The notes under the pieces were generated by a model. The model searched no databases, was not told the DNA's origin, and saw only the letters and a list, made by a program, of their open reading frames with translations. 64,000 nt of DNA from Alphaproteobacteria bacterium. Lineage in GTDB: Bacteria > Pseudomonadota > Alphaproteobacteria > Micavibrionales > Micavibrionaceae. How positions within the stretch are numbered: the first letter of the stretch is position 1; each line of letters starts with the position of its first letter. The translations under genes were made by a program, and so were the position numbers. The DNA is taken from NCBI GenBank assembly GCA_030432025.1, contig JAUIIA010000007.1, forward strand, positions 1 through 64,000, in the 5' to 3' direction. This document shows positions 1 to 64,000 of this stretch, piece by piece.

Positions 1-133
1 CAATGCGGTAGCCTTCTTCTTTTAGCGCCTTACAAGCTTGCGCGCCTGAGTAGTCGAATTCACAGGCCTGTCCGATGATGATCGGGCCCGCACCGATGAT
101 CGCGATTGATTTTATATCCGTTCTTTTAGGCAC
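1..133 (-). CDS. carB: Carbamoyl-phosphate synthase large subunit, N-terminal fragment
   Basis: Only the first 44 codons lie in the window. The reading frame opens at a GTG (131-133) and encodes [20 protein letters not shown], the highly conserved start of CarB, which makes carbamoyl phosphate from bicarbonate, ammonia and two ATP for arginine and pyrimidine synthesis. The nearby ATG (136-138) is in another frame and hits a stop after eight codons, so GTG is the start. The first 8 nt overlap the end of the carbonic anhydrase gene, so the two are probably translationally coupled. The rest lies beyond the left edge. Confidence 0.95.
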
Positions 134-770
134 AGCATTTTCCTTGTTGCGTTAGTTTTAAGTTCGTTATCGGCTCGAATGTTTGCGTGTCTTGCGCATA
201 TTCCAATATAGCTCCGGCAGCCATATCGAAAACCCATCCGCGAATTTCGAGCCTGTTTTCTTCCAGCGCATTTGCGACAGGCGGATAGGTTTTTAAATTC
301 TCCATGCTTTGCAGCACGATTTGTTTCTCTGCTTCACGCAGTAAAACCTCACCATTTTCTTCACCCAGTTTGGCTTTAGCTTTCTCCAGCCCGTCCTTGG
401 CGACGTTGAGGAAGCTTGCAATCTCGGGGTCATCGATGTCCTCGGCCATTGCTTTAATGGCGCCACATTGCGTATGGCCCAGCAAAATCAATTTAGGCAC
501 TTTCATATGCTCGAGCGCAAATTGCAAACTCGCAGCCAGCGCCGTGCCTTGCTTATAAGGGCGAACAATCGCACCCATGGCCTTAAAGGCGAAGAACGTC
601 CCCGGCTTGGGTTTGAAGATGGTGCCCGGATTCGCGCGGGAATCGATACAGGAGATAATAAAATATTCGGGCTGCTGGCCTTCTTCGACCAACTTCTGCA
701 TCACTGAATCGCTACTGTCGTACTCTTCAGTGAAAAATTTCTCAAATCCCTCAAGTAGTTTATTACTCAT
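126..770 (-). CDS. Beta-class carbonic anhydrase
   Basis: 214-residue cytoplasmic zinc enzyme that interconverts CO2 and bicarbonate. The zinc and catalytic residues are plain: CIDSR (Cys41, Asp43, Arg45) and GHTQCG (His99, Cys102), as in the beta (plant/Can-type) family. The length is normal and there is no signal peptide. It starts 2 nt after the carA stop and its stop overlaps the carB start by 8 nt, so it is embedded in the carAB operon. Since CarB consumes bicarbonate, the position suggests that it supplies substrate to carbamoyl phosphate synthesis; that role is inferred from context. The C-terminus ends in a CCA tripeptide with two adjacent cysteines, of unknown meaning. Confidence 0.93.
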
Positions 771-772
771 CG

Positions 773-1945
773 CTAAGCCGCCTTGGTCTCCTTAATCAAA
801 TCTCTGAAACGTTCGAACAGGTAGTAGCTGTCATTCGGTCCGGGTGATGCTTCGGGGTGGTATTGCACCGAAAACACAGGCTTGTCTTTTGCTTTTAAAC
901 CTTCGTTTGAACCGTCGAACAGGCTGATATGTGTCTGCTCTACGTTCTCAGGTAAAGAATCAGCAATAACTTCGAACCCGTGGTTCTGACTTGTGATTTC
1001 CACTTTGCCTGTTGTCAGATCTTTAACGGGTTGGTTTGCACCACGGTGACCCAGATGCATCTTGCCTGTTTTCGCACCAAGCGCGAGGCCGACCAATTGG
1101 TGCCCCAGACAAATGCCGAAGATCGGAATGTTTTTATCCAGTAATTCCTGAATCATCGGCGCCGCGTATTCTGCCGTAGCCGCAGGGTCCCCCGGTCCGT
1201 TGGACAGGAACACACCGTCAGGCTTGTGCGCCATAATGTCTGCAGCCGTGCTTTGCGCCGGAACAACCGTTACATCAAAGCCTGCGTTCGCAAGGCAGCG
1301 CAGGATGTTGCGTTTGGCACCGAAATCAACGGCGACCACTTTGAATTCAGGATTGTCTTGCTCGGTATAGCCTTCGGACAGGCTCCAGCATTTCTCTTTC
1401 CAGTGATAGGTCTGCGTTGTGGATACGACCTTGGCAAGGTCCATCCCTTCGAGGCCCGGCCAGTCTTGAGCTTCCTTATGCAGGGCCTCAAGGTCGAACT
1501 TGCCGCTCTCGTCATAAACCAGCACACCGTTAGGCGCACCTTTATCACGGATATAACGTGTGAGCGCGCGCGTATCGATGCCGCTGATGCCAGGCAGGTT
1601 ATAACTTTCCAGCCATTCATGCAGGTGTCGTGTGGCACGCCAGTTTGACGGTTCGGTCACATCTTCGCGAACAATAAGGCCAAGGGCGGCCGGATTGGTC
1701 GTCTCCAGATCCTCTTCATTCGTCCCTACATTCCCTATATGGGGGAAGGTGAAGGTGATGATCTGTCCGGCAAAGGACGGATCCGTCAAAGTTTCTTGAT
1801 AGCCGGTCATACCGGTGTGGAAGCAAATCTCGCCGACAGACTTGGTTTGAGCACCAAATCCTCTTCCAAAAAAGACTGTTCCGTCGGCAAAAACAATTAC
1901 AGCCGTTGCATCCGAGGGCTGTTTTGCATTAGTAATGTCGAACAT
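773..1945 (-). CDS. carA: Carbamoyl-phosphate synthase small (glutaminase) subunit
   Basis: 390 residues, normal for CarA. An N-terminal CPSase small-chain domain is followed by a class I glutamine amidotransferase domain with the nucleophile in FGICLGHQLVG (Cys279), the SNGPGDP oxyanion loop (249-254) and the catalytic HPE (His363, Glu365). It releases ammonia from glutamine and passes it to CarB. First gene of the carA / carbonic anhydrase / carB operon, transcribed leftward and divergent from yqeY. Its start is preceded by an AGAGAG-like weak Shine-Dalgarno and by a perfect hairpin at 1960-1977. Confidence 0.96.
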   Translation of the reverse strand: MFDITNAKQPSDATAVIVFADGTVFFGRGFGAQTKSVGEICFHTGMTGYQETLTDPSFAGQIITFTFPHIGNVGTNEEDLETTNPAALGLIVREDVTEPSNWRATRHLHEWLESYNLPGISGIDTRALTRYIRDKGAPNGVLVYDESGKFDLEALHKEAQDWPGLEGMDLAKVVSTTQTYHWKEKCWSLSEGYTEQDNPEFKVVAVDFGAKRNILRCLANAGFDVTVVPAQSTAADIMAHKPDGVFLSNGPGDPAATAEYAAPMIQELLDKNIPIFGICLGHQLVGLALGAKTGKMHLGHRGANQPVKDLTTGKVEITSQNHGFEVIADSLPENVEQTHISLFDGSNEGLKAKDKPVFSVQYHPEASPGPNDSYYLFERFRDLIKETKAA

Positions 1946-1959
1946 AAAAGATTAACTCT

Positions 1960-1977
1960 CTAGCAAGGGGTTGCTAG
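1960..1977. promoter_or_regulatory. Perfect hairpin in the carA leader
   Basis: CTAGCAA-GGGG-TTGCTAG, a 7-bp inverted repeat with a 4-nt loop, starts 14 nt upstream of the carA ATG in the 89-bp divergent carA/yqeY region. It has no U-run, so it is not an intrinsic terminator. It could be an operator or a leader hairpin affecting carA translation. The function is not known. Confidence 0.4.
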
Positions 1978-2034
1978 AAACCATGTTAGTAACCACTTTG
2001 ATTGGAAAAATAAAGAGAAAAAGGACATTTTCTG

Positions 2035-2493
2035 GTGAATAAACGCGAAGAATTCAATGCGGCGCTTAAAAACGCGCTCAAAAACAAAGATCAAACCGCG
2101 ATGGCGACGATCCGTCTCATCCTTGCGGCCCTAAAAGATCGTGACATCGCTGCGCGTTCCCAAGGTAAAGCGGACGGTATTGATGAAAGTGAAATCCTGT
2201 CCATGTTGCAATCCATGATCAAGCAACGTCAGGAATCGGCAAAGACATATTGTGATGCGGGCCGCGAAGAGCTGGCCGAACGTGAAGAGGCCGAGATTGA
2301 AGTGATCCAAGGTTTCTTGCCCAAGCAAATGAGCGAAGATGAAGTCAAAACGGCCATCGACAAAATTGTCGAGGACACAGGCGCATCGGATATCAAGGAT
2401 ATGGGGAAGGTGATGGGCGTACTCAAAAGCGAGTATGCAGGTCAGATTGATATGGGTAAGGCTAGCGGTATGGTTAAAGCCAAGCTCGGCTAG
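2035..2493 (+). CDS. yqeY: GatB/YqeY domain protein
   Basis: 152 residues with the YqeY fold related to the tail domain of the GatB/GatE amidotransferase subunits; the start of the protein (KREEFNAALKNALKNKDQTA) and the C-terminal MGKVMGVLKSEYAGQIDMGK segment are typical. The role of stand-alone YqeY is not settled, although it is thought to touch tRNA metabolism. It begins at GTG with an AAAAAGGA Shine-Dalgarno about 10 nt upstream; no ATG lies near. The order yqeY, dnaG, rpoD is common in alphaproteobacteria. It ends at an intrinsic terminator at 2521, so it is probably transcribed alone here. Confidence 0.9.
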   Translation: MNKREEFNAALKNALKNKDQTAMATIRLILAALKDRDIAARSQGKADGIDESEILSMLQSMIKQRQESAKTYCDAGREELAEREEAEIEVIQGFLPKQMSEDEVKTAIDKIVEDTGASDIKDMGKVMGVLKSEYAGQIDMGKASGMVKAKLG

Positions 2494-2520
2494 GCTGGGA
2501 AAACATATTTACTCAATAAA

Positions 2521-2552
2521 AAAGGCCGCTAATCTGCGGCCTTTATTTATTT
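2521..2552 (+). terminator. Intrinsic terminator after yqeY
   Basis: AAAGGCCGC (2521-2529), loop TAATCT, GCGGCCTTT (2536-2544), followed by a T-rich tail. The run of A on the left side means that it could also act on leftward transcripts coming from the remnant ORF at 2547-2672. Confidence 0.85.
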
Positions 2553-2672
2553 AACTATGTTACTCAGAAAATCGACGATCTTGTCTTTGATTTCAGCAAC
2601 ATTTTCTAGCCCATGCTGCTCAGATCCGTATTCGATCAATGTCAATTTATCTTTAGAAAATATCTCCGGCAT
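2547..2672 (-). pseudogene. Short ORF resembling the C-terminus of an alpha/beta-hydrolase (remnant)
   Basis: A 41-codon minus-strand frame starting MPEIFSKDKLTLIEYGSEQH, with HGLENVAEIKDKIVDFL later. The pattern of a beta strand, Gly-x-x-x-His, then an amphipathic helix ending in DFL resembles the last strand and catalytic-His segment of alpha/beta-hydrolases. The upstream frame is closed directly before the ATG by TAG, so only a C-terminal piece survives. This is recognition by eye; a short independent peptide is the alternative. Confidence 0.35.
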
Positions 2673-3182
2673 CTATATCCCCTGTTGAACGATATATTAT
2701 TAATTTAGAATATACAGCATTTGCCCGGCACATTACAAACTTAATGTGTAAAATTATGATTTATTTGTTAAATTTTAGTTAATTTGTTGTGCAGGACAGC
2801 AAAGAAAATGGCTGTTTTCTGGGGATTATCGCGAAAGCAGTTTAGAAAGGATATTTTTGCCACCGGAAAGGATATCTTGGAAAGAAATGCAAGTGCTGCC
2901 ATCTCCGTACTGGATGACATTGATCTCACAACCTTTTTCAAAAACCTCTGGCATTTCTTCGTAACCGCTAGTTTGTCCGTAGTTATGTATAAGTACTCAA
3001 CTTATGTCCTTATATGTACATATTATGCGCGAGGCCCGCAAGCAAAAAAGCTCAAAAAAGGTATGAAAAGTAATTTTTTTTGCATTGTGGCGCTCAGCAA
3101 GGGTTTTTAAAGATGTAAAATGTGTAAACAATAATCACGCAAGCGCTTTGTCAGAATGTAGGAAATAGTTTAGATATTAAGC
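2553..3182. other. 630-bp stretch without a convincing intact gene
   Basis: AT-rich region between the yqeY terminator and dnaG. It holds the two hydrolase-like remnants above. A 20-codon minus-strand frame (3023-3085) reads like a lipoprotein signal (KKLLFIPFLSFFAC) and then stops, as if cut off. A TTAA-N7-TTAA spacing of the CtrA type lies at 2768-2782. A 108-codon plus-strand frame (2784-3110) lacks a good ribosome site and protein-like composition. The best reading is decayed coding sequence plus the dnaG upstream region. Confidence 0.5.
2826..2954 (-). pseudogene. Second short ORF with the MPE(I/V)F-K-x-YG pattern (remnant)
   Basis: A 42-codon minus-strand frame opening MPEVFEKGCEINVIQYGDGS. 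It shares the MPE-hydrophobic-F-x-K start and an I-x-YG core with the 41-codon ORF 150 bp downstream, as though both derive from the same kind of gene. The frame stays open for 15 codons upstream of the ATG, then meets TGA. The match is weak and could be chance. Confidence 0.22.
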
Positions 3183-5021
3183 ATGTCGATTCCCCCGCGT
3201 TTTTTAGATGAGATTCGCAACCGTTTGACGCTGTCCGAAATTATCGGACGGCGCACGACTGTTCAGCGCGCAGGGCGGGAGTTCAAGGCGTGTTGTCCGT
3301 TTCACAAGGAAAAGACACCTTCATTCACCATTAATGATGACAAGCAGTTCTATCACTGCTTTGGCTGTGGTGCGCACGGCGATGTCATCGGCTTTGTCAT
3401 GCAGCATGACAATCTGTCTTTTATTGATGCGGTTGAAATGCTCTCGGCGGAAGCGGGCTTGGAAATGCCGAAACCCGATCCCGAAGCCGTTAAGAAGGCA
3501 GAAAAGGCCAAAGGCTTACATGAGCTGATGGATGAGGCGACAAGCTGGATGGAGGCGCAACTCGACGACCCTAGAAATAAAGATGTACTCGAATATGTGA
3601 ACAGCCGTGGCTTGACCGAAGAGGTCCGTGCGCAGTTCCGTATCGGTTTTGCACCCGCAGACGGGCAGGCGATGCGTAAGTTTTTAAGCCAACAAGGTTT
3701 CACGGACGCGCAGATGATTGAAGCAGGCGTGTTGAAAAAATCATCCAGAGGCGGCGACCCTTATATATTCTTCCGTGACCGTGTGATGTTTCCTGTCGCG
3801 GATCGTCGCGGACGCGTGGTCGCATTTGGTGGCCGCATATTGCCTGACCATCTTCGGCCGCCGCAAAATGACCCGAACTTCAAACCGCCGAAATATATCA
3901 ACTCTTCGGATACACCGTTGTTTGATAAGGGGCGCATGCTGTACTCCGAAGCCAAGGCCCGTCAAGCCGCACGGGAGGGGCATACGCTCATTGTCACAGA
4001 AGGGTACATGGATGTAATTGCCTGTCACAGTGCAGGGTTCAAGGCTGCTGTAGCGCCCATGGGTACAGCCCTGACCGAAGAGCAGATCATGAATCTCTGG
4101 TCTATGATGGTCGATGAAACCAAACAACCTGTACTGTGCTTTGATGGCGATAACGCAGGTCGCAGTGCAGCTTCACGTGCTTGTGAACGTATATTGCCGT
4201 TGCTGCAGCCGAACAAGACTGTACGTTTTGCTTTTCTGCCTGACGGGGAAGACCCGGACAGCATCCTTCGCTCGGCAGGGGCCAGTGGCTTTAAGAACGT
4301 TCTGGAAGGCTCGCTGTCATTGTTTGACTTCCTGTGGGCGACACATACGGCCGGACGGGAATTCGAAACACCCGAATCCCGTGCAGGGCTGGGCAAGACA
4401 TTGAACAAGCTGGTGAATAACATTGCGGATGCAGACATACAGCGCCATTACCGCGAACTCATACGCTCCAAAATATCTGACAGCTTCTTCAAACCCTACA
4501 CAGGCAAGAAAAAGCCGCAAGGACGCGCGCCGAAAACGCCGCCATTACGCGTACAACCGGTTGCAAACCGCAAAGATCTGGTCGCCCAGAAGATTTTGAT
4601 TGCCAGTGTTTTGAATAATCCGCAGTTGTTTGAGGGTGTGGAGGAGGAATTCGGCCTGTTCGGCATATCTGTTCCGCGTTTGGATGCGCTTCGTCATAAA
4701 ATGATCGAAATTTTTCACAACGAGCCGGATATTGACTTTGATTCTATATGTACCAATTTGAAAACATACGGATTTTCGCAAGAAATGGATGACATTTTAA
4801 ACGAATCTGTCTATGTTCACGCTGCATTCGCCCGTAAAGCACCGGAGAATGAAGCTGAAAGCGTTGATAAACGCGGACAATGGATGTCTGTTTATGAAAG
4901 CTTGGGCGTGCAAACCGCGCAAGATGAAGTGCTCAGCGGATGGAAATCTGCCTTAGAGCAATCAAATGAAGCACAAGAGGACCGTTTGAGAGATTTGATC
5001 AAAATCAAAAGCTCTGAATGA
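3183..5021 (+). CDS. dnaG: DNA primase
   Basis: 612 residues. The N-terminal CHC2 zinc finger has Cys38, His41, Cys59 and Cys62 (CPFH...CFGC). The DnaG core follows, with the TOPRIM motif EGYMD near residue 272 and DGDNAGRSAA about 50 residues later as the metal-binding DxD region. The C-terminal third would bind the DnaB helicase and is, as usual, poorly conserved. The enzyme makes RNA primers at the replication fork. It lies upstream of rpoD with a 93-bp gap, the usual macromolecular synthesis arrangement but without rpsU. Start ATG at 3183; no strong Shine-Dalgarno. Confidence 0.96.
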   Translation: MSIPPRFLDEIRNRLTLSEIIGRRTTVQRAGREFKACCPFHKEKTPSFTINDDKQFYHCFGCGAHGDVIGFVMQHDNLSFIDAVEMLSAEAGLEMPKPDPEAVKKAEKAKGLHELMDEATSWMEAQLDDPRNKDVLEYVNSRGLTEEVRAQFRIGFAPADGQAMRKFLSQQGFTDAQMIEAGVLKKSSRGGDPYIFFRDRVMFPVADRRGRVVAFGGRILPDHLRPPQNDPNFKPPKYINSSDTPLFDKGRMLYSEAKARQAAREGHTLIVTEGYMDVIACHSAGFKAAVAPMGTALTEEQIMNLWSMMVDETKQPVLCFDGDNAGRSAASRACERILPLLQPNKTVRFAFLPDGEDPDSILRSAGASGFKNVLEGSLSLFDFLWATHTAGREFETPESRAGLGKTLNKLVNNIADADIQRHYRELIRSKISDSFFKPYTGKKKPQGRAPKTPPLRVQPVANRKDLVAQKILIASVLNNPQLFEGVEEEFGLFGISVPRLDALRHKMIEIFHNEPDIDFDSICTNLKTYGFSQEMDDILNESVYVHAAFARKAPENEAESVDKRGQWMSVYESLGVQTAQDEVLSGWKSALEQSNEAQEDRLRDLIKIKSSE

Positions 5022-5041
5022 TTGAGAGTAACGAGCATAAC

Positions 5042-5071
5042 TTGATAAACATTTCACCCAAACACTTTAAA
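5042..5071 (+). promoter_or_regulatory. Possible sigma-70 promoter for rpoD
   Basis: TTGATA (5042-5047), 18-nt spacer, TTTAAA (5066-5071), 44 bp before the rpoD start and just after the dnaG stop. The -10 is weak. It would allow rpoD to be transcribed separately from dnaG. Confidence 0.3.
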
Positions 5072-5114
5072 TATCACCATTTTTGCGATTTAATGAGCGA
5101 ATCGGGTTACAACG

Positions 5115-7058
5115 ATGGCTGCAAGAGGACTTGGACAGTTGGCTGTTAATAAGAAACAAGACGAAGATACATCATCAGGCAAAGGCAAAGGTTCATTAGA
5201 AGCCATTGTTAAGAAGCTTGTAAAAGCCGGTAAGGAAAAAGGCTTTCTGACATATGATCAGATCAATAAAGCGATTCCTGCAGGCGATTTCTCATCGGAA
5301 CAAATCGATGATGCAATGGCGACCTTCAATGATATCGGCCTGCAATTGGTCGAAAACGAAGATGACGTCAATGACGATGATGATTCGGATAACGAAAAAG
5401 AAGATTATAAATCCGGCGGTAACATCGCGGATGACGATACCGGCCGTACGGATGATCCTGTACGCATGTACTTGCGTGAGATGGGCGCTGTTGAACTGCT
5501 GTCCCGTGAAGGCGAGATTGCCATTGCGAAACGTATCGAGGCCGGCCGTGAATTGATGATTGGCGGGATTTGTGAATCCCCGCTCGCGATTGAATCCATT
5601 ATCGCATGGTATAAAGCGCTGCAGGACGGCGACATCTTGTTGCGTGAAGTCATTGACTTGGATGCGACATACAACGACGACCCCGAAGATGCGACGGCAG
5701 ACAATGACGACGATGATGATGAAGACGGTGACGAGGAATCTTCAGACGGCGATGATAACAGCGACGACAACAATGAAGATGATGAGGTCAACCTCTCCCT
5801 AGCGGCAATGGAAGAAGAGCTACTGCCGCAGGTTTTCGAAAAATTCGGGAACATCCAGAAGACTTATAAGAAAATGCAGAAAGTCCAGCAGGAGCGTTTG
5901 GACTCATTGCAAAGTGGTAAGGAGCCGCCCGAGGCTACAAACAAGAAATACACCAAGCTAAAAGAAGATATGGTTGAGCACATGAACGAGATTCAGCTCA
6001 ACAACGCCCGTATCGAACAGCTTCTCGATCGCCTTTACGGCATGAACCGCGAGTTGGTTAGCATCGAAGGTAAAATGATGCGTATGGCCGTGGACAGTAA
6101 GGTTAAGCGCGAAGACTTCCTTGAAAACTATTACGGTTCAGAGCTTGACCCGACTTGGTTGAAGCAGGCCAAGAAGTTCAAAGGCAAGGGATGGGACAAG
6201 TTCCTTGATAAGCATGAAGAGCAGGTCACCAAGATGCGTGAGCAGGTTGCTCTGATATCCGAAGAAGCGATGCTGCCGATTTCTGAATGGCGCCGTATCA
6301 TCGGTACAGTACAAAAAGGTGAGCGCGAAGCCGCTCGTGCGAAGAAGGAAATGGTCGAGGCTAACCTGCGTCTCGTGATCTCCATCGCCAAGAAATACAC
6401 CAACCGTGGTCTGCAATTCCTTGATCTTATTCAGGAGGGGAACATCGGTCTGATGAAAGCGGTTGATAAATTCGAATACCGCCGCGGTTACAAATTCTCC
6501 ACCTACGCAACATGGTGGATCCGTCAGGCAATCACACGTTCCATTGCCGACCAGGCGCGTACGATCCGTATTCCGGTTCACATGATCGAAACGATTAACA
6601 AGCTGGTCCGTACATCGCGCCAGATGATGCACGAAATCGGCCGCGAACCGACACCGGAAGAGCTGTCTGAACGTTTGCATATGCCTTTAGATAAAGTCCG
6701 TAAGGTCTTGAAAATTGCTAAAGAACCCGTTTCGCTTGAAACACCTATCGGTGACGAAGAAGATTCATCACTCGGTGACTTCATCGAGGATAAAAACGCC
6801 GTCGCACCAATCGACAGCGCAATCCATTCCAACCTGCGTGAAACGACAACCCGTGTGCTGGCGTCCCTGACCCCGCGTGAGGAGCGCGTGCTTCGTATGC
6901 GTTTCGGTATCGGTATGAACACCGATCACACGCTGGAAGAAGTGGGGCAGCAATTCAACGTTACGCGTGAGCGTATTCGTCAGATTGAGGCGAAGGCTCT
7001 GCGTAAGCTGAAGCACCCGAGCCGTTCACGTAAGCTGCGTAGTTTCCTCGACACTTAA
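5115..7058 (+). CDS. rpoD: Principal RNA polymerase sigma factor (sigma-70)
   Basis: 647 residues, a full group 1 sigma factor. Region 1.1 lies at the N-terminus and region 1.2 around [13 protein letters not shown] long non-conserved region carries a run of nearly pure Asp/Glu/Asn/Ser at about residues 186-225. Region 2, which binds the -10 element, starts near residue 415 ([20 protein letters not shown]...[15 protein letters not shown]). Region 3 follows, and region 4 with its helix-turn-helix ends the protein ([18 protein letters not shown]). It directs core polymerase to housekeeping promoters. The ATG lies 93 bp after dnaG. The acidic tract is the only unusual feature. Confidence 0.97.
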
Positions 7059-7075
7059 AGATCAAAGGGCTGAAC

Positions 7076-8302
7076 ATGTCGGAAGACAGCGTATCTGAAA
7101 AGCAGAGCGTCGCTGTGCGATTGTTGACGTTCTTCATTGCATTGCCTTTTGCTTCTGCGCCCGTTTTATCCGTATTTTTTCCGAAAATTCTGGCCTTTAT
7201 CATGCCTGTTTGCGGTCTGACAGCCGCCGGCATCTTGTTTTTTGGTTTTTCACGCAAACCGAAACTGCCGCAAGGTCTGCTTAACTATGCTATCCTCGTG
7301 CTTGCACTTATTGCGGCGAGTAACCTTTGGGCTTTTTTTCCCGAAGAGGCTCTAGATCGCACAATCAGGGTGCTGGCTCTCATTCCGTTTTCTTTATTGT
7401 TCATTGCCGTTGCGTATGTTGGGGCAGCGCTGGTTAAGCGAGACATTATCATGCATTCAGTTTTGGTGTCTGCTTCGATAGCAGCGCTGATCCTGAGCGT
7501 CGATATTCTAAGCGATGGCTATATATATCTTCTCACAAGAGGAGAACCCGATACTGAGTTATATAGCACGGCTGTCTATAATAAGGGCTCTATCGTGATT
7601 ATGGTCTTGGGAATGTGTGCTTTTATGTTGCACTCAAGCGGGCCCACGTTAAAGCGGGCAGTTAGGTTATTACCCATTGCCTTGATGCTTTTTGTTATTC
7701 AAAGTCAGGCTGCACAGGTTAGCTTGGCGCTGGGGGCGGCCGTTTTCCTACTGTTTCCCTATAAATATCGATGGGCATGGGTGGGGTCTTTTATGTTGGT
7801 GGCCATCGGGCTGGCAATTAAACCTCTAATAGCGCCTACTGCTTATGAACAACTTGCGGAAAGCTTCCAGAGTGTTGGTTATATGCAGCAAGCCTACGCG
7901 GCGCATAGGTTGGAGATTTGGGACTATGTCAGCCGTGAAATCTGGTCCTCCCCGGTCATTGGACACGGTATCGAATTCACACGTTCTTTTAAGGAGTTTG
8001 ATTCAGCTAGAAATTTCCTGCCTGAAGTAAATCCGATGCATCCACATAGCTTTATTCTGCAGATATGGATTGAGTTTGGCATGGTCGGGGTCGCCCTCAC
8101 GATTGCAGGGATAGGTGCTTTGATTAGAGCGATTTATAACATTGAAGATGCCAACATTAAGCGAACAGCTTTTGCCGCACTGGCCTCTGTCATGTTCATC
8201 GCGGGTATTACCTTCGGTTTATGGCAAGGCTGGTGGCTGGCCTTCTTGATGATGATAGCTGCTCTATTCGTACTGGTTTCTAGGGCTGGAGATGATGGGT
8301 AA
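7076..8302 (+). CDS. O-antigen ligase-like membrane protein (WaaL/Wzy_C family)
   Basis: 408 residues with about ten to twelve hydrophobic segments. A periplasmic loop is followed by HPHSFILQIWIEFGMVG near residue 322, the conserved H-x-H-N/S...E-x-G signature of the O-antigen ligase/polymerase superfamily. These proteins join a polysaccharide to lipid A-core, or polymerise O-units, on the periplasmic face of the inner membrane. Lipid A genes occur elsewhere in the window (waaA, lpxK, lpxL) but not next to it. It follows rpoD by 17 bp, so it may be co-transcribed. The family includes ligases for several substrates; which one this is cannot be told. Confidence 0.75.
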   Translation: MSEDSVSEKQSVAVRLLTFFIALPFASAPVLSVFFPKILAFIMPVCGLTAAGILFFGFSRKPKLPQGLLNYAILVLALIAASNLWAFFPEEALDRTIRVLALIPFSLLFIAVAYVGAALVKRDIIMHSVLVSASIAALILSVDILSDGYIYLLTRGEPDTELYSTAVYNKGSIVIMVLGMCAFMLHSSGPTLKRAVRLLPIALMLFVIQSQAAQVSLALGAAVFLLFPYKYRWAWVGSFMLVAIGLAIKPLIAPTAYEQLAESFQSVGYMQQAYAAHRLEIWDYVSREIWSSPVIGHGIEFTRSFKEFDSARNFLPEVNPMHPHSFILQIWIEFGMVGVALTIAGIGALIRAIYNIEDANIKRTAFAALASVMFIAGITFGLWQGWWLAFLMMIAALFVLVSRAGDDG

Positions 8303-8364
8303 TCCGGTTGGCTCGCGAATGCGATCAGAATAAATTCTGACGTGAAAATAGCGAAGGTTTGAGT

Positions 8365-8841
8365 ATGAATTTTGTTCGTGAAATATCGGAAATAGATAGA
8401 TCTCAAGATGTCATTATCGGCGAGTTCTCAAAAGAAGAGAAGCGGCACATAATCAAATGGCTGCTTACAACTCTGGAGCTTGATCAGTTTTCTAATTCTA
8501 ATCACCCACTCAGAGGCGTTATTGAAGTTTCAACCGCTCTGACAGATATCGAGGATGTACACGCTGCTATTGAGACGTTTGATGGTGATGAAATCCAGCT
8601 CATGTTCACACCGAAAGAGTTTATTGCACTTACCGAAATTGCCCGCATGTGGAAAATGGGTGATGGCCGAAGTGTAATTGACCTTGATGCGCACGTGAAA
8701 GCTAATAAGGCTCTGTATGATCAAGATCAAAGGGTGAAGATAAGGGATTATGTTCTCTCGGATGCGTTTAAAGACGAAATCAAAATCTTCGACGATGTTG
8801 TTACATCATTCCAAGATGCTCATGCCTCTATCTATCCATAA
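8365..8841 (+). CDS. Protein of unknown function, 158 aa
   Basis: Not recognised. A soluble, acidic, mostly helical-looking protein (MNFVREISEIDRSQDV at the start) with no signal peptide, membrane segment or cysteine motif. The ATG at 8365 has a GCGAAGG ribosome site 7 nt upstream and is preferred over the in-frame TTG at 8359. It follows the O-antigen ligase-like gene by 62 bp and is followed by a tRNA on the other strand. A run of seven G lies just after its stop. Confidence 0.6.
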   Translation: MNFVREISEIDRSQDVIIGEFSKEEKRHIIKWLLTTLELDQFSNSNHPLRGVIEVSTALTDIEDVHAAIETFDGDEIQLMFTPKEFIALTEIARMWKMGDGRSVIDLDAHVKANKALYDQDQRVKIRDYVLSDAFKDEIKIFDDVVTSFQDAHASIYP

Positions 8842-8900
8842 AGGGGGGGCGCCTCATCGCGCAAGCTGACCGTTTCTAAAGATAATCATTTAAGGAAAGC

Positions 8901-8977
8901 TGGTGGGCCCGGAGGGACTTGAACCCCCGACCAATCCGTTATGAGCGGACTGCTCTAACCAGCTGAGCTACAGGCCC
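8901..8977 (-). tRNA. tRNA-Ile2 (CAU anticodon, lysidine type)
   Basis: A 77-nt cloverleaf with encoded CCA. The acceptor GGGCCTG pairs with CGGGCCC and the anticodon loop is CTCATAA, giving CAU. Elongator Met and Ile2 share this anticodon. The C4-G69 and C5-G68 acceptor pairs are those recognised by TilS in tRNA-Ile2, and the GAGCAG and TTGGTCG segments also resemble known Ile2 genes. Elongator tRNA-Met is the alternative. Confidence 0.85.
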
Positions 8978-9028
8978 GTTAAGAACTCTCTTAACTATAC
9001 AAGATTTACGCGTCAGTCTATGAAGAAA

Positions 9029-10654
9029 TTATTCTTCTATTCGCTCGGCATAATCAACCACAACACCATAATGCGGGTCTTCGATCATATTTACCTCGAC
9101 AATGTCTCTGGCGTTTTTAAGCAGCAACTGACAGTCGGGGCTGAGATGCACCAGATGCAGCTTCTTGCCGGCTTCCTTATATTTAAGCGCAAGGGCATCA
9201 ATAGCCTCTAGCGCAGAATGGTCCCAAACGCGTGCATTCTGGAAGTCGATGACAATCTCGTCTTCGCTTTCTTCGCTGGGTTTGAATAGATCGCGGAATT
9301 TGGCAATAGAACCGAAGAAAAGCGGCCCGTGCAGCATGTAGACTTTATTGCCGCTTTCTTCCGCCCGTGCCTCGACCACCCAAATGTGGTGAGCCGATTT
9401 CCAAGCATAGACAAGTGCCGACACAATCACGCCGACAATCACTGCAATCGCGAGGTCATAAGCCACAGTCATGCCCGTTACGAGGAGGATAACGAAAATG
9501 TCTTCCTTCGGGATTTTGTTGACCAGTTTCAGCGAGGTCCAAGCGAAAGTCGCAATCACCACCATCATCATCAACCCTGTAAGCGCGGCGAGGGGGATCA
9601 TCTCGATCCATTGTGATGCAAACAATATAAAGGCCAATAGCGCTAATGCCGCGGTAATGCCGGATAAACGACCGCGGCCACCGGATTCCATGTTGATCAT
9701 GGATTGACCGATCATCGCACAACCACCCATCGCGCCGAAGAAACCACACGTCAGGTTAGCCATGCCTTGCCCCACACATTCCTGCGAGGTGCGGCCGCGT
9801 GTCTGTGTGATTTCGTCGATCAAGGTTAGGGTCAGCAAGCTTTCGATCAGTCCGATAGCCGCCAACGTAAAGGCAACAGGTACAATGATCGTTAAGGTCT
9901 CCAGATTTAGCGGCACCATGGGGATGTGGAATTCAGGCAAACCGCCTGCAACACTTGCAAGGTCACCGACAGTGCGTGTGTCCAGATCAAGCCCGATAAC
10001 CAATCCCGAAACGACCATGATGGACGCCAGCGGCGCAGGGATCAGCTTTCCGATTTTCGGTACCTTCGGTAGCAGCCAGATAATAAACATTGTCAGCAAC
10101 GTAAGCCCGACCATGAGATACATCTGCTCGCCCTGCAGCCAGCCGCCGTTAAAAATAACATCTATGGCACTGTGAGAGCTTTCATGCGCATCCACGTCTG
10201 TCGATGCTGCTGCTTCGGCGGCTTTATGGGCTTTAAACTGTCCCAGCTGCGCAAGGAAGATAACAATCGCCAAGCCATTGACGAAGCCGAGCATCACGGT
10301 ATGCGGCACAAGTCGTATAAATTTACCCAACTGGAAGATACCCGCCAGAATTTGAATTATCCCGGTAAGCACGATGGCGGCGAATAAGTATTCAACACCG
10401 TATGCCAGCACTAAGCCGACCATCGCAACAGCCATCGCCCCCGTAGCACCAGAGATCATCCCGCTACGTCCGCCGAATACGGAAGTGATCAACCCGACGA
10501 AGAACGCCGCATATAGACCGACCAAAGGCTCTACGCCCGCGACAAAAGCAAAGGCAATCGCTTCGGGTACAAGGGCCAGAGCAACAGTTAATCCTGACAG
10601 GATATCTGCTTTCGGGTTTTGGGTTAGTCTAAAACGTCTAATATATCGCAGCAT
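9029..10654 (-). CDS. SulP family anion transporter with STAS domain
   Basis: 541 residues. The N-terminus holds about 11-12 membrane segments with SulP signatures (LSGLTVALALVPEAIAFAFV near residue 20; the GLYAAFFVGLITSVFGGRSG stretch). A cytoplasmic STAS domain covers roughly residues 430-530. SulP proteins move sulfate, bicarbonate or other anions, often with Na+ or H+. Several bacterial members are bicarbonate importers, which would fit the carbonic anhydrase at 126-770, but that link is only inferred. It is a single gene, divergent from the lipoprotein gene at 10850. Confidence 0.9.
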   Translation of the reverse strand: MLRYIRRFRLTQNPKADILSGLTVALALVPEAIAFAFVAGVEPLVGLYAAFFVGLITSVFGGRSGMISGATGAMAVAMVGLVLAYGVEYLFAAIVLTGIIQILAGIFQLGKFIRLVPHTVMLGFVNGLAIVIFLAQLGQFKAHKAAEAAASTDVDAHESSHSAIDVIFNGGWLQGEQMYLMVGLTLLTMFIIWLLPKVPKIGKLIPAPLASIMVVSGLVIGLDLDTRTVGDLASVAGGLPEFHIPMVPLNLETLTIIVPVAFTLAAIGLIESLLTLTLIDEITQTRGRTSQECVGQGMANLTCGFFGAMGGCAMIGQSMINMESGGRGRLSGITAALALLAFILFASQWIEMIPLAALTGLMMMVVIATFAWTSLKLVNKIPKEDIFVILLVTGMTVAYDLAIAVIVGVIVSALVYAWKSAHHIWVVEARAEESGNKVYMLHGPLFFGSIAKFRDLFKPSEESEDEIVIDFQNARVWDHSALEAIDALALKYKEAGKKLHLVHLSPDCQLLLKNARDIVEVNMIEDPHYGVVVDYAERIEE

Positions 10655-10849
10655 AAAAGTTCACGGCTTGGTAGGAGGTTAAAAGTTTGATAGTAAAGAA
10701 ATAGAATGCGCTAGATGTGGCATACTAACGCTTTCGACAAGGCGGTAAGCTAGCCATCGTATGCGCTGCTGTCCAGCGCTTAATACAGCTTTTGAACTTT
10801 AAATTGAGCGTATTTCTGCAAAAACAACCAAACAAAGATACTGATAGTA

Positions 10850-11224
10850 ATGAAACGAGTCCTCAGCCTGTTAATTTGCTTTGCGCTTTTTGCCTGTAAT
10901 CCACCGGATACAGAAGAAAAGGCTCGGTTAAAACCGCTTTATGATTTTTGTCTTCAGAAGGTAAGAAGCGATCTGGACGTTGATTTATACGACAAATCCG
11001 GCTTTGTGGACGAGCATGAGCATTATGGCTTGGCCAGACAACGGATCGTTGCCGCTATCAATGAATTGGTAGAAGAGGGAGCCCCGCCTGAACAATATGA
11101 GCTCAGCCTAAGATATCTTATAGCACTGGATGACGACCAGAGCGCTTCGAAGTTTTATCCGGTTTATCACTTCGAGTGCAAAATCCCGGCAGACACAGTT
11201 AAGGGCGCAGTCCGTAAGCCATAA
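10850..11224 (+). CDS. Small predicted lipoprotein
   Basis: 124 residues. A short basic n-region and hydrophobic stretch end in a lipobox, LFAC with Cys16 as the lipidated residue, followed by NPPDTEEK. The mature part is about 108 residues, acidic and mostly helical, with two further cysteines that could pair. No family recognised. Asn at +2 would favour outer-membrane sorting by the Lol rule; that is an inference. It sits alone between the divergent SulP gene and the rpsD promoter. Confidence 0.65.
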   Translation: MKRVLSLLICFALFACNPPDTEEKARLKPLYDFCLQKVRSDLDVDLYDKSGFVDEHEHYGLARQRIVAAINELVEEGAPPEQYELSLRYLIALDDDQSASKFYPVYHFECKIPADTVKGAVRKP

Positions 11225-11229
11225 AACCT

Positions 11230-11257
11230 TTGACAAGGCCGCAAAAATCCTTATAAA
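11230..11257 (+). promoter_or_regulatory. Sigma-70 promoter for rpsD
   Basis: A perfect TTGACA (11230-11235), 16-nt spacer and TATAAA (11252-11257), about 108 bp upstream of the rpsD ATG. It is the best-looking housekeeping promoter in the window, as expected for a ribosomal protein gene. It starts just after the stop of the lipoprotein gene. Confidence 0.7.
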
Positions 11258-11364
11258 TCGCATCATTCCTGAGAAAAGGTGTATGGCCTTGCTGAGTTTT
11301 ACTCAGTCTCATGTGAGTGATCGGGACATATTTTAAACTGAAATGTCTATGAAAGGACTTTGAT

Positions 11365-11982
11365 ATGAGTGGTAAGCGCAATTCCGCGAAACATAAAATC
11401 GACCGCCGTTTGGCTTGTAACCTGTGGGGTCGCCCTAAATCTCCTTATAACCTGCGCCAAAAAGGCCCCGGCATGCATGGTGAGCGCCGCGGTAAGCTGT
11501 CCGACTACGGTCAGCAGTTGATGGCAAAGCAGAAGCTTAAAGGCTACTACGGTAACATCGGCGAGAAACAATTCCGTCGTTACTACAAAGAAGCCGACCG
11601 CCTGAAAGGCGATACAGGTCAAAACCTGATCGGTCTTCTCGAGCGTCGTTTGGATGCGGTTATCTACCGTGCATCTTTCGTACCGACAGTTTTCGCGTCA
11701 CGTCAGTTCATTAACCACAAGCACGTGACTGTTAACGGCCAAGTCGTAAACATCCCGTCTTATCAAGTTAAGCCTGGTGACGTGATCGAAGTTCGTGAAA
11801 AAGGTAAGACTATCCCTATGGTCATCACAGCAACTCAACAGCCTGAGCGTGAAGTTCCTGAATATGTTGATGTTGACTACAAAGCTATGAAAGCGACATA
11901 TATCCGCATTCCTCAGCTTGAAGATGTACCTTATCCGGTTCAGATGGAACCGAACCTCATCGTCGAATTCTATTCCCGTTAA
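11365..11982 (+). CDS. rpsD: Ribosomal protein S4 (uS4)
   Basis: 205 residues, the normal length. It has the N-terminal S4 domain ([20 protein letters not shown]), the central [18 protein letters not shown] and the S4 RNA-binding fold ([20 protein letters not shown]). It is a primary binder of 16S rRNA in 30S assembly and is encoded away from the alpha operon, as usual in alphaproteobacteria. GAAAGGA lies about 7 nt before the ATG; a strong promoter and terminator bracket it, making it a single-gene unit. The 5' leader of about 100 nt could hold S4 autoregulation. Confidence 0.97.
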
Positions 11983-12002
11983 TGCTACGGGATATCCACA
12001 TA

Positions 12003-12027
12003 AAGCCGCCGTTATGGCGGCTTTTTT
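12003..12027 (+). terminator. Intrinsic terminator of rpsD
   Basis: AAGCCGCC (12003-12010), loop GTTAT, GGCGGCTT (12016-12023), then a run of T. Clean rho-independent structure. Confidence 0.93.
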
Positions 12028-12094
12028 GTTTAACGTGCTGAAATTATTAAGAAAACGTTAAATAATTTTTATTTTCATAAAATTTTATGTATCA

Positions 12095-12109
12095 TTAATA
12101 CATTGTTAA
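12095..12109 (+). promoter_or_regulatory. CtrA-type gapped site, copy 1
   Basis: TTAA (12095-12098), 7 nt, TTAA (12106-12109), followed by GGATT, 60 bp before the ATG of the small gene at 12169. The spacing matches the CtrA consensus TTAA-N7-TTAAC of alphaproteobacteria, although the last C is G here. The surrounding 22 nt recur almost exactly at 13397. Confidence 0.45.
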
Positions 12110-12168
12110 GGATTGGCAAACGCGGTAGAACGGGTTAATCCTTCAGGGAACATTACGGAGGACGGCAA

Positions 12169-12510
12169 ATGAAATTTGATGAATTAATCGAAATTGAGAA
12201 CAGCGAAAAGATTGGCGCTATATCATTCCATGGCCATGATATGCATCTGTGCGATCATATCGAGGCAATCGACGGGAAATATTACGCGACAGCCGCTGTA
12301 TCATCCATTAGAGAGATGGATGATATGAAGAAATATGGTGCGCCGACAGCAACATATCCGGATCACTTCTATGTGGCATATCTGGATGAGGACATGCTGA
12401 AGGAGGCATCACCTAAATTCAATGACAGCTTCATGACGAGCGAAATGCTGGTACGTGTTCAATGTGCGCTGAAAGCCATGAATAACGGACGTTTCGCGAA
12501 CGTCGCATAA
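12169..12510 (+). CDS. Small protein of unknown function, 113 aa
   Basis: Not recognised. A soluble protein starting MKFDELIEIENSEKIGAISF with four Met/Asp/Glu-rich segments and no signal or membrane segment. A perfect GGAGG lies 7 nt before the ATG, so it is very likely translated. Its upstream region has a CtrA-type site shared with the gene at 13477, so both may belong to a cell-cycle or motility-linked regulon; that is an inference. It is a single-gene unit ending at the terminator at 12534. Confidence 0.65.
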   Translation: MKFDELIEIENSEKIGAISFHGHDMHLCDHIEAIDGKYYATAAVSSIREMDDMKKYGAPTATYPDHFYVAYLDEDMLKEASPKFNDSFMTSEMLVRVQCALKAMNNGRFANVA

Positions 12511-12533
12511 TTAAAAACTAGGGTATGAAAGCT

Positions 12534-12562
12534 AAGCCGGCCTGGTTAGCCGGCTTTTTTTT
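12534..12562 (+). terminator. Intrinsic terminator between the 12169 gene and trmJ
   Basis: AAGCCGGC (12534-12541), loop of 7, GCCGGCTT (12549-12556), then eight T. It overlaps the trmJ stop codon and serves the rightward gene. The left flank lacks a long A-run, so leftward termination would be weaker. Confidence 0.9.
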
Positions 12563-13295
12563 CGCGTTTTTTCTTACCAATAAGCGCCGAGACCATACCT
12601 TGCAGTGTATTGACTTCCTGTTCGCTCAAATCAGCTCTGACAAACATGTTGCGGATATTCCGAAGCATGGTGGGTTTAAGGTCTTGAGCACTGAAAAACC
12701 CGCCTATTTCCAGCTCTTCTTCCAGCCTACCGAAAAAATTCTCGAAATATTCCCGGCTTGCAGGGGGGCTGTCACCATGCTGCAGCACATATTCGGCCGT
12801 ATTGTCCTGTGCCTCATGAATATGGTGCGCAACCAGCAACACGGCCTGCGCCAGATTAAGCGAGGAAAAGGCGGGGTTCGTTGGGATCTGGATAATGGCC
12901 GTACATAGTGCGGTTTCATCATTTGTCAGGCCGGTACGCTCTGCACCGAAGACAAAACCCGCTTTTTCATCGTCCTTAACGCGTCTCTGCGCATCTTGTG
13001 CCGCTGCCGCTGGCGTTAAAACGGGTTTGATCATGTCGCGGTGACGCGCTGTAGTCGCATAGACGCACTGTAAATCGGCTATTGCATCTTCTAGCGTATT
13101 AAAGATTTGCGGGGCAGGGATGTGATCAAATGCGCCCGACGCCATATCTACCGCACGCTGGTTCGGCCAACCGTCCCTTGGGGCGACCAAACGCAGGTCG
13201 GTAAGCCCAAAATTGGCCATTGCGCGTGCTGCTGCACCGATATTTTCACCCATCTGCGGGCGGGATAATATGATCGCTGGCTTCGTATTTTGCAT
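12546..13295 (-). CDS. trmJ: tRNA (cytidine/uridine-2'-O-)-methyltransferase TrmJ (SpoU/TrmH superfamily)
   Basis: 249 residues. SpoU motifs: motif 1 (RPQMGENIGAAARAMANFGL), motif 2 (FVFGAERTGLTNDE) and motif 3 (NPAFSSLNLAQAVLLV), which form the knotted AdoMet site. The C-terminal helical extension (LEEELEIGGFF...NMFVRADLSEQEVNTLQGMV) is typical of TrmJ, which methylates the 2'-OH of position 32 in the anticodon loop. It lies alone, flanked on both sides by small rightward genes that share an upstream motif. Confidence 0.9.
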   Translation of the reverse strand: MQNTKPAIILSRPQMGENIGAAARAMANFGLTDLRLVAPRDGWPNQRAVDMASGAFDHIPAPQIFNTLEDAIADLQCVYATTARHRDMIKPVLTPAAAAQDAQRRVKDDEKAGFVFGAERTGLTNDETALCTAIIQIPTNPAFSSLNLAQAVLLVAHHIHEAQDNTAEYVLQHGDSPPASREYFENFFGRLEEELEIGGFFSAQDLKPTMLRNIRNMFVRADLSEQEVNTLQGMVSALIGKKKREKKAG

Positions 13296-13396
13296 TTTTC
13301 CCCTAAATATTAAAAAAATGTAAACATGGTTAATCTATTGAAAACAAATAAAAAATCAAATTAAATTTTACAGATTAACGGAAATTTCATATAATA

Positions 13397-13411
13397 TTAA
13401 TACATCATTAA
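13397..13411 (+). promoter_or_regulatory. CtrA-type gapped site, copy 2
   Basis: TTAA (13397-13400), 7 nt, TTAA (13408-13411), then GGATT, 66 bp before the ATG at 13477. The core ATTAATACAT-NN-TTAAGGATT is the same as at 12094-12114. Two such matches upstream of two adjacent small genes make chance less likely. Confidence 0.45.
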
Positions 13412-13434
13412 GGATTACAGTTTATTTAGGACAT

Positions 13435-13453
13435 CGAATTCAAGAAGAATTCG
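13435..13453. repeat. Perfect inverted repeat in the leader of the 13477 gene
   Basis: CGAATTC-AAGAA-GAATTCG: 7-bp arms and a 5-nt loop, 24 nt before the start codon of the small gene. It could be an operator or an mRNA hairpin. No function known. Confidence 0.5.
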
Positions 13454-13476
13454 GTGAGTTACAGGGAAACTAAAAA

Positions 13477-13707
13477 ATGTACGCTTCGATTAAAGAACTG
13501 ATGCGCAGTGCAGAACAACCCTTCAATATTATTGAAGAGTATGTAGCGTTGAGCCCGAAAAGAAAGGTGCTTTTGTGCGATCACTTTTTTGTCGAAGGAC
13601 GTGAAACATTTACAAATACAGTGAAGCTTTTGTGGCCCGAAGCCGGAAAGCAAGACATTAAAAAATTGGGTAATTTTTTAATACTGTTAAAAAATACAGC
13701 ACATTAA
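13477..13707 (+). CDS. Small protein of unknown function, 76 aa
   Basis: Not recognised. A mixed-charge, probably helical protein starting MYASIKELMRSAEQPF, with no signal or membrane segment. The ribosome site is poor (ACAGGGAAACT), but the gene has its own CtrA-type site and leader hairpin, and its frame is open and non-overlapping, which favours a real gene. Downstream lie nested palindromes and a terminator. Confidence 0.5.
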   Translation: MYASIKELMRSAEQPFNIIEEYVALSPKRKVLLCDHFFVEGRETFTNTVKLLWPEAGKQDIKKLGNFLILLKNTAH

Positions 13708-13743
13708 GGTTCAGGCCTGACATAAGAAATATATAAGGCCACC

Positions 13744-13796
13744 GCTTTTGGAAGAAACATCAGGGTTTTTTATGTGAGGGTTCACATTCCAAAAGC
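13744..13796 (+). ncRNA. Nested inverted repeats, possible small RNA or 3'UTR element
   Basis: An outer perfect stem of GCTTTTGGAA (13744-13753) with TTCCAAAAGC (13787-13796) encloses TGTGA-GGGT-TCACA (13773-13786). The inner hairpin abuts the outer 3' arm exactly, leaving a 19-nt single strand on the other side. It lies between the stop of the 13477 gene and the terminator at 13804, so it could be a processed 3'UTR RNA or an independent small RNA. No Rfam family recognised. Confidence 0.4.
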
Positions 13797-13803
13797 ATTA
13801 ATG

Positions 13804-13839
13804 AAAAAGCCGTCTGACCCCAAACAGGCGGCTTTTTTT
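13804..13839. terminator. Bidirectional intrinsic terminator between the 13477 gene and gltX
   Basis: AAAAAGCCGTCTG (13804-13816), loop of 8, CAGGCGGCTTTTT (13825-13837), with one G-T pair. A-runs and T-runs on both sides let it end transcripts from either strand. The gltX stop codon lies at its right edge. Confidence 0.88.
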
Positions 13840-15184
13840 ATGCCGCTTTTTTGGATGAGAGACGGTTTTGAACCTTTTCCGGCCCGATCAAAAGCAACAG
13901 CTTATCCATCTCTGGCCCGTGGGCCATACCGGTCAGCGCCTGACGCAGCGGCATGAACAATGCCTTACCTTTACGGCCTGTGGTTTCTTTCAGCTTGGCT
14001 GTCCACTCACCCCATGTATCTTCAGTCCAGGGCGTAGGCGGCAGCTGCGCCAAAGCCTCGGCGATATATTCCGGCTCTTCGATAATCGGCTCTACGGGGC
14101 CTTTGGCAACTTTCCACCAATCTTCAACGTCACTCAGGCGTTCGATATTCGGGCTGATCGCTTCCCATGACGGGCGGTCGATATCTGCACGGCCGATAGC
14201 CTGCAAACGCTGGCGGATATCTTCGTAATCCGTATCGTGCAGAATCTTGGCATTCAGGCGAAAGATCTCGGCAGGATCGAACTTCGCACTCGCGCGGGAG
14301 AATTTGGATAGATCAAAACTCTCGATCAAAGGCTCCAACGATGTAAATGCTTCGATCGGATCGGACGTACCAAGACGCGCCAGCAGGCTGCTGATCGCCA
14401 TTGGCTCTAACCCTTCATCGTCACGCAAGTCACGGATGCTCATAGACCCCAGACGTTTAGAAAGCTTGCCGCCTTCTGCATCGGAAATAAGCGCGTTATG
14501 CGCGAATTCAGGCGGTGTGGCGCCTAATGCTTCAAACATCTGGACATGCGTAGCGGTATTGGAAACGTGATCTTCGCCGCGGATAACATGCGTAATGCCG
14601 AAATCTATATCGTCAATAACGGAGCATAAGTGATACAGCGGGCTGCCATCCTCACGTAAAACAACAGGATCGGACAGGTCGCCGCCGTTGAACTTCACTT
14701 CACCGCGAATATGGTCATTCCATTCAATCGGTGCATGGTTCAGCTTGAACCGCCAGTGAGGAGAGCGGCCTTCCGCTTCGTATTTAGCAATTTCTTCGGG
14801 CGTTAGTTCTAACGCGGCACGGTCATAAATAGGGGGCTTACCGCGTGACAGCTGTGACTTCCGCTTTAGTGACAGTTCTTCCGGCGTTTCGTAACACGCA
14901 TACAGACGACCGCTTTCCTTCAGGAATTCAATCTGCTCGTCATAGCGCGCCAATCTGTCTTTCTGGTTGGCTTTCTCGTCCCAGTTCAGGCCAAGCCATG
15001 TCAGGCTGTCTTCAATAGCCTCTTCGTACTCGGCTTTTGAACGCTCTCTATCCGTATCATCAATACGCAACAGAAAGTGACCGTCCTGACTGCGGCAGAA
15101 TAACCACGTGATCAGAGCCGTGCGGGCATTCCCGACATGCAACATGCCGGTGGGAGAGGGGGCGAAACGAACTTTTACACTCAT
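13838..15184 (-). CDS. gltX: Glutamate--tRNA ligase
   Basis: 448 residues, class I synthetase. The HIGH-like motif lies in APSPTGMLHVGNART (residues 8-22) and the KLSKR motif at 240-244. The C-terminal anticodon-binding domain is shorter than average but complete. It charges tRNA-Glu (and in many alphaproteobacteria tRNA-Gln, later amidated by GatCAB). Alphaproteobacteria often carry two GltX paralogs; which one this is cannot be settled here. Single gene, transcribed leftward toward the terminator at 13804. Confidence 0.94.
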   Translation of the reverse strand: MSVKVRFAPSPTGMLHVGNARTALITWLFCRSQDGHFLLRIDDTDRERSKAEYEEAIEDSLTWLGLNWDEKANQKDRLARYDEQIEFLKESGRLYACYETPEELSLKRKSQLSRGKPPIYDRAALELTPEEIAKYEAEGRSPHWRFKLNHAPIEWNDHIRGEVKFNGGDLSDPVVLREDGSPLYHLCSVIDDIDFGITHVIRGEDHVSNTATHVQMFEALGATPPEFAHNALISDAEGGKLSKRLGSMSIRDLRDDEGLEPMAISSLLARLGTSDPIEAFTSLEPLIESFDLSKFSRASAKFDPAEIFRLNAKILHDTDYEDIRQRLQAIGRADIDRPSWEAISPNIERLSDVEDWWKVAKGPVEPIIEEPEYIAEALAQLPPTPWTEDTWGEWTAKLKETTGRKGKALFMPLRQALTGMAHGPEMDKLLLLIGPEKVQNRLSSKKAA

Positions 15185-15300
15185 ACTAAATCCTTTGTCG
15201 ACACGAAGTTATAGAAGAGTTTTTGAGGAAAATAAAGGGTTACCGCAGCTATTTTATTGACATAACGCGCATGTGTTTTTAGGTTAAGACCTCAACCTGA

Positions 15301-15666
15301 ATGAAAAGTACTATGGAACCGATTCCAAGAAACAGATCATTGATCCCGATTGACGCCGATGGCACGGAGAAAAACCGTCGTCCTTACGCCTATCATGTCC
15401 TTCTTGTGAATAAAGGTGTCGGGTTGTGTAAAGGCCAGCAAGGCTTGCTTCAGGACTTATTTCACCTGAGCCATGACGACGCCTACGAAGCCATGACACG
15501 CGCACATCTAAATGGTAACGCGCCGATCTACCGCACCACGCATGAAATTGCCGAGACCAAGGTGCTTAAGGCAAACTGGGAACGTCGAAGCCGGATTGCT
15601 GAAGACCCATGTCTGGCGGGTGTCGCATTCTCTATGGAACAGGGTTACGACCCGTTCGTCAGATAG
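15301..15666 (+). CDS. Divergent ClpS-like adaptor protein
   Basis: 121 residues. The middle part follows the ClpS fold: YHVLLVN (31-37), MTRAH (65-69) and the family hallmark AETKV (84-88). ClpS brings N-degron substrates to ClpAP. The substrate-pocket VNDD of ordinary ClpS reads VNKG here (residues 36-39), while the His of the MxxxH motif (His69) is kept, so N-degron binding may be altered or lost. N- and C-terminal extensions of about 28 and 30 residues are unusual. No clpA lies beside it. An internal ATG at 15313 is an alternative start. The tail overlaps the end of nadE by 8 bp, convergently. Confidence 0.75.
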   Translation: MKSTMEPIPRNRSLIPIDADGTEKNRRPYAYHVLLVNKGVGLCKGQQGLLQDLFHLSHDDAYEAMTRAHLNGNAPIYRTTHEIAETKVLKANWERRSRIAEDPCLAGVAFSMEQGYDPFVR

Positions 15667-17263
15667 ACTTCAAATAATGATTGGTAATGGGGTAGCGGCG
15701 GTCGCGTCCGAAGCTGCGTGCCGTAATCTTAACACCCGGTGCTGATTGACGGCGCTTATATTCCGCACGGTCCAGCATTTGCCAAACACGCACAACCGTC
15801 TCTTCTTCAAAACCGCGATCGACGATATCGGTCACACTCAAATCATGTTCGATCAGGCATTCAAGAATACCGTCCAGCTCTTCATATGGCGGTAAGCTGT
15901 CCTGATCTGTCTGGTTGTCTTTTAATTCCGCAGTCGGTGCCTTGGTCAAAATACGCTCAGGAATGACCTGACCTTGAGTGTTGCGCCACGCGGCCAAGGC
16001 ATAAACCTGCATTTTGTACAGGTCCTTGATCACGTTAAAGCCACCGCACATATCGCCGTAAAGTGTGGCGTAGCCGACGGCCATTTCGCTCTTGTTACCG
16101 TTTGATAAAACCATCTTGCCGCTCATATTCGAAAGGCTCATCAGGATAAGCCCACGCGCGCGGCTCTGCATATTTTCATGCGCTACACCCTCAAGCCCTT
16201 CTATGGTGCCCTCAAAAGCATGCATCGCTTTATCGATCGGAACAATGTCATAGTCGCAGCCCAGATGCTCGGCGACAGCTTGTGCGTCGTCCAATGAATC
16301 CTGTGACGTATACGGGGACGGCATCATTACGCAATGCACGCGTTCGGGGCCAAGCGCATCAACGGCAATCACGGCGGCCAAAGCACTATCAATGCCGCCC
16401 GATAACCCGAGAACAAGTCCGGGAAAGCCGTTCTTTTCAATGTAATCTCTAAGGCCCAGCTTCAGCGCACCATACAGTTCGGCTTCACCGCTTAGGTTCT
16501 TGGTTGAAGCATCTCCATCAACCGAGTTATCGGCGAAGTTATAGGTGACGTTGTATTCGCCCTCTACGAATTCCGGCGCTTGGAACAGGATCTCGCCCTT
16601 AGGGTCCATAATGAAACTGGCACCGTCAAAGACCAGCTCGTCTTGCCCGCCGACTTGGTTCACATAGATCAGCGGCAAGCCGGTTTCCTTGATACGGCTG
16701 CGGGCAATATCAAAACGGGTCTCGTCTTTGGTCACTTCGAAAGGGCTGCCGTTAGGCACGATGAAAGCTTCCGCACCTTGCTTCTTCAGGTGCTCGGCAA
16801 CATTCGCGTACCACATATCCTCACAGATCAGGATTCCCATCTTGCGGCCTTTGAATTCGAAGATATCGGGCAGGGGACCGCTTTTGAAAATACGGTATTC
16901 ATCAAATACACCGTAATTCGGTAAGTGGTGTTTGGTCTGGCTGTGAAGGATTTCACCCTTATGGATCAGGTGCACGGCGTTATAGACATCATCGCCTACA
17001 AGCCATGGGCAAGAGATCAGTGCCGCAGATTCGAACTTCTTACTTTCGGCTTGTAAGTGATATACGTATTTCTGGATCGTTTTGATAAAGCTCGGCTTAA
17101 GCACGAGGTCTTCTGGCGGATAGCCGCAAATCGTCATCTCGGCAAATACCACGAGGTCGGATTCCGCCTCACTCCAGACATCGAGCATTTTTTCTGTATT
17201 ACCTGCGATGTCCCCGACGACGGGGTTGAGTTGGGCCAGCGTTAGGGTGAGTGTATCGGTCAT
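15659..17263 (-). CDS. nadE: Glutamine-hydrolysing NAD+ synthase
   Basis: 534 residues. The N-terminal nitrilase-type glutaminase has the Glu42-Lys111-Cys147 triad (FAEMTICGYPP, KHHLPNYGVFDE, ICEDMW). The C-terminal ATP-pyrophosphatase domain has the SGGIDS P-loop at 288-293. It amidates nicotinate adenine dinucleotide to NAD+ using glutamine nitrogen. The start MTDTLTLTLAQLNPVVGDIA is typical. It follows the DAHP synthase gene by 7 bp, so the two are probably co-transcribed, without obvious metabolic logic. Confidence 0.96.
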   Translation of the reverse strand: MTDTLTLTLAQLNPVVGDIAGNTEKMLDVWSEAESDLVVFAEMTICGYPPEDLVLKPSFIKTIQKYVYHLQAESKKFESAALISCPWLVGDDVYNAVHLIHKGEILHSQTKHHLPNYGVFDEYRIFKSGPLPDIFEFKGRKMGILICEDMWYANVAEHLKKQGAEAFIVPNGSPFEVTKDETRFDIARSRIKETGLPLIYVNQVGGQDELVFDGASFIMDPKGEILFQAPEFVEGEYNVTYNFADNSVDGDASTKNLSGEAELYGALKLGLRDYIEKNGFPGLVLGLSGGIDSALAAVIAVDALGPERVHCVMMPSPYTSQDSLDDAQAVAEHLGCDYDIVPIDKAMHAFEGTIEGLEGVAHENMQSRARGLILMSLSNMSGKMVLSNGNKSEMAVGYATLYGDMCGGFNVIKDLYKMQVYALAAWRNTQGQVIPERILTKAPTAELKDNQTDQDSLPPYEELDGILECLIEHDLSVTDIVDRGFEEETVVRVWQMLDRAEYKRRQSAPGVKITARSFGRDRRYPITNHYLKSI

Positions 17264-17270
17264 AACGTTC

Positions 17271-18662
17271 TTATTCGGCTGCTGCAGCCTCTATAGGGTG
17301 AAGTTCTCCGGAAACTCTCATCTTTTTCAGCTCATCACCGATCAAGAATGCAAGCTCGAGAGCCTGGTTCGCATTCAGACGAGGGTCACACGCCGTGTGG
17401 TAACGGCTGGATAAGTCTTCGTCCTGAATATCTTTCGCGCCGCCGACACATTCGGTTACATCTTCACCGGTCATTTCGAAATGAACACCACCGGGGTGCG
17501 TGCCTTCCGCGCGGTGAACGGCGAAGAAACCTTGAACCTCTTTCAGGATGTTCTCAAAACGGCGTGTCTTGAAGCCGCTGCCGGATGTGAACGTGTTACC
17601 GTGCATCGGGTCACAAGACCAGACAACGCTGCGGCCTTCTTCTTTAACTTTGCGTACCAGAGGGGCAAGCTTTTCTTCAACATCATCCGCACCCATGCGC
17701 GCAATTAATGTCAGACGACCCGGAATATCCTCAGGGTTTAGCACATCAATAAGGCGCATCAACTCATCAGGTGTAAGGGCAGGGGAACATTTCAGACCGA
17801 GCGGGTTTTTAATGCCGCGGACATATTCGATCTGCGCGTGGTCTTCCTGATGCGTACGGGCACCAATCCACAGCAAGTGGGCGGATGTGTCATACCAGTC
17901 ACCGGTCAAGCTATCTTCGCGGGTCATCGCCTCTTCGTAATGAAGGTGCAACGCCTCATGCGAGGTGTAGAAGTCAGTTTGTCGAATAGCAGGAACAGTT
18001 TCCGATGTTACACCGCAAGCAGCCATGAAGCGCAGAGCATCATCAATACGTGTCGCGAGGTCTTCATAACGGTCCTGCAAGGGGCTGTCGGCCACGAAGT
18101 CGAGGTTCCAGCCATGCACACGGTTAAGGTCGGCAAAACCGCCTTTTGCAAACGCGCGCAGTAGGTTCAAAGTCGCTGAAGCCTGATGATAAGAACGGAT
18201 CAGACGTTGCGGATCGGGAATACGGGCTTCCTCGGAAAATTCAATGCTGTTGATGTTGTCACCGCGGTAGCTAGGCAATGTGACATCACCGCGTGTTTCG
18301 GTGTCGCTGGAACGTGGCTTTGCGAACTGTCCGGCTACACGGCCGACTTTAACAACAGGCAGGGAGCCACTGTATGTCATGACAACAGCCATCTGCAGCA
18401 ACACACGGAATGTATCGCGGATTTTATTCGCGCTGAATTCCTGAAAACTCTCTGCACAATCACCGCCTTGCAGCAGGAATGCTTCACCATTGGCCACTTT
18501 ACCAAGATGTTCCTGCAAGTTACGGGCTTCACCGGCAAAAACAAGCGGCGGCATCCCGCTCAATTCTTGTTCAACGGCTTTCAGCGCAGCTTCATCGTCA
18601 TACGATGGTAACTGCTTTGCTGGCTTTGCTCTCCAGCTGTCCGGGCTCCAGTTTTGTGTCAT
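17271..18662 (-). CDS. Class II 3-deoxy-7-phosphoheptulonate (DAHP) synthase
   Basis: 463 residues from the chosen ATG at 18662. An upstream in-frame start at 18731 would add 23 hydrophobic residues not found in the family, and AAGGAT lies 10 nt before 18662. The protein has the plant/AroAII-type signatures [42 protein letters not shown] and [10 protein letters not shown]. It joins phosphoenolpyruvate and erythrose 4-phosphate in the first step of the shikimate pathway. Short N-terminal regulatory part. Operon with nadE. Confidence 0.95.
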
Positions 18663-18841
18663 GGTTCTAAAATCCTTATAACCTAACGTAAGCTTCAGTG
18701 TTATAAAGGAAAGCCTTGCGAAGCACAACATACGAAAAGCCTTGCTGGCATCAAGTTTCGGAAGATTAGCGTTTTTGCATTTTTACAAGGTCGATAAAAA
18801 CGCGTAGACTTAAAATATTGACCACAACATTAACGTTTTTC

Positions 18842-20002
18842 ATGTTCTCATTTTTTAAAACCAAATCCCATAAAAAGCAGTGTGAACAAATACTTAAGTC
18901 TCTCGAGCCTGTTCTGAAAAAGGGTGCAAAAGACTCTGTTTTGGATCAGGAACGGCTTATCTCCGCATACAAGGAAGATTTGAAAGCACTGGATAAGGAT
19001 TTTGACCTCTTTTCCAACAACGAAATCATGCGCTCTGGCCGCAAGGAAGCGCAGGGCAACACAGACGAAGTGATCACTATTTTCCGTCGCTGGCAAAGAA
19101 CAGGCACCGCTCCGTCTTTGATAGCGATGGCTGTGGCCATGATCGACGAATTTGATATAGCGCAGCCCGATAACATGCACCTTGTTCTGATGTCCGCTAC
19201 GCTGGGCAGTCTGGATCTGGAGCTGCCGTATCACAATAATTTGCATTTCCGCAAAGTCGCGCTGCAATTGATGCGCTTGATACAGGTTCATAACAGTATT
19301 TACGGCGAAACGTCCAAGGCGCTAAACGAGGACGAGATCGCTGTAATGTTGGCCGCTGCCTGCATCCATGATTTGGAACACGACGGTAAAGGCAATACGC
19401 TGAAAGGTGTGCATGAGCCATGCCGTCTGGAAATCCAGTCTTACATTATTGCAGAACCGTTTTTCAAAGAATGCGGCGCCACTCAGGAAGCACTCGATAT
19501 GATCAAATTGATGCTTCTGTGTACCGATGTTTCACCATTGGGGGAGCAGACCAACCCGATGAACCAGATGAAGGCCGCTTACCGGTCGCACTTCATGGAA
19601 GAGCAATCAAAAATCGCGAAGCTGAATTTATCTGATGACCTCAAGCTGCTCGAAACTGACCCAAAGGCCGCCCTGATGTCTTGTATGTTACAGGAGGCGG
19701 ATATCGCCACATCCGGGGGGCTGTCTTATGCGGTGACACAGTATGAAACGGCGCTGTACCGCAAGGAAATGGGCTTCGATGATGCACGGCCGCAACATAT
19801 TCTCGATTTCTTGAAAGATGTTTGCCAACGCCGTTTCCTCACGGATGCGGGGCAAAAACTGTTCGCCGCAAATATGGCGCGCATATACGCGCTGGCTGAA
19901 AAAGGTGTTGCCGAAGGGGATGAAGACTTCCCCAAACCGGAATACACTGACTTCATTCTCGGAAAATCGGCCGCGAATAATACGTCGAAAACGCTGAACT
20001 AA
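18842..20002 (+). CDS. HD-superfamily protein resembling class I cyclic nucleotide phosphodiesterases
   Basis: 386 residues from ATG 18842; a TTG at 18818 is an alternative start and there is no clear Shine-Dalgarno. Two motifs stand out: YHNNLH (130-135) and HDLEHDGKGN (176-185). Together they match the YHNxxH and HDxxHxGxxN metal-binding signature of class I (eukaryotic-type PDEase_I) phosphodiesterases, and a later Asp in QEADIA could complete the site. These enzymes hydrolyse cAMP or cGMP. About 120 helical residues precede the domain; there is no membrane segment or GAF/PAS signature. The activity is inferred from motifs only; a generic HD hydrolase is the alternative. It ends 4 bp inside the 3' end of gor. 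Confidence 0.7.
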   Translation: MFSFFKTKSHKKQCEQILKSLEPVLKKGAKDSVLDQERLISAYKEDLKALDKDFDLFSNNEIMRSGRKEAQGNTDEVITIFRRWQRTGTAPSLIAMAVAMIDEFDIAQPDNMHLVLMSATLGSLDLELPYHNNLHFRKVALQLMRLIQVHNSIYGETSKALNEDEIAVMLAAACIHDLEHDGKGNTLKGVHEPCRLEIQSYIIAEPFFKECGATQEALDMIKLMLLCTDVSPLGEQTNPMNQMKAAYRSHFMEEQSKIAKLNLSDDLKLLETDPKAALMSCMLQEADIATSGGLSYAVTQYETALYRKEMGFDDARPQHILDFLKDVCQRRFLTDAGQKLFAANMARIYALAEKGVAEGDEDFPKPEYTDFILGKSAANNTSKTLN

Positions 20003-21384
20003 TCTTCGAAATCAATATCTGACAATTCACGGAAAGAGCGCATAGTCACGAACTCTTCTGCGGCTGTCGGGTGCATCGCCATGGTGCGGTCAAAGTCGGC
20101 CTTGGTCGCGCCGCAATTCATTGCCACAGCAAAACCTTGCACAATCTCCGGCGCATCTAACCCCATCATGTGCAGGCCGATAACCTTGTCGGTATCCGGC
20201 TCAACAATCAGCTTCATCACCGTCTTTTCATCACGACCACTCAGGCGGTGCTTCATGGGTGTGAAGGAGCCGTCATAAATACGGGCTTTGATTTTCTTCG
20301 CAATAACTTCGTCCTCCGTCATGCCGACAGTCGCACAAGGGGGAGCAGAAAAGATCGCCGTCGCAATATTCTCGTAATTAACCTTGCGGTCTTTTTGTCC
20401 GTCAAACAGACGGTCGGCCAGAACGTGCCCTTCTTGAATAGCTACAGGCGTAAGCGGGAAGTCGTTGGCCACATCGCCCAGTGCATAAATATGTCCGACA
20501 CTGCTTTCATACTGGTCATTGACAATCACCTGCCCATTATCAGCCAGCTTCACATCCGTATTCTCCAGCCCGAGGGTATCGGTAACAGGCACACGCCCGA
20601 TTGCGGACATAACAAGATCAGCTTCTATCTCCTCATCGTCTTGTGTTGTACATACGGTGAATGCACCGTCCTTTTCAGACACCGACGAGATATCGCAATT
20701 ATAGCGCAGATCCACGCCTGCTTTTTTCATCTCGTCACTCAATGCTACGCGCATGGTCTCATCGAAGCCGCGTAAGAACAGTGATCCGCGATACAACAAG
20801 GTCACATGCGCACCCATGCCATGGAAGATATGCGCGAACTCAACGGCAATATAACCGCCGCCCTGAATCACCACGCGCTCAGGGAATTTATCGAGGAAGA
20901 ACGCATCATCGGAAACGATGCAATGCTCTGCGCCCTCAAACTCGGGAGCGCGAGGACGTCCGCCAACGGCAATCAGGAACTTGTCTGCCGTGATTTTCTG
21001 ACCGTCAATCTCGACCGTATTATTGTCGATGAATTTCGCATGACCGTTGATCAGCTCGACACCTGAATTTTCCAGTAATGAGCCGTAAATACTATTCAAG
21101 CGGTCAATCTCCGCATTCTTGTTCTCGATCAGTTTCGCCCAGCTAAAGGAAACATCTTTGGGTACATCCCAGCCAAACCCACGCGCATCATCGAAGTGGT
21201 AGCCGTAATCCGCACCATAGGCCATCAGCTTTTTCGGCACACAGCCGAGGTTAACGCACGTACCACCCAGCTTTGAGGCTTCGGCAATGCCGACTTTCGC
21301 GCCGTGCCCTGCGGCTATTCTGGCTGAGCGCACACCGCCGGAACCTGCGCCGATTACGAAATAGTCGAAATGCTTGTCACTCAT
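19999..21384 (-). CDS. gor: Glutathione-disulfide reductase
   Basis: 461 residues from ATG 21384. The frame is open 32 codons further, but that part lies inside lpxL and is not family-like. FAD motif GAGSGGVRSAR, redox-active disulfide in GGTCVNLGCVPKK, NADPH-binding GGGYIAVEFA, second FAD motif ALGDVA and the C-terminal HPTAAEE supplying the catalytic His-Glu. It reduces oxidised glutathione with NADPH. It overlaps the 3' end of lpxL by 8 nt (ATGAGTGA), making it the last gene of a waaA-lpxK-lpxL-gor unit, an unexpected partner for lipid A genes. Confidence 0.93.
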   Translation of the reverse strand: MSDKHFDYFVIGAGSGGVRSARIAAGHGAKVGIAEASKLGGTCVNLGCVPKKLMAYGADYGYHFDDARGFGWDVPKDVSFSWAKLIENKNAEIDRLNSIYGSLLENSGVELINGHAKFIDNNTVEIDGQKITADKFLIAVGGRPRAPEFEGAEHCIVSDDAFFLDKFPERVVIQGGGYIAVEFAHIFHGMGAHVTLLYRGSLFLRGFDETMRVALSDEMKKAGVDLRYNCDISSVSEKDGAFTVCTTQDDEEIEADLVMSAIGRVPVTDTLGLENTDVKLADNGQVIVNDQYESSVGHIYALGDVANDFPLTPVAIQEGHVLADRLFDGQKDRKVNYENIATAIFSAPPCATVGMTEDEVIAKKIKARIYDGSFTPMKHRLSGRDEKTVMKLIVEPDTDKVIGLHMMGLDAPEIVQGFAVAMNCGATKADFDRTMAMHPTAAEEFVTMRSFRELSDIDFED

Positions 21385-22270
21385 AAACGTTGTCTTTCCA
21401 TCTTCTGTGAACCCATAGCCATTGCTCGGGGTTTTGTTTAATCCAATTTTCCAGCATGCCATGTGTTTCGGCAATGACATCTTCGACGGGACGGGGCTTG
21501 CCGTCTTTTTCCATCACCTCGATCGGCTCTAACAACGTAATTTCGAAGTTGCACCCGTCAAGCCGCTTGCCAAGCGCAGGTAATAAAGTACAGCCGAATT
21601 TCTGCGCCAGCTGCACGAAGATCGGGTTGGTCATGGCCGGTGAACCAAAGAACGGCATCTCCAGCCCTTCATTATATTTCTGGTCGACCAGAATACCGAT
21701 CATCTCCTTGTTGCGCAGGTCTTTCATCATCCCGCGACCGCCCTCAACGGACTTTGAATGTGCGTTCAATTGTCCGCCCAGTGTACGGATCTTGTGCAGC
21801 ATTTTATCGCTCCATGGGTTATTGGGCGCACGGTATGTGGCCGAGACTTTCTGCCCGTATTGCATAAACACACTGATGGTGTTCAGCTCCCAGTTCGCGA
21901 AATGGGCACCAATAAAAACCGCACCCTTATCCGCTTTCATTGCGTCTTCAAGCCGTTCGGCATTTACAATTTTAGTATGGTTTTTCGCAATCGTTTTTAG
22001 ATGCGGGTACTCGGCAATCACACGGCCCAGATTATCCCACATACCTTCCAAAATTTGCTCATGCTCTTCGTTCGTCTTTTCGGGAAGCGCAAGTTGCAGG
22101 TTAATTCTCGCCTTCTTATCCGCGCCCATCAACGGCCCGAATGTGCGGCCAACCCAGCCGCCAAAGTTAGAAGAAACAGCAGGTGGCAGGCACTTCAAAA
22201 TGAGCATCAGCAGCCATAATGCAGCCGCCTCAAGCGCATAACGAAGCTTTCTAGCTGGCGTCATCGTCAT
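21377..22270 (-). CDS. lpxL: Lipid A biosynthesis late acyltransferase (LpxL/LpxM family)
   Basis: 297 residues. One N-terminal membrane anchor (ALEAAALWLLMLILKCLPP), then the LPLAT catalytic H-x4-E in GAHFANWELN (His123, Glu128) and the later VDQKYNEGLEMPFFG region. It adds a secondary acyl chain to Kdo2-lipid A on the inner membrane. LpxL and LpxM cannot be told apart from sequence alone. Its start overlaps the end of lpxK by 20 bp. It follows waaA and lpxK, which act just before it in the pathway. Confidence 0.9.
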   Translation of the reverse strand: MTMTPARKLRYALEAAALWLLMLILKCLPPAVSSNFGGWVGRTFGPLMGADKKARINLQLALPEKTNEEHEQILEGMWDNLGRVIAEYPHLKTIAKNHTKIVNAERLEDAMKADKGAVFIGAHFANWELNTISVFMQYGQKVSATYRAPNNPWSDKMLHKIRTLGGQLNAHSKSVEGGRGMMKDLRNKEMIGILVDQKYNEGLEMPFFGSPAMTNPIFVQLAQKFGCTLLPALGKRLDGCNFEITLLEPIEVMEKDGKPRPVEDVIAETHGMLENWIKQNPEQWLWVHRRWKDNVYE

Positions 22271-23285
22271 CTTTTTTACCTGCTGTTATTCGCTCAAGCT
22301 GCTCAATAAACGGGGAGGGATTATCAAACGCAATCTGTATATTGGCGACATCAAGATCGAAATCTTCTGTGATTTCACTGAGTAGTGGAAGACGCGCCAT
22401 ATCCTTGGCGGTGGTAATCAACCGTGCCTCCAGCTTCTGTGCGTCATTATGTAGATCAATCAATTCATCACGGCGATATGTGTGATGATCGGGAAAGCTC
22501 TTGGTTTTAATGATGTTCAACTTTAATTCATCACGAAGAAAGTTAAAGAACTTCTCTGGATACCCCATGCCCGCAAACGCAAGATAGGCCGTATCCGTTT
22601 TAAGCGGCAGACTGTTAGAAAGCTGTACGTTGCCTTTTAACATCGGCTTATCTTTAGGCAGGATAGATAAAGTGTCCCGCATATCCTCTCCGATAAGCAC
22701 GAACATATCCGCTTCATCTAGCCCCTTATCGAGCGGCTCCCGCAAAGGGCCTGCCGGAATAGTGCGTTGGTTACCAAAGCCCATCTCTCCGTTTATGACC
22801 ACAATCTTGAGGTCTTTTTCCAACCCCGGATTTTGCAAGCCGTCATCCATGATGATGATATCCGCGCCTTGTTCTTTTGCGAACTTCGCCCCTTTGGCGC
22901 GATCAGCCGCAACAATAACCGGGGCGTGATTGGCCAGCAGCAACGCTTCATCGCCGACCTCGCGGTATATATGATCGGATGGGTCGACGAGCAGGGGACC
23001 TTTACGAATCCCGCCGTAGCCACGGGTCAGGAAGTAAACTTTTTTCTCGGCATCATGTGATTTGATCAGCTGCAGCAAAGCAATAGCGGTGGGGGTCTTT
23101 CCGCTGCCACCGGAGACCAGATTACCAACGCAAATGACGGGAATGTCTGCCTTGTATGGCTTAAAGCTGGAGCGATGTAATTTTGAAAACCATTGGTACA
23201 CGGCACTGAGGGGACGCAGCATGATCTCCTTTAAAGGGGCTTGGTCGCTCAGGCCTCTATACCAATATGCAGGTGTTTTCATCAT
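22251..23285 (-). CDS. lpxK: Tetraacyldisaccharide 4'-kinase
   Basis: 344 residues. An N-terminal amphipathic/membrane-associated part is followed by the P-loop VSGGSGKTPTAIAL (residues 57-70), the RGYGG motif and the DDGLQNPGLEKDLKIVVING segment typical of LpxK. It phosphorylates the 4' position of the lipid A disaccharide. The start overlaps the waaA stop in an ATGA, so translation is coupled. Confidence 0.95.
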   Translation of the reverse strand: MMKTPAYWYRGLSDQAPLKEIMLRPLSAVYQWFSKLHRSSFKPYKADIPVICVGNLVSGGSGKTPTAIALLQLIKSHDAEKKVYFLTRGYGGIRKGPLLVDPSDHIYREVGDEALLLANHAPVIVAADRAKGAKFAKEQGADIIIMDDGLQNPGLEKDLKIVVINGEMGFGNQRTIPAGPLREPLDKGLDEADMFVLIGEDMRDTLSILPKDKPMLKGNVQLSNSLPLKTDTAYLAFAGMGYPEKFFNFLRDELKLNIIKTKSFPDHHTYRRDELIDLHNDAQKLEARLITTAKDMARLPLLSEITEDFDLDVANIQIAFDNPSPFIEQLERITAGKKDDDDAS

Positions 23286-24580
23286 GCAGAGCGTTCCTGC
23301 TTGTTCATTACATTTTCAATCATCGGGCCTACATGCTGCATAACGCGTTCCAGAACCGATGTCTTGGCATTCGCAAAAGCAGCCGCACGCTGTTTATGCT
23401 CTTCTAAAGCAGCCTCATCGCTTAGCAGAGTGTGAAGCGTAGCCTGCAAGCTTTCCTGATCTTCAACCATAACCGAAGCATCGGCCGCGGTCATGTCGTC
23501 ATAGATATCCTGCAAATTCTGTATCAGCGGTCCGTGCAGAACAGCACAACGAAGCTGCGCTGCTTCAATCGGGTTATGGCCGCCACCACCGTCACTGCTC
23601 AGGCTGCGTCCAATAAGGGCGATATCGCAGAATGTGTAGAATAGGCCAAGCTCACCCAATGTATCGGCAACATAGATATCGGTATCTGCGCTTGGCTGGT
23701 TCTTGTCTTCGCCGCGAAAAACCACGTTCAGCCCCGTTTGCTCCAAGTCCTTGCGGATACTGTCACGACGCTCCGGGTGACGGGGCACAATGATCGTTAA
23801 AAGGTTGGTGTGCGTTTCTTTCAGGTTCTTATGCACGTTGGCCGCGAGTAACTCCTCAGGCGCATGTGAGCTGGCATAAACCCAGCAAGGCCTTTGCTCA
23901 ACAGATGTAAGCAGCGCTTTCAAGGACCTGTTGTCCGCTTCTAGTGGTACAGCGCTATATTTGAGATTGTCTGTGACGTGAATATTTTGCCCGCCAAGCT
24001 GGGAATAGGATTCCTCGTCCGCATTCGTCTGGCATAAAATACAATCAAACACCGACAGCAATGTTTGCGCCACACCACGCATCATATTCCAACGTTTAAG
24101 TGACTTCAGTGATAGGCGCGCATTGATAAGGGCGGCAGGAATGGCGCGTTTTTTGACCTCACGCAGCATATTCGGCCAAAGCTCCGACTCCATCCACAGA
24201 ACAGCATCCGGCTGCCAGCTATCCAGAAAGCTTTGAACCCATTGTGGGTGATCAAGCGGATAAAATTGATGGATAGCGCGATCGGGCAATTTCTTGGCCA
24301 TCAGCTCGGCGGAGGTGCGCGTCCCCGTGGTGATTAGGATATGAAGCTCTTTATTGGCCTCCAGTAGCGTCTCGACCAGAATAAGCGCAGACTGAGCCTC
24401 GCCGACACTCGCTGCATGTACCCAGACAAGCTTACCGCTAGGTCGAGGCACAGAGGCTTCGCCCATACGCTCACTCAAGCGTTCGGGGTCCTCTTTTCCT
24501 ATTCGAATGCGGTGGTTCAGGAGCGCGCGGATCAACGGTTTTCCGGCTTTGGTGCCCCAAGCATATACGTCAAGCATCAT
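23282..24580 (-). CDS. waaA: 3-deoxy-D-manno-octulosonic acid (Kdo) transferase
   Basis: 432 residues, GT30 family. N-terminal membrane anchor, then VWVHAASVGEAQSA, LITTGTRTSAELM, the ALINARLSLKSLKRW stretch and the C-terminal EPIGR-region variant DIALIGRSLSSDGGGGHNPIEAAQL. It adds Kdo to lipid IVA. First gene of the leftward waaA-lpxK-lpxL-gor operon; the order of genes follows the order in the pathway loosely. Confidence 0.95.
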   Translation of the reverse strand: MMLDVYAWGTKAGKPLIRALLNHRIRIGKEDPERLSERMGEASVPRPSGKLVWVHAASVGEAQSALILVETLLEANKELHILITTGTRTSAELMAKKLPDRAIHQFYPLDHPQWVQSFLDSWQPDAVLWMESELWPNMLREVKKRAIPAALINARLSLKSLKRWNMMRGVAQTLLSVFDCILCQTNADEESYSQLGGQNIHVTDNLKYSAVPLEADNRSLKALLTSVEQRPCWVYASSHAPEELLAANVHKNLKETHTNLLTIIVPRHPERRDSIRKDLEQTGLNVVFRGEDKNQPSADTDIYVADTLGELGLFYTFCDIALIGRSLSSDGGGGHNPIEAAQLRCAVLHGPLIQNLQDIYDDMTAADASVMVEDQESLQATLHTLLSDEAALEEHKQRAAAFANAKTSVLERVMQHVGPMIENVMNKQERSA

Positions 24581-24728
24581 GGCATCGGACTATAGAAGAT
24601 ATTGAAGCAAAACTCTATCGTGAATCTTAAGCGGATATTTAAGCCCTCAAGGTTAGAATGAAGAAATATCTGGCCTGTAATTTGCAAAGCACATGGCTGA
24701 GATGTAATTTTGAAGCAAGGGTCATGTA

Positions 24729-25019
24729 ATGACAGAGCAAAACAGAAAAAAAGCTATTCAAGACAAGGTTCTAGCGCAAATGCGCAAGACACGTGCTGAG
24801 ATCGAAAAGGACCATCCTCAGCTATTCAAGGCTTTGCGCATGCTGGTCTCACAAGCTCATACAGATCAAACACCAGAGAAAAAATTGCAGCCTAAGCCTG
24901 CCGAAGAGGAAACTGTGGCGATTGATAGGCAGAAAAATCTGGAGGCTGTAATCAAGTACGCAGCCTTAAATCCGGGCTCCGAAAAATTGAGAGCCCAACT
25001 CAAAGAATTCATCAACTAA
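24729..25019 (+). CDS. Small helical protein of unknown function, 96 aa
   Basis: Not recognised. Highly charged and probably all-helical, starting MTEQNRKKAIQDKVLAQMRK, with a Pro/Glu-rich linker in the middle (about residues 50-65) and a second short helix ending LKEFIN. No cysteine, signal or membrane segment. A GCAAGGG-like ribosome site lies 10 nt before the ATG. Single gene, divergent from waaA and convergent with the exported protein gene at 25032. Confidence 0.55.
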   Translation: MTEQNRKKAIQDKVLAQMRKTRAEIEKDHPQLFKALRMLVSQAHTDQTPEKKLQPKPAEEETVAIDRQKNLEAVIKYAALNPGSEKLRAQLKEFIN

Positions 25020-25031
25020 ACAATTTGTTGT

Positions 25032-25952
25032 TTACGGGAAGGGGTACTCTTCGCAGTCACCGCTGCTAACCGAGGTCGGGTTATAGAAACATCCCGGTAC
25101 GACACAGACATGCTCTTCGTAATTGGCGATGCCACCTGACGTACGGCTCACGGTCAAACCTGTTTTAAAGATAGAGAGGAATGGCCCACCAGTTGTAACG
25201 CCACAACCACCGCCGGAAGGCAGGATAAATTCATAGAATGTTCTGATGGTGCTTTCTTCCCATGGGGTTGCCGAATCCAGTGTCGCTTCGTCTATTTTGT
25301 CCTGGAACATACCGTCACCGGCTGTGTGGCCTGTACAACGTGTAGGAAGGAAGCGCTTGTCAGCCGAGTTTTCGTATTCCGCAAAGGTAAAGAAACCGTC
25401 TTCGGCCGCGTTATCAATGAAATCCATACATTTGGCATCTTCCCAAACGCGGTTCATCGTATCGCAAGCATATGCGCCAGAGGGCAGGGATGCAGGCAAG
25501 TCATAAACTTCCGTGGAGCGCCCGCCAAGCAAGCTGTGGTTAAAGTTCGCTGTCTGGTATGCATCCATAGCCGTTGCTACGATCCCGTCCAGAGAAGTTC
25601 TAACGTTTGATGGCGGCGTACCCCATCTGTTTGTGTCTGTGAAAAGCTGCGATGCGGAAGGGGAGCCGTCTGCACGGTCCGCTAAAACACCCAGAAAAGC
25701 ATCGAAACAGGTGTATTCAAGCACACTGTCGCTTTTGAAGATCAAATTCTGGTTCTGTGTGATTTCGCGTTGAGCCTCTAGCCAGGCACGCGCTTCAAGA
25801 GATTCGTAATATTGCGGGTCGCAAGCATCATCGGCAAAAGTTCCGGCCAAAACCGTGCTCTGCCCCATCAGCAAACCACTGCCCAAGGTCAGTGCGAGCG
25901 TCAATACGCCTTTAATACCTGAAATAGGATGCTTGTTTTTAAACCGATACAT
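25032..25952 (-). CDS. Exported Cys-rich protein of unknown function (paralog A)
   Basis: 306 residues. A long signal peptide (VLTLALTLGSGLLMGQSTVLAG, cut probably after ...LAG near residue 37) is followed by a secreted or periplasmic protein with about 13 cysteines. It shares with the next gene a common plan: CDP/CDA near the start, KSDSVLEYTCFD, a W in a TNRW/SDRW context, CDTMNRVWEDAKCMDF, RFLPTRC, a CVVPGCFYNP near the end and a terminal DCEEYPFP. No known family recognised. It ends a leftward set of three exported proteins. Confidence 0.65.
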   Translation of the reverse strand: MYRFKNKHPISGIKGVLTLALTLGSGLLMGQSTVLAGTFADDACDPQYYESLEARAWLEAQREITQNQNLIFKSDSVLEYTCFDAFLGVLADRADGSPSASQLFTDTNRWGTPPSNVRTSLDGIVATAMDAYQTANFNHSLLGGRSTEVYDLPASLPSGAYACDTMNRVWEDAKCMDFIDNAAEDGFFTFAEYENSADKRFLPTRCTGHTAGDGMFQDKIDEATLDSATPWEESTIRTFYEFILPSGGGCGVTTGGPFLSIFKTGLTVSRTSGGIANYEEHVCVVPGCFYNPTSVSSGDCEEYPFP

Positions 25953-26022
25953 ATGCTCTCTACCTTTTATAATTGTACGCTATTCAGGGGCTTATACGCA
26001 AATAGCTTTTCTCCAAAAATCC

Positions 26023-27111
26023 TTATGGTTGCGGCTCACAAGTGTCGTCGCCACCGCCCGCATTGCTGTTATTTTCAAAATAACATGCAGGGTTTGAACA
26101 GAATTTATCTTCATACTCGTACTCATCAACCAGAATAGGGTTACCTGCCGGATCTTGGTCATATTGTTTGAAGTAAACAATCACACCGGTAGGGATAGGG
26201 TCTGAATTTTCACAGTTACCGCCGCCGGCACTGTAATTAGAGTCCCTTGTTATTTCGAAGTTAGTCACGATCGGGTCATTGGCTGCGTATGTCCAGTCCT
26301 CATTTTTTGCGACTTCGATTGCCGCCGTCGTGACCTGGTGTCCGGCCGGACATGTAACGGGTAGCAACCTCGGGTCGGTGCTTTCCAATGCAGGTGTGGA
26401 ATAAAACGCTTCAAATTCAATAAATGGCGGGTTCAAGCCGAAATCTTCACATTTCGCAATGTGATTGATGTTGTACATATGATCACAAACACCGGCCACA
26501 CCGCTTACGGTGCCTGATAAGTTGTGATCGTCACCCGAAGCGGCATTCGCCAGAAAATCATGGGGGAATTCCGAGTTCGCGTAGGTGACCATGGTCGAGA
26601 GCGTCATGTTCTCGATATGGCTGTCGAGACGCGTATCGCCCATAAACACGTCAATGGTGACGCTGTCTCCGACGACATCAATGTTATCTGTGCTCCATCG
26701 GTCGCTTTCAGAAAAGATCGGACCTGCATCCTCCGCAATACGGGCCATATTCTGGTCCGGACATGCATATTCAAGAACACTGTCAGGCTTTAAAATTATC
26801 GAGTTCGCAACGACAACTTCACGTTCGGCTTCCAGAAATGCCTTCGCGTAAATCTGGTTCATGAAGTTAGCATCACACATCGGGCTGTCTGTTTTCTCGG
26901 CGTTTGGACCCGTTGAAGGATCATCGAGTGCTGTTGGCGGGGGAGGTGTAGCACACGGTACGCCTTTGGCTTTACCTTTTGACTTGCCACCAACACCACA
27001 ACCTACACCGGCGGAGTGAGCAATACCGGAACTGTCAAAGAAGCTAAGGACGGGAATAGCGGCGCAAACCACGAAAATCAGTATATTTTTGATAAGTTCT
27101 TGCCTGTCCAT
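26023..27111 (-). CDS. Exported Cys-rich protein of unknown function (paralog B)
   Basis: 362 residues. An N-terminal hydrophobic segment (ILIFVVCAAIPVLSFF, residues 11-26) acts as signal or anchor; a low-complexity Gly/Lys/Pro stretch follows (about 35-75). Then comes the same plan as paralog A: CDANFMNQIYAKAFLEAERE, KPDSVLEYACPD, ESDRWST, CDHMYNINHIAKCEDFG, RLLPVTC, CSNPACYFEN and a terminal TCEPQP. Cys pairing suggests disulfides and an extracytoplasmic place. Its start shares TAATG with the stop of the upstream gene, so the two are coupled. A 70-bp gap separates it from paralog A. Confidence 0.65.
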   Translation of the reverse strand: MDRQELIKNILIFVVCAAIPVLSFFDSSGIAHSAGVGCGVGGKSKGKAKGVPCATPPPPTALDDPSTGPNAEKTDSPMCDANFMNQIYAKAFLEAEREVVVANSIILKPDSVLEYACPDQNMARIAEDAGPIFSESDRWSTDNIDVVGDSVTIDVFMGDTRLDSHIENMTLSTMVTYANSEFPHDFLANAASGDDHNLSGTVSGVAGVCDHMYNINHIAKCEDFGLNPPFIEFEAFYSTPALESTDPRLLPVTCPAGHQVTTAAIEVAKNEDWTYAANDPIVTNFEITRDSNYSAGGGNCENSDPIPTGVIVYFKQYDQDPAGNPILVDEYEYEDKFCSNPACYFENNSNAGGGDDTCEPQP

Positions 27112-27554
27112 TACAGCCCCGACTTTCTATATGAAGACGACATAGGATGCCACGTATAGAGCGTATAATCAAAGTCGTTTGTGGGACTTTCAAAAACTAA
27201 TAGATTGCGCACACCATGACTGAATTCGTTACCAAGAACGATATTAGAGCCGCGTAAATCACCCAGGGGAACAATGGTTTTGCTTGATTCCGCTACGATA
27301 CTGTAACGGCATAACACTTCGCATTCCTTCTGGCGGATAACAAATTCATACAAACCGTCGTCGTTAAGGTCTGTTTTTGCGATTTCGAATGCGTCTATGG
27401 ATTGTCCTAAGGTGCTGTCAGTAAACAGTTTTATGCGCTCAAAGCTGCTGCGGGGGATGGAGTCTTCAAAACGCAGCTTTTCAGCAGCATTTGCCTGAAA
27501 TGCCGCAGTAGTAAAACCAAAAATGCCGATTACGATCAGCGAAAAAGCCTTCAA
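27111..27554 (-). CDS. Small exported protein with an FG-GAP-like segment
   Basis: 147 residues. Sec signal peptide (LIVIGIFGFTTAAFQANA, cleavage after ANA near residue 23). The segment AKTDLNDDGLYEFVIRQKEC resembles the calcium-binding D-x-N-x-D-G repeat of FG-GAP/VCBS proteins, in a single copy. Two close cysteines (CEVLC). First gene of the leftward unit with paralogs B and A, to which it is fused by a 1-nt stop/start overlap. Function unknown. Confidence 0.6.
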   Translation of the reverse strand: MKAFSLIVIGIFGFTTAAFQANAAEKLRFEDSIPRSSFERIKLFTDSTLGQSIDAFEIAKTDLNDDGLYEFVIRQKECEVLCRYSIVAESSKTIVPLGDLRGSNIVLGNEFSHGVRNLLVFESPTNDFDYTLYTWHPMSSSYRKSGL

Positions 27555-27681
27555 TTCTCAATCCGCCCTAAAATTTGCTCACTTAATAATTTTAGCAAAT
27601 AGTACAACCTACTGGCAACAAAACCATAATTCGGAAGTGTTTTTAGGCGGGAAAAGGCTCGCTAAAGAGATGGAAAAAGAT

Positions 27682-27915
27682 TTATTTGCCGATTTGACCG
27701 GGTAGGTCTATTTCGAGGATGGCCATGTTCATGTCATAGGAGACATCGCCATCTTCGTCATCCTTGTAAATGACAGCAATAAATTCGCCATTGAGCAGAA
27801 CTTCAACAGAATCCTTGGCTTTGTCACGCATTTTCAACGCGAAGCCGTTGTTTTTGAACTTATCTTGGAGATAGGTTTGTAAACGTGAAACTTCTTCGGG
27901 TTGGATTTCGGCCAT
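27682..27915 (-). CDS. DUF3126 family protein
   Basis: 77 residues. EVSRLQTYLQDKFKNNGFAL near the start and EFIAVIYKDDEDGDVSYDMN later match the DUF3126 pattern, a small cytoplasmic protein nearly confined to alphaproteobacteria. Its function is unknown. It follows olsA by 24 bp on the same strand, so it may be in the same transcript. It is useful as a marker of the class of the organism. Confidence 0.85.
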   Translation of the reverse strand: MAEIQPEEVSRLQTYLQDKFKNNGFALKMRDKAKDSVEVLLNGEFIAVIYKDDEDGDVSYDMNMAILEIDLPGQIGK

Positions 27916-27939
27916 GGATAATGCTCCTGATTTCTTTGA

Positions 27940-28713
27940 TTAATCTTTCAACCCATTGCATACGGCTTCATAGCATGCCTTGGCAAGTGTTTTTCGGTCA
28001 GAAAATTCAGCAGGGTGCAACGGGGCGTGAAAAACGACCTCAATTCCCACGCCTTTGCTTTTGGCAAAACGCCATAGATGCGGAATAAGGTCCATCTCAA
28101 GCTCACGCGGCCATGTGTACAGGTTTTCCGTGTCGGCCCCTGAGTGAGGCGCCCCGTCCAGGGATGTCATTTTGAGCGTCACCGGTTGTACCACTAAATC
28201 CTGCGGTGCTGCGGGGCCTTGCGCTATGCTGAACAGGCTGGATTTGAAAGGTTCTATCCCGGCGCCGTTGGTGGATGTACCCTCGGCGAATATGGCCAGG
28301 TTTTTTCCGGAAGAGACGATATCAGTCAGGCTTTGTGTTTCTTTTTTTGCGTCGCTACGGCTGCGGCTTATGAAGGCTGTTTGCTGCAACTTTGCCAGAA
28401 AGCCCCAGACGGGCCAGCCCTCTACATCTTTTTTTGCCACAAAATGTATGCGAGGCAAAACGGTCGATAGCGCAGGAATATCCAGATAGGACAGGTGGTT
28501 AGACATGAAAAGTGTTTGTTTGTCCGTCACAGGCGTTCCGACGGTGGTGACGCGAATTCCGAATATCGCACAGCAGATTTTGTGGTAAATGCGGGGCAGG
28601 ACATAAAGCCAAGGGCCCTTATTTATGAAGTACATCAGCGTGTGAACAGGGACGATCGCAATATTTGCGATCAGATATGCGGTAATCTTGAGAGAGGCTA
28701 CCAGCGGGCGCAT
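27940..28713 (-). CDS. olsA: 1-acyl-glycerol-3-phosphate / lyso-ornithine lipid acyltransferase (PlsC family)
   Basis: 257 residues. N-terminal membrane segment (about residues 5-30), then the LPLAT motifs NHLSYLD (His73, Asp78) and FAEGTST. Alone this would be called PlsC. It lies 3 bp after the olsB-type gene, and the pair matches OlsB-OlsA, in which OlsA O-acylates lyso-ornithine lipid. A double role in phosphatidic acid synthesis is possible. The assignment as OlsA rests on the neighbour. Confidence 0.82.
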   Translation of the reverse strand: MRPLVASLKITAYLIANIAIVPVHTLMYFINKGPWLYVLPRIYHKICCAIFGIRVTTVGTPVTDKQTLFMSNHLSYLDIPALSTVLPRIHFVAKKDVEGWPVWGFLAKLQQTAFISRSRSDAKKETQSLTDIVSSGKNLAIFAEGTSTNGAGIEPFKSSLFSIAQGPAAPQDLVVQPVTLKMTSLDGAPHSGADTENLYTWPRELEMDLIPHLWRFAKSKGVGIEVVFHAPLHPAEFSDRKTLAKACYEAVCNGLKD

Positions 28714-28716
28714 GGC

Positions 28717-29571
28717 TTAAGAGGATTTGCCTGTGGCGATGCTGTGAACATTGTTGCTTTCCGCTTCTTCTGCGCGCGGCATAGCCTTCTGGTTTTTGCG
28801 TTCGTAATGCTTGCGGTAACGGTCAGTGACCATGTGGGTCTGAACGATTATGCATACATCTGTCGTATCGAACTGTTCGTCAATTACGGCCCCTTCACCA
28901 ATTGCGCCGCCCAAACGCAAATACCCTTTGATGAGTGGTGGTAATTCGGCAAACACGCGACGCGCATTCAGCTCGCTTTGCGGAATGATGTTCATATCAA
29001 TGTAGCGGCTGTCGACGGCGCGTACGCGGAATTTTTCCGGCGCTAGATGATAATGATGTAAGTAGGATAGTGATGGCGCCAATGCTTCAATATCCGTGTT
29101 GTAAAAGCTGGCGCAGCCAAACATGATCTCAATATCATTTTCTGCGACATAGTCGGCGATACCCTGCCACAAAAGCTGCATGACCGGACGGGATCTATAG
29201 TCAGGCAGTACGCAGGAACGCCCGAGTTCGAGAAGCGTCGAGCCGCATTTTAGGAGCGGGTCGATAGTATATTCACCGGCAGTGTAGAATTGTCCGGCTT
29301 TTTCGGCGCCGTCCCGTTGCAGCAATCTGTATGTTCCTACAATGCGGTCTTCCGCTCCGGAGTGGTCAACAACCACCAAATGATCGGCATGGGTGTCGTA
29401 TTCGTCAAAATCACGACGCAATTTTTGCACTTCATCACTAGGCTTTGCCGTATGTTCTTCATAAAAAACATTAAATCGAAGCTGCTGTGCAAGTTCGATT
29501 TCTTCCTCGCTGTTAGCCAGGCGGACGGTAATGGCGTCAAAATCTGTGAAGTTCAGTGACATGCGGAGCAT
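28717..29571 (-). CDS. olsB: L-ornithine N(alpha)-acyltransferase (OlsB, GNAT-like)
   Basis: 284 residues. The OlsB/hemolysin-type acyltransferase pattern is clear: VRLANSEEEIELAQQLRFNVFYEEH at the start, DEYDTHADHLVVVD, ELGRSCVLPDYRSRPVMQLLW and FGCASFYNTD. It joins a 3-hydroxyacyl group from acyl carrier protein to ornithine, the first step toward ornithine lipids. Start at ATG 29571 or, three codons in, 29562. The last 50 residues are charged and not conserved. Operon with olsA and DUF3126. Confidence 0.9.
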   Translation of the reverse strand: MLRMSLNFTDFDAITVRLANSEEEIELAQQLRFNVFYEEHTAKPSDEVQKLRRDFDEYDTHADHLVVVDHSGAEDRIVGTYRLLQRDGAEKAGQFYTAGEYTIDPLLKCGSTLLELGRSCVLPDYRSRPVMQLLWQGIADYVAENDIEIMFGCASFYNTDIEALAPSLSYLHHYHLAPEKFRVRAVDSRYIDMNIIPQSELNARRVFAELPPLIKGYLRLGGAIGEGAVIDEQFDTTDVCIIVQTHMVTDRYRKHYERKNQKAMPRAEEAESNNVHSIATGKSS

Positions 29572-29624
29572 CCTATAGTTTTGCAGGCATTAATCAAGTC
29601 ACGCGGTGACATAGAACGCGGTTA

Positions 29625-31130
29625 TTACATTTCAGATGATGGCTGGTCGTCTTGAACTTGCGATTGTTGCTCTCTGTGGGCGCGATACTGCTCCATGGCT
29701 TTCGGGTAAAGGTCTTTAAGTACCTTCGCACGGCGGCTTTGCAGTGTGTCTTTAACGGATGAAATCTCGCGCCCCAAATAGGCATAGGCGCCCGAGGCCA
29801 AGGCAATGGAATAGAGACTTAGACCCAAAGCAACTTCCGGCTCGTCAATCCAGCTATGCTCGGGTTCCGGGTGGGGGCCTGTAGTTCCGGCGGCAGCTTC
29901 ACCAAATTGCTCCTGATATATTTCATATCCGGCATGAGCGGTCTCGTATCCGTGCATCCCCATAAAGACACTTTCGGCAATAAAAGCCAGTCCCATAACG
30001 CCACCATCGAATTTTTGCTCTTTGATGTCTCGTTTCGTTACACGGATTTCTTCGAGGATGTTGTGGTCGGCTGCATCCTGAACATGTTGATGTTCTTCAA
30101 CTGTTATTGCCGCCAGTTCAGGATGGGCATCAACCATGTCCTGATAGGCGCGGTTACGTGAAACCGTGTTGCGGAATTCGAAGGCGAGAATGCCTGTGTC
30201 TACAAAGCCTCTGCCGATGTTCTTCCATGTTTGGGCTGATGTTGGGTTTTCTTTGAGGTCGACAATCTGCTCCCACAGGAAGTGGCCCGCAATGCCCAGG
30301 GCTTTTCTGCAATGTCCTTTGGCAACCTCGGGTGAAGCGAAAACTTTCTCTCGTCCATTCGGAAGGGCACGTCTGTGTACGCTTTTTGTGAGATAATTTT
30401 TGTTGTACCAAAGTCCACGTTTGTCTGCGACGGCAATAAAGTGGTTTTCGTCGAATTTCGATAGGTCGGCTTCAGGGACACCGGAAAACAGCAACCCTGA
30501 ACTTCTCATCCGCTTATCCAGAACCTCTTTGGCCATGTCGGGGTTGATATACTGGTTGTTCTTGAACTCTACAAAAATATTTAAGGCGCGGTTAAAACGC
30601 GCATTCTGTCTGTATCCACGGAAACCTATGGAGCCTGCAATATATGCCCCGGCTGCGCCCGCAACCCAGTATGTCCAGTCACCCTTCAGCCCGATAGCCA
30701 TCAGGGTAGGGATGTTGGATGCAACCTCATTGGCAGATTTACGGATACTGTCTTGCAGTTCATTTTCTGTGGCTATCAAGGCACGGCGAAGGAGCTGCAC
30801 ATGGTCATGCTCATCCCAATAACCTTCACCGATAGGCAGGGAATCGGGGACTTCTTCTGTGATCTCGTTACCATGTTGTTCAAGGATCAGGATGAGCCCG
30901 GGAAACTCTTTTTCCGCAATCTGTGCGATCGCTTGCTTTGTGATGCCTTGCTCATGTTCGATCAGCCCCATCAGATCGTTAAAGCGCTCTGCTTCATCGG
31001 CATCATAAGTTACATAGACACGTTGAAATGGCTCACCATCGGAGGCTTCCCCGCGTACAATACAGCGGTGTACGGATAATGCGTCAGAAGGCTCTACATC
31101 CGGCCCATCTTGCAAGGTCGTGTTACTCAT
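29625..31130 (-). CDS. Membrane-associated protein of unknown function, 501 aa
   Basis: Not recognised. About 150 soluble acidic residues are followed by a hydrophobic segment (YWVAGAAGAYIAGSIGF, near 156-172). Next come a basic middle part with HRRALPNGREK and FASPEVAKGHC, and two more hydrophobic segments near residues 385-400 and 445-460. A charged C-terminal tail ends the protein. There is no signal peptide. The layout suggests a bitopic or polytopic inner-membrane protein with large cytoplasmic parts. Single leftward gene; the stretch to olsB holds only 53 bp. Confidence 0.55.
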   Translation of the reverse strand: MSNTTLQDGPDVEPSDALSVHRCIVRGEASDGEPFQRVYVTYDADEAERFNDLMGLIEHEQGITKQAIAQIAEKEFPGLILILEQHGNEITEEVPDSLPIGEGYWDEHDHVQLLRRALIATENELQDSIRKSANEVASNIPTLMAIGLKGDWTYWVAGAAGAYIAGSIGFRGYRQNARFNRALNIFVEFKNNQYINPDMAKEVLDKRMRSSGLLFSGVPEADLSKFDENHFIAVADKRGLWYNKNYLTKSVHRRALPNGREKVFASPEVAKGHCRKALGIAGHFLWEQIVDLKENPTSAQTWKNIGRGFVDTGILAFEFRNTVSRNRAYQDMVDAHPELAAITVEEHQHVQDAADHNILEEIRVTKRDIKEQKFDGGVMGLAFIAESVFMGMHGYETAHAGYEIYQEQFGEAAAGTTGPHPEPEHSWIDEPEVALGLSLYSIALASGAYAYLGREISSVKDTLQSRRAKVLKDLYPKAMEQYRAHREQQSQVQDDQPSSEM

Positions 31131-31213
31131 TTAAACCATTCATCTCTGTGTTCTCGGGGCGGAGAATATAGAGATGATATGGAAAAAGCAAATTTAATGT
31201 ATAAAAAAGTTAA

Positions 31214-32422
31214 TTATTTAACGAATAGGTGAACTTCGTTAGTCGCTGCCTGACCGCTTTCGCTGTAAGCCAGATCAACTCGATCCTGCTGTAAGCCCAT
31301 CTGAACAAGCGTTCTGAGAACTTGCTCAGCATTGCGGCGTGCCTTTGTGCTTTCGATGGCGACCTGTGCGGCGTTTCCGTTGGTTGGTGTAACGGCGACA
31401 AGGTCAAAACGTGCATTAGGGTAGCGTTTCAAAGCTTCGTTAACCGCCAGATATACAGGCTCTTCGTAAGCTACATCAGGACGGTCGAATTTGATTTTCG
31501 CAAGCGGACGAGGGCCGTTAAGTGCTGGCGCAGGTTGCTGTGCGCTGTAATCCACCGCGGGAGCGGGGGCAGCAGCAGGGGCGCCGGCGGAATATGATGC
31601 AGGCTGGTAAGACTGAGCGCCTGAAAATGGTCTGTTTGCGAGGCTGCGGCCATAAAAGTCACCATTGGCAACAGCCAGTGACAAGACGCGCAAGTTTTCA
31701 CGCTCGGCACTCAAGTATGTGCTCATACGTGTAATGTCGTCATTCACAATGTTCAGGATTCGCTGAACAATGATCATTGTGTTGTTAATTGAATCTTCCA
31801 GCTGTGCCAAATGCACGTGATCTTCCTCAACTGCGCCGGATACGCTGTATGCTGCGCGTGTTTCTTCAAGCAGGAAAGAGGCTTCAGATGCTGTATTCGA
31901 GATGTCGGCAGCCAAAGTGTTCAATTGTGCGATTGATCCGCCCAACTCATCCAATGTTTGTTCGGCTTTGTTAAGACGTGTCATGAGACGCGGGTTGCCC
32001 GGGGTCGTGCCGGATTGAAGCTGCGTGTTGATCGTCGCGATATTGGCGTAGTAATCCGCGGCTTCTTGTTCGTGTCTGCGCTCCATGCCATTCAAGTTGG
32101 CAGAAAGGCTGGCGACACGATCCTGAACTGTTCTCAGATCAGAGGTAATGCCTCTTATTTTATCGCCGACAATTGTTTGTGTCGGTTGGAAATAATCTTC
32201 ACCGCGCACTTCTTTTGCCGTGATGGCGCGTACTTGTGTCGGCTTGCTGTAAATCTGCTGACGAAGATTCTCCGGCAATGGTTCGTTGGTGATGATCAGA
32301 GAGGGTAGACCATTCACATTGTTTGTTGAGGTAGCTGTTTGGGCGTGAAGCGGAGTGCTTGCTGCGAAAACTAAGCCTAAGGCTACAGTCGCGCCCATCA
32401 GAAGTCTGCGAGATATCTTCAT
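31214..32422 (-). CDS. Exported coiled-coil protein with C-terminal OmpA-like domain
   Basis: 402 residues from ATG 32422; other in-frame starts (32431, 32440, 32539) add residues before the signal peptide. Signal sequence LLMGATVALGLVFAASTPLHA, cut after HA. The first 200 mature residues are helical with heptad-like spacing (DLRTVQDRVASLSANLNGME; LNKAEQTLDELGGSIAQLN). A Pro/Ala linker (about 285-320) follows. The C-terminal 95 residues, from KIKFDRPDVAYEEPVYLAVN to EVHLFVK, have the OmpA-like peptidoglycan-binding layout. It may link envelope layers. No partner gene nearby explains its job. Confidence 0.65.
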   Translation of the reverse strand: MKISRRLLMGATVALGLVFAASTPLHAQTATSTNNVNGLPSLIITNEPLPENLRQQIYSKPTQVRAITAKEVRGEDYFQPTQTIVGDKIRGITSDLRTVQDRVASLSANLNGMERRHEQEAADYYANIATINTQLQSGTTPGNPRLMTRLNKAEQTLDELGGSIAQLNTLAADISNTASEASFLLEETRAAYSVSGAVEEDHVHLAQLEDSINNTMIIVQRILNIVNDDITRMSTYLSAERENLRVLSLAVANGDFYGRSLANRPFSGAQSYQPASYSAGAPAAAPAPAVDYSAQQPAPALNGPRPLAKIKFDRPDVAYEEPVYLAVNEALKRYPNARFDLVAVTPTNGNAAQVAIESTKARRNAEQVLRTLVQMGLQQDRVDLAYSESGQAATNEVHLFVK

Positions 32423-32581
32423 ATGTGTCATCATAAACATCTTAAATAAATGAAAGCGTAAGTAAGGAGTGGTTAAACAAACTTGTACGCAAAGTAAATT
32501 ACTTATGTTGAGCATTGCCGTAAATATCTGGTGAGTCAAGAGAAAGGCCAGCTATTTGAAGAGTTTTACCGAGGTAATATC

Positions 32582-32595
32582 GGGCCGTGCATTTT
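32582..32595 (+). repeat. 14-bp sequence shared with the dapF leader
   Basis: GGGCCGTGCATTTT occurs here and at 61395-61408, in both cases in an intergenic region and followed by a purine and AGC. A near-palindrome (GCAAAGCTTGC) follows 10 bp downstream. It may be a small interspersed element or a chance match. Confidence 0.4.
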
Positions 32596-32659
32596 AAGCC
32601 GAAGCAAAGCTTGCAATAGAATATCAATTCGTTTATGTTCTGGCGACTTTTCGACGTGC

Positions 32660-32736
<77 letters not shown>

Positions 32737-32880
32737 TTTCTCCTAATATATATAAGTCCATATTCCCTGCAAAAATTCAGGTCCGATTGATTTTTCTCGC
32801 ATTGACGCTTGCAAAATCGTGGAAACCCCTTTAAAACTGCCATTATCTTAAACATACTATCCGACAAAGGAGAGCTCGGA

Positions 32881-33999
32881 ATGTCTAATTTTACCCTTGC
32901 AGAATATATCTGGATTGATGGTGCAATCCCTACACGCACATTGCGTTCGAAAACACGCGCTGTGAATGTTGGCAACAACCCCAAACCTGAAGATTTCCCT
33001 GAGTGGAGCTTCGATGGTTCTTCAACAATGCAAGCAGAAGGCGATGATTCAGATTGTCTGCTTGATCCCGTATTTGTTTGTAAAGACCCCATCCGCGGCG
33101 AAGGCAACTTCCTTGTGATGTGTGAAGTTTTGAACCCGGACGGTTCAGCGCACGAATCAAACTCACGCGCCCAACTTCGTGAAGTTTTGGATGCTGGCGC
33201 TGCAAAAGACCAGCCTTGGTGTGGTTTCGAGCAGGAATACACAATGTTCCCGCAAGGCGCACGTACACCATTGGGGTGGCCACAGCATGGTTACCCTGCA
33301 CCTCAGGGCCCTTACTACTGTGGCGTTGGTGCTGAAGAGGTATTCGGCCGTGAAGTGGCAGAGGCACACGCTGAGCTATGTCTTGATGCCGGTCTTATGT
33401 ACTACGGCCTGAACGCTGAAGTTATGCCTGGTCAGTGGGAATTCCAAATTGGTTTCCGCGGTGACGAAAGCGAAGATCCTGGCGTTCTGAACGTAACAGA
33501 CCAAACATGGATTGCCCGCTGGTTGCTTCACCGCGTAGCAGAAGACTTTGATGTTGCTACAACACTGGACAACAAGCCTGTTAAAGGTGACTGGAACGGT
33601 GCCGGTATGCACACAAACTTCTCTACTAACGACACGCGTGACAAATCCAAAGGTAAAGCTGCTATTGAAGCGGCGACTAAAGCTTTGGAAGCCAAGCACC
33701 AGGAGCACATCATTCTTTACGGTGCAGGTCTTGATGAGCGTCTGACAGGTTTGCACGAAACATGTGACATCAACACGTTCAAAGTCGGCGATGCTGACCG
33801 CGGTTGTTCTATCCGTATTCCTGCTCCTGTAGCAGCAAAAGGTTACGGTTATTTCGAGGACCGTCGTCCTGGCGCTAACTCTGACCCATACCTTGTTGCA
33901 GCACGCCTGTGTGCAACAGTATCTGGTGTTGATGAAGCCCTGATGAAGTTTAAAAGCTGGCCTCGCCAAGACGGCAAGTTAGCGGTTGCAGCAGAGTAA
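32881..33999 (+). CDS. glnII: Glutamine synthetase, type II (eukaryotic-like)
   Basis: 372 residues, much shorter than the GSI type and lacking its adenylylation region. Signatures: EYIWIDGAIPTRTLRSKTR, PEWSFDGSSTMQAEG, CGFEQEYTMF, PGQWEFQIGF, KGDWNGAGMHTNFST and DRGCSIRIP. It forms glutamine from glutamate and ammonia. ATG 32881 has AAAGGAGA about 8 nt upstream; the in-frame ATG-less extension to 32809 is not family-like. GSII usually accompanies GSI in alphaproteobacteria such as rhizobia and is nitrogen-regulated there. No ntr gene lies beside it. Ends at a terminator at 34030. Confidence 0.95.
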   Translation: MSNFTLAEYIWIDGAIPTRTLRSKTRAVNVGNNPKPEDFPEWSFDGSSTMQAEGDDSDCLLDPVFVCKDPIRGEGNFLVMCEVLNPDGSAHESNSRAQLREVLDAGAAKDQPWCGFEQEYTMFPQGARTPLGWPQHGYPAPQGPYYCGVGAEEVFGREVAEAHAELCLDAGLMYYGLNAEVMPGQWEFQIGFRGDESEDPGVLNVTDQTWIARWLLHRVAEDFDVATTLDNKPVKGDWNGAGMHTNFSTNDTRDKSKGKAAIEAATKALEAKHQEHIILYGAGLDERLTGLHETCDINTFKVGDADRGCSIRIPAPVAAKGYGYFEDRRPGANSDPYLVAARLCATVSGVDEALMKFKSWPRQDGKLAVAAE

Positions 34000-34029
34000 T
34001 CCTCGCTAACCATATAAATTTTATAGAAA

Positions 34030-34057
34030 AGCGCCGGGTTGAACCGGCGTGTTTTGT
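34030..34057 (+). terminator. Terminator after glnII
   Basis: GCGCCGG (34031-34037), loop GTTGAA, CCGGCGT (34044-34050), then TTTTGTT. The stem is short (6-7 bp) and the U-run is broken, so it may be moderate in strength. It separates glnII from the pilus locus. Confidence 0.7.
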
Positions 34058-34208
34058 TATATTTCAATAACATTATGTTAAATAATGTATTTGTTTTATT
34101 AACCTTTCTCGGGTATTCTAATAATTCGAGCGGCGTATTTCTTACACAAACTCTAAGTACAATTCATGACATAAAATTTAGTCGCAATATTTGAGGAGCA
34201 AATAGGGC

Positions 34209-36365
34209 ATGATCCGTAAGGACAAAAATAAAATGAAGATGTCGGGTGAGTCACAAGGTGACGGAAAAGGTGTTGATGTAATTGACACTTTCGAAGACAT
34301 GACGATCGACGCCGAAGTGGTTGAGGAGGTGGCAGAGGAGAAGCCTGAACCTCCTGAAGCTGCTCCGCGGCCTCCGGCTGACGACGACGAAATGCCGCAA
34401 ATCGAAGGTGATCTGGACCTTGATGAGGGAGACGTGTTCAACATGAATATGTCACCGCCGCCATCAAGGCCTGCGCCACAATCCCCTCAAGCATCCGGCG
34501 GAAATGCGCCTGAGGGTGGAAATCCCCAGAATTTACCTGCCACGGCTTCGCACGTGCCGGCCAGAATCGATCCCGGCCAACAGCAAGGCGGAACAGGGCA
34601 GCAGCTTAAAACATACGCAAGCGATATCACGCAAACTCACGGCGGTGCCGTCGCAGGTGCTGAAGACGATAGCGATGGTTTACGCAAGAAGGGCCGTATT
34701 GGTGACCGCATGGTCGAAATGGGCCTTATTACCAATGACCAGTTGAACGTTGCCTTACAGGAGAAGAAAATCTCCGGCAAAATGCTGGGCGAAATCATGG
34801 TCGAGCTTGGCTTTATCGACGAAGAGACGCTGACGGCGTTTTTGGCCGAAAGCTCTGGTTTCGAACTGTTTGATCCGCAAAGCACGATTTTTGATGGTGA
34901 TGCGCTGGCTCTGATCGAAAAAGATCAGGCGGTGAAGCACAATCTTCTGCCTGTCTCTATTAAAGGTGAGACCGAACTAAAAGTCGCAATGGCTGACCCG
35001 TATGACATCGTCGCTATGGATGCTCTGCGCCGTCATTTGCCGAAAGGTATGACAATCAGCCCTATGGTCTGTACCGCCAAGATCCTAAGCGAAGCGATCG
35101 ACGCGGCCTATGGTTATGCGAGTTCCGTTAAGGGTATTCTTGAAGAGCTGGAAGAGGGCAAAGAACAAAAGGACGTTGCGTCTCTTAGTGAAGATGAAGC
35201 GTTTTCCCACCCAATCGTACGCCTCGTAAACGCACTGGTGTTTGAGGCTGTGAAAACAGGCGTATCCGACTTGCACTTCGAACCGGAAGAAAATTTTATC
35301 CGTCTGCGTTACAGAAAAGACGGTGTGCTTTACACAGCACAAATTCTCCACAAACAACACTGGGCTGGTATTTCGCAGCGTATCAAGATCATGTCCGGCA
35401 TGAATATCGCGGATAAATTGATGCCGCAAGATGGCCGTTTCGGTTTGAACATTGGTGGCCGTGAAGCGGATTTCCGTGTGTCGTCGTTGCCGACAGTCCA
35501 CGGCGAAAACATCGTGCTTCGTGTTCTGGACCAGAGCGAATCTATCATGCCGATGGAAAAACTCGGCTTTAGTGAGCATAATTTGGGGCTCATCAAGCAA
35601 TCTCAATCCAAACCTGAAGGGATCATCATCGTTACTGGGCCGACAGGTTCCGGTAAAACAACATCGCTGTATTCGATGTTGAATGAGATCAACGATGTGC
35701 AGGTCAACATCCAGACACTCGAAGATCCGGTGGAATATTCCTTACCTATGATTCGTCAGACGCATGTGCGTGAAGGGGTTCTTGAATTTGCCGACGGTAT
35801 TAAAGCGCTGCTGCGACAAGACCCGGACATTATCTTTATCGGGGAGATTCGTGACGGTGAAACGGCTGGTATGGCGCTTAAAGCCGCGATGACCGGTCAC
35901 CAGGTTTACACAACCCTCCACACAAACGATTCTTTTGGTGCGATTCCGCGTCTTTTTGACCTTGGTTTGAAGCCGGGGATGGTTGCTGGTGCGCTTATCG
36001 CGATTTTTGCACAGCGTCTTACTCGTCGTCTGTGTGGCTGCAAAGAGGAGTACACAGCGTCTGCGGAGGACTGCGAAGTTATGGGCATTGACCCGAATGA
36101 GCCGCCGCAAATTTTCAAGGCACGTGAAGGTGGCTGCGAGGTCTGTGGTGGTAGTGGATATAAAGGACGTACAGCGGTTGTCGAGATTTTGACATTCGAT
36201 GAAGAGCTTAATGATATGCTGGCTTCGGGGGCCTCAAAAGCAGACCTTAAAGAGCTGGCTGTTAAAAAAGGCTTCAAAAGCATGAAAGACGATGGCATTG
36301 TAAAGATACTAGAGGGAGTTACATCTCTCGACGCAGTATCCAAAGTCGTCGATATCCGGCGTTAG
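34209..36365 (+). CDS. pilB: Type IV pilus extension ATPase (PilB/GspE/MshE family)
   Basis: 718 residues, longer than usual because of about 155 N-terminal disordered residues rich in Pro, Glu and Asp. A MshEN domain follows (GRIGDRMVEMGLITNDQLNV near 160), then the secretion ATPase core. Walker A is GPTGSGKTTS near 477. The Asp box lies around DPDIIFIGEIRDGETA and the His box in TLHTND. A zinc-binding tetracysteine domain (CGC near 608, CEVC near 643) is present. It powers pilin polymerisation at the inner membrane. GAGGAG lies 11 nt before the ATG. First gene of the long rightward pilus locus. Confidence 0.92.
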   Translation: MIRKDKNKMKMSGESQGDGKGVDVIDTFEDMTIDAEVVEEVAEEKPEPPEAAPRPPADDDEMPQIEGDLDLDEGDVFNMNMSPPPSRPAPQSPQASGGNAPEGGNPQNLPATASHVPARIDPGQQQGGTGQQLKTYASDITQTHGGAVAGAEDDSDGLRKKGRIGDRMVEMGLITNDQLNVALQEKKISGKMLGEIMVELGFIDEETLTAFLAESSGFELFDPQSTIFDGDALALIEKDQAVKHNLLPVSIKGETELKVAMADPYDIVAMDALRRHLPKGMTISPMVCTAKILSEAIDAAYGYASSVKGILEELEEGKEQKDVASLSEDEAFSHPIVRLVNALVFEAVKTGVSDLHFEPEENFIRLRYRKDGVLYTAQILHKQHWAGISQRIKIMSGMNIADKLMPQDGRFGLNIGGREADFRVSSLPTVHGENIVLRVLDQSESIMPMEKLGFSEHNLGLIKQSQSKPEGIIIVTGPTGSGKTTSLYSMLNEINDVQVNIQTLEDPVEYSLPMIRQTHVREGVLEFADGIKALLRQDPDIIFIGEIRDGETAGMALKAAMTGHQVYTTLHTNDSFGAIPRLFDLGLKPGMVAGALIAIFAQRLTRRLCGCKEEYTASAEDCEVMGIDPNEPPQIFKAREGGCEVCGGSGYKGRTAVVEILTFDEELNDMLASGASKADLKELAVKKGFKSMKDDGIVKILEGVTSLDAVSKVVDIRR

Positions 36366-36416
36366 TCAAGTCTGACAGGCAAAAGTTACGTGGGGTGTTA
36401 ACGGAGGTTCTTAGCC

Positions 36417-37667
36417 ATTCCTAGGTATAAGTACAAAGCTATAAACTCTAAAGGTCGTCCTATTCGCGGGAACATTGCTGCGAATAGCGAAGTTGATCTT
36501 TATAAGCAGCTGCAGTCCGCGGGACTGGAGTTGATCGACTGTGCTGTCGTTGGTGAAGGTAAAGTAAAATCCTTCCAGTTGGGTCGCCAGAAAGTATCTC
36601 TTCGTGATGTTATCCAGCTTTTTGTGCAGATGGAACAAATGCAAAGCGCGGGTGTTCCTCTTCTCGATACTTTGTCGGATGTACGGGATTCTACTGAAAA
36701 CGATACTTTGCGTGACATTATGTCCGAAATTTTTCGTGATGTTTCTGACGGCTCTTCCTTGTCCGAGGCAATGAACAAACACCCCAAGATATTTAAGCCG
36801 CTTCACATCTCGCTTGTTGAGGCCGGTGAGGAAACAGGGGATTTGACCTCATCCTATTTGCAACTGATTAAATACCTTAAGTGGGTGGATGTGATTCAGG
36901 CCAAGATTAAAAAAGCGACACGCTACCCGATGATTGTTACGGCTGTAGTCTTGTTGACCATTACCTTCATGATGAGCCTTGTCGTGCCACAGATTGTTGG
37001 CTTCTTGAAGTTTTTGGACTTGGAGTTGCCGTGGTTTACCGTCGCGTTGATCAATACCTCCGACTTTTTTGTTAAGGAGCAGTTCAACATTTTGGGGATA
37101 CCTATTTATGGCGCGTTCATTGTGCTGTTTGTTCCGGCGTTTATCTACGCCGTGGTTGTAAGTTTAAGGAAGTCCTCAGACGGTTTTGCGTATAAGTATG
37201 ACGCAATGATGCTTGCTTCTCCGGTTATCGGGCCGCTTATCCGTAAAATTTCAATTGCGCGTTATTCGCAGACATTCGGCGCACTTTATGCCAGTGGTAT
37301 TGATGTTATTGGCGCGCTGGAAGCCTCGCGTTCAACTGTTACGAATCTGGTTATGCTAGATGCTATGGAATCTGTTGAGGGGCACGTAAAGGCCGGTAGC
37401 GCCTTATCTGAATCTTTTAATGCCAGTGGAGAATTTCCAAGTCTGGTCGTTCGTATGGTGAAGGTGGGCGAAGAGTCAGGTAACCTTACGCCTGTACTGG
37501 ATCAGGTGTCGGATTTTTACACACATGACGTGAATGAGGCTATTGAGGGCCTTATTGAGATGATTCAACCATTATTAACTGCTATACTGGGGTTAACGAT
37601 TGCTTGGATCGCGGCGGGCAGTCTCGGTCCGATTTATATGAACCTCGGTAACTTTATGCAATTCTAG
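36417..37667 (+). CDS. pilC: Type IV pilus platform protein (PilC/GspF family), ATT start
   Basis: 416 residues with two GspF domains (LRDVIQLFVQMEQMQSAGVP; ARYSQTFGALYASGIDV...GEESGNL) and three membrane segments. The ordinary start candidate is a TTG at 36531, but this would cut off 38 residues. The frame upstream reads PRYKYKAINSKGRPIRGN, the conserved start of the family. That frame is open back to a TAA at 36399 and holds no ATG, GTG or TTG. An ATT at 36417 stands where the initiator Met would be, 9 nt after a perfect GGAGG (36403-36407). So I take ATT as the start. A sequencing error (ATG to ATT) is the alternative. It follows pilB closely and forms the inner-membrane base of the pilus machine. 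Confidence 0.9.
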   Translation: MPRYKYKAINSKGRPIRGNIAANSEVDLYKQLQSAGLELIDCAVVGEGKVKSFQLGRQKVSLRDVIQLFVQMEQMQSAGVPLLDTLSDVRDSTENDTLRDIMSEIFRDVSDGSSLSEAMNKHPKIFKPLHISLVEAGEETGDLTSSYLQLIKYLKWVDVIQAKIKKATRYPMIVTAVVLLTITFMMSLVVPQIVGFLKFLDLELPWFTVALINTSDFFVKEQFNILGIPIYGAFIVLFVPAFIYAVVVSLRKSSDGFAYKYDAMMLASPVIGPLIRKISIARYSQTFGALYASGIDVIGALEASRSTVTNLVMLDAMESVEGHVKAGSALSESFNASGEFPSLVVRMVKVGEESGNLTPVLDQVSDFYTHDVNEAIEGLIEMIQPLLTAILGLTIAWIAAGSLGPIYMNLGNFMQF

Positions 37668-37677
37668 AGAAGTATTT

Positions 37678-39291
37678 ATGGCACTATCATTTTTAACACC
37701 TGCGAGAACTGTTCTCCTCGTCTCTGACGAGTTTTTGACGATATTCTCGATCAGCGCCAAGGGTGCCAAGTTGATCGAAACTGTGCCTTGGGGCGCGGAT
37801 AATTTCGAGAAAACAATTTCACGTATTATCGCTCGTGACTGTGGCAAGAAGCCTGTTCTGATCGTGAATGACATGGTTGAGCAGCATTATCGCAAAGAGC
37901 GTGTTGTGAAAACCGGTGTAACTTTCGTTGATAAATCGTCGATGGTTGCGCGTAAGTTGAATGTCGCATTCCCGAATTACAGTATCCGCGCAGCATATCC
38001 TCTGAAGGAAAAAATTCCGAAGACGGAGAGCCAACCCGCTGCGGATGTTTACATTTTCGCTGCCGTCGCCAATACGGATCAAATTACCCAGACCGTAAAC
38101 GCAACAAAGAAATCTTTGGCCTCTGTTGCCGGTTTTTGTCTCTTGCCCGTCGAGGCATCGGATATGGTCAAAAGCCTCTCCGTCAAAATGGCGAAGAAGG
38201 GGAAGAAGAAAAATGTCTGGTCGATCTTTATCGGTCAGCACCGTAACGGCAGCCTGCGTCAGGTTCTGACTAAAAACGGTGAGTTGGCACTTACGCGTAT
38301 GAGCCCGATGGTCGAAAGCGACCAAAATCCGGAAGTATGGGCGCAGGAACTGCTCAACGAATTTAAATCGACCATGAGCTACCTTAGCCGTTTTGGCTAT
38401 GACCCTGATGATGGTCTTGATGTTTTTGTGATGGCAAATCCGGCACCGGGTGAGGCTTTGCGCGCAATCGTTGATGTGGATTGCGATCTGCACATTATGA
38501 CGGTTGATGAGGCGGCCAAAATTCTCGGCGTTAGCCTTGGTCCGCAAAGTGACGCTCGTTATGCTGACGCGCTGCATGTAGCTTGGGTCGGGCGAAAGAG
38601 CCGTTTTATCTTGCCTATGAAGGCTGCGGAAGTTGATGAGGTTTCGAAGCCGCGTCAAATCGCAATGGGGGCTGCGGTTCTGCTTTTTGCCGGATCGGCG
38701 TTTTTGGCATATCAGAACGCAACCAGCTACAGCGAGTTATCGTCCACAAATGAAGAGATAAACACGTTCAAACGTCAAAAAGCCCAGCTGGATGCACAGT
38801 ATGAGCGCGAGGTTCAAAGGCTGGCCGAGGTCGGTTTTGATGCCAAGTTGGTGCAAAGCTCTCTGGCCGTGTATGACGAGTTTGAAAAGGAAAAGATCGA
38901 AGTCCTGCAAGTCGTCAAGCAAGTCGGGAACGCCTTAGGTAAGGATTTGAGGATAGACAAAATCAATTTGAAACGTGCAGAAGAGCCGATTGTTGCCAAT
39001 CCTTTTAACAATTTCCAGGCAGGTGCTGACAAGAAAAAGCCGCTATATGAGGCGCGCATAACGATGACATACCCCTCAACGGCTGACGTCGATAAGGGGA
39101 ATAGGGAAGTCGCGAAGCTTCGTAATCGGATAAAGAGCCTCATGCCCGGCAATGAAGTTAAAGTCATTAAGGAGTTGCAGGACTTCAGCTATCAGGAAGG
39201 TATTGTCTCTGAAGCGGGGGATGTTGATACGCAAAATGCTCAGCAGGATTTTGTTGCTGAAATCGAGATTACAGGAATGTTGCAAGAATGA
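37678..39291 (+). CDS. Fused PilM/PilN-like (GspL/MshI-type) pilus assembly protein
   Basis: 537 residues. The first 320 residues are cytoplasmic and have an actin-like ATPase layout without clear nucleotide motifs (MALSFLTPARTVLLVSDEFL start). One membrane segment lies at about 329-347 (IAMGAAVLLFAGSAFLAY). A coiled coil (ELSSTNEEINTFKRQKAQLD) and a periplasmic ferredoxin-like domain follow. This is the plan of GspL or of PilM joined to PilN. It links the cytoplasmic ATPase to the periplasmic PilO-PilP complex. Its stop overlaps the start of the PilO-like gene (ATGA). Confidence 0.75.
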   Translation: MALSFLTPARTVLLVSDEFLTIFSISAKGAKLIETVPWGADNFEKTISRIIARDCGKKPVLIVNDMVEQHYRKERVVKTGVTFVDKSSMVARKLNVAFPNYSIRAAYPLKEKIPKTESQPAADVYIFAAVANTDQITQTVNATKKSLASVAGFCLLPVEASDMVKSLSVKMAKKGKKKNVWSIFIGQHRNGSLRQVLTKNGELALTRMSPMVESDQNPEVWAQELLNEFKSTMSYLSRFGYDPDDGLDVFVMANPAPGEALRAIVDVDCDLHIMTVDEAAKILGVSLGPQSDARYADALHVAWVGRKSRFILPMKAAEVDEVSKPRQIAMGAAVLLFAGSAFLAYQNATSYSELSSTNEEINTFKRQKAQLDAQYEREVQRLAEVGFDAKLVQSSLAVYDEFEKEKIEVLQVVKQVGNALGKDLRIDKINLKRAEEPIVANPFNNFQAGADKKKPLYEARITMTYPSTADVDKGNREVAKLRNRIKSLMPGNEVKVIKELQDFSYQEGIVSEAGDVDTQNAQQDFVAEIEITGMLQE

Positions 39292-39929
39292 TTGGTGTAT
39301 TAGGTATAAAACGAGTGATAGTGCTGGCTGCATTAGTGGCGCTAAATGCGTTGCTGGCGGCATCTGCCTATCTTTATCTAGCACCTGAAATTATTCAGCA
39401 AGGGCGACAGCTCAATGGTGTACGCGGTGAGGTGGCAACCTTGCGTAGCGATATAAGCCGTATGCAGGTCGAGTTCGAACAATTGGAAGACCAAAAGGCC
39501 GAATTCGAATTGTTGGCTGCCGATGGTTTCTTGCGTAAACAAAACCGTCGTCAGGCGGAACTGGTGTTCAACGAAATTCAGAAGCGTTCCGGCGTAACCA
39601 AAGCTGTGGCTAGTGTCGCCCCCGGCCTAATCGAAGATAATGAAGAGGCGGCTAAAGCGGGACATAAAATCCTTCGCAGCCCGATGAAAGTGAATATTCA
39701 GGCTGTAGATGATCTCAATGTTTATAATTATTTACATTTGATGGAGCATTACTTCCCCGGTTACGTCGAGGTCGAAGGTGTATTCATTGAAAGAAAAGCC
39801 CGCGTTACGGGAACAATTTTGAAGGCGATCGCTACCGGTCAAAATCCGACCCTGGTAGATGCTGAAATCAAACTGGTCTGGAAAACATTGATCTCTGAAG
39901 AAGAGATTCTCGAAAGGGAGCAAAACTAA
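39288..39929 (+). CDS. PilO-like pilus assembly protein
   Basis: 213 residues. One N-terminal membrane segment (VIVLAALVALNALLAASAYLYL), a coiled coil (VATLRSDISRMQVEFEQLED) and a periplasmic alpha/beta domain: the plan of PilO/GspM/MshJ. Sequence identity to these families is always low, so the call rests on topology and order (after PilM/N, before PilP). It starts inside the upstream stop and its stop shares TAATG with the next start; strong coupling suggests fixed stoichiometry. Confidence 0.7.
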   Translation: MIGVLGIKRVIVLAALVALNALLAASAYLYLAPEIIQQGRQLNGVRGEVATLRSDISRMQVEFEQLEDQKAEFELLAADGFLRKQNRRQAELVFNEIQKRSGVTKAVASVAPGLIEDNEEAAKAGHKILRSPMKVNIQAVDDLNVYNYLHLMEHYFPGYVEVEGVFIERKARVTGTILKAIATGQNPTLVDAEIKLVWKTLISEEEILEREQN

Positions 39930-40543
39930 TGCCGGTTAGAGTACAAACATGGCTGTTCTTCCTTACGTTGCTGGCTGTAGTCTCCGGCCTCGGTTTTAAT
40001 GTCTATGCGCAGAGTGCAGAAAGCGGTATCGACACAAGTGCTGAGGGGGCATCGGCACAACAACAAGCGCAAGATATCGAGGAAGAGCAAAACTTGTCAG
40101 GAACAGTCAGGGAAAGCTTTTCTGCAACCAAGCCGGTATTCAGGCCCAACGAATTCAACTCTCTGTTTTTCACGGCATGGGAAGTGCAGAATATCGACAG
40201 AATGCGTCGTATCGCGAATGAAAACAAAGGTAAGACGCGTGCGGTCACGAACATAGATGCCGGACAGGATTTTGATCCTATCAACAAGGTTAAGCCACCA
40301 CCCGAAAAGCGTGAAATTCGTCTTGCCGGAATTTTGTATAACGGTCCAGAAAGCTGGACGATTTGGTTGAATGAAAAACGTGTAACGCCTGATGCACTGC
40401 CTCAGGAAGTCATCGACCTGCGCGTTTACAAAGAATACATCGAATTCAAATGGATTGATGATTACACCAACCGTATTTATCCAGTCCGTCTACGCCCGCA
40501 TCAACGCTTCAACATGGATACACGTATCTTCCTACCCGGATAG
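39929..40543 (+). CDS. PilP-like periplasmic protein
   Basis: 204 residues. Signal sequence (WLFFLTLLAVVSGLGFNVYAQ, cut near 28), then about 90 residues of disordered linker rich in Gln, Glu and Ala. A C-terminal beta domain follows (REIRLAGILYNGPESWTIWL to RFNMDTRIFLPG) resembling the small HR/PilP domain that contacts the secretin. There is no lipobox Cys, unlike classic PilP; it may instead be compared with GspC or MshK. Position between the PilO-like and ABC genes supports the call. Confidence 0.65.
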   Translation: MPVRVQTWLFFLTLLAVVSGLGFNVYAQSAESGIDTSAEGASAQQQAQDIEEEQNLSGTVRESFSATKPVFRPNEFNSLFFTAWEVQNIDRMRRIANENKGKTRAVTNIDAGQDFDPINKVKPPPEKREIRLAGILYNGPESWTIWLNEKRVTPDALPQEVIDLRVYKEYIEFKWIDDYTNRIYPVRLRPHQRFNMDTRIFLPG

Positions 40544-40548
40544 AAGAA

Positions 40549-41292
40549 ATGAACACTGCTACTGCTGAAAAAGCTCTTTCTATTGAAGGCGTGCACGTCC
40601 TGTACGACAAGGTTAAGGCCGTTGAGCATATCAATCTAAACGTTGATAAGGGTGAGTTTTTTGGCCTCATCGGTTTGAATGGGGCAGGCAAAACCACTCT
40701 TATAAAAACAATTTTGGATTTGCGTAAGCAGGACGCCGGTAACGTAAAAGTGTTTGATAGCGATGTTGATGACAAAAAAGTCAAAGACAGGCTGGCTTTC
40801 TTGCCCGAACGTTTTGAACCATCATGGTTTTTAAGCGGTATGGAGTTTTTGCAATTCTCGGCATCGCTTTATAATCATCCACTCACCGAAGAAGAATGTA
40901 TCGAGGGCGCGAAACGTTTGGCCCTCGACACGGATGCTTTAAAACGCCGCGTACACACTTATTCAAAAGGTATGCGGCAGAAGCTGGGCTTGCTGGGTAC
41001 AATTTTGACTGGCTGTGACTTCCTCATTCTCGACGAGCCTATGAGCGGCCTTGACCCTATAGCCCGTGCGCACGTGAAAGAATTGCTGCTCGAGACAAAA
41101 GGGCGCGGCGCGACCATTTTCCTCAGCTCGCACATTCTGGCTGATATGGATGAAATTTGTGACCGTGTGGCGATATTGTATGACAAACAAATTCTGTATG
41201 TGGGCAGCCCACAAGAATTTAAAGATCAAAACCAAAGCGAGACTCTTGAGCGCGCTTTTCTACATTTTATTGAGCAAAGGCAAGCAGCGTGA
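40549..41292 (+). CDS. ABC transporter ATP-binding protein in the pilus locus
   Basis: 247 residues. Walker A GLNGAGKTT, signature YSKGMRQKLGL (a variant LSGGQ, as in ABC-2 exporters), Walker B FLILDEPMSG and the His switch in FLSSHILADMDE. It lies five nt after the PilP-like gene and overlaps the next start (GTGA). No permease follows directly; the likely partner is at 47661, six genes on. In Myxococcus xanthus the pilus locus holds an ABC transporter, PilH and PilI, needed for pilus assembly; this ATPase could be the PilH counterpart. That identification is inferred. Confidence 0.85.
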   Translation: MNTATAEKALSIEGVHVLYDKVKAVEHINLNVDKGEFFGLIGLNGAGKTTLIKTILDLRKQDAGNVKVFDSDVDDKKVKDRLAFLPERFEPSWFLSGMEFLQFSASLYNHPLTEEECIEGAKRLALDTDALKRRVHTYSKGMRQKLGLLGTILTGCDFLILDEPMSGLDPIARAHVKELLLETKGRGATIFLSSHILADMDEICDRVAILYDKQILYVGSPQEFKDQNQSETLERAFLHFIEQRQAA

Positions 41293-42434
41293 TACATTAT
41301 ATAAAGAAGCAGTTATTTGATTCGCAGGGTATCCCTCCAACAACGTCCGTATCTAACATAATGTTTTTAAACTCGAAGTTATCAGCATCTAACAAACTCA
41401 GACTGTGCATATGCACAGTAGCAGTCTTGTGTGTAGTCTCGACGCCATCCTATTCTCAAGAAGAGTTCGATCTGGATTTTTCTGAAGACGGTGGTGAAAT
41501 TCAACAATTACTTCCCGATGGTGATGACACGGAAATGATGGACAGCTCTGCTGCCGACGCTCCTATGGAAGACGGTGCTGCTGAATCTGATTTACCTGAC
41601 GGCATTACTGTTGTTGACGAAATGGAGCAGATGCAGCCTGCCGAAGACCTTCCTGCACCTCAGGATCCTGCTGCAGATTTAACTGTTCCTGATATTCCAA
41701 GAACACAGACTGAAGAAACTGCCGCTGAAGAAAATCTGTTCTATGATGCTGAACAACTTGTGCCTGAGAGCGAGCTCTCCCGTACGGGCACACCGATTCA
41801 GGTCAATCCGGTATTTAACCCGGGTACACGTCTTGTGATTACACGTAAAACAGCCAATCCGGGAAGCCGTGAAGCGCAACTCGTTGCTGCTGAAAGAGCT
41901 TCTAAGTTAGGGCGCTTTGAATCCGCTCTTGAGATTTATAACGGTTTGTACGCGAAAAATAGCCGCGATCCTAACATCCTGCTGGGGCGGGCAATTACGT
42001 TGCAACGTCTGGGCCGCATTGATGAAGCCATCAACGCTTACGAAGAGATACTGGATATTCGTCCGAACAATCTGGAAGCACAGATTAATATGCAGGGTCT
42101 GCTGGGGCAGCGTTATCCGGCTGTTGCGCGACGTAACTTGATGGATATGTTCCGTGAAAACCCTGGAAATGTGCCTGTTTTGGCCCAGTTGGCGATGGTT
42201 GAAGCCAAGTTAGGTAATCACACAGACGCCATTAAATTCCTCGGTATTGCCGCTAGTATTGAACCGAATAATGCGAACCATATCTTCAATATGGCGATCG
42301 TTGCGGATCGTGCTGGAGAAAAGAAGCACGCAATTGAATATTACGAGCAGGCGTTAGAGATCGACACGCTCTATGGTGCCGGTAAAAGCATTCCGCGTGA
42401 TAGCGTATTCCAGAGACTTGCCGAGTTGCGGTAA
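41289..42434 (+). CDS. Exported TPR protein of the pilus locus
   Basis: 381 residues from GTG 41289 (in GTGA overlap with the ABC gene). An internal ATG at 41361 (residue 25) gives a more compact signal peptide (LRLCICTVAVLCVVSTPSYS) and may be the real start. About 130 acidic low-complexity residues follow. From about residue 200 come TPR repeats (ERASKLGRFESALEIYNGLY; AITLQRLGRIDEAINAYEEI; NIFNMAIVADRAGEKKHAIE-like). TPR proteins act as pilotins or scaffolds in pilus systems (PilF, MshN, Tgl); an equivalent role is likely. Confidence 0.75.
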   Translation: MIHYIKKQLFDSQGIPPTTSVSNIMFLNSKLSASNKLRLCICTVAVLCVVSTPSYSQEEFDLDFSEDGGEIQQLLPDGDDTEMMDSSAADAPMEDGAAESDLPDGITVVDEMEQMQPAEDLPAPQDPAADLTVPDIPRTQTEETAAEENLFYDAEQLVPESELSRTGTPIQVNPVFNPGTRLVITRKTANPGSREAQLVAAERASKLGRFESALEIYNGLYAKNSRDPNILLGRAITLQRLGRIDEAINAYEEILDIRPNNLEAQINMQGLLGQRYPAVARRNLMDMFRENPGNVPVLAQLAMVEAKLGNHTDAIKFLGIAASIEPNNANHIFNMAIVADRAGEKKHAIEYYEQALEIDTLYGAGKSIPRDSVFQRLAELR

Positions 42435-43258
42435 TGTTGTCCGTCTGGAGCAGCTCGCCATCTGATATCCTCTATATTCTTGAACTGACATTGGTAGTCT
42501 TGCTGGGGCTAGCGTTCGGCAGTTTTGCCACAATGATGGCGCATCGCGGCTATATTCTTAAATTCGGTAAAGGCTGGCAGGGCGATGATTCCAAAAGCAC
42601 CCGTTCTCAATGCCCGAAATGTCAGGCGAAACTAGGTGTATTTGATTTAATTCCCTTGCTCTCATGGTTGTTTCAGCGCGGTAAATGCCGTCATTGTAGA
42701 GCGCCGATATCGCCAGTATATCCGGCCATCGAGGTCAGTGTTCTGTTAATGTCGTTGTCTTTTTTCTTCTTGTACGGTTTCGAGCCTTTCGCGTTGCTGT
42801 TTTGTGTAATTGCAGCGTCCTCGATTCTGGTCGGGCTGGCTGTTTATGATTTACGCCATAAAATATTGCCGAACCAGATGGTGCTGGCACTGGCCATCCT
42901 TGGTTTGGTCTACAGGTTTTGGCCTTCTTCTTATGAGACGGGCATTAAACTGCAGGCGATTGAGTATCTGGGCGGAGCCGCTTTGTATGCAGTTCTGGCT
43001 TTTATCATGGGCTGGGTTATGCAGCTCTTGCTCAAAAAACAGGCTTTGGGCATGGGGGATGTGAAGTTTTTCGGCGCAGCGGGCCTATGGCTTGGCATCA
43101 GCCAACTCGGTGCTTTTTGCATTCTGAGCGGTGTTTTGGGCGTGGCGTTAGGAATAGGGTGGCAATATGTCATGAAAGAGAAAGTTTTTCCCTTCGGTCC
43201 GGCTCTTATTGCATCATTTTACGTGGTTTTATTGCTGAACGGTTCTCTTTTGCCCTAA
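42434..43258 (+). CDS. pilD: Prepilin peptidase / N-methyltransferase
   Basis: 274 residues, eight hydrophobic segments. An N-terminal zinc-binding loop with two CxxC pairs (CPKC and CRHC) marks the methyltransferase half. The catalytic Asp residues lie in GLAVYDLRHKILPN and in GMGDVKFFGAAGLWLG (the GxGDxK motif). It cuts the leader of prepilins at the Gly/Phe junction and methylates the new N-terminus; its substrate here should be the pilin at 50471. Its start shares TAATG with the stop of the TPR gene. Confidence 0.93.
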   Translation: MLSVWSSSPSDILYILELTLVVLLGLAFGSFATMMAHRGYILKFGKGWQGDDSKSTRSQCPKCQAKLGVFDLIPLLSWLFQRGKCRHCRAPISPVYPAIEVSVLLMSLSFFFLYGFEPFALLFCVIAASSILVGLAVYDLRHKILPNQMVLALAILGLVYRFWPSSYETGIKLQAIEYLGGAALYAVLAFIMGWVMQLLLKKQALGMGDVKFFGAAGLWLGISQLGAFCILSGVLGVALGIGWQYVMKEKVFPFGPALIASFYVVLLLNGSLLP

Positions 43259-43376
43259 AAAACGCTACACTTAATAAGGGTAAAATCTTTACCTTACATT
43301 TATAAAATTGCGATATAACTTGAAGAGCAAAAGACTTTTCACATCAATCGCTTAATCACACATAAGGAGAGCATCC

Positions 43377-44525
43377 TTGGATCTTACGCAATTACTAGCT
43401 TTTACTATGCAGAATGACGCATCTGACTTGCACTTGAGTGCGGGCAGCCCTCCGATCATTCGTTCTAGCGGCCAGCTGAAGCGCGTTAAGGCCGATCCTC
43501 TATCCAGTGAAGATATTCGTACGATGCTGTATTCGGTTATGACCGAGGAACAGCGCGCTGAATTTGAAAAGCACATGGAAATCGACTTTGCGATCGCCCT
43601 TGGTGAGAAAGCCCGTTTTCGTGTGAATGGTTTTACAACACGTCTCGGTGCATGTGCTGTTTTCCGTACAATTCCGACCGAAGTTCCAACCATGGAGCAG
43701 CTTGGTTTGCCGCCGGTTATGCGCCGTTTTGCGGAACTGGAGAAGGGGATCGTTCTGGTTACCGGTCCGACAGGTAGTGGTAAGTCCACAACGTTGGCTT
43801 CGATGATCAACCACATTAACCTGACGATGCCCAAGCACGTTTTGACGGTTGAGGATCCGGTTGAATTCTTCCACAAATCACAAAAAAGCCTGATCAACCA
43901 CCGTGAGGTGGGAACGGACACGAACTCCTTTGCCCGCGCGTTGAAAAGTGCACTACGCGAAGACCCGGACGTGATTCTAGTTGGTGAGATGCGTGACTAT
44001 GAAACAATCTCGTTGGCCCTAACCGCGGCGGAAACCGGGCACTTGGTGTTCGGTACCTTGCACTCCAACTCTGCTGCAAAAACCATTGACCGTATTATCG
44101 ACGTGTTCCCGACAGGGGATAAGGAAATGGTTCGTGCCATGGTCGCAAGTTCACTGCAGGGTGTCGTTGCACAGACGCTTTTAAGACGTTCCGATAAGGG
44201 GCGTGTTAGTGCGTTCGAAATTCTGGTCGGAACTAACGCTGTTCGAAACTTGATTCGTGAAAACCAGATCCCGCAAATGTATTCCATGATGCAAACAGGT
44301 CAACGCTACGGCATGATCACCATGCAGGATGCGATTGCCGACCTTTTTGAAGCCGGAATTATCGATAAGGACGAAGCACGTCGCGCAACTCTGGCGACAA
44401 CCGACGAAGAGGATGAAGACGGTGAATACGCTGCGGCATCTCTTGGTGGCGGTAAGATTGGCGCACAGCAGACGGTAGACCCGACTTCAAGCGGCGGTAA
44501 CAGCGAAGAAGGGTACTCGTTCTAA
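43377..44525 (+). CDS. pilT: Pilus retraction ATPase PilT
   Basis: 382 residues. Walker A GPTGSGKSTTLAS, Asp box TVEDPVEFFH, Walker B EDPDVILVGEMRD, and the His box GTLHSNSAAKTIDRIIDVFP, which is diagnostic of PilT. It depolymerises the pilus for twitching. It starts at TTG 43377 with AAGGAGA 8 nt upstream; no ATG lies near. The gap of 118 bp after pilD suggests its own promoter. The last 40 residues are low complexity. Confidence 0.92.
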   Translation: MDLTQLLAFTMQNDASDLHLSAGSPPIIRSSGQLKRVKADPLSSEDIRTMLYSVMTEEQRAEFEKHMEIDFAIALGEKARFRVNGFTTRLGACAVFRTIPTEVPTMEQLGLPPVMRRFAELEKGIVLVTGPTGSGKSTTLASMINHINLTMPKHVLTVEDPVEFFHKSQKSLINHREVGTDTNSFARALKSALREDPDVILVGEMRDYETISLALTAAETGHLVFGTLHSNSAAKTIDRIIDVFPTGDKEMVRAMVASSLQGVVAQTLLRRSDKGRVSAFEILVGTNAVRNLIRENQIPQMYSMMQTGQRYGMITMQDAIADLFEAGIIDKDEARRATLATTDEEDEDGEYAAASLGGGKIGAQQTVDPTSSGGNSEEGYSF

Positions 44526-44527
44526 AA

Positions 44528-45676
44528 ATGTCTGAAGTTCCCGCAATTCTCGATTACCTCATTAAAATGGGGCAAAACAAGGCCAGTGACCTATACCTCA
44601 CTGTTGGTACGAAACCCACGATGCGTGTGGAAGAGAAAATGGTGCCGGCGTCGGAGGCGGTTCTAACAATTCAGAACATCGAAGGTATCCTCAGTGCCAT
44701 GCTTACAAACCGTCAAAAGCGCGAGTTTGATGGTACTAATGAATTGAATACCGCCTTGGACATGGGTGAGCATGGGCGTTTCCGCGTCAATGTTATGAAG
44801 CAAAGGCAGCAGCCCGCATTGGTTATTCGCCGTATTGTTTCTGAAATTCCTAATTTCGCAGATCTTAAACTGCCTACTATTCTCGGCAATCTAGCGCTCG
44901 AAAGTCGCGGGCTGGTTCTTATTACGGGTATCACCGGTAGTGGTAAATCCACAACTCTGGCCTCTATGGTCGATCACCGCAATTCTGAGCGCGAAGGTCA
45001 TATCATTACGATTGAAGATCCGATCGAATATTATCACGAGCACAAGAGGTCTGTTGTTACGCAACGTGAAGTAGGTGTTGATACCGAATCTTACGCCATT
45101 GCGATGAAGAACTCTTTGCGCCAAAGGCCGGATGTGATTCTGGTTGGTGAGATACGAGACCGTGAAGTGATGGAGCAAGCGCTTACAATCACTGAGACAG
45201 GTCACTTGTGCCTTGCCACGATTCACACAACAAACGCGTATCAGGCGATTGAACGGATTGTGAACTTTTTCCCTGAGGATCTAACGCCACAGATTCGTTT
45301 GAATCTGGCGATGAACCTGAAAGCGATTATTTCCCAACGCTTGATTGCGGGCGTAGATGGAAACCTGGTTCCTGCTGTTGAGATCATGCTGAACCAAGGA
45401 CTGGTTAGAGAATTAATTCTGAAGGGTGAAATCACGAAAATCAAAGATGTGATGGAGCAGAACACCAATCTTGGTATGTGTACCTTTGACCAAAGCCTTA
45501 TGGACCTTTACCAGCGCGGGCTTATCAGCAAAGACACAGCCATTACAAACTCCGATAGACCATCTGATCTCAAGATCAAAATTCAGCAAATCGACCTTGC
45601 CGGAGAGACCGACAAATTTACAGGTGAGGAAGGTTTACGCAAAATCGACACATCGCGTATAACCTTTGGTGAATAG
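44528..45676 (+). CDS. pilU: PilU-like retraction ATPase
   Basis: 382 residues, 2 bp after pilT. Same overall fold, with Walker A GITGSGKSTT (Ile for the usual Pro), ITIEDPIEYYH, RPDVILVGEIRDREVMEQAL, a His box ATIHTTNAYQAIERIVNFFP and the NLAMNLKAIISQRL stretch seen in PilU. PilU assists PilT under load. Two retraction ATPases in tandem is the pattern of twitching bacteria such as Pseudomonas. Confidence 0.88.
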   Translation: MSEVPAILDYLIKMGQNKASDLYLTVGTKPTMRVEEKMVPASEAVLTIQNIEGILSAMLTNRQKREFDGTNELNTALDMGEHGRFRVNVMKQRQQPALVIRRIVSEIPNFADLKLPTILGNLALESRGLVLITGITGSGKSTTLASMVDHRNSEREGHIITIEDPIEYYHEHKRSVVTQREVGVDTESYAIAMKNSLRQRPDVILVGEIRDREVMEQALTITETGHLCLATIHTTNAYQAIERIVNFFPEDLTPQIRLNLAMNLKAIISQRLIAGVDGNLVPAVEIMLNQGLVRELILKGEITKIKDVMEQNTNLGMCTFDQSLMDLYQRGLISKDTAITNSDRPSDLKIKIQQIDLAGETDKFTGEEGLRKIDTSRITFGE

Positions 45677-45784
45677 TCTTGAATTAAAGCATTAAGCTCC
45701 CTTGCCGCAACGAGGGCGATGTGCTTTAATTTTAATACGCGTTTGCGTTCGTTAACGCTTCACTGCTCATATGAGGTTTTTTTC

Positions 45785-47644
45785 ATGATCGTCTTTAACA
45801 AGCTTCAGTCACTAAGTTGGGGTTCAACTTTCAAGTGTATCGTCGCAGTCGGCGTTATCGCCAGTCTGGGCGCATGCGATTTGGCCAAAAATCAATTGCA
45901 CCATGACCGTGAAAACAACGCGGAGTTTCAGGAAGCCCGCGACGGTTTCAGCTCGCGCATACCAAGTACTGAAGATGATGCTACCACGGCCATGGCCGGT
46001 ACAATCCCTGATTTTCAGCCATACGTGGCCGAACCGAACACACGCATGAAAAGCATGCCTTTAGTCTCTATCTCTGTGAACCAGACGGTTCCTCTTAGAG
46101 ACGTTCTCTATGAATTGGCACAACAGGCTGATTATGATCTGGAGCTTGATCCTCGTATTCGCGGTTCGATCATTTTCTCCGCACGTAATAAGCCCTTTGA
46201 TACCGTCGTTCACCGTATTTCTAATATTGCAGGTCTTCGCTACAAGTTTGAGGATGATTTCCTTCGCGTAGAACTCGATACTCAATACAACAAAATCTAT
46301 AAAATCGATTATCTAAGCTACATTCGCTCTAGCTCAGGCAGCATCAGTAACAATATCTCGGTTGTGTCCGGCGATGGCGCTGATTCTGGTTCAGACTTTG
46401 CGGCGTCCTCAGAAAGTGAAGCTGACTTTTGGGGAGAGCTTGAGGTTAACCTCGAACAGATTATCACCGGCGCTCAGACAGGCGCACTCAAAACAACCAG
46501 AGATCCGCGAATCACAGCGACAGACCAAAATCCGGATGTTCAGGCGGTTTCTCCTGCGGGACAAAACGGTGAGGTTACTGTTCAGGCACCTGAGGCTGTG
46601 CTTCGAGTAGATTCACTTCCTACAGAAGGGTTGGATGACACGTCTGGCTCGTCTGGATCAAATACAGAAGAAGCAGCGGGGAGTTTTACGATCAACCGTC
46701 AGGCCGGTTTGATTAACGTATTCGCAACAGAGAAAGCACATAAAGAAATTCAGGATTATCTCCAGATATTGAAAAAGGCAGTAACGTCTCAGGTGTTGAT
46801 TGAGGCAAAGGTCTTGGAAGTAACATTGAATGACCGTTACTCTACCGGTATCAACTGGAGTGCTTTGGATTTGCCGGGTAATGTTACACTCGACCTGAAC
46901 ACGACGTTCACAGGTGTCCCTACTGGCAGTTCTTTTGTTGCAAACTTCCCGGGAAGTGATTTTACAGCAATGGTAAATGCTGCTTCCGAGTTTGGAACCG
47001 TGCGCGCACTGGCTAGTCCTCGTATGACCGTGCTTAATAATCAGTCTGCAGTACTGAACGTCGCGACTAACGAAGTTTTCTTTGAAATCGAGGTAGATGT
47101 CACAACTGAAGACGGTGCTACACAAACTGATGTGGACAGTGAAATCCGTAACGTTCCTGTCGGTGTGCTGATGAATGTACAGCCTTCAATTAACCTGGAG
47201 GATAGAACCGTTTCTCTGGCTTTAAGGCCGACTGTAACCGCTATCTCTGATGAAGAAGCAGACCCCGGTGTGGCCTTTGCTGTGGCGCAAGCGCTTGCAT
47301 CTTTGCCAGCCGGTGCGACTGTTCCAGAATTCCCTCAAAACCTTGTCCCTGAATTGAGTGTTCAGGAGATCGATTCTGTTATTAAGGTGAATTCAGGTCA
47401 GGCTGTTGTCATGGGGGGCTTGCTTTCTGATCGTATAGAAACAACAGAAGGTGGTGTTCCTGTGGCGTCTGAAGTACCGCTTGTAGGTAATTTGTTCAAG
47501 AAACATGATGATATCGTTAGCAAAACGGAACTTGTGATCTTCCTGAAGGCTACAATTTTGGATACTCCTGAAGACAGTGTTCATAATACTGATATCGATT
47601 TCTATCGTCAGTTCTCCTCAGATCGCCGTCCGTTGCGCTTTTAA
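45785..47644 (+). CDS. Lipoprotein secretin (PilQ/MshL family)
   Basis: 619 residues from ATG 45785, chosen because GAGG lies 8 nt upstream and a signal with lipobox LGAC (VIASLGACDLAKNQ) follows; an in-frame start at 45719 is less likely. Domains: short STN/AMIN-like N domain (VPLRDVLYELAQQADYDLEL), a Ser/Gly-rich linker (near 180-300), secretin N1-type region, and the beta-barrel secretin domain from about 350 (VLIEAKVLEVTLNDRYSTGI) to the C-terminal KTELVIFLKATIL. It forms the outer-membrane pore for the pilus. The lipobox and length resemble MshL more than PilQ. Confidence 0.9.
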   Translation: MIVFNKLQSLSWGSTFKCIVAVGVIASLGACDLAKNQLHHDRENNAEFQEARDGFSSRIPSTEDDATTAMAGTIPDFQPYVAEPNTRMKSMPLVSISVNQTVPLRDVLYELAQQADYDLELDPRIRGSIIFSARNKPFDTVVHRISNIAGLRYKFEDDFLRVELDTQYNKIYKIDYLSYIRSSSGSISNNISVVSGDGADSGSDFAASSESEADFWGELEVNLEQIITGAQTGALKTTRDPRITATDQNPDVQAVSPAGQNGEVTVQAPEAVLRVDSLPTEGLDDTSGSSGSNTEEAAGSFTINRQAGLINVFATEKAHKEIQDYLQILKKAVTSQVLIEAKVLEVTLNDRYSTGINWSALDLPGNVTLDLNTTFTGVPTGSSFVANFPGSDFTAMVNAASEFGTVRALASPRMTVLNNQSAVLNVATNEVFFEIEVDVTTEDGATQTDVDSEIRNVPVGVLMNVQPSINLEDRTVSLALRPTVTAISDEEADPGVAFAVAQALASLPAGATVPEFPQNLVPELSVQEIDSVIKVNSGQAVVMGGLLSDRIETTEGGVPVASEVPLVGNLFKKHDDIVSKTELVIFLKATILDTPEDSVHNTDIDFYRQFSSDRRPLRF

Positions 47645-47660
47645 AGCTACGAGATGACTT

Positions 47661-48428
47661 ATGAAGTCAGTCATACTCATTCAGTATATTTTAAAGGCGG
47701 CAATTCGTGACAGATTACTTCTCGGCTTAGCGCTTTTACTGATCCTGTCTGTTTGTGTCTCCCTTTTCATGGGCTCGGCAGCAGTCAATGAACAGGATCA
47801 GTTTGCAGCTGTCTTTGCAGCCGGCTCAATAAGGCTTCTAAACGCAATTGGTTTAACCCTGTTTATTGTCTTCTTTATTCGTCGCTGTTTTGAAATGCGG
47901 GATATTGAATTCATGCTTTCCCGCCCGATTGGCCGATTAAAGCTCGTGCTTTCCTATTCCGCAGGGTTCTCGGTCATCGCGGCCCTGTTGGGCTTAATCT
48001 CCGGCCTCTGTGTCATTGCTTTGTCTCCTCACTTGTTTTCGGAAGGGCACATTCTTTGGACCCTTAGCCTCGTGCTGGAGAATATTATCCTGGTGAATGT
48101 CGCGCTGTTTTTCTCAATGATTTTATCAAGTGCTGCGAGCTGCGCATTTGCATGTCTCGGTTACTATGTTTTGGCCAGAATGAGCGCGGAGCTTCTGGGG
48201 GTTGTTGAATCGGGCAAGCATATCTTTAATTCCGAGGCATTGGAGTGGGGCTTACAGGCCATATCGGCTTTAATGCTTCCGCGTCTCGATTTGCTCACAC
48301 AGACATCTTGGTTAATCTATGGTCCCGATGAAAGTGTGAGTCTGGTTTTTGTGCTCTCTCAAGGTGCTATCTATACAGCCTTGGCATTGTCTGCGGCTCT
48401 TATCGATATGCGCTACAGGCAGTTTTAG
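47661..48428 (+). CDS. ABC-2 type permease of the pilus locus
   Basis: 255 residues with six membrane segments and the ABC-2 style MRDIEFMLSRPIGRLKLVLS loop between the second and third. It lies 16 bp after the secretin. The only unpaired ABC ATPase in the window is at 40549, so I pair the two. In the myxobacterial pil locus, PilI is a permease of this size. What it would export is unknown. Confidence 0.7.
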   Translation: MKSVILIQYILKAAIRDRLLLGLALLLILSVCVSLFMGSAAVNEQDQFAAVFAAGSIRLLNAIGLTLFIVFFIRRCFEMRDIEFMLSRPIGRLKLVLSYSAGFSVIAALLGLISGLCVIALSPHLFSEGHILWTLSLVLENIILVNVALFFSMILSSAASCAFACLGYYVLARMSAELLGVVESGKHIFNSEALEWGLQAISALMLPRLDLLTQTSWLIYGPDESVSLVFVLSQGAIYTALALSAALIDMRYRQF

Positions 48429-49172
48429 ATGTTTTATGATCATCCGCGCGGTATTCCTTATAAGCTTCTGAGTGTATTTTTTGTCGTTCTGGCGCTCAAT
48501 GTCGGCTTATGGGCTAGTGTTAAGTCGGTTCGTTTGCAATGGAATAATGTCCCTCCGGTCCCTAGCAAGGTATCCGCATTATGGACCGGGTTGGGGGATG
48601 AGCAATTTGCTTACAGGCTTTATGGCTTATTCATCCAGAATATGGGGGATACAGGCGGCCGGGTCGTCAGCCTTTACCAATTCAATTACGAGGATTTAGC
48701 AAAATGGTTCATGCTGGCTCATGAGCTTGATCCACGTTCCGATTATGCGCCGTTTTTGGCCGGTTACTTCTTCGGTAATGTGCGCGACCCTGAAAAGCTC
48801 AGACCGATAGTTGAGTACCTTGACGTTGCTTCCGGTAACGGAGAAGGACAGAAATGGCGCTTCTTAGGGCAGGCTGCTTTTTTAGCTCGCTTTAAAATGG
48901 AAGATATGGAACTGGCACTTAGGCTGGCCAATAAATTATCAAATTTTGATAACCCTGATTTAGCGCCTTGGGCAAAGCAAATGCCTGCTTTTGTCTTGCG
49001 GGCGCAAGGTGAAAAGGAGGCTGCTTTCGAAATGATGGTTAGCTTGCTGCAAACGGAGCGGGAAAATTTACACCCTAATGAGGTCAATGCGATGCTAGAC
49101 TTCATCTGTACACGTACTTTGGATGAAGATGACCCACGTTTGGTGCCTCTATGTAAAGACCATGATCTGTAA
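48429..49172 (+). CDS. Membrane-anchored helical-repeat protein
   Basis: 247 residues. One N-terminal membrane segment (LLSVFFVVLALNVGLWASV), then a soluble, probably periplasmic part with paired helices like TPR (YEDLAKWFMLAHELDPRSDY; RLANKLSNFDNPDLAPWAKQ; EKEAAFEMMVSLLQTERENL). It starts 1 nt after the permease stop, so it very likely works with the ABC transporter, perhaps as a third component comparable to PilG. That comparison is a guess from position. No family recognised. Confidence 0.6.
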   Translation: MFYDHPRGIPYKLLSVFFVVLALNVGLWASVKSVRLQWNNVPPVPSKVSALWTGLGDEQFAYRLYGLFIQNMGDTGGRVVSLYQFNYEDLAKWFMLAHELDPRSDYAPFLAGYFFGNVRDPEKLRPIVEYLDVASGNGEGQKWRFLGQAAFLARFKMEDMELALRLANKLSNFDNPDLAPWAKQMPAFVLRAQGEKEAAFEMMVSLLQTERENLHPNEVNAMLDFICTRTLDEDDPRLVPLCKDHDL

Positions 49173-49197
49173 TTTAAGAATTTTTGCGGAGTAATTT

Positions 49198-50274
49198 TTG
49201 AATAATATCAGCTTCACACTTCCCGAGATTCTCGCCCTTATTGGAATCGTACAATGTACATTCCTTATGGTGCACGTGACCTTCAGAGCAGGCCAAATCT
49301 CTCGAGCAGGACTGCCTTTGCTGTATTTTGTCGTCTTGGGCGCCGCATTCATTGCCGATCTTTTGGAGTTTCGTTGGCAAATAGAAGACCCCAGATATTT
49401 CTACCTGCAATGGCTGTTATGGTTTTCCGGCCCACCTCTTAGTGTGCTGGTAATTATCCAACTAGCGGATATGAACAAAATCCCGTCGATTCGCGACTAT
49501 TGGGTACTGCTATTATTACCGTTTAGCATGATGCTGGCATTTCTAGCCTCCGAAGTCACAATCGGCTGTGAAGCCGGACAGCCCTGCGAAGGTCTGAATG
49601 AATTACTAAATGTCATGGGCCTTATGGCTGGGACGATGAGTTTGCTGGTAATCTTCAGTAAGAAAGATCTGCTTAAAAACATTCACGCGCAAAGATACGG
49701 GCGTGAACGTTACTGGCTTATATTTGCATTGATAGTGCTGAACATCCTTTTCTTATCAGTTATGCTTCTTGGCTTGGGACAGAAGATGACTGGCTCTGAA
49801 GTGGGGCTCGCGCGAAATATCTTAGGTCTCGGTTTTGTTTATCTTGTCAGTACAAGTTTGCTAAGACTGTTTCCGAAGAACACAAAAACCTCGCTTTCAA
49901 CAGAGGAGGGAAGAGAAAAGCTCTCTAAAGAGGAACTGGAGCTTGCCCAAACCATCGAGAATCTCTTGAATCTTGATAAAATTTATCAGGAACCCACATA
50001 TTCACGTGCAGATTTGGCCAGAGAATGTAAAACTTCGGAAACACATATCTCGAAAGTCATAAATCTGTACTTCGGGAAGTCTTTTCCGCAATTGATGAAT
50101 ACTTTCAGGCTGGAAGATGCGAAAAGGCTGCTTGTAGAGACAGATGCGCCTATTCAGAACATAGCGCAGGACGTGGGTTTCAACTCATTACCGTCATTTA
50201 ACCGGGTATTTAAGGATTCAACAGATTTATCCCCCTCACAATACCGCAAAAAAGCCCCTCAAAACGTAAACTGA
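49198..50274 (+). CDS. AraC-family regulator with a membrane-spanning N-terminal domain
   Basis: 358 residues. Seven or so hydrophobic segments in the first 230 residues, then a C-terminal AraC/XylS domain: first HTH YSRADLARECKTSETHISKV (about 263-282), second QNIAQDVGFNSLPSFNRVFK and the SPSQYRK ending. This 7TM-AraC plan is known in several phyla; such proteins sense a signal at the membrane and bind DNA directly. Start TTG 49198 with GGAG about 9 nt upstream. It sits just before the pilin gene, so it may control pilin expression. No ligand can be inferred. Confidence 0.85.
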   Translation: MNNISFTLPEILALIGIVQCTFLMVHVTFRAGQISRAGLPLLYFVVLGAAFIADLLEFRWQIEDPRYFYLQWLLWFSGPPLSVLVIIQLADMNKIPSIRDYWVLLLLPFSMMLAFLASEVTIGCEAGQPCEGLNELLNVMGLMAGTMSLLVIFSKKDLLKNIHAQRYGRERYWLIFALIVLNILFLSVMLLGLGQKMTGSEVGLARNILGLGFVYLVSTSLLRLFPKNTKTSLSTEEGREKLSKEELELAQTIENLLNLDKIYQEPTYSRADLARECKTSETHISKVINLYFGKSFPQLMNTFRLEDAKRLLVETDAPIQNIAQDVGFNSLPSFNRVFKDSTDLSPSQYRKKAPQNVN

Positions 50275-50312
50275 TCATTTTGTTTTTATGATGTTACAAA
50301 ATGAGAGGTTGG

Positions 50313-50326
50313 GGGTAATCCCTTGC
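50313..50326 (+). promoter_or_regulatory. Possible sigma-54 promoter for the pilin gene
   Basis: GG (50313-50314), 10 nt, GC (50325-50326) in GGGTAATCCCTTGC, 145 bp before the pilin ATG. The -12 part TTGC is good, the -24 part lacks the consensus TGGCAC. Pilin genes are sigma-54 dependent in several bacteria. No PilR-type activator lies in the window; the AraC-type regulator lies just upstream. Confidence 0.3.
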
Positions 50327-50470
50327 GAATGTTAATAAAATTTTCATGAAATATCGGCGATCCTAGGAGTATGGGTTTAGTGCTGCGAACGAATCTGTGG
50401 TATGCTTTTCCACAACTTATGTACCCGCTGCGTATATTCTCATTTCGTACAATTTAAAAGGAGCTTGGAA

Positions 50471-51220
50471 ATGGATTTATCTATTAAAGAAATCCGTCGT
50501 TCACAAGAGGGTTTTACCCTCGTCGAATTGGCGGTTGTTATGATCATTATCGGTCTTTTGATCGGTGGTGTTCTTAAAGGGCAGGAATTGATTACAAACG
50601 CCCGTGTAACCTCAACAGCCTCTCAGCTGGAAGCATTTGGTGCGGCCTATAACGGTTTCCGTGACCAGTTTAATGCTATTCCTGGTGACATGGCGACAGC
50701 CAACGCACGTATCCCTGCTTGTGCAGGTATGACTGGTTGTAACAACGGCGGTGGAAACAGTGGTTTGTCTGCTAACGTTGGTGCTGCTGGTGCTGCTGCT
50801 GCTGCTGGTAACGTTGCCGGCGAAACAGGTAACTTCTTCGGTCAATTGTTGGCTGCGGACTTCATCACAGGTATGGACGGAACAAACACAGTTTCTTTCG
50901 GTAACCAGTTCCCGACTGCTCCAGTAGGCGGTGGTTTCCTGGTTGGTGACTCACGTACAGGTGTGACTCAGTTCACTGCTGGTGAATTGAGACCTGGTAT
51001 CTACGTTGTTATCAACGGTGTTACAACAGCTGTTGCTGATGGATCAGGTATCCTTACGCCACAACAGGCTGCTAACATTGACCGTCGTCTTGATGACGGT
51101 GTTCCTGCTACAGGTACAATCATCGGTCAGGCTACTGCGGCTAACTGTCGTGCTGCTGCGGCCAACTTGATCTATGATGGCGGCGTGAACGACGTTTGTG
51201 CAATTGCATACCGTCTATAA
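50471..51220 (+). CDS. Type IV prepilin (major pilin candidate)
   Basis: 249 residues from ATG 50471, with AAAGGAG 8 nt upstream. Class III signal: a short positive leader ending RRSQEG, then FTLVELAVVMIIIGLLIGGV with Phe +1 and Glu +5, the PilD cleavage and methylation pattern. The mature part is Ala/Gly-rich with two likely disulfides (PACAGMTGC near 88-96 and NCRAA...VCAIA near the end). A run of Gly/Ala codons at 104-113 is a trinucleotide repeat. It is followed by a strong terminator. No minor pilins are seen; they may lie elsewhere. Confidence 0.92.
   Translation: MDLSIKEIRRSQEGFTLVELAVVMIIIGLLIGGVLKGQELITNARVTSTASQLEAFGAAYNGFRDQFNAIPGDMATANARIPACAGMTGCNNGGGNSGLSANVGAAGAAAAAGNVAGETGNFFGQLLAADFITGMDGTNTVSFGNQFPTAPVGGGFLVGDSRTGVTQFTAGELRPGIYVVINGVTTAVADGSGILTPQQAANIDRRLDDGVPATGTIIGQATAANCRAAAANLIYDGGVNDVCAIAYRL
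50780..50809 (+). repeat. In-frame GGT/GCT trinucleotide repeat in the pilin gene
   Basis: GGT GCT GCT GGT followed by five GCT and a GGT, ten codons for Gly and Ala (pilin residues 104-113). Slippage would change pilin length without breaking the frame, so length variation between strains is possible. Confidence 0.7.
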
Positions 51221-51238
51221 TCATTAGAATTTAAGAAG

Positions 51239-51267
51239 AAAGCCCGGCTTTAAGTCGGGCTTTTTTT
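51239..51267 (+). terminator. Intrinsic terminator of the pilin gene
   Basis: AAAGCCCGGC (51239-51248), loop TTTAA, GTCGGGCTTT (51254-51263) with one G-T pair, then more T. Closes the pilus locus 18 bp after the pilin stop. Confidence 0.93.
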
Positions 51268-51289
51268 ATGCCTAAATGCTTTTGAATGG

Positions 51290-52393
51290 TTAGGCGGCAA
51301 GCGCCTTTGACTGGCTCAAATTCTTGAGCAGCGCGTCGCCCATCTCACTTGTAGACACTTGTGTGCAGCCATCAGCCATAATATCGCCTGTGCGCGTTCC
51401 CTGATTGAGTGTGTCCTGAACAGCAGTATCCAGTGCATCTGCCAGATCTCCGCGTTCAAACGAATATCTAAGCGCCATAGAAAGGCTCAGAATGGTCGCT
51501 AAGGGGTTTGCGATGTTCTGCCCGGCAATATCAGGAGCGGACCCGTGAGCAGGCTCGTACAGGCCCGGTGTGTCTGGTGCTCCGAGAGAGGCAGAAGGAA
51601 GCATACCCAGCGAACCCGTCAGCATCGCCGCCTCATCACTCAATATATCGCCGAACAAATTATCGGTTACAATTACATCAAATTGACGCGGGTGACGACA
51701 CAGCTGCATCGCGGCATTATCGGCATACATATGCTCCAGCTCGATATCGTGGAATTCTGCGCGGTGCAGTTCGGTGATCTCTTCACGCCACAGCTTGCCG
51801 CTTTCCATCACATTGGCTTTCTCGCAAGACGTCACACGTTGACTACGCTTACACGCAAGATCAAACGCCACACGGCCGATACGGCGAATTTCAGAGGTGG
51901 TGTAAACCTGCGTATTAAATCCACGGCGTTCGCCATTGCCTAAATCTTCAATCCCGCGTGGCTCACCGAAATACACACCGCCCGTTAATTCGCGAACGAT
52001 CAAAATATCTAGGCCCTTCACAATCTCGGGCTTCAATGACGACGCGTCAACAAGCGCATCAAACACAAGGGCAGGGCGCAGGTTAGCGAACAGGTCGAGT
52101 TCTTTGCGCAATCGCAAAAGACCCGCTTCGGGACGTTTATCGTAATCAACGTCATCCCAGTTGGGGCCACCGACACTGCCCATCAAAATAGCAGCCGCCT
52201 TGCGGCATTTCTCAAGCGTTTCATCCGCTAACGGCGCGCCATATTCGTCATAAGCCTGTCCGCCGATTAAATCATGCTCAAGAGTAAGCCCTAAATCGGC
52301 ATTCTCATTCAGCCATTCAATAACTTTGACCGCTTCGGCAACAATCTCGGGGCCGATTCCATCACCGGGAAGGATAAGCAGAGTTTTAGACAT
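51290..52393 (-). CDS. leuB: 3-isopropylmalate dehydrogenase
   Basis: 367 residues from ATG 52393. [20 protein letters not shown] at the start, [17 protein letters not shown] with substrate-binding Arg, [15 protein letters not shown], and the NAD-binding [20 protein letters not shown] are typical. It oxidises 3-isopropylmalate in leucine synthesis. The start shares TAATG with the leuD stop. Convergent with the pilin gene, with the terminator between. Confidence 0.96.
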
Positions 52394-52998
52394 TACACCC
52401 AAGGCCTTTCTTTCTTCATTTGCTCTTCAAAAGTGTCGATATGAACCGACTTTTTAAGCGTTAAACCGATATCATCCAACCCGTTCAGCAAGCAATCCCT
52501 ACTGAACGCATCAATCTCGAATTCAAATGTAAACTGGTTACCGCGCGTGATTGTTTGTTTCTCAAGATCAATCTCGATTTCTGCTTCGGGCTGTTCTTTC
52601 GCGCTGCGCATAATCTCGTCTACCTGCTCTTGCGGCAGTTGAATCGGCAAAAGGCCGTTTTTGAAACAGTTATTGAAGAAAATATCACCAAAAGACGGCG
52701 CGATGATCACGCGCAAGCCTAAATCCATCATCGACCAGACGGCATGCTCTCTTGAGGAGCCAACACCAAAATTACGTCCTGTCACAAGGATTTGCGCGCC
52801 CTTGTATGGTTCACGATCCAGTACAAAATCATCACGTGGCGTACCGTCAGGATCATTACGCAAATCATAGAACGCGTAATCACCCAACCCCATACGCTTT
52901 ACGGTGCGTAAAAACTGCTTCGGGTAAATCTGGTCTGTATCGAAGTCAGATCGCTCTAAAGGCGCGGCTACACTGGATATTTTCGTGAATTTTTGCAT
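52393..52998 (-). CDS. leuD: 3-isopropylmalate dehydratase small subunit
   Basis: 201 residues from ATG 52998; the frame extends 12 codons upstream, but family members begin at [20 protein letters not shown]. Signatures [18 protein letters not shown] and [20 protein letters not shown]. It partners LeuC in isomerising isopropylmalate. LeuC is encoded 1.6 kb away on the same strand, with two other genes between. Confidence 0.95.
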
Positions 52999-53073
52999 TT
53001 TTGCACCGTATTCAATTGACCTGCCTTTGTCCATTGCTTATTGTGCCTTCGATTTCAAGTATGGAGACACAAA

Positions 53074-53880
53074 ATGGGTGAAGCCCTAAAAGCACAAACA
53101 ACTGAAGAAAAGAAGAGTCGTTGGAATGGTGAATTACACCAGGAAGGCTATGAAATCCTGAAGAACGGCGGCGGCGCAATCGTCAGCCCGACCAAAGTCG
53201 GATATATCATCATGACATCCGATAAAGCGGGACTTGAGCGCAAGTTTGCAGCCAAAGAGCGCAAGCGCAACAAACCGGGCGTGGTGCTTTGCGGTTCTAT
53301 GGACCAACTCCGTGCATTGGCACAGCTTACTCCTGAAATCGAAGCATTCTACCAAGCCCATTGGGACCAAGACATCCTCTTGGGTTGTATCTTGCCGTGG
53401 AAAGAAGAAGGCAAGCAGTACATCCCGCAAGACGGTTCAGATGAGCTGATGATGGATGGTCGTCAGACCTCTTGTTTCGTGATCAAATTCGGCGTTCCTT
53501 CCGAACAAATGGCAAAAGCTTTGTGGGAAAACGAGAAGAAGCTCTCTCTGGCATCTTCCGCCAACCCATCCGGTAAAGGTAACCGCGGCATGATCGAAAA
53601 TGTCGGCGATCGCATCGAGAATGAAGTTGATCTATTGATCGAAGCCAACGATTACGTGGCGTCTATCCAGCCTGATAAAGACGTGGAAACGCGTTATGAG
53701 CAAGGCGTTATGATCTCTATGGTAGATGATGAAGGTACGCTTGTTCCTGAACAAAAGGGCGAGCGCGGCGTGCTTCCTGCACCTGTAATGATCCGTAAAG
53801 GTCTGGATATCGACAAGATCATGAACCTGCTGTCAGATCACTTCCTGACATGGGATTACCGTCAGGGCGCTTACTACTAG
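53074..53880 (+). CDS. YciO/YrdC-family (Sua5-like) protein
   Basis: 268 residues from ATG 53074 (GGAG 9 nt upstream). The YrdC-type fold shows in GGGAIVSPTKVGYIIMTSDK, the basic AKERKRNKPG and LASSANPSGKGNRG. Sua5/TsaC makes threonylcarbamoyl-AMP for tRNA t6A; YciO relatives have lost or altered this. The N- and C-terminal parts are unusual, so I would not call it tsaC. It is inserted in opposite orientation between leuC/HD-GYP and leuD, convergent with the HD-GYP gene (6 bp apart). Confidence 0.72.
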   Translation: MGEALKAQTTEEKKSRWNGELHQEGYEILKNGGGAIVSPTKVGYIIMTSDKAGLERKFAAKERKRNKPGVVLCGSMDQLRALAQLTPEIEAFYQAHWDQDILLGCILPWKEEGKQYIPQDGSDELMMDGRQTSCFVIKFGVPSEQMAKALWENEKKLSLASSANPSGKGNRGMIENVGDRIENEVDLLIEANDYVASIQPDKDVETRYEQGVMISMVDDEGTLVPEQKGERGVLPAPVMIRKGLDIDKIMNLLSDHFLTWDYRQGAYY

Positions 53881-53886
53881 GCTGAT

Positions 53887-54573
53887 TTAGTAAGGCAAAA
53901 GCAGATTGCCGGCCTCGAAATCCTGCATTTTGAGTTCGGCAAATGCTTCGAAAAGCTTCATATCAAAGGTCTCTGGCCCTTTTTCCTCACGCATACGCTT
54001 CAATACACCCGGTGGTGAAATGTCGCGGCTACCGTAATGTGGCCGCCAGATACGCCATCCGTCATACGCTTCGGTAATCGCCACAAGGCGTACGGGCAGG
54101 GAGAGTTGGTCCGCAGGGATGTTATGTGTGCCGTTACCGTCCATTTGCTCATGGTGATAGCGCATAATGTCGATGATCAGGTCTTTAAACGGGTGGTCGA
54201 TATCATGAAAAACCTCGTCCACGATTTGCGCCCCTAGCAATGTATGCGTACGGCGGTACTTCTTTAGCCCGTCATCGGGCTTGTCCTCGACATCCCAGAT
54301 GTCCACGGGCAGGTTTTTCTTGCCGATGTCATGCGGGAGTACAGCCCAATACATATTATTGGCGACAATGTCGCTTAATCCGAGTTGTTTACAAGCGCGC
54401 TTTGTGTTTTTGGCAACGCGTTCGGCGTGTTCATGGAAAATATAGGTGTGGCCGGACGGTCTTTGTGCATCATACACGGCGAGTTCGTTTAATTGATCCT
54501 CGATAAAAGGTCTAAAAACCTCCTGACAGACCTCGTCGGTATCAAAATCAAAATTATCGGGCCATGCATTCAT
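53887..54573 (-). CDS. HD-GYP-like phosphohydrolase with altered GYP
   Basis: 228 residues. HD motif LPHDIGKKNLP (His81, Asp82), His110 in RTHTLLGAQIV, HHEQMDGNG (140-148) and Asp171 in ITEAYDGW follow the HD-GYP order. The GYP triad after DGNG reads THN here, so c-di-GMP hydrolysis is uncertain. There is no receiver or sensor domain. It starts 2 bp after leuC and is probably co-transcribed with it, though its link to leucine synthesis is unclear. Confidence 0.72.
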   Translation of the reverse strand: MNAWPDNFDFDTDEVCQEVFRPFIEDQLNELAVYDAQRPSGHTYIFHEHAERVAKNTKRACKQLGLSDIVANNMYWAVLPHDIGKKNLPVDIWDVEDKPDDGLKKYRRTHTLLGAQIVDEVFHDIDHPFKDLIIDIMRYHHEQMDGNGTHNIPADQLSLPVRLVAITEAYDGWRIWRPHYGSRDISPPGVLKRMREEKGPETFDMKLFEAFAELKMQDFEAGNLLLPY

Positions 54574-54575
54574 AA

Positions 54576-56000
54576 TTATTGTGCCTTAAATGTTCGTATA
54601 TCGGTCAGGTGACCTGTTATTGCTGCTGCTGCGCCCATGGCGGGGGAAAGCAGGTGTGTACGTCCTCCACGCCCCTGACGGCCCTCAAAGTTACGGTTAG
54701 AGGTAGATGCGCAGCGTTCACCGGGGGAGAGCGTGTCTGAATTCATACCCAGACACATTGAACAGCCCGCTTCACGCCATTCAAAGCCCGCATCAATGAA
54801 AATCTGGTCCAACCCTTCTTGTTCGGCCTGCTTCTTCACAATAGAAGAGGCGGGAACAACCATTGCTTTAACGCCCTTTGCTACTTTGTTTCCTTTAGCG
54901 ACCTCTGCCGCCTCCCGTAAATCCTCTATGCGGGCATTTGTGCAGGAACCAAGGAATACGCGGTCAATTTCAATATCCTGCATGCGCATGCCAGGCTTCA
55001 AATCCATGTATTTCAGCATTTGGATAACCGCTTCACGTTTTCCTTCATCGGCAAAGTCTTCCGGGGCGGGGACGATACCGTCAATCGGTGCTACATCCTC
55101 AGGCGTTGTACCCCATGTAACCAAAGGCGGGATATCGGCCGCGTTCAAATGTACTTCCGTATCAAACTCCGCGTCCTCGTCGGAATACAGGGTCTTCCAG
55201 TGTGCAACAGCCTTATCCCAGTCTTCGCCTTTTGGCGCATGGGGGCGACCGTGAACATATTCAAATGTTGTTTCATCAGGGGCGATCATGCCTGCACGTG
55301 CACCGGCCTCGATCGACATATTGCAAATCGTCATGCGGCCTTCCATCGATAGCCCGCGAATAGCGCTGCCTGCGTACTCAATGACATGGCCAGTACCGCC
55401 GCTTGTACCGATTTTACCAATAATGCCCAGAATAATGTCCTTGGCCGTGATACCCGGAGCTAACTCGCCATCGACGGTTACACGCATGGTTTTGGGCTTC
55501 TTCTGTAGCAAAGTCTGGGTCGCTAGTACGTGTTCGACTTCTGACGTCCCAATACCGAATGCAAACGCGCCGAATGCGCCGTTGGTGGATGTATGGGAAT
55601 CTCCGCAAACAATGGTCTTTCCGGGCTGCGTAATCCCTTGTTCAGGGCCCATTGCGTGCACAATTCCTTGTCTTGGGTCAAAGATGTCGAAGTAATTGAT
55701 GCCGAATTCCTTGCAATTCGCCTCGAACGTATCCATCTGCTCACGGCTTTCCACGGCTTCGGTTTCATAAACGGCCCGCCCGACAGAGCGGTCACCCGTC
55801 GGCACATTGTGGTCCATAACCCCGTATGTCAGGTCAGGGCGGCGTACGTCGCGGTCGTTCATCTTCAAGCCCTCAAAGGCTTGTGGGGTGGTGACTTCAT
55901 GGATGAGGTGCGCGTCGATATAAATCAGGCACGTGCCGTCATCTTCGCGATGCACAACATGCGAGTCCCAGATCTTCTCAAATAACGTACGATTGCCCAT
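54576..56000 (-). CDS. leuC: 3-isopropylmalate dehydratase large subunit
   Basis: 474 residues from ATG 56000; an upstream in-frame start at 56060 adds 20 residues not found in the family. Aconitase-type: [20 protein letters not shown], and the [4Fe-4S] cysteines in [13 protein letters not shown] and [10 protein letters not shown]. It isomerises 2-isopropylmalate with LeuD. It is the first gene of a leftward pair with the HD-GYP-like gene. Confidence 0.96.
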
Positions 56001-56121
56001 TTTTAACCGTTTCTTAAGCGCTAAAACGTATGATTTAAAGTGATTTAGGCTGAATGACAATAATTTAGCGCGAATTAAGCGTGTTCACAGCCAGATAAAA
56101 GCAAAGAATGAGGGTGATAAA

Positions 56122-56817
56122 ATGGCCGAAGATTTATTTACTAGGGGTTTGCGCGGTCTTGCAAACGCTATTTCAGGAAATGTTGATTATCGCGATAGCG
56201 ATATAGTAATTCCACTGGATGTGGGTGGAGACCCTGAATCCGGTGACGCATACGTGTATGTGGGTAAGGACGGGGAAGGCGAGATCAGAACCGTTGACCC
56301 TGAAAAGCTAGAAGTTGCACAGGAAAATGGCCTCGGGAATTTCATGTCCGTGCGGGACCTATCCGGTCCGGGCTCTGAGGCTTTTGCCGCACAAGTAGCC
56401 GAACGTGCTGCGAGTTTGATTATGGACCACCTGCCGCGCAATCATGATGGCACGATTTCATATTTACCTTACGATGTGGGTGAAGACGATGTAGGGGTGC
56501 CTAAAAGCCTAGCGGAGTTAGAGCCTATGTTGCGCGAAGCTCGTGATAGTTTCGTGCCATCCGACCACCCGATGACAGGCGAAAAGCATAGTGACCCTGA
56601 ACGACAAGCAGCACATGAGGCCGAATTGAGAGGCTGGGCGGAGATGAACCGAACATTGGACGATATTCGTCTGGTTGAAGACATGCCGACCTATAAGGCG
56701 GACTTGGCAACTGAATCTGAATCTACTCTGAGTTATCACGGCAACGAGCTGGTGCAGAGCGAGCTGAACTACGAGCTACCCGAAGCTCCTAGTGCGGACG
56801 TGCAGTACACTCGATAA
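56122..56817 (+). CDS. Acidic protein of unknown function, 231 aa
   Basis: Not recognised. Acidic and soluble, starting MAEDLFTRGLRGLANAISGN, with no signal or membrane segment. The middle has alternating strands (DIVIPLDVGGDPESGDAYVY), the second half is helical, and the C-terminus is probably disordered. GAGGG lies 10 nt before the ATG. Single gene, divergent from leuC, with a terminator downstream. Confidence 0.6.
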   Translation: MAEDLFTRGLRGLANAISGNVDYRDSDIVIPLDVGGDPESGDAYVYVGKDGEGEIRTVDPEKLEVAQENGLGNFMSVRDLSGPGSEAFAAQVAERAASLIMDHLPRNHDGTISYLPYDVGEDDVGVPKSLAELEPMLREARDSFVPSDHPMTGEKHSDPERQAAHEAELRGWAEMNRTLDDIRLVEDMPTYKADLATESESTLSYHGNELVQSELNYELPEAPSADVQYTR

Positions 56818-56840
56818 GAGATTAACAGCCACAAGAACGA

Positions 56841-56868
56841 AAAAAGCCCGCTTAACAGCGGGCTTTTT
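56841..56868. terminator. Bidirectional terminator between the 56122 gene and rplS
   Basis: AAAAAGCCCGC (56841-56851), loop TTAACA, GCGGGCTTTTT (56858-56868). Symmetric A- and T-runs allow it to end both the unknown gene and the leftward ffh-rplS operon. Confidence 0.93.
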
Positions 56869-56901
56869 GCATGAATTCTTTGTTTTTTACGAAGAGGCTT
56901 A

Positions 56902-57480
56902 TTACTCAGCAGGTGCTTCAGCTTCTGCCGCTGCTGCATCAGCCTCTGCCTTAGCGGCGGCTTTTTCAGCTTCTTTAGCGGCTTTCTTCGCGGCGACAAC
57001 CTCGTCATTCTTCTTACGGGCTTCTGCGCGCTTAGCTTCTTTAGCAGCTTTCTTCTGTGCCTTAATCTGCGTCTTGGTCAGCTCTTTTGTGCTTTCATCG
57101 ACTTCGTTGTCGATACCGTGACCGGATGTACGCTCGGCGATACGTGCTGACTTACCGCGACGATCACGAAGGTAGTAAAGCTTGGCACGACGAACGGAAC
57201 CTTTGCGGACAACTTCGATTGTGTCGATACGTGAACTCCACAATGGGAATGTACGCTCTACACCTTCGCCGAAGCTGATCTTACGCACTGTGAAGTTTGC
57301 GTTCACGCCGGAGCCTGTACGGGCAATACATACGCCTTCGTAAGCCTGGATACGCTCACGCGTACCTTCTTTAACACGAACGCTGACTTTGATTGTGTCA
57401 CCTGGGCCGAATTCCGGAATGGATTTCGCTTCTTGTAATTTTGCGAGGGTTTTCGCCTCGAATTTTTGTAATGTATTCAT
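56902..57480 (-). CDS. rplS: Ribosomal protein L19 (bL19) with a long C-terminal tail
   Basis: 192 residues; the bL19 core ([20 protein letters not shown] to [17 protein letters not shown]) ends near residue 118. About 60-70 further residues are nearly all Ala, Lys and Glu ([15 protein letters not shown]... ending EAPAE), a helical, highly charged tail. L19 lies at the 30S/50S interface. Last gene of the ffh-rpsP-rimM-DUF2007-trmD-rplS operon, 141 bp after trmD. Such tails occur in some alphaproteobacterial L19 proteins; here S16 has one as well. Confidence 0.95.
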
Positions 57481-57621
57481 CTTCTTGTTCCCTTTTCTTC
57501 AATCCCGAAATCAACTCTAAAGTTGGCGGATTGCTTATCTTTTTACGGGGTTAATCCAAAATGTATGCGGTTTATACGCATATACCACGGGAATTACAAG
57601 AAAAACTTGAGCTTAAAAGCG

Positions 57622-58320
57622 TCATTTTTTCAGCAAATCAGGGCGGCGGCGGCGAGTCAGGTCGACGGATTGCTTCTCTCGCCATTGCTGTATCTTTTCA
57701 TGGTGCCCTGACTGCAGGATTTCCGGCACGGGGTGAGCTTCTCCGTCCTCCGCCGTCCATGTTGCCGGACGCGTATAATGTGGATATTCCAGCAGACCAC
57801 CCGTATTCGCCCCGAATGTTTCATTATCGGCCGTATTATCATTACCCATCACACCGGGAAGCAGGCGAATACACGCATCCATAAGGATGAGAGCGGCTGG
57901 TTCCCCGCCGGATAGCACATAATCGCCGATACTGACCTCTTCGAAGCCGTAAGCGTCCAGAACACGCTGATCTACGCCTTCATACCGTCCGCATAGCAGG
58001 GTGAGGGCGGGCATCTCGACCATTTCCTTCACTTTGGCTTGCGTTAACGGTGTTCCGCGCGGGGATAAATAGATCTTGTGACCGGGGTTGTCGATCGATA
58101 GCAGGGCCTTTTCAATGATATCGGCGCGCATAACCATGCCGGCACCGCCACCATAGGGCGTATCATCAACGGATTTATGAACATCTTCGGTAAAATCACG
58201 GATATTAACCGCATTATATGCCCAATCTCCCCGTTCCAGAGCTTTTCCCGCCAATGAATGCCCCAAAACACCGGGAAACATCTCGGGGAAGAGGGTGAGT
58301 AAGTTAATCGTCCAGCTCAT
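57622..58320 (-). CDS. trmD: tRNA (guanine-N1-)-methyltransferase
   Basis: 232 residues. Knotted AdoMet domain with LLCGRYEGVDQRVLDAYGFE, SIGDYVLSGGEPAALILMDA and LLEYPHYTRPATW. It methylates G37 next to the anticodon to prevent frameshifts. It begins 17 bp inside the end of the DUF2007 gene. Confidence 0.96.
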   Translation of the reverse strand: MSWTINLLTLFPEMFPGVLGHSLAGKALERGDWAYNAVNIRDFTEDVHKSVDDTPYGGGAGMVMRADIIEKALLSIDNPGHKIYLSPRGTPLTQAKVKEMVEMPALTLLCGRYEGVDQRVLDAYGFEEVSIGDYVLSGGEPAALILMDACIRLLPGVMGNDNTADNETFGANTGGLLEYPHYTRPATWTAEDGEAHPVPEILQSGHHEKIQQWREKQSVDLTRRRRPDLLKK

Positions 58321-58534
58321 TTTGTACCTGTATTAGAACGTTTCTGGCGGCTTCGAGGTCGTCTTTTAACACCATAACCCGTGCGTTTGTAATCCCCAAG
58401 CCTACACCTAGACCGGCCGGATGGTCATCCAGAACAAATGCGGGAATGCCTTCGGCCTCCAAGGCGCTTTTGATGACGTGGGCGGGGCCCGCGGACAGCG
58501 TTTTGGTCAGTAACGTTAACCCCTGATTAGTCAA
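58304..58534 (-). CDS. DUF2007 family protein with no clear start codon
   Basis: About 76 residues. AHVIKSALEAEGIPAFVLDD and GITNARVMVLKDDLEAAR match the DUF2007 (putative signal-transducing protein) pattern. No ATG or GTG stands near the expected beginning. The nearest usable codon is TTG 58534, overlapping the rimM stop by 8 nt; a CTG at 58510 lies 10 nt after an AGGGG. A longer frame to 58594 lies inside rimM. An unusual start codon or translational coupling is likely. Wedged between rimM and trmD in the translation operon. Confidence 0.7.
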   Translation of the reverse strand: MTNQGLTLLTKTLSAGPAHVIKSALEAEGIPAFVLDDHPAGLGVGLGITNARVMVLKDDLEAARNVLIQVQNELDD

Positions 58535-59012
58535 GGAAAGCCTCGTAATCTTGGATGGTGATTTGTTCGCCCACCTCGGGTACGTACTGCTCAAGGAAGG
58601 GTAGCAGCAATTCTTTGCCGTTTTTCATGCGGATTTCGAGTAATTCACCGGCACCATAATCGGGAACATCCCTCACTATACCGATTTCATCCCCTTGGCT
58701 GTCCACAACCGTTAAACCGATTAAATCCTCGACATAGTACGTGTCTTCATCCTCAACTTCGCTCAAAGCTTCTCGGTGTACGTGCAGCTCGGTTCCCTTA
58801 AGCTTTTCAATGTCTTCACGGATGTGTACGCCCTTTATGGTCGCCAACATGTGTTTGCCATTGCTATTTTTGAGGGTGATGTCGAATTCTATGACCTGCT
58901 CCAGCAGGCTCATATCTTCGCAGTAGGGGTGGATTTTGGCCAATCCCTTAACGCCATGCGCTCCGGCAATCTTGCCGACACATACCGTTTTTTGGGATTG
59001 ACCTTGATCCAT
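58527..59012 (-). CDS. rimM: 16S rRNA processing protein RimM
   Basis: 161 residues: an N-terminal beta barrel (VGKIAGAHGVKGLAKIHPY) and a C-terminal PRC barrel (YYVEDLIGLTVVDSQGDEIG; LLLPFLEQYVPEV). It helps assemble the 30S head, binding S19. Normal place between rpsP and trmD, 12 bp after rpsP. Confidence 0.95.
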   Translation of the reverse strand: MDQGQSQKTVCVGKIAGAHGVKGLAKIHPYCEDMSLLEQVIEFDITLKNSNGKHMLATIKGVHIREDIEKLKGTELHVHREALSEVEDEDTYYVEDLIGLTVVDSQGDEIGIVRDVPDYGAGELLEIRMKNGKELLLPFLEQYVPEVGEQITIQDYEAFLD

Positions 59013-59024
59013 AGGACAAAAGCC

Positions 59025-59555
59025 TTATTCGGCAGGCTTTTCTTCTTCTTTAGACTCTTCAGCCGCAGCTTCTTCAGCTGGAGCTTCTTCAGTCTTTTCT
59101 TCCGCAGGCGCTTCAGCAGCTTCAGCGGGAGCTTCTTCTTCAGCTGGTGCAGCGGCAGCAGCTTCGGCTGCGGCCTTAGCGGCTTCTTCAGCTTCTTTTG
59201 CAGCTTCTTCAGCAGCTTTACGCTTTTCTTCCTTATCCGCTTTCATCTGCAGTGTCTTCTCAGACGGAGCAGACTTGTTCGGGCGGTTAGGCTGCTCTGG
59301 CATGTCGATAATGCCGGCTTTACCAAGGAAAATCGCAACACGCTCGGAAGGTTGTGCACCTTGGTCGAGCCAGTATTTGATGCGGTCTTCAATCAACTGA
59401 ACACGATTTTCATCGTTGTCGTTCAAAAGCGGGTTATACGTACCCAAACGTTCGATGTAGCGACCGTCGCGTGGCATACGCTTGTCCGCTACTACGATGC
59501 GGTAAAATGGGCGGGCCTTACGTCCGCCGCGGGATAGTCTCATTGCAAGTGCCAT
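59025..59555 (-). CDS. rpsP: Ribosomal protein S16 (bS16) with a long acidic tail
   Basis: 176 residues, about twice the usual size. The bS16 core is clear ([40 protein letters not shown]) and ends near residue 85. From about 105 to the end the protein is nearly all Ala, Glu and Lys with PAEE/APAE repeats. The DNA of the tail gives long antisense frames rich in Phe and Ser, which are artefacts. Second gene of the ffh operon. Confidence 0.95.
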
Positions 59556-59594
59556 AGTTTTTCTCCTTTAGATCAATTAGTGCTTACAAACTGT

Positions 59595-61154
59595 TTATCG
59601 CTTCTTCTTTTTCTTGCGATCTTTTTTCTTGCCACCATGTGTTGGCAAGGAACCTAAATCGGGGCCGCCAAGGCCACCTAAACCGGGTAGGCCGCCGCCC
59701 TGTGCAAACGGGTTGGGGCCAAGTGCGCCGCCGCTGCCCTGAATATCGGCCATGTCTTTGGCCAATGCGTCAGGATCCATGGATTGCGCCATCATTTCCA
59801 TTTCGTCGGCTTTGCCGCCCATCAAATCTTTCATCATGCCCATCATCTTGCCCGTGCCCATTTTGCGCATCTTCTTCATCATGGTCTGCATCTGTTTGAG
59901 CTGCTTGGCGAGCTTGTTGATGTCCTGCACGGATGTGCCTGAACCCGCGGCAATACGCTTTTTACGCTTGGCGTTCAACAGGTCGGGCTTTTCACGCTCT
60001 TCCTTGGTCATAGAAAAGATGATCGCTTCCTGACGCTTGACGAAGGAGTCATCCAGACCTGCTTCGGCGATTTTATCCTGCATACCTGACAGGCCGGGCA
60101 TCATCTTCATCATCGTGCCCATGCCGCCCATTTTGCTCATTTGCTGCATCTGGGTCAGCAGGTCGTTGTAATCGAACTGGCCTTTCTTGAATTTGGCAGC
60201 CATTTTCTGCGCGTCTTCGGCGTCGACTGTTTCCACAGCCTTTTCCACCAAAGAAACCACATCCCCCATACCCAGAATGCGGCCCGCAATACGGTCGGGG
60301 TGGAAGGTTTCGATTTCATCCCATTTTTCCCCGACACCAATCAGCTTGATCGGCTTGCCTGTAACGGCCTTCATGGACATCGCCGCACCGCCGCGTGCAT
60401 CACCGTCTACACGGGTCAGCATGATACCCGACAGGCCAACGGCCTCATCAAAGGCTGTCGCTGTTTGCACCGCGTCCTGACCGGTCATAGCGTCGGCAAC
60501 GAGCAGGGTTTCAATAGGGTTGGATGCTTTTTTGACGGCTTTAACCTCGTCCATCATCGTTTCATCGATAGACAAGCGGCCCGCCGTATCGAGCATGACA
60601 AGGTCGTAACCCTCTTTGCGGGCGGTATCGAGTGCACGTTTAGTAATATCGACGGGTTTCTGGCCTTCAACAATATCCAGTGTAGCAACGCCTGTTTGCT
60701 CACCAAGCTGGGCCAGCTGTTCTTGCGCGGCAGGGCGGTAAACGTCCAAAGAGGCCATCAGGACCTTCTTCTTCTGTTTTTCGCTCAGCATACGGGCGAT
60801 TTTCGCCGTTGATGTCGTTTTACCCGAACCTTGCAAACCCACCATGAGGTAGACGGAAGGCGGGGAAGAGAATTTAAGTTCGTCCGCTTCGGACCCCAGC
60901 ATGTTGACCAATTCGTCATGGACGATCTTGATGACTTGCTGTGCGGGGTTTACGCCGCGGATCACGTCCTGACCGACGGCTTTATCTTTAATCTGGGCGA
61001 TGAAGTCTTTAACAACGGGCAGGGCAACGTCAGCTTCAAGCAAAGCGATGCGGATTTCGCGGGAAACCGCCATCACATCGTTTTCGCTCAGAGAGCCTTT
61101 GCCTCTGAGTTTTGAAAATACGCCGCCAAGCTTTTCGCTCAAACTATCAAACAT
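59595..61154 (-). CDS. ffh: Signal recognition particle protein Ffh
   Basis: 519 residues: N domain, GTPase G domain (GLQGSGKTTSTAKIARML, LDTAGRLSIDETMM, TRVDGDARGG) and Met-rich M domain (MGGMGTMMKMMPGLSGMQDK) that binds 4.5S RNA and signal sequences. The C-terminal 50 residues are Gly/Leu-rich then end in a run of Lys/Arg (KKDRKKKKKR). Its partner FtsY begins at 63963. First gene of the leftward operon. Confidence 0.97.
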   Translation of the reverse strand: MFDSLSEKLGGVFSKLRGKGSLSENDVMAVSREIRIALLEADVALPVVKDFIAQIKDKAVGQDVIRGVNPAQQVIKIVHDELVNMLGSEADELKFSSPPSVYLMVGLQGSGKTTSTAKIARMLSEKQKKKVLMASLDVYRPAAQEQLAQLGEQTGVATLDIVEGQKPVDITKRALDTARKEGYDLVMLDTAGRLSIDETMMDEVKAVKKASNPIETLLVADAMTGQDAVQTATAFDEAVGLSGIMLTRVDGDARGGAAMSMKAVTGKPIKLIGVGEKWDEIETFHPDRIAGRILGMGDVVSLVEKAVETVDAEDAQKMAAKFKKGQFDYNDLLTQMQQMSKMGGMGTMMKMMPGLSGMQDKIAEAGLDDSFVKRQEAIIFSMTKEEREKPDLLNAKRKKRIAAGSGTSVQDINKLAKQLKQMQTMMKKMRKMGTGKMMGMMKDLMGGKADEMEMMAQSMDPDALAKDMADIQGSGGALGPNPFAQGGGLPGLGGLGGPDLGSLPTHGGKKKDRKKKKKR

Positions 61155-61331
61155 TTAAAATCCGTAGTTAATAAACTAAATTAGCCCCAGTGAGCGTTCG
61201 CGCCGACTAGGGGGTACCTGCACCTCGAAAGTGCGTGGGCACTGACAAATAGCCATGTCAGTGAAATTTGAGTGGAAACTATGCAAAACGCCCTATATTG
61301 TCAAGGACTTTAAGGAGAAGGCGAACACCGC
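61155..61331. other. Divergent ffh / dapF intergenic region with hairpins
   Basis: Contains a perfect 8-bp inverted repeat CACTGACA (61240-61247), loop of 8, TGTCAGTG (61256-61263), and a smaller hairpin GCAC-CTCGAAA-GTGC directly before it. Both lie 75-110 bp upstream of the ffh start, so they could be leader structures of ffh. AAGGAGAAG at 61313-61321 is the ribosome site of the dapF leader ORF. Confidence 0.45.
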
Positions 61332-61430
61332 ATGAAATTTAGAAAAATGCACGGGTGCAAAGCAAATCGAAGATTTGTTTGCCTCTTTAGAATAGGGCCG
61401 TGCATTTTGAGCACGGAGTTAGCAGGATAA
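61332..61430 (+). CDS. Leader ORF mimicking the start of DapF (32 codons)
   Basis: Starts ATG 61332 behind AAGGAGAAG and encodes MKFRKMHGCKANRRFVCLFR and twelve more residues, stopping at TAA 61428-61430, four bases before the dapF ATG. Its first eight residues equal the first eight of DapF, encoded by an exact 23-nt repeat. It could be a regulatory leader peptide coupling dapF translation, or the product of a local partial duplication. Expression is not proven. Confidence 0.5.
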   Translation: MKFRKMHGCKANRRFVCLFRIGPCILSTELAG

Positions 61431-61457
61431 GGCTATGAAATTTAGAAAAATGCACGG
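61332..61457 (+). repeat. 23-bp direct repeat of the dapF start with an inverted 11-mer between
   Basis: Copy 1 at 61332-61354 and copy 2 at 61435-61457 are identical (103-bp offset). CCGTGCATTTT at 61398-61408 is the exact reverse complement of the last 11 nt of both copies, so an RNA could fold on copy 1 or on copy 2. A further hairpin (GCAAA-G-CAAATC with GATTTGTTTGC, 61357-61382) lies between, and CCGTGC/GCACGG (61398-61416) forms a third. Confidence 0.75.
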
Positions 61458-62208
61458 ACTAGGCAATGACTTTGTGATTATAGATTCCCGCAAAGAATCT
61501 GTAGCCCTTACGCCTGCGCAAATTCAGCATATTTGCGACCGCAACTTTGGTGTTGGATGTGATCTGTTGACCGTGCTGGAGCCTTCGGACGATGCCGATA
61601 TATTTGCGCGCTTCTACAATGCGGATGGCTCGGAAAGCGCGGCATGCGGAAATGCGACCCGTTGCGTGGCCGACATTATCATGAATGAAACGGGTAAGGA
61701 CGAATGTATCCTCGAGACGGGCCGCGGTATGTTGCCTTGTACGCGTGCGGCCAACGATATGGTCACCGTGGATATGGGGGAACCCGTAAGCTTTGAGCAA
61801 CTGGATTTGAGCGAAGGCGGTTTGAGCGCCCCTTATGGTGTAGATATGGGTAACCCGCATTGCGTCTTTTTTGTCGAATCTCTTGGGGATATCCCTGTGG
61901 AAGACATAGGGCGTACGGTTGAGCATAACCCGATTTTCCCCAATAGAACCAACGTCGAATTTGTGGAAGTGTTCAGTGACACTAAAATGCGTCAGCGTAC
62001 ATGGGAACGCGGCGTTGGCGTGACACTGGCCTGTGGTTCGGGCGCATGCGCCGTGGCTGTAGCAGGTTTCAAAAGCGGCAAAACGGCCAATAATGTCGAA
62101 ATAGAACTCGACGGCGGTTCCTTATTCCTCGAAATCCGTGAGGACGACGGTCATGTCCTTATGACCGGTCCGTATACCTATGTTTTTGACGGTGTACTGA
62201 CACTCTAG
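61435..62208 (+). CDS. dapF: Diaminopimelate epimerase
   Basis: 257 residues. The two catalytic cysteines are in SAACGNATRC (Cys71) and LACGSGACAV (Cys200), with the MKFRKMHGLGNDFVIIDSRK start and MGNPHCVFF typical of the family. It converts LL- to meso-diaminopimelate for peptidoglycan and lysine. The ATG lies four bases after the stop of the leader ORF, with GGATAAGG as ribosome site. The order dapF, mtaB, ftsY is common in alphaproteobacteria, here with an inverted small gene inserted. Confidence 0.96.
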   Translation: MKFRKMHGLGNDFVIIDSRKESVALTPAQIQHICDRNFGVGCDLLTVLEPSDDADIFARFYNADGSESAACGNATRCVADIIMNETGKDECILETGRGMLPCTRAANDMVTVDMGEPVSFEQLDLSEGGLSAPYGVDMGNPHCVFFVESLGDIPVEDIGRTVEHNPIFPNRTNVEFVEVFSDTKMRQRTWERGVGVTLACGSGACAVAVAGFKSGKTANNVEIELDGGSLFLEIREDDGHVLMTGPYTYVFDGVLTL

Positions 62209-62210
62209 AT

Positions 62211-62597
62211 TTATGTTTGGTCGGCAGAGGGCGTGTCAGGCGGGATTTCGTCCTCATCCTGTTGTGTTGCAGCCAGCTGTATCTTTTCATACAATCTGTC
62301 CCTGCCTGTATGAGAGTATTTGTACCCCAGATATTTCAGCGGATTTCCCCCCGCATGGGTCCACGCTTTTGTGTTCATATCCCATGCATGAATAATACTG
62401 GGGGTGTCAGGGTCCTCGGGCTTGCCCGGCCAAGTGTAGGCATCCAGCAAAACAGTGGCCACAACACCATAGGCCGCGACTTCACCCCACGCGCGGCGCT
62501 TAAGGGAGCGTTCTTGCCGCGCTGTATGGCTGGATTTGCCAAACAGGGCAGGCATTTCACCGCGCAGGTATACTTTTTTTTCTCGACGCAGGGCCAT
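62211..62597 (-). CDS. Small protein of unknown function, 128 aa
   Basis: Not recognised. Basic N-terminal third (RREKKVYLRGEMPALFGKSS...RSLKRRAWG), one weak hydrophobic segment (GEVAAYGVVATVLLDAY, about 38-54), then a soluble part with several Trp and Tyr and an acidic tail. It lies opposite to dapF and mtaB, 2 bp past the dapF stop, in a place that is usually empty in related gene orders. Confidence 0.5.
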   Translation of the reverse strand: MALRREKKVYLRGEMPALFGKSSHTARQERSLKRRAWGEVAAYGVVATVLLDAYTWPGKPEDPDTPSIIHAWDMNTKAWTHAGGNPLKYLGYKYSHTGRDRLYEKIQLAATQQDEDEIPPDTPSADQT

Positions 62598-62693
62598 AAT
62601 ATGAATACTGCTACACTGATTTTGTTGATTTAAGCGCAGGAATAGAGCAAAACTGCGCGCAACGCAATTATTTTATGGAAATGATGGGATCGC

Positions 62694-63944
62694 ATGAGTA
62701 AGGACCCTGAAATCGTTACCTTCGGATGCCGCCTCAACACTTACGAGTCTGAGGTGATGAAAAAGCATGCCGCCGATGCGGGCATGAAAGATGCGATCAT
62801 TTTCAACACATGCGCGGTAACCAAGGAAGCCGAAAGACAGGCTCGGCAAGCGATACGTAAGGCCCGCCGTGAAAACCCGAATGCCAAAATCATCGTTACG
62901 GGCTGCGCATCCCAGATTGATCCACAAGGTTACGCACAGATGGGCGAGATCGACCAGATTATAGGTAACGATCTGAAATTAAAGGCAGAAACATGGGGTG
63001 TCCGCCACAATGACCGTGTTTTGGTCAATGATATTATGTCGGTTACCGAAACGGCTAGTCACTTAATTGAAGGTTTTGATGACAAGACCCGTGCATTCCT
63101 GCAGGTGCAGAACGGGTGTGACCACCGCTGTACGTTCTGCATAATCCCCTATGGCCGCGGCCCTTCGCGATCCGTACCTATCGGCGTAATTGCCGAACAG
63201 GTACGCACATTGGTGGAGCAGGGGTATAAGGAAGTCGTGTTCACAGGGGTAGATGTCACGTCTTACGGCCCTGATTTACCGGGCAACCCGACATTCGGGC
63301 AGATGATCCGCCGTGTGCTGGCGTTGGTGCCTGAATTGCCGCGCTTGCGGCTTTCGTCGCTCGATCCTGTAGAGATCGACGAGGATTTATGGCGTTTAAT
63401 AGCAGAAGAGCCACGTTTGATGCCGCATCTGCACTTGTCCCTGCAGGCGGGCGATGATTTGATCCTTAAGCGCATGAAAAGGCGGCATTTGCGCGCCGAT
63501 GCGATTGAAATGTGCCAAAAGGCGCGTGATTTACGCCCTGAAATGGAGTTTGGCGCTGATATTATCACTGGTTTCCCGACGGAAACTGAGGAGATGTTCC
63601 AAAATACGCTCGCATGCGTAGAGGAATGCGACCTGACCTATCTGCATGTATTCCCGTACTCGGAACGAGAGGGCACACCTGCCGCCCGCATCCCCGATCA
63701 GGTGCCCGTACCGGAGCGTAAAGAACGAGCCAAGCGTCTTCGTGATCTCGGTCAAAAACAGCATAAAAAAATGCTGAAGCGCCATGTGAATAAAACTGTG
63801 GATGTTATTGTTGAAAAAGATAATTTTGGCCGCGCGGAAACGTTCGCGCCCGTTTCCGTGAATGCTGAGTTATCCACAGGCACGTTGGCCCGTCTCAAAC
63901 TGACTTCTATAAATGGTGACAAGCTCCTTGGCGTGGCTGTGTGA
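62694..63944 (+). CDS. mtaB: tRNA N6-threonylcarbamoyladenosine(37) methylthiotransferase
   Basis: 416 residues. UPF0004 domain with three Cys for the second cluster (Cys12 in GCRLN, Cys40 in NTCAV, Cys71 in GCASQ). The radical SAM CxxxCxxC follows (Cys142, Cys146, Cys149 in GCDHRCTFC), then a C-terminal TRAM domain. It adds a methylthio group to t6A37, giving ms2t6A. The place between dapF and ftsY favours MtaB over MiaB or RimO. Start ATG 62694 with GGGAT upstream. Confidence 0.92.
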   Translation: MSKDPEIVTFGCRLNTYESEVMKKHAADAGMKDAIIFNTCAVTKEAERQARQAIRKARRENPNAKIIVTGCASQIDPQGYAQMGEIDQIIGNDLKLKAETWGVRHNDRVLVNDIMSVTETASHLIEGFDDKTRAFLQVQNGCDHRCTFCIIPYGRGPSRSVPIGVIAEQVRTLVEQGYKEVVFTGVDVTSYGPDLPGNPTFGQMIRRVLALVPELPRLRLSSLDPVEIDEDLWRLIAEEPRLMPHLHLSLQAGDDLILKRMKRRHLRADAIEMCQKARDLRPEMEFGADIITGFPTETEEMFQNTLACVEECDLTYLHVFPYSEREGTPAARIPDQVPVPERKERAKRLRDLGQKQHKKMLKRHVNKTVDVIVEKDNFGRAETFAPVSVNAELSTGTLARLKLTSINGDKLLGVAV

Positions 63945-63962
63945 TCTGATATAGTCAGCCCC

Positions 63963-64000
63963 ATGGTATTTTGGCGAAAAAAGAAGAATGCGAAAGAGCA
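63963..64000 (+). CDS. ftsY: Start of FtsY, signal recognition particle receptor (partial)
   Basis: Twelve codons are visible, MVFWRKKKNAKE, typical of the basic FtsY N-terminus. The call rests on this short stretch and on the dapF-mtaB-ftsY gene order. The gene runs off the right edge. Confidence 0.65.
   Translation, partial: MVFWRKKKNAKE

Follow-up and report, generated by a model that had tools for sequence, protein, structure and literature searches.

The duplicated start of dapF

The window (the whole 64,000-nucleotide stretch of DNA analysed here) carries a gene which we take to be dapF, following the assignment made in the first-pass annotation and the known start motif of DapF. The features that surround its start, all on the plus strand except the hairpin, are as follows.

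61312–61321, plus strand: Shine-Dalgarno region of the leader ORF, AAGGAGAAGG, probably the original dapF ribosome-binding site by analogy with the displaced start of a related genome (G059)
61332–61354, plus strand: upstream copy of dapF codons 1–8, first half of a 23-nt duplication (from the sequence and the same analogy)
61332–61430, plus strand: leader ORF MKFRKMHGCKANRRFVCLFRIGPCILSTELAG, identified by ORF analysis
61357–61382, no strand assigned: 26-nt bulged hairpin GCAAAGCAAATC-GAA-GATTTGTTTGC, member of a REP-like family of dispersed palindromic repeats
61383–61434, plus strand: putative insert tail reaching from the hairpin to dapF, within which lie the antisense segment and the ribosome-binding site now serving dapF
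61398–61408, plus strand: antisense segment CCGTGCATTTT, directed against dapF codons 5–8 and their upstream mimic, and kept in the related genomes G059 and G127
61424–61427, plus strand: AGGA, the likely Shine-Dalgarno sequence of the present dapF start (spacing 7 nt), adjoining the leader stop codon
61435–61457, plus strand: dapF start now in use, the downstream member of the 23-nt duplication
61435–62208, plus strand: dapF, diaminopimelate epimerase, 257 aa (from the ORF and its relatives)

The sequence ATGAAATTTAGAAAAATGCACGG forms a perfect 23-nt direct repeat (100% identical, spacing 103), which the first-pass annotation had placed correctly to the base. Because an exact match of this length at any of ~150 offsets has a chance probability of ~2e-12, the repeat is a duplication and not a coincidence. 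The same annotation was also right that the upstream copy opens an ORF of 32 codons whose TAA (61428–61430) ends 4 nt before the dapF ATG at 61435, and that CCGTGCATTTT is complementary to the last 11 nt of each copy; it is their exact reverse complement, with gaps between the arms of 43 nt for one copy and 38 nt for the other. The AAGGAG proposed as the leader Shine-Dalgarno sequence is present (61312–61317), but at a rather long 14 nt from the leader ATG, so that AGAAGG (61316–61321, 10 nt) is the better-placed ribosome-binding motif. Two elements had been overlooked: a third GCACGG at 61411–61416, which could also pair with CCGTGC, and the 26-nt hairpin lying between the two copies.

A dispersed family of hairpins

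This hairpin belongs to a family of dispersed palindromic repeats built like REP/BIME repeats. The family pattern, GCRAAGCAAANC-NNN-GNTTTGTTYGC, which the dapF hairpin fits with 0 mismatches, was matched in 13 of the 133 genomes searched (in two of these only weakly), while a reversed control pattern was matched in none. There are 23 copies in G036 and three in the genome of the window (G000), where a search with the dapF hairpin located the other two 3' of a tRNA-Cys gene and at position 225628 of contig C8. Across 47 distinct copies, 97.3% of stem cells are paired and compensatory changes are frequent: 48 stem cells are changed on both sides vs 14.3 in shuffles, with a covariation score of 0.266 vs 0.096. 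Column pair 3/24 alternates between G-C and A-U, and pair 11/17 shows all four Watson-Crick forms. Among the fetched loci, nine composites contain two hairpins in opposite orientation, spanning 62–91 nt; the two hairpins are 9–14 nt apart in eight of the nine and 37 nt apart in the remaining one (L189), and the dapF hairpin is single. In one genome (G006, contig C39; L146, 1–240), a family hairpin lies near a contig end between two ~80-nt sequence copies, a tandem arrangement unlike the others.

By inspection, no tetranucleotide, GTAG or CGTC included, is shared beside the hairpins. A REP transposase was considered as the mover and rejected, as the Y1 transposase profile PF01797 had no match in the draft genomes of G000 and six other hairpin-bearing members (G001, G003, G006, G015, G031 and G036). 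No description of the hairpin family or of a dapF leader was found in the literature searched, subscription papers lying mostly outside its reach.

Gene-end duplications at other hairpin sites

Next to each of the other two hairpins of G000, a gene end is present for a second time. At tRNA-Cys this additional copy comprises the final 16 nt of the gene, CCA included, and the nearest relative of the window genome (G004) carries a diverged element in the same place. At the C8 site, the end of a protein gene (VKKIFD-stop) is present twice with the hairpin between the copies. G004, with 93–95% identity to G000 there, has the gene end only once, and the two blocks of the alignment share exactly 21 nt of its sequence, which is what an unoccupied site should give. 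The two 21-nt copies at C8 (L119, 1440–1570) and the single G004 copy differ only at third codon positions. A further case was found in G015 (L189), where a hairpin pair inside an rRNA operon is bordered by exact 20-nt copies of the 5' end of tRNA-Ile, the functional gene adjoining the first hairpin and the repeat lying directly outside the pair. The order of copy, hairpin, tail and gene seen at dapF thus recurs at unrelated genes, with duplications at four kinds of locus (16, 20, 21 and 23 nt) and none detected at most others.

Several observations at these sites were counted against insertion. No flanking duplication was found at most of the 62 hairpins examined, which means that the duplications are lost with time or arise in only a part of the events. 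Hairpin copies away from dapF showed no antisense segment. Each duplicated block stops either exactly at a gene boundary (ATG, CCA end, stop codon, tRNA 5' end) or no more than one base away, an agreement not expected of ordinary target duplication. The C8 differences at third positions, found although the downstream copy lies after the stop codon, were counted in the same way, as was the failure of PF01797 to point to an enzyme that moves the element.

The dapF layout in related genomes

A search of 104 family genomes for the complete layout (start copy, hairpin, antisense segment, dapF) returned three dapF cases and three unrelated matches. The search of related dapF leaders proposed in the first-pass annotation thus yields two further carriers, G059 and G127, both of another genus, but the layout was not found in the ~100 other family genomes searched, G004 and every other member of the window's own genus among them. 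Among 385 genomes of the class only the window matched, in a search with exact patterns that could miss degenerate forms.

In unoccupied relatives, a conserved stretch ending in GTCAAG is followed by a short spacer and then by dapF. The upstream copy in G059 sits at the position of the dapF start in these relatives (GTCAAGAAAAGG..ATG; GTCAAGAAAAGGTTGAAAATT-ATG), which suggests that the upstream copy is the original start and that the insertion followed codon 8. In G004, the region corresponding to 61273–61440 is replaced by ~660 bp of unrelated DNA with dapF still present, so the pre-insertion site cannot be read there, and this too was counted against insertion. The replacement (L003, 848–1506), which takes the place of the dapF promoter and leader, carries on its minus strand what may be an ORF of 101 aa.

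Neither the dapF nor the ffh protein tree groups the three carriers as a clade, and at least three changes are needed to account for them. They may descend from one old insertion followed by many precise losses, or the site may have been entered more than once; a precise loss could easily come about by recombination between the copies and would leave no scar. A degenerate start-like copy at −32 in G118, without hairpin or antisense segment, fits either history. The mimic agrees with its own dapF start at 23 of 23 positions in both G000 and G127, even though these genomes differ from each other there, and differs from it at 6 of 23 in G059. Such complete agreement points to events of recent date, to sequence exchange between the two copies, or to selection. 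The last 25–26 nt before dapF show no significant similarity among the three genomes.

Other, unrelated palindromic inserts were found upstream of dapF in several relatives (L012, L196, L199 and L205; for example, of the CGTCATTGCGAGGAAGGC...CTCGCAATAACG type in L012), and for this reason the ffh–dapF spacer appears to be a frequent landing place for such elements. The spacer also holds, at 61184–61263 of the window, a conserved and probably structured RNA upstream of ffh that is present in most family members. On the dapF strand its motif reads GCCNC..GTGAGCGTAAATTCGCCGA..GCGG.GTACC..GCACTGA..TCAGTG; RNAalifold on 20 sequences favours the ffh strand (−25.3 vs −13.6), and Rfam gave no match to it at E ≤ 1.

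The leader ORF and its predicted folds

In all three carriers the leader ORF runs without a stop as far as the dapF start, ending at −4, +4 (an ATGA overlap) and +11 nt, and it encodes 34 aa in G059 and 36 aa in G127. The chance of such openness is 0.21–0.26 for each sequence and ~0.013 for the three jointly. The start-to-start spacings (103, 101 and 100) are not multiples of 3, so the two copies are out of frame. A scan for sigma-70 promoters and terminators found none, and there was no Rfam match at E ≤ 1 within 61100–61500.

In each of the three genomes, the pairing of the antisense segment with dapF is longer than its pairing with the mimic; the former reaches 15 contiguous pairs in G127. 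Predictions, which disregard co-transcriptional order and ribosomes, gave energies for the mimic-paired (open) and dapF-paired (closed) folds of −43.3 and −45.6 kcal/mol in G000, −36.0 and −38.1 kcal/mol in G059, and −37.2 and −44.8 kcal/mol in G127, where the closed fold is favoured by 7.6 kcal/mol and the open fold is assigned a probability of almost 0. Both of the alternative pairings put forward in the first-pass annotation can therefore form on paper, ~2.3 kcal/mol apart in the window, but the fold that closes dapF is the lower in every carrier and the balance between the two is not conserved. A balanced switch was rejected as a conserved design on these grounds, and the two-state version of the translational switch suggested in that annotation has little support. 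The interpretation given there is, overall, partly supported. Because the antisense segment lies inside the leader ORF, a ribosome translating the leader would open the antisense:dapF stem, and leader-coupled translation of dapF, a plausible reading, is predicted to be the likeliest present-day effect of the layout.

Origin of the layout

The data presented above have led us to favour a model in which a REP/BIME-like element inserted into dapF after codon 8 with duplication of its target, a reading that we hold to be likely, leader coupling being its weaker part. In this model a palindromic element, consisting of the 26-nt bulged hairpin and a ~50-nt tail, would have entered the 5' end of dapF, and ~20 nt of target would have been duplicated at insertion. 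The upstream copy would then be the displaced original start with its original ribosome-binding site, and the downstream copy the start now used. Ribosomes may continue to use the old start and read the leader across the insert, opening the antisense:dapF stem on the way; on stopping at the new start they could reinitiate, coupling translation of dapF to that of the leader. We infer insertion as the cause, and the identity of the original start, from the comparisons with relatives and with other hairpin sites; initiation at the old start and coupling by reinitiation are put forward more tentatively. Insertion explains why a direct repeat and a hairpin are present, why the distribution is patchy, and why tRNA and stop-codon ends show parallel cases; a sensory switch is not needed for the explanation. 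Insertion alone leaves unexplained the retention of the antisense segment at all three dapF sites, the agreement of blocks with gene boundaries, and the third-position differences at C8. As these leftovers allow selection or an unusual insertion mechanism, we retain a regulatory role as a minority reading.

A bolder version of the insertion model, which we regard as speculative and improbable as a whole, holds that the hairpins of Micavibrio-like Alphaproteobacteria are carried by a mover other than a Y1 transposase and insert at gene ends, leaving a restoring copy of ~20 nt, and that at dapF this happened, or persisted, at the same position in three lineages, giving a start-mimicking leader that controls translation.

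It is doubtful, though not absurd, that the region is instead a selected regulatory leader, in which pairing of the mimic with the antisense segment opens dapF and pairing of the antisense segment with dapF closes it, the choice being governed by translation of the leader or by a factor binding to the start sequence. Retention of the mimic, hairpin, antisense segment and ORF end in three genomes of two genera, next to dissimilar final nucleotides, is what such a leader would be expected to show, as are the identity of mimic and start in G000 and G127 despite their divergence and the closeness of the two folds in the window. Against this stand the scarcity of the layout among the family and genus members searched, the replacement of the region in G004 with dapF retained, the mismatched mimic of G059 and the nearly absent open fold of G127. 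Moreover, the hairpin belongs to a dispersed repeat family, and at loci that offer no start codon to mimic (tRNA 3' and 5' ends and a stop-codon end) it is likewise flanked by copies of gene ends.

A plain local duplication or template switch at dapF, with the hairpin arising or picked up by chance, is very unlikely: template switching can yield direct and inverted copies of the same 11–23 nt together, and the hairpin-free copy in G118 would suit a plain duplication, but the perfect fit of the hairpin to its family and the recurrence of the whole order at unrelated genes speak against it, so that the simple duplication allowed for in the first-pass annotation is real but incomplete, insertion of a repeat element going together with it.

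Comparison with known systems

REPs are bulged palindromes with a covarying stem that occur dispersed and in inverted pairs (PMC3733652, PMC2817692). The present hairpins share the short bulged palindrome, covarying stem, dispersed copies and inverted pairs, and their 26 nt fall within the 20–40 nt range; they differ in that no GTAG/CGTC tag was seen and no Y1 transposase (RAYT) was matched in the seven genomes searched, and in that some copies are flanked by 16–23 nt gene-end duplications. REPs reported in Micavibrio aeruginosavorus carry a CGTC tag (PMC3733652); no such tag was seen beside the present hairpins.

Rickettsia palindromic elements, of 105–146 bp, insert into conserved genes for proteins and for RNAs, and within a protein gene they are translated in frame as part of the product (PMC2229807). 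The likeness lies in palindromic repeats of an alphaproteobacterium entering both kinds of gene; here, however, the hairpin is only 26 nt (~65 nt for a pair), the copies do not share a reading frame, and it is a second start that restores the gene.

The resemblance to MITEs is confined to the paired form, which has terminal inverted repeats (GCRAAGCAA...TTGCTTYGC), no evident coding capacity, and insertion beside genes. The duplications here are ~20 nt, longer than usual for MITE targets, while most copies have none and no parent transposon was found.

Like systems of translational coupling and leader-peptide attenuation, the locus has a short upstream ORF ending at the next start and a stem predicted to cover the initiation region, which a ribosome on the leader would open. 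The dapF leader differs in that it repeats the start of its own downstream gene, and no run of sensing codons or stalling motif was recognised in it.

Implications

The dapF repeat looks like the scar of a mobile element first, and a control switch only possibly; a start mimic can be an insertion scar. The locus points to a family of hairpins with long gene-end duplications, and suggests that a small palindromic repeat may enter a gene of core metabolism without destroying it, since the duplication rebuilds the gene. The leader ORF and antisense stem left behind by such an insertion would offer a one-step route by which a translational control region could arise.
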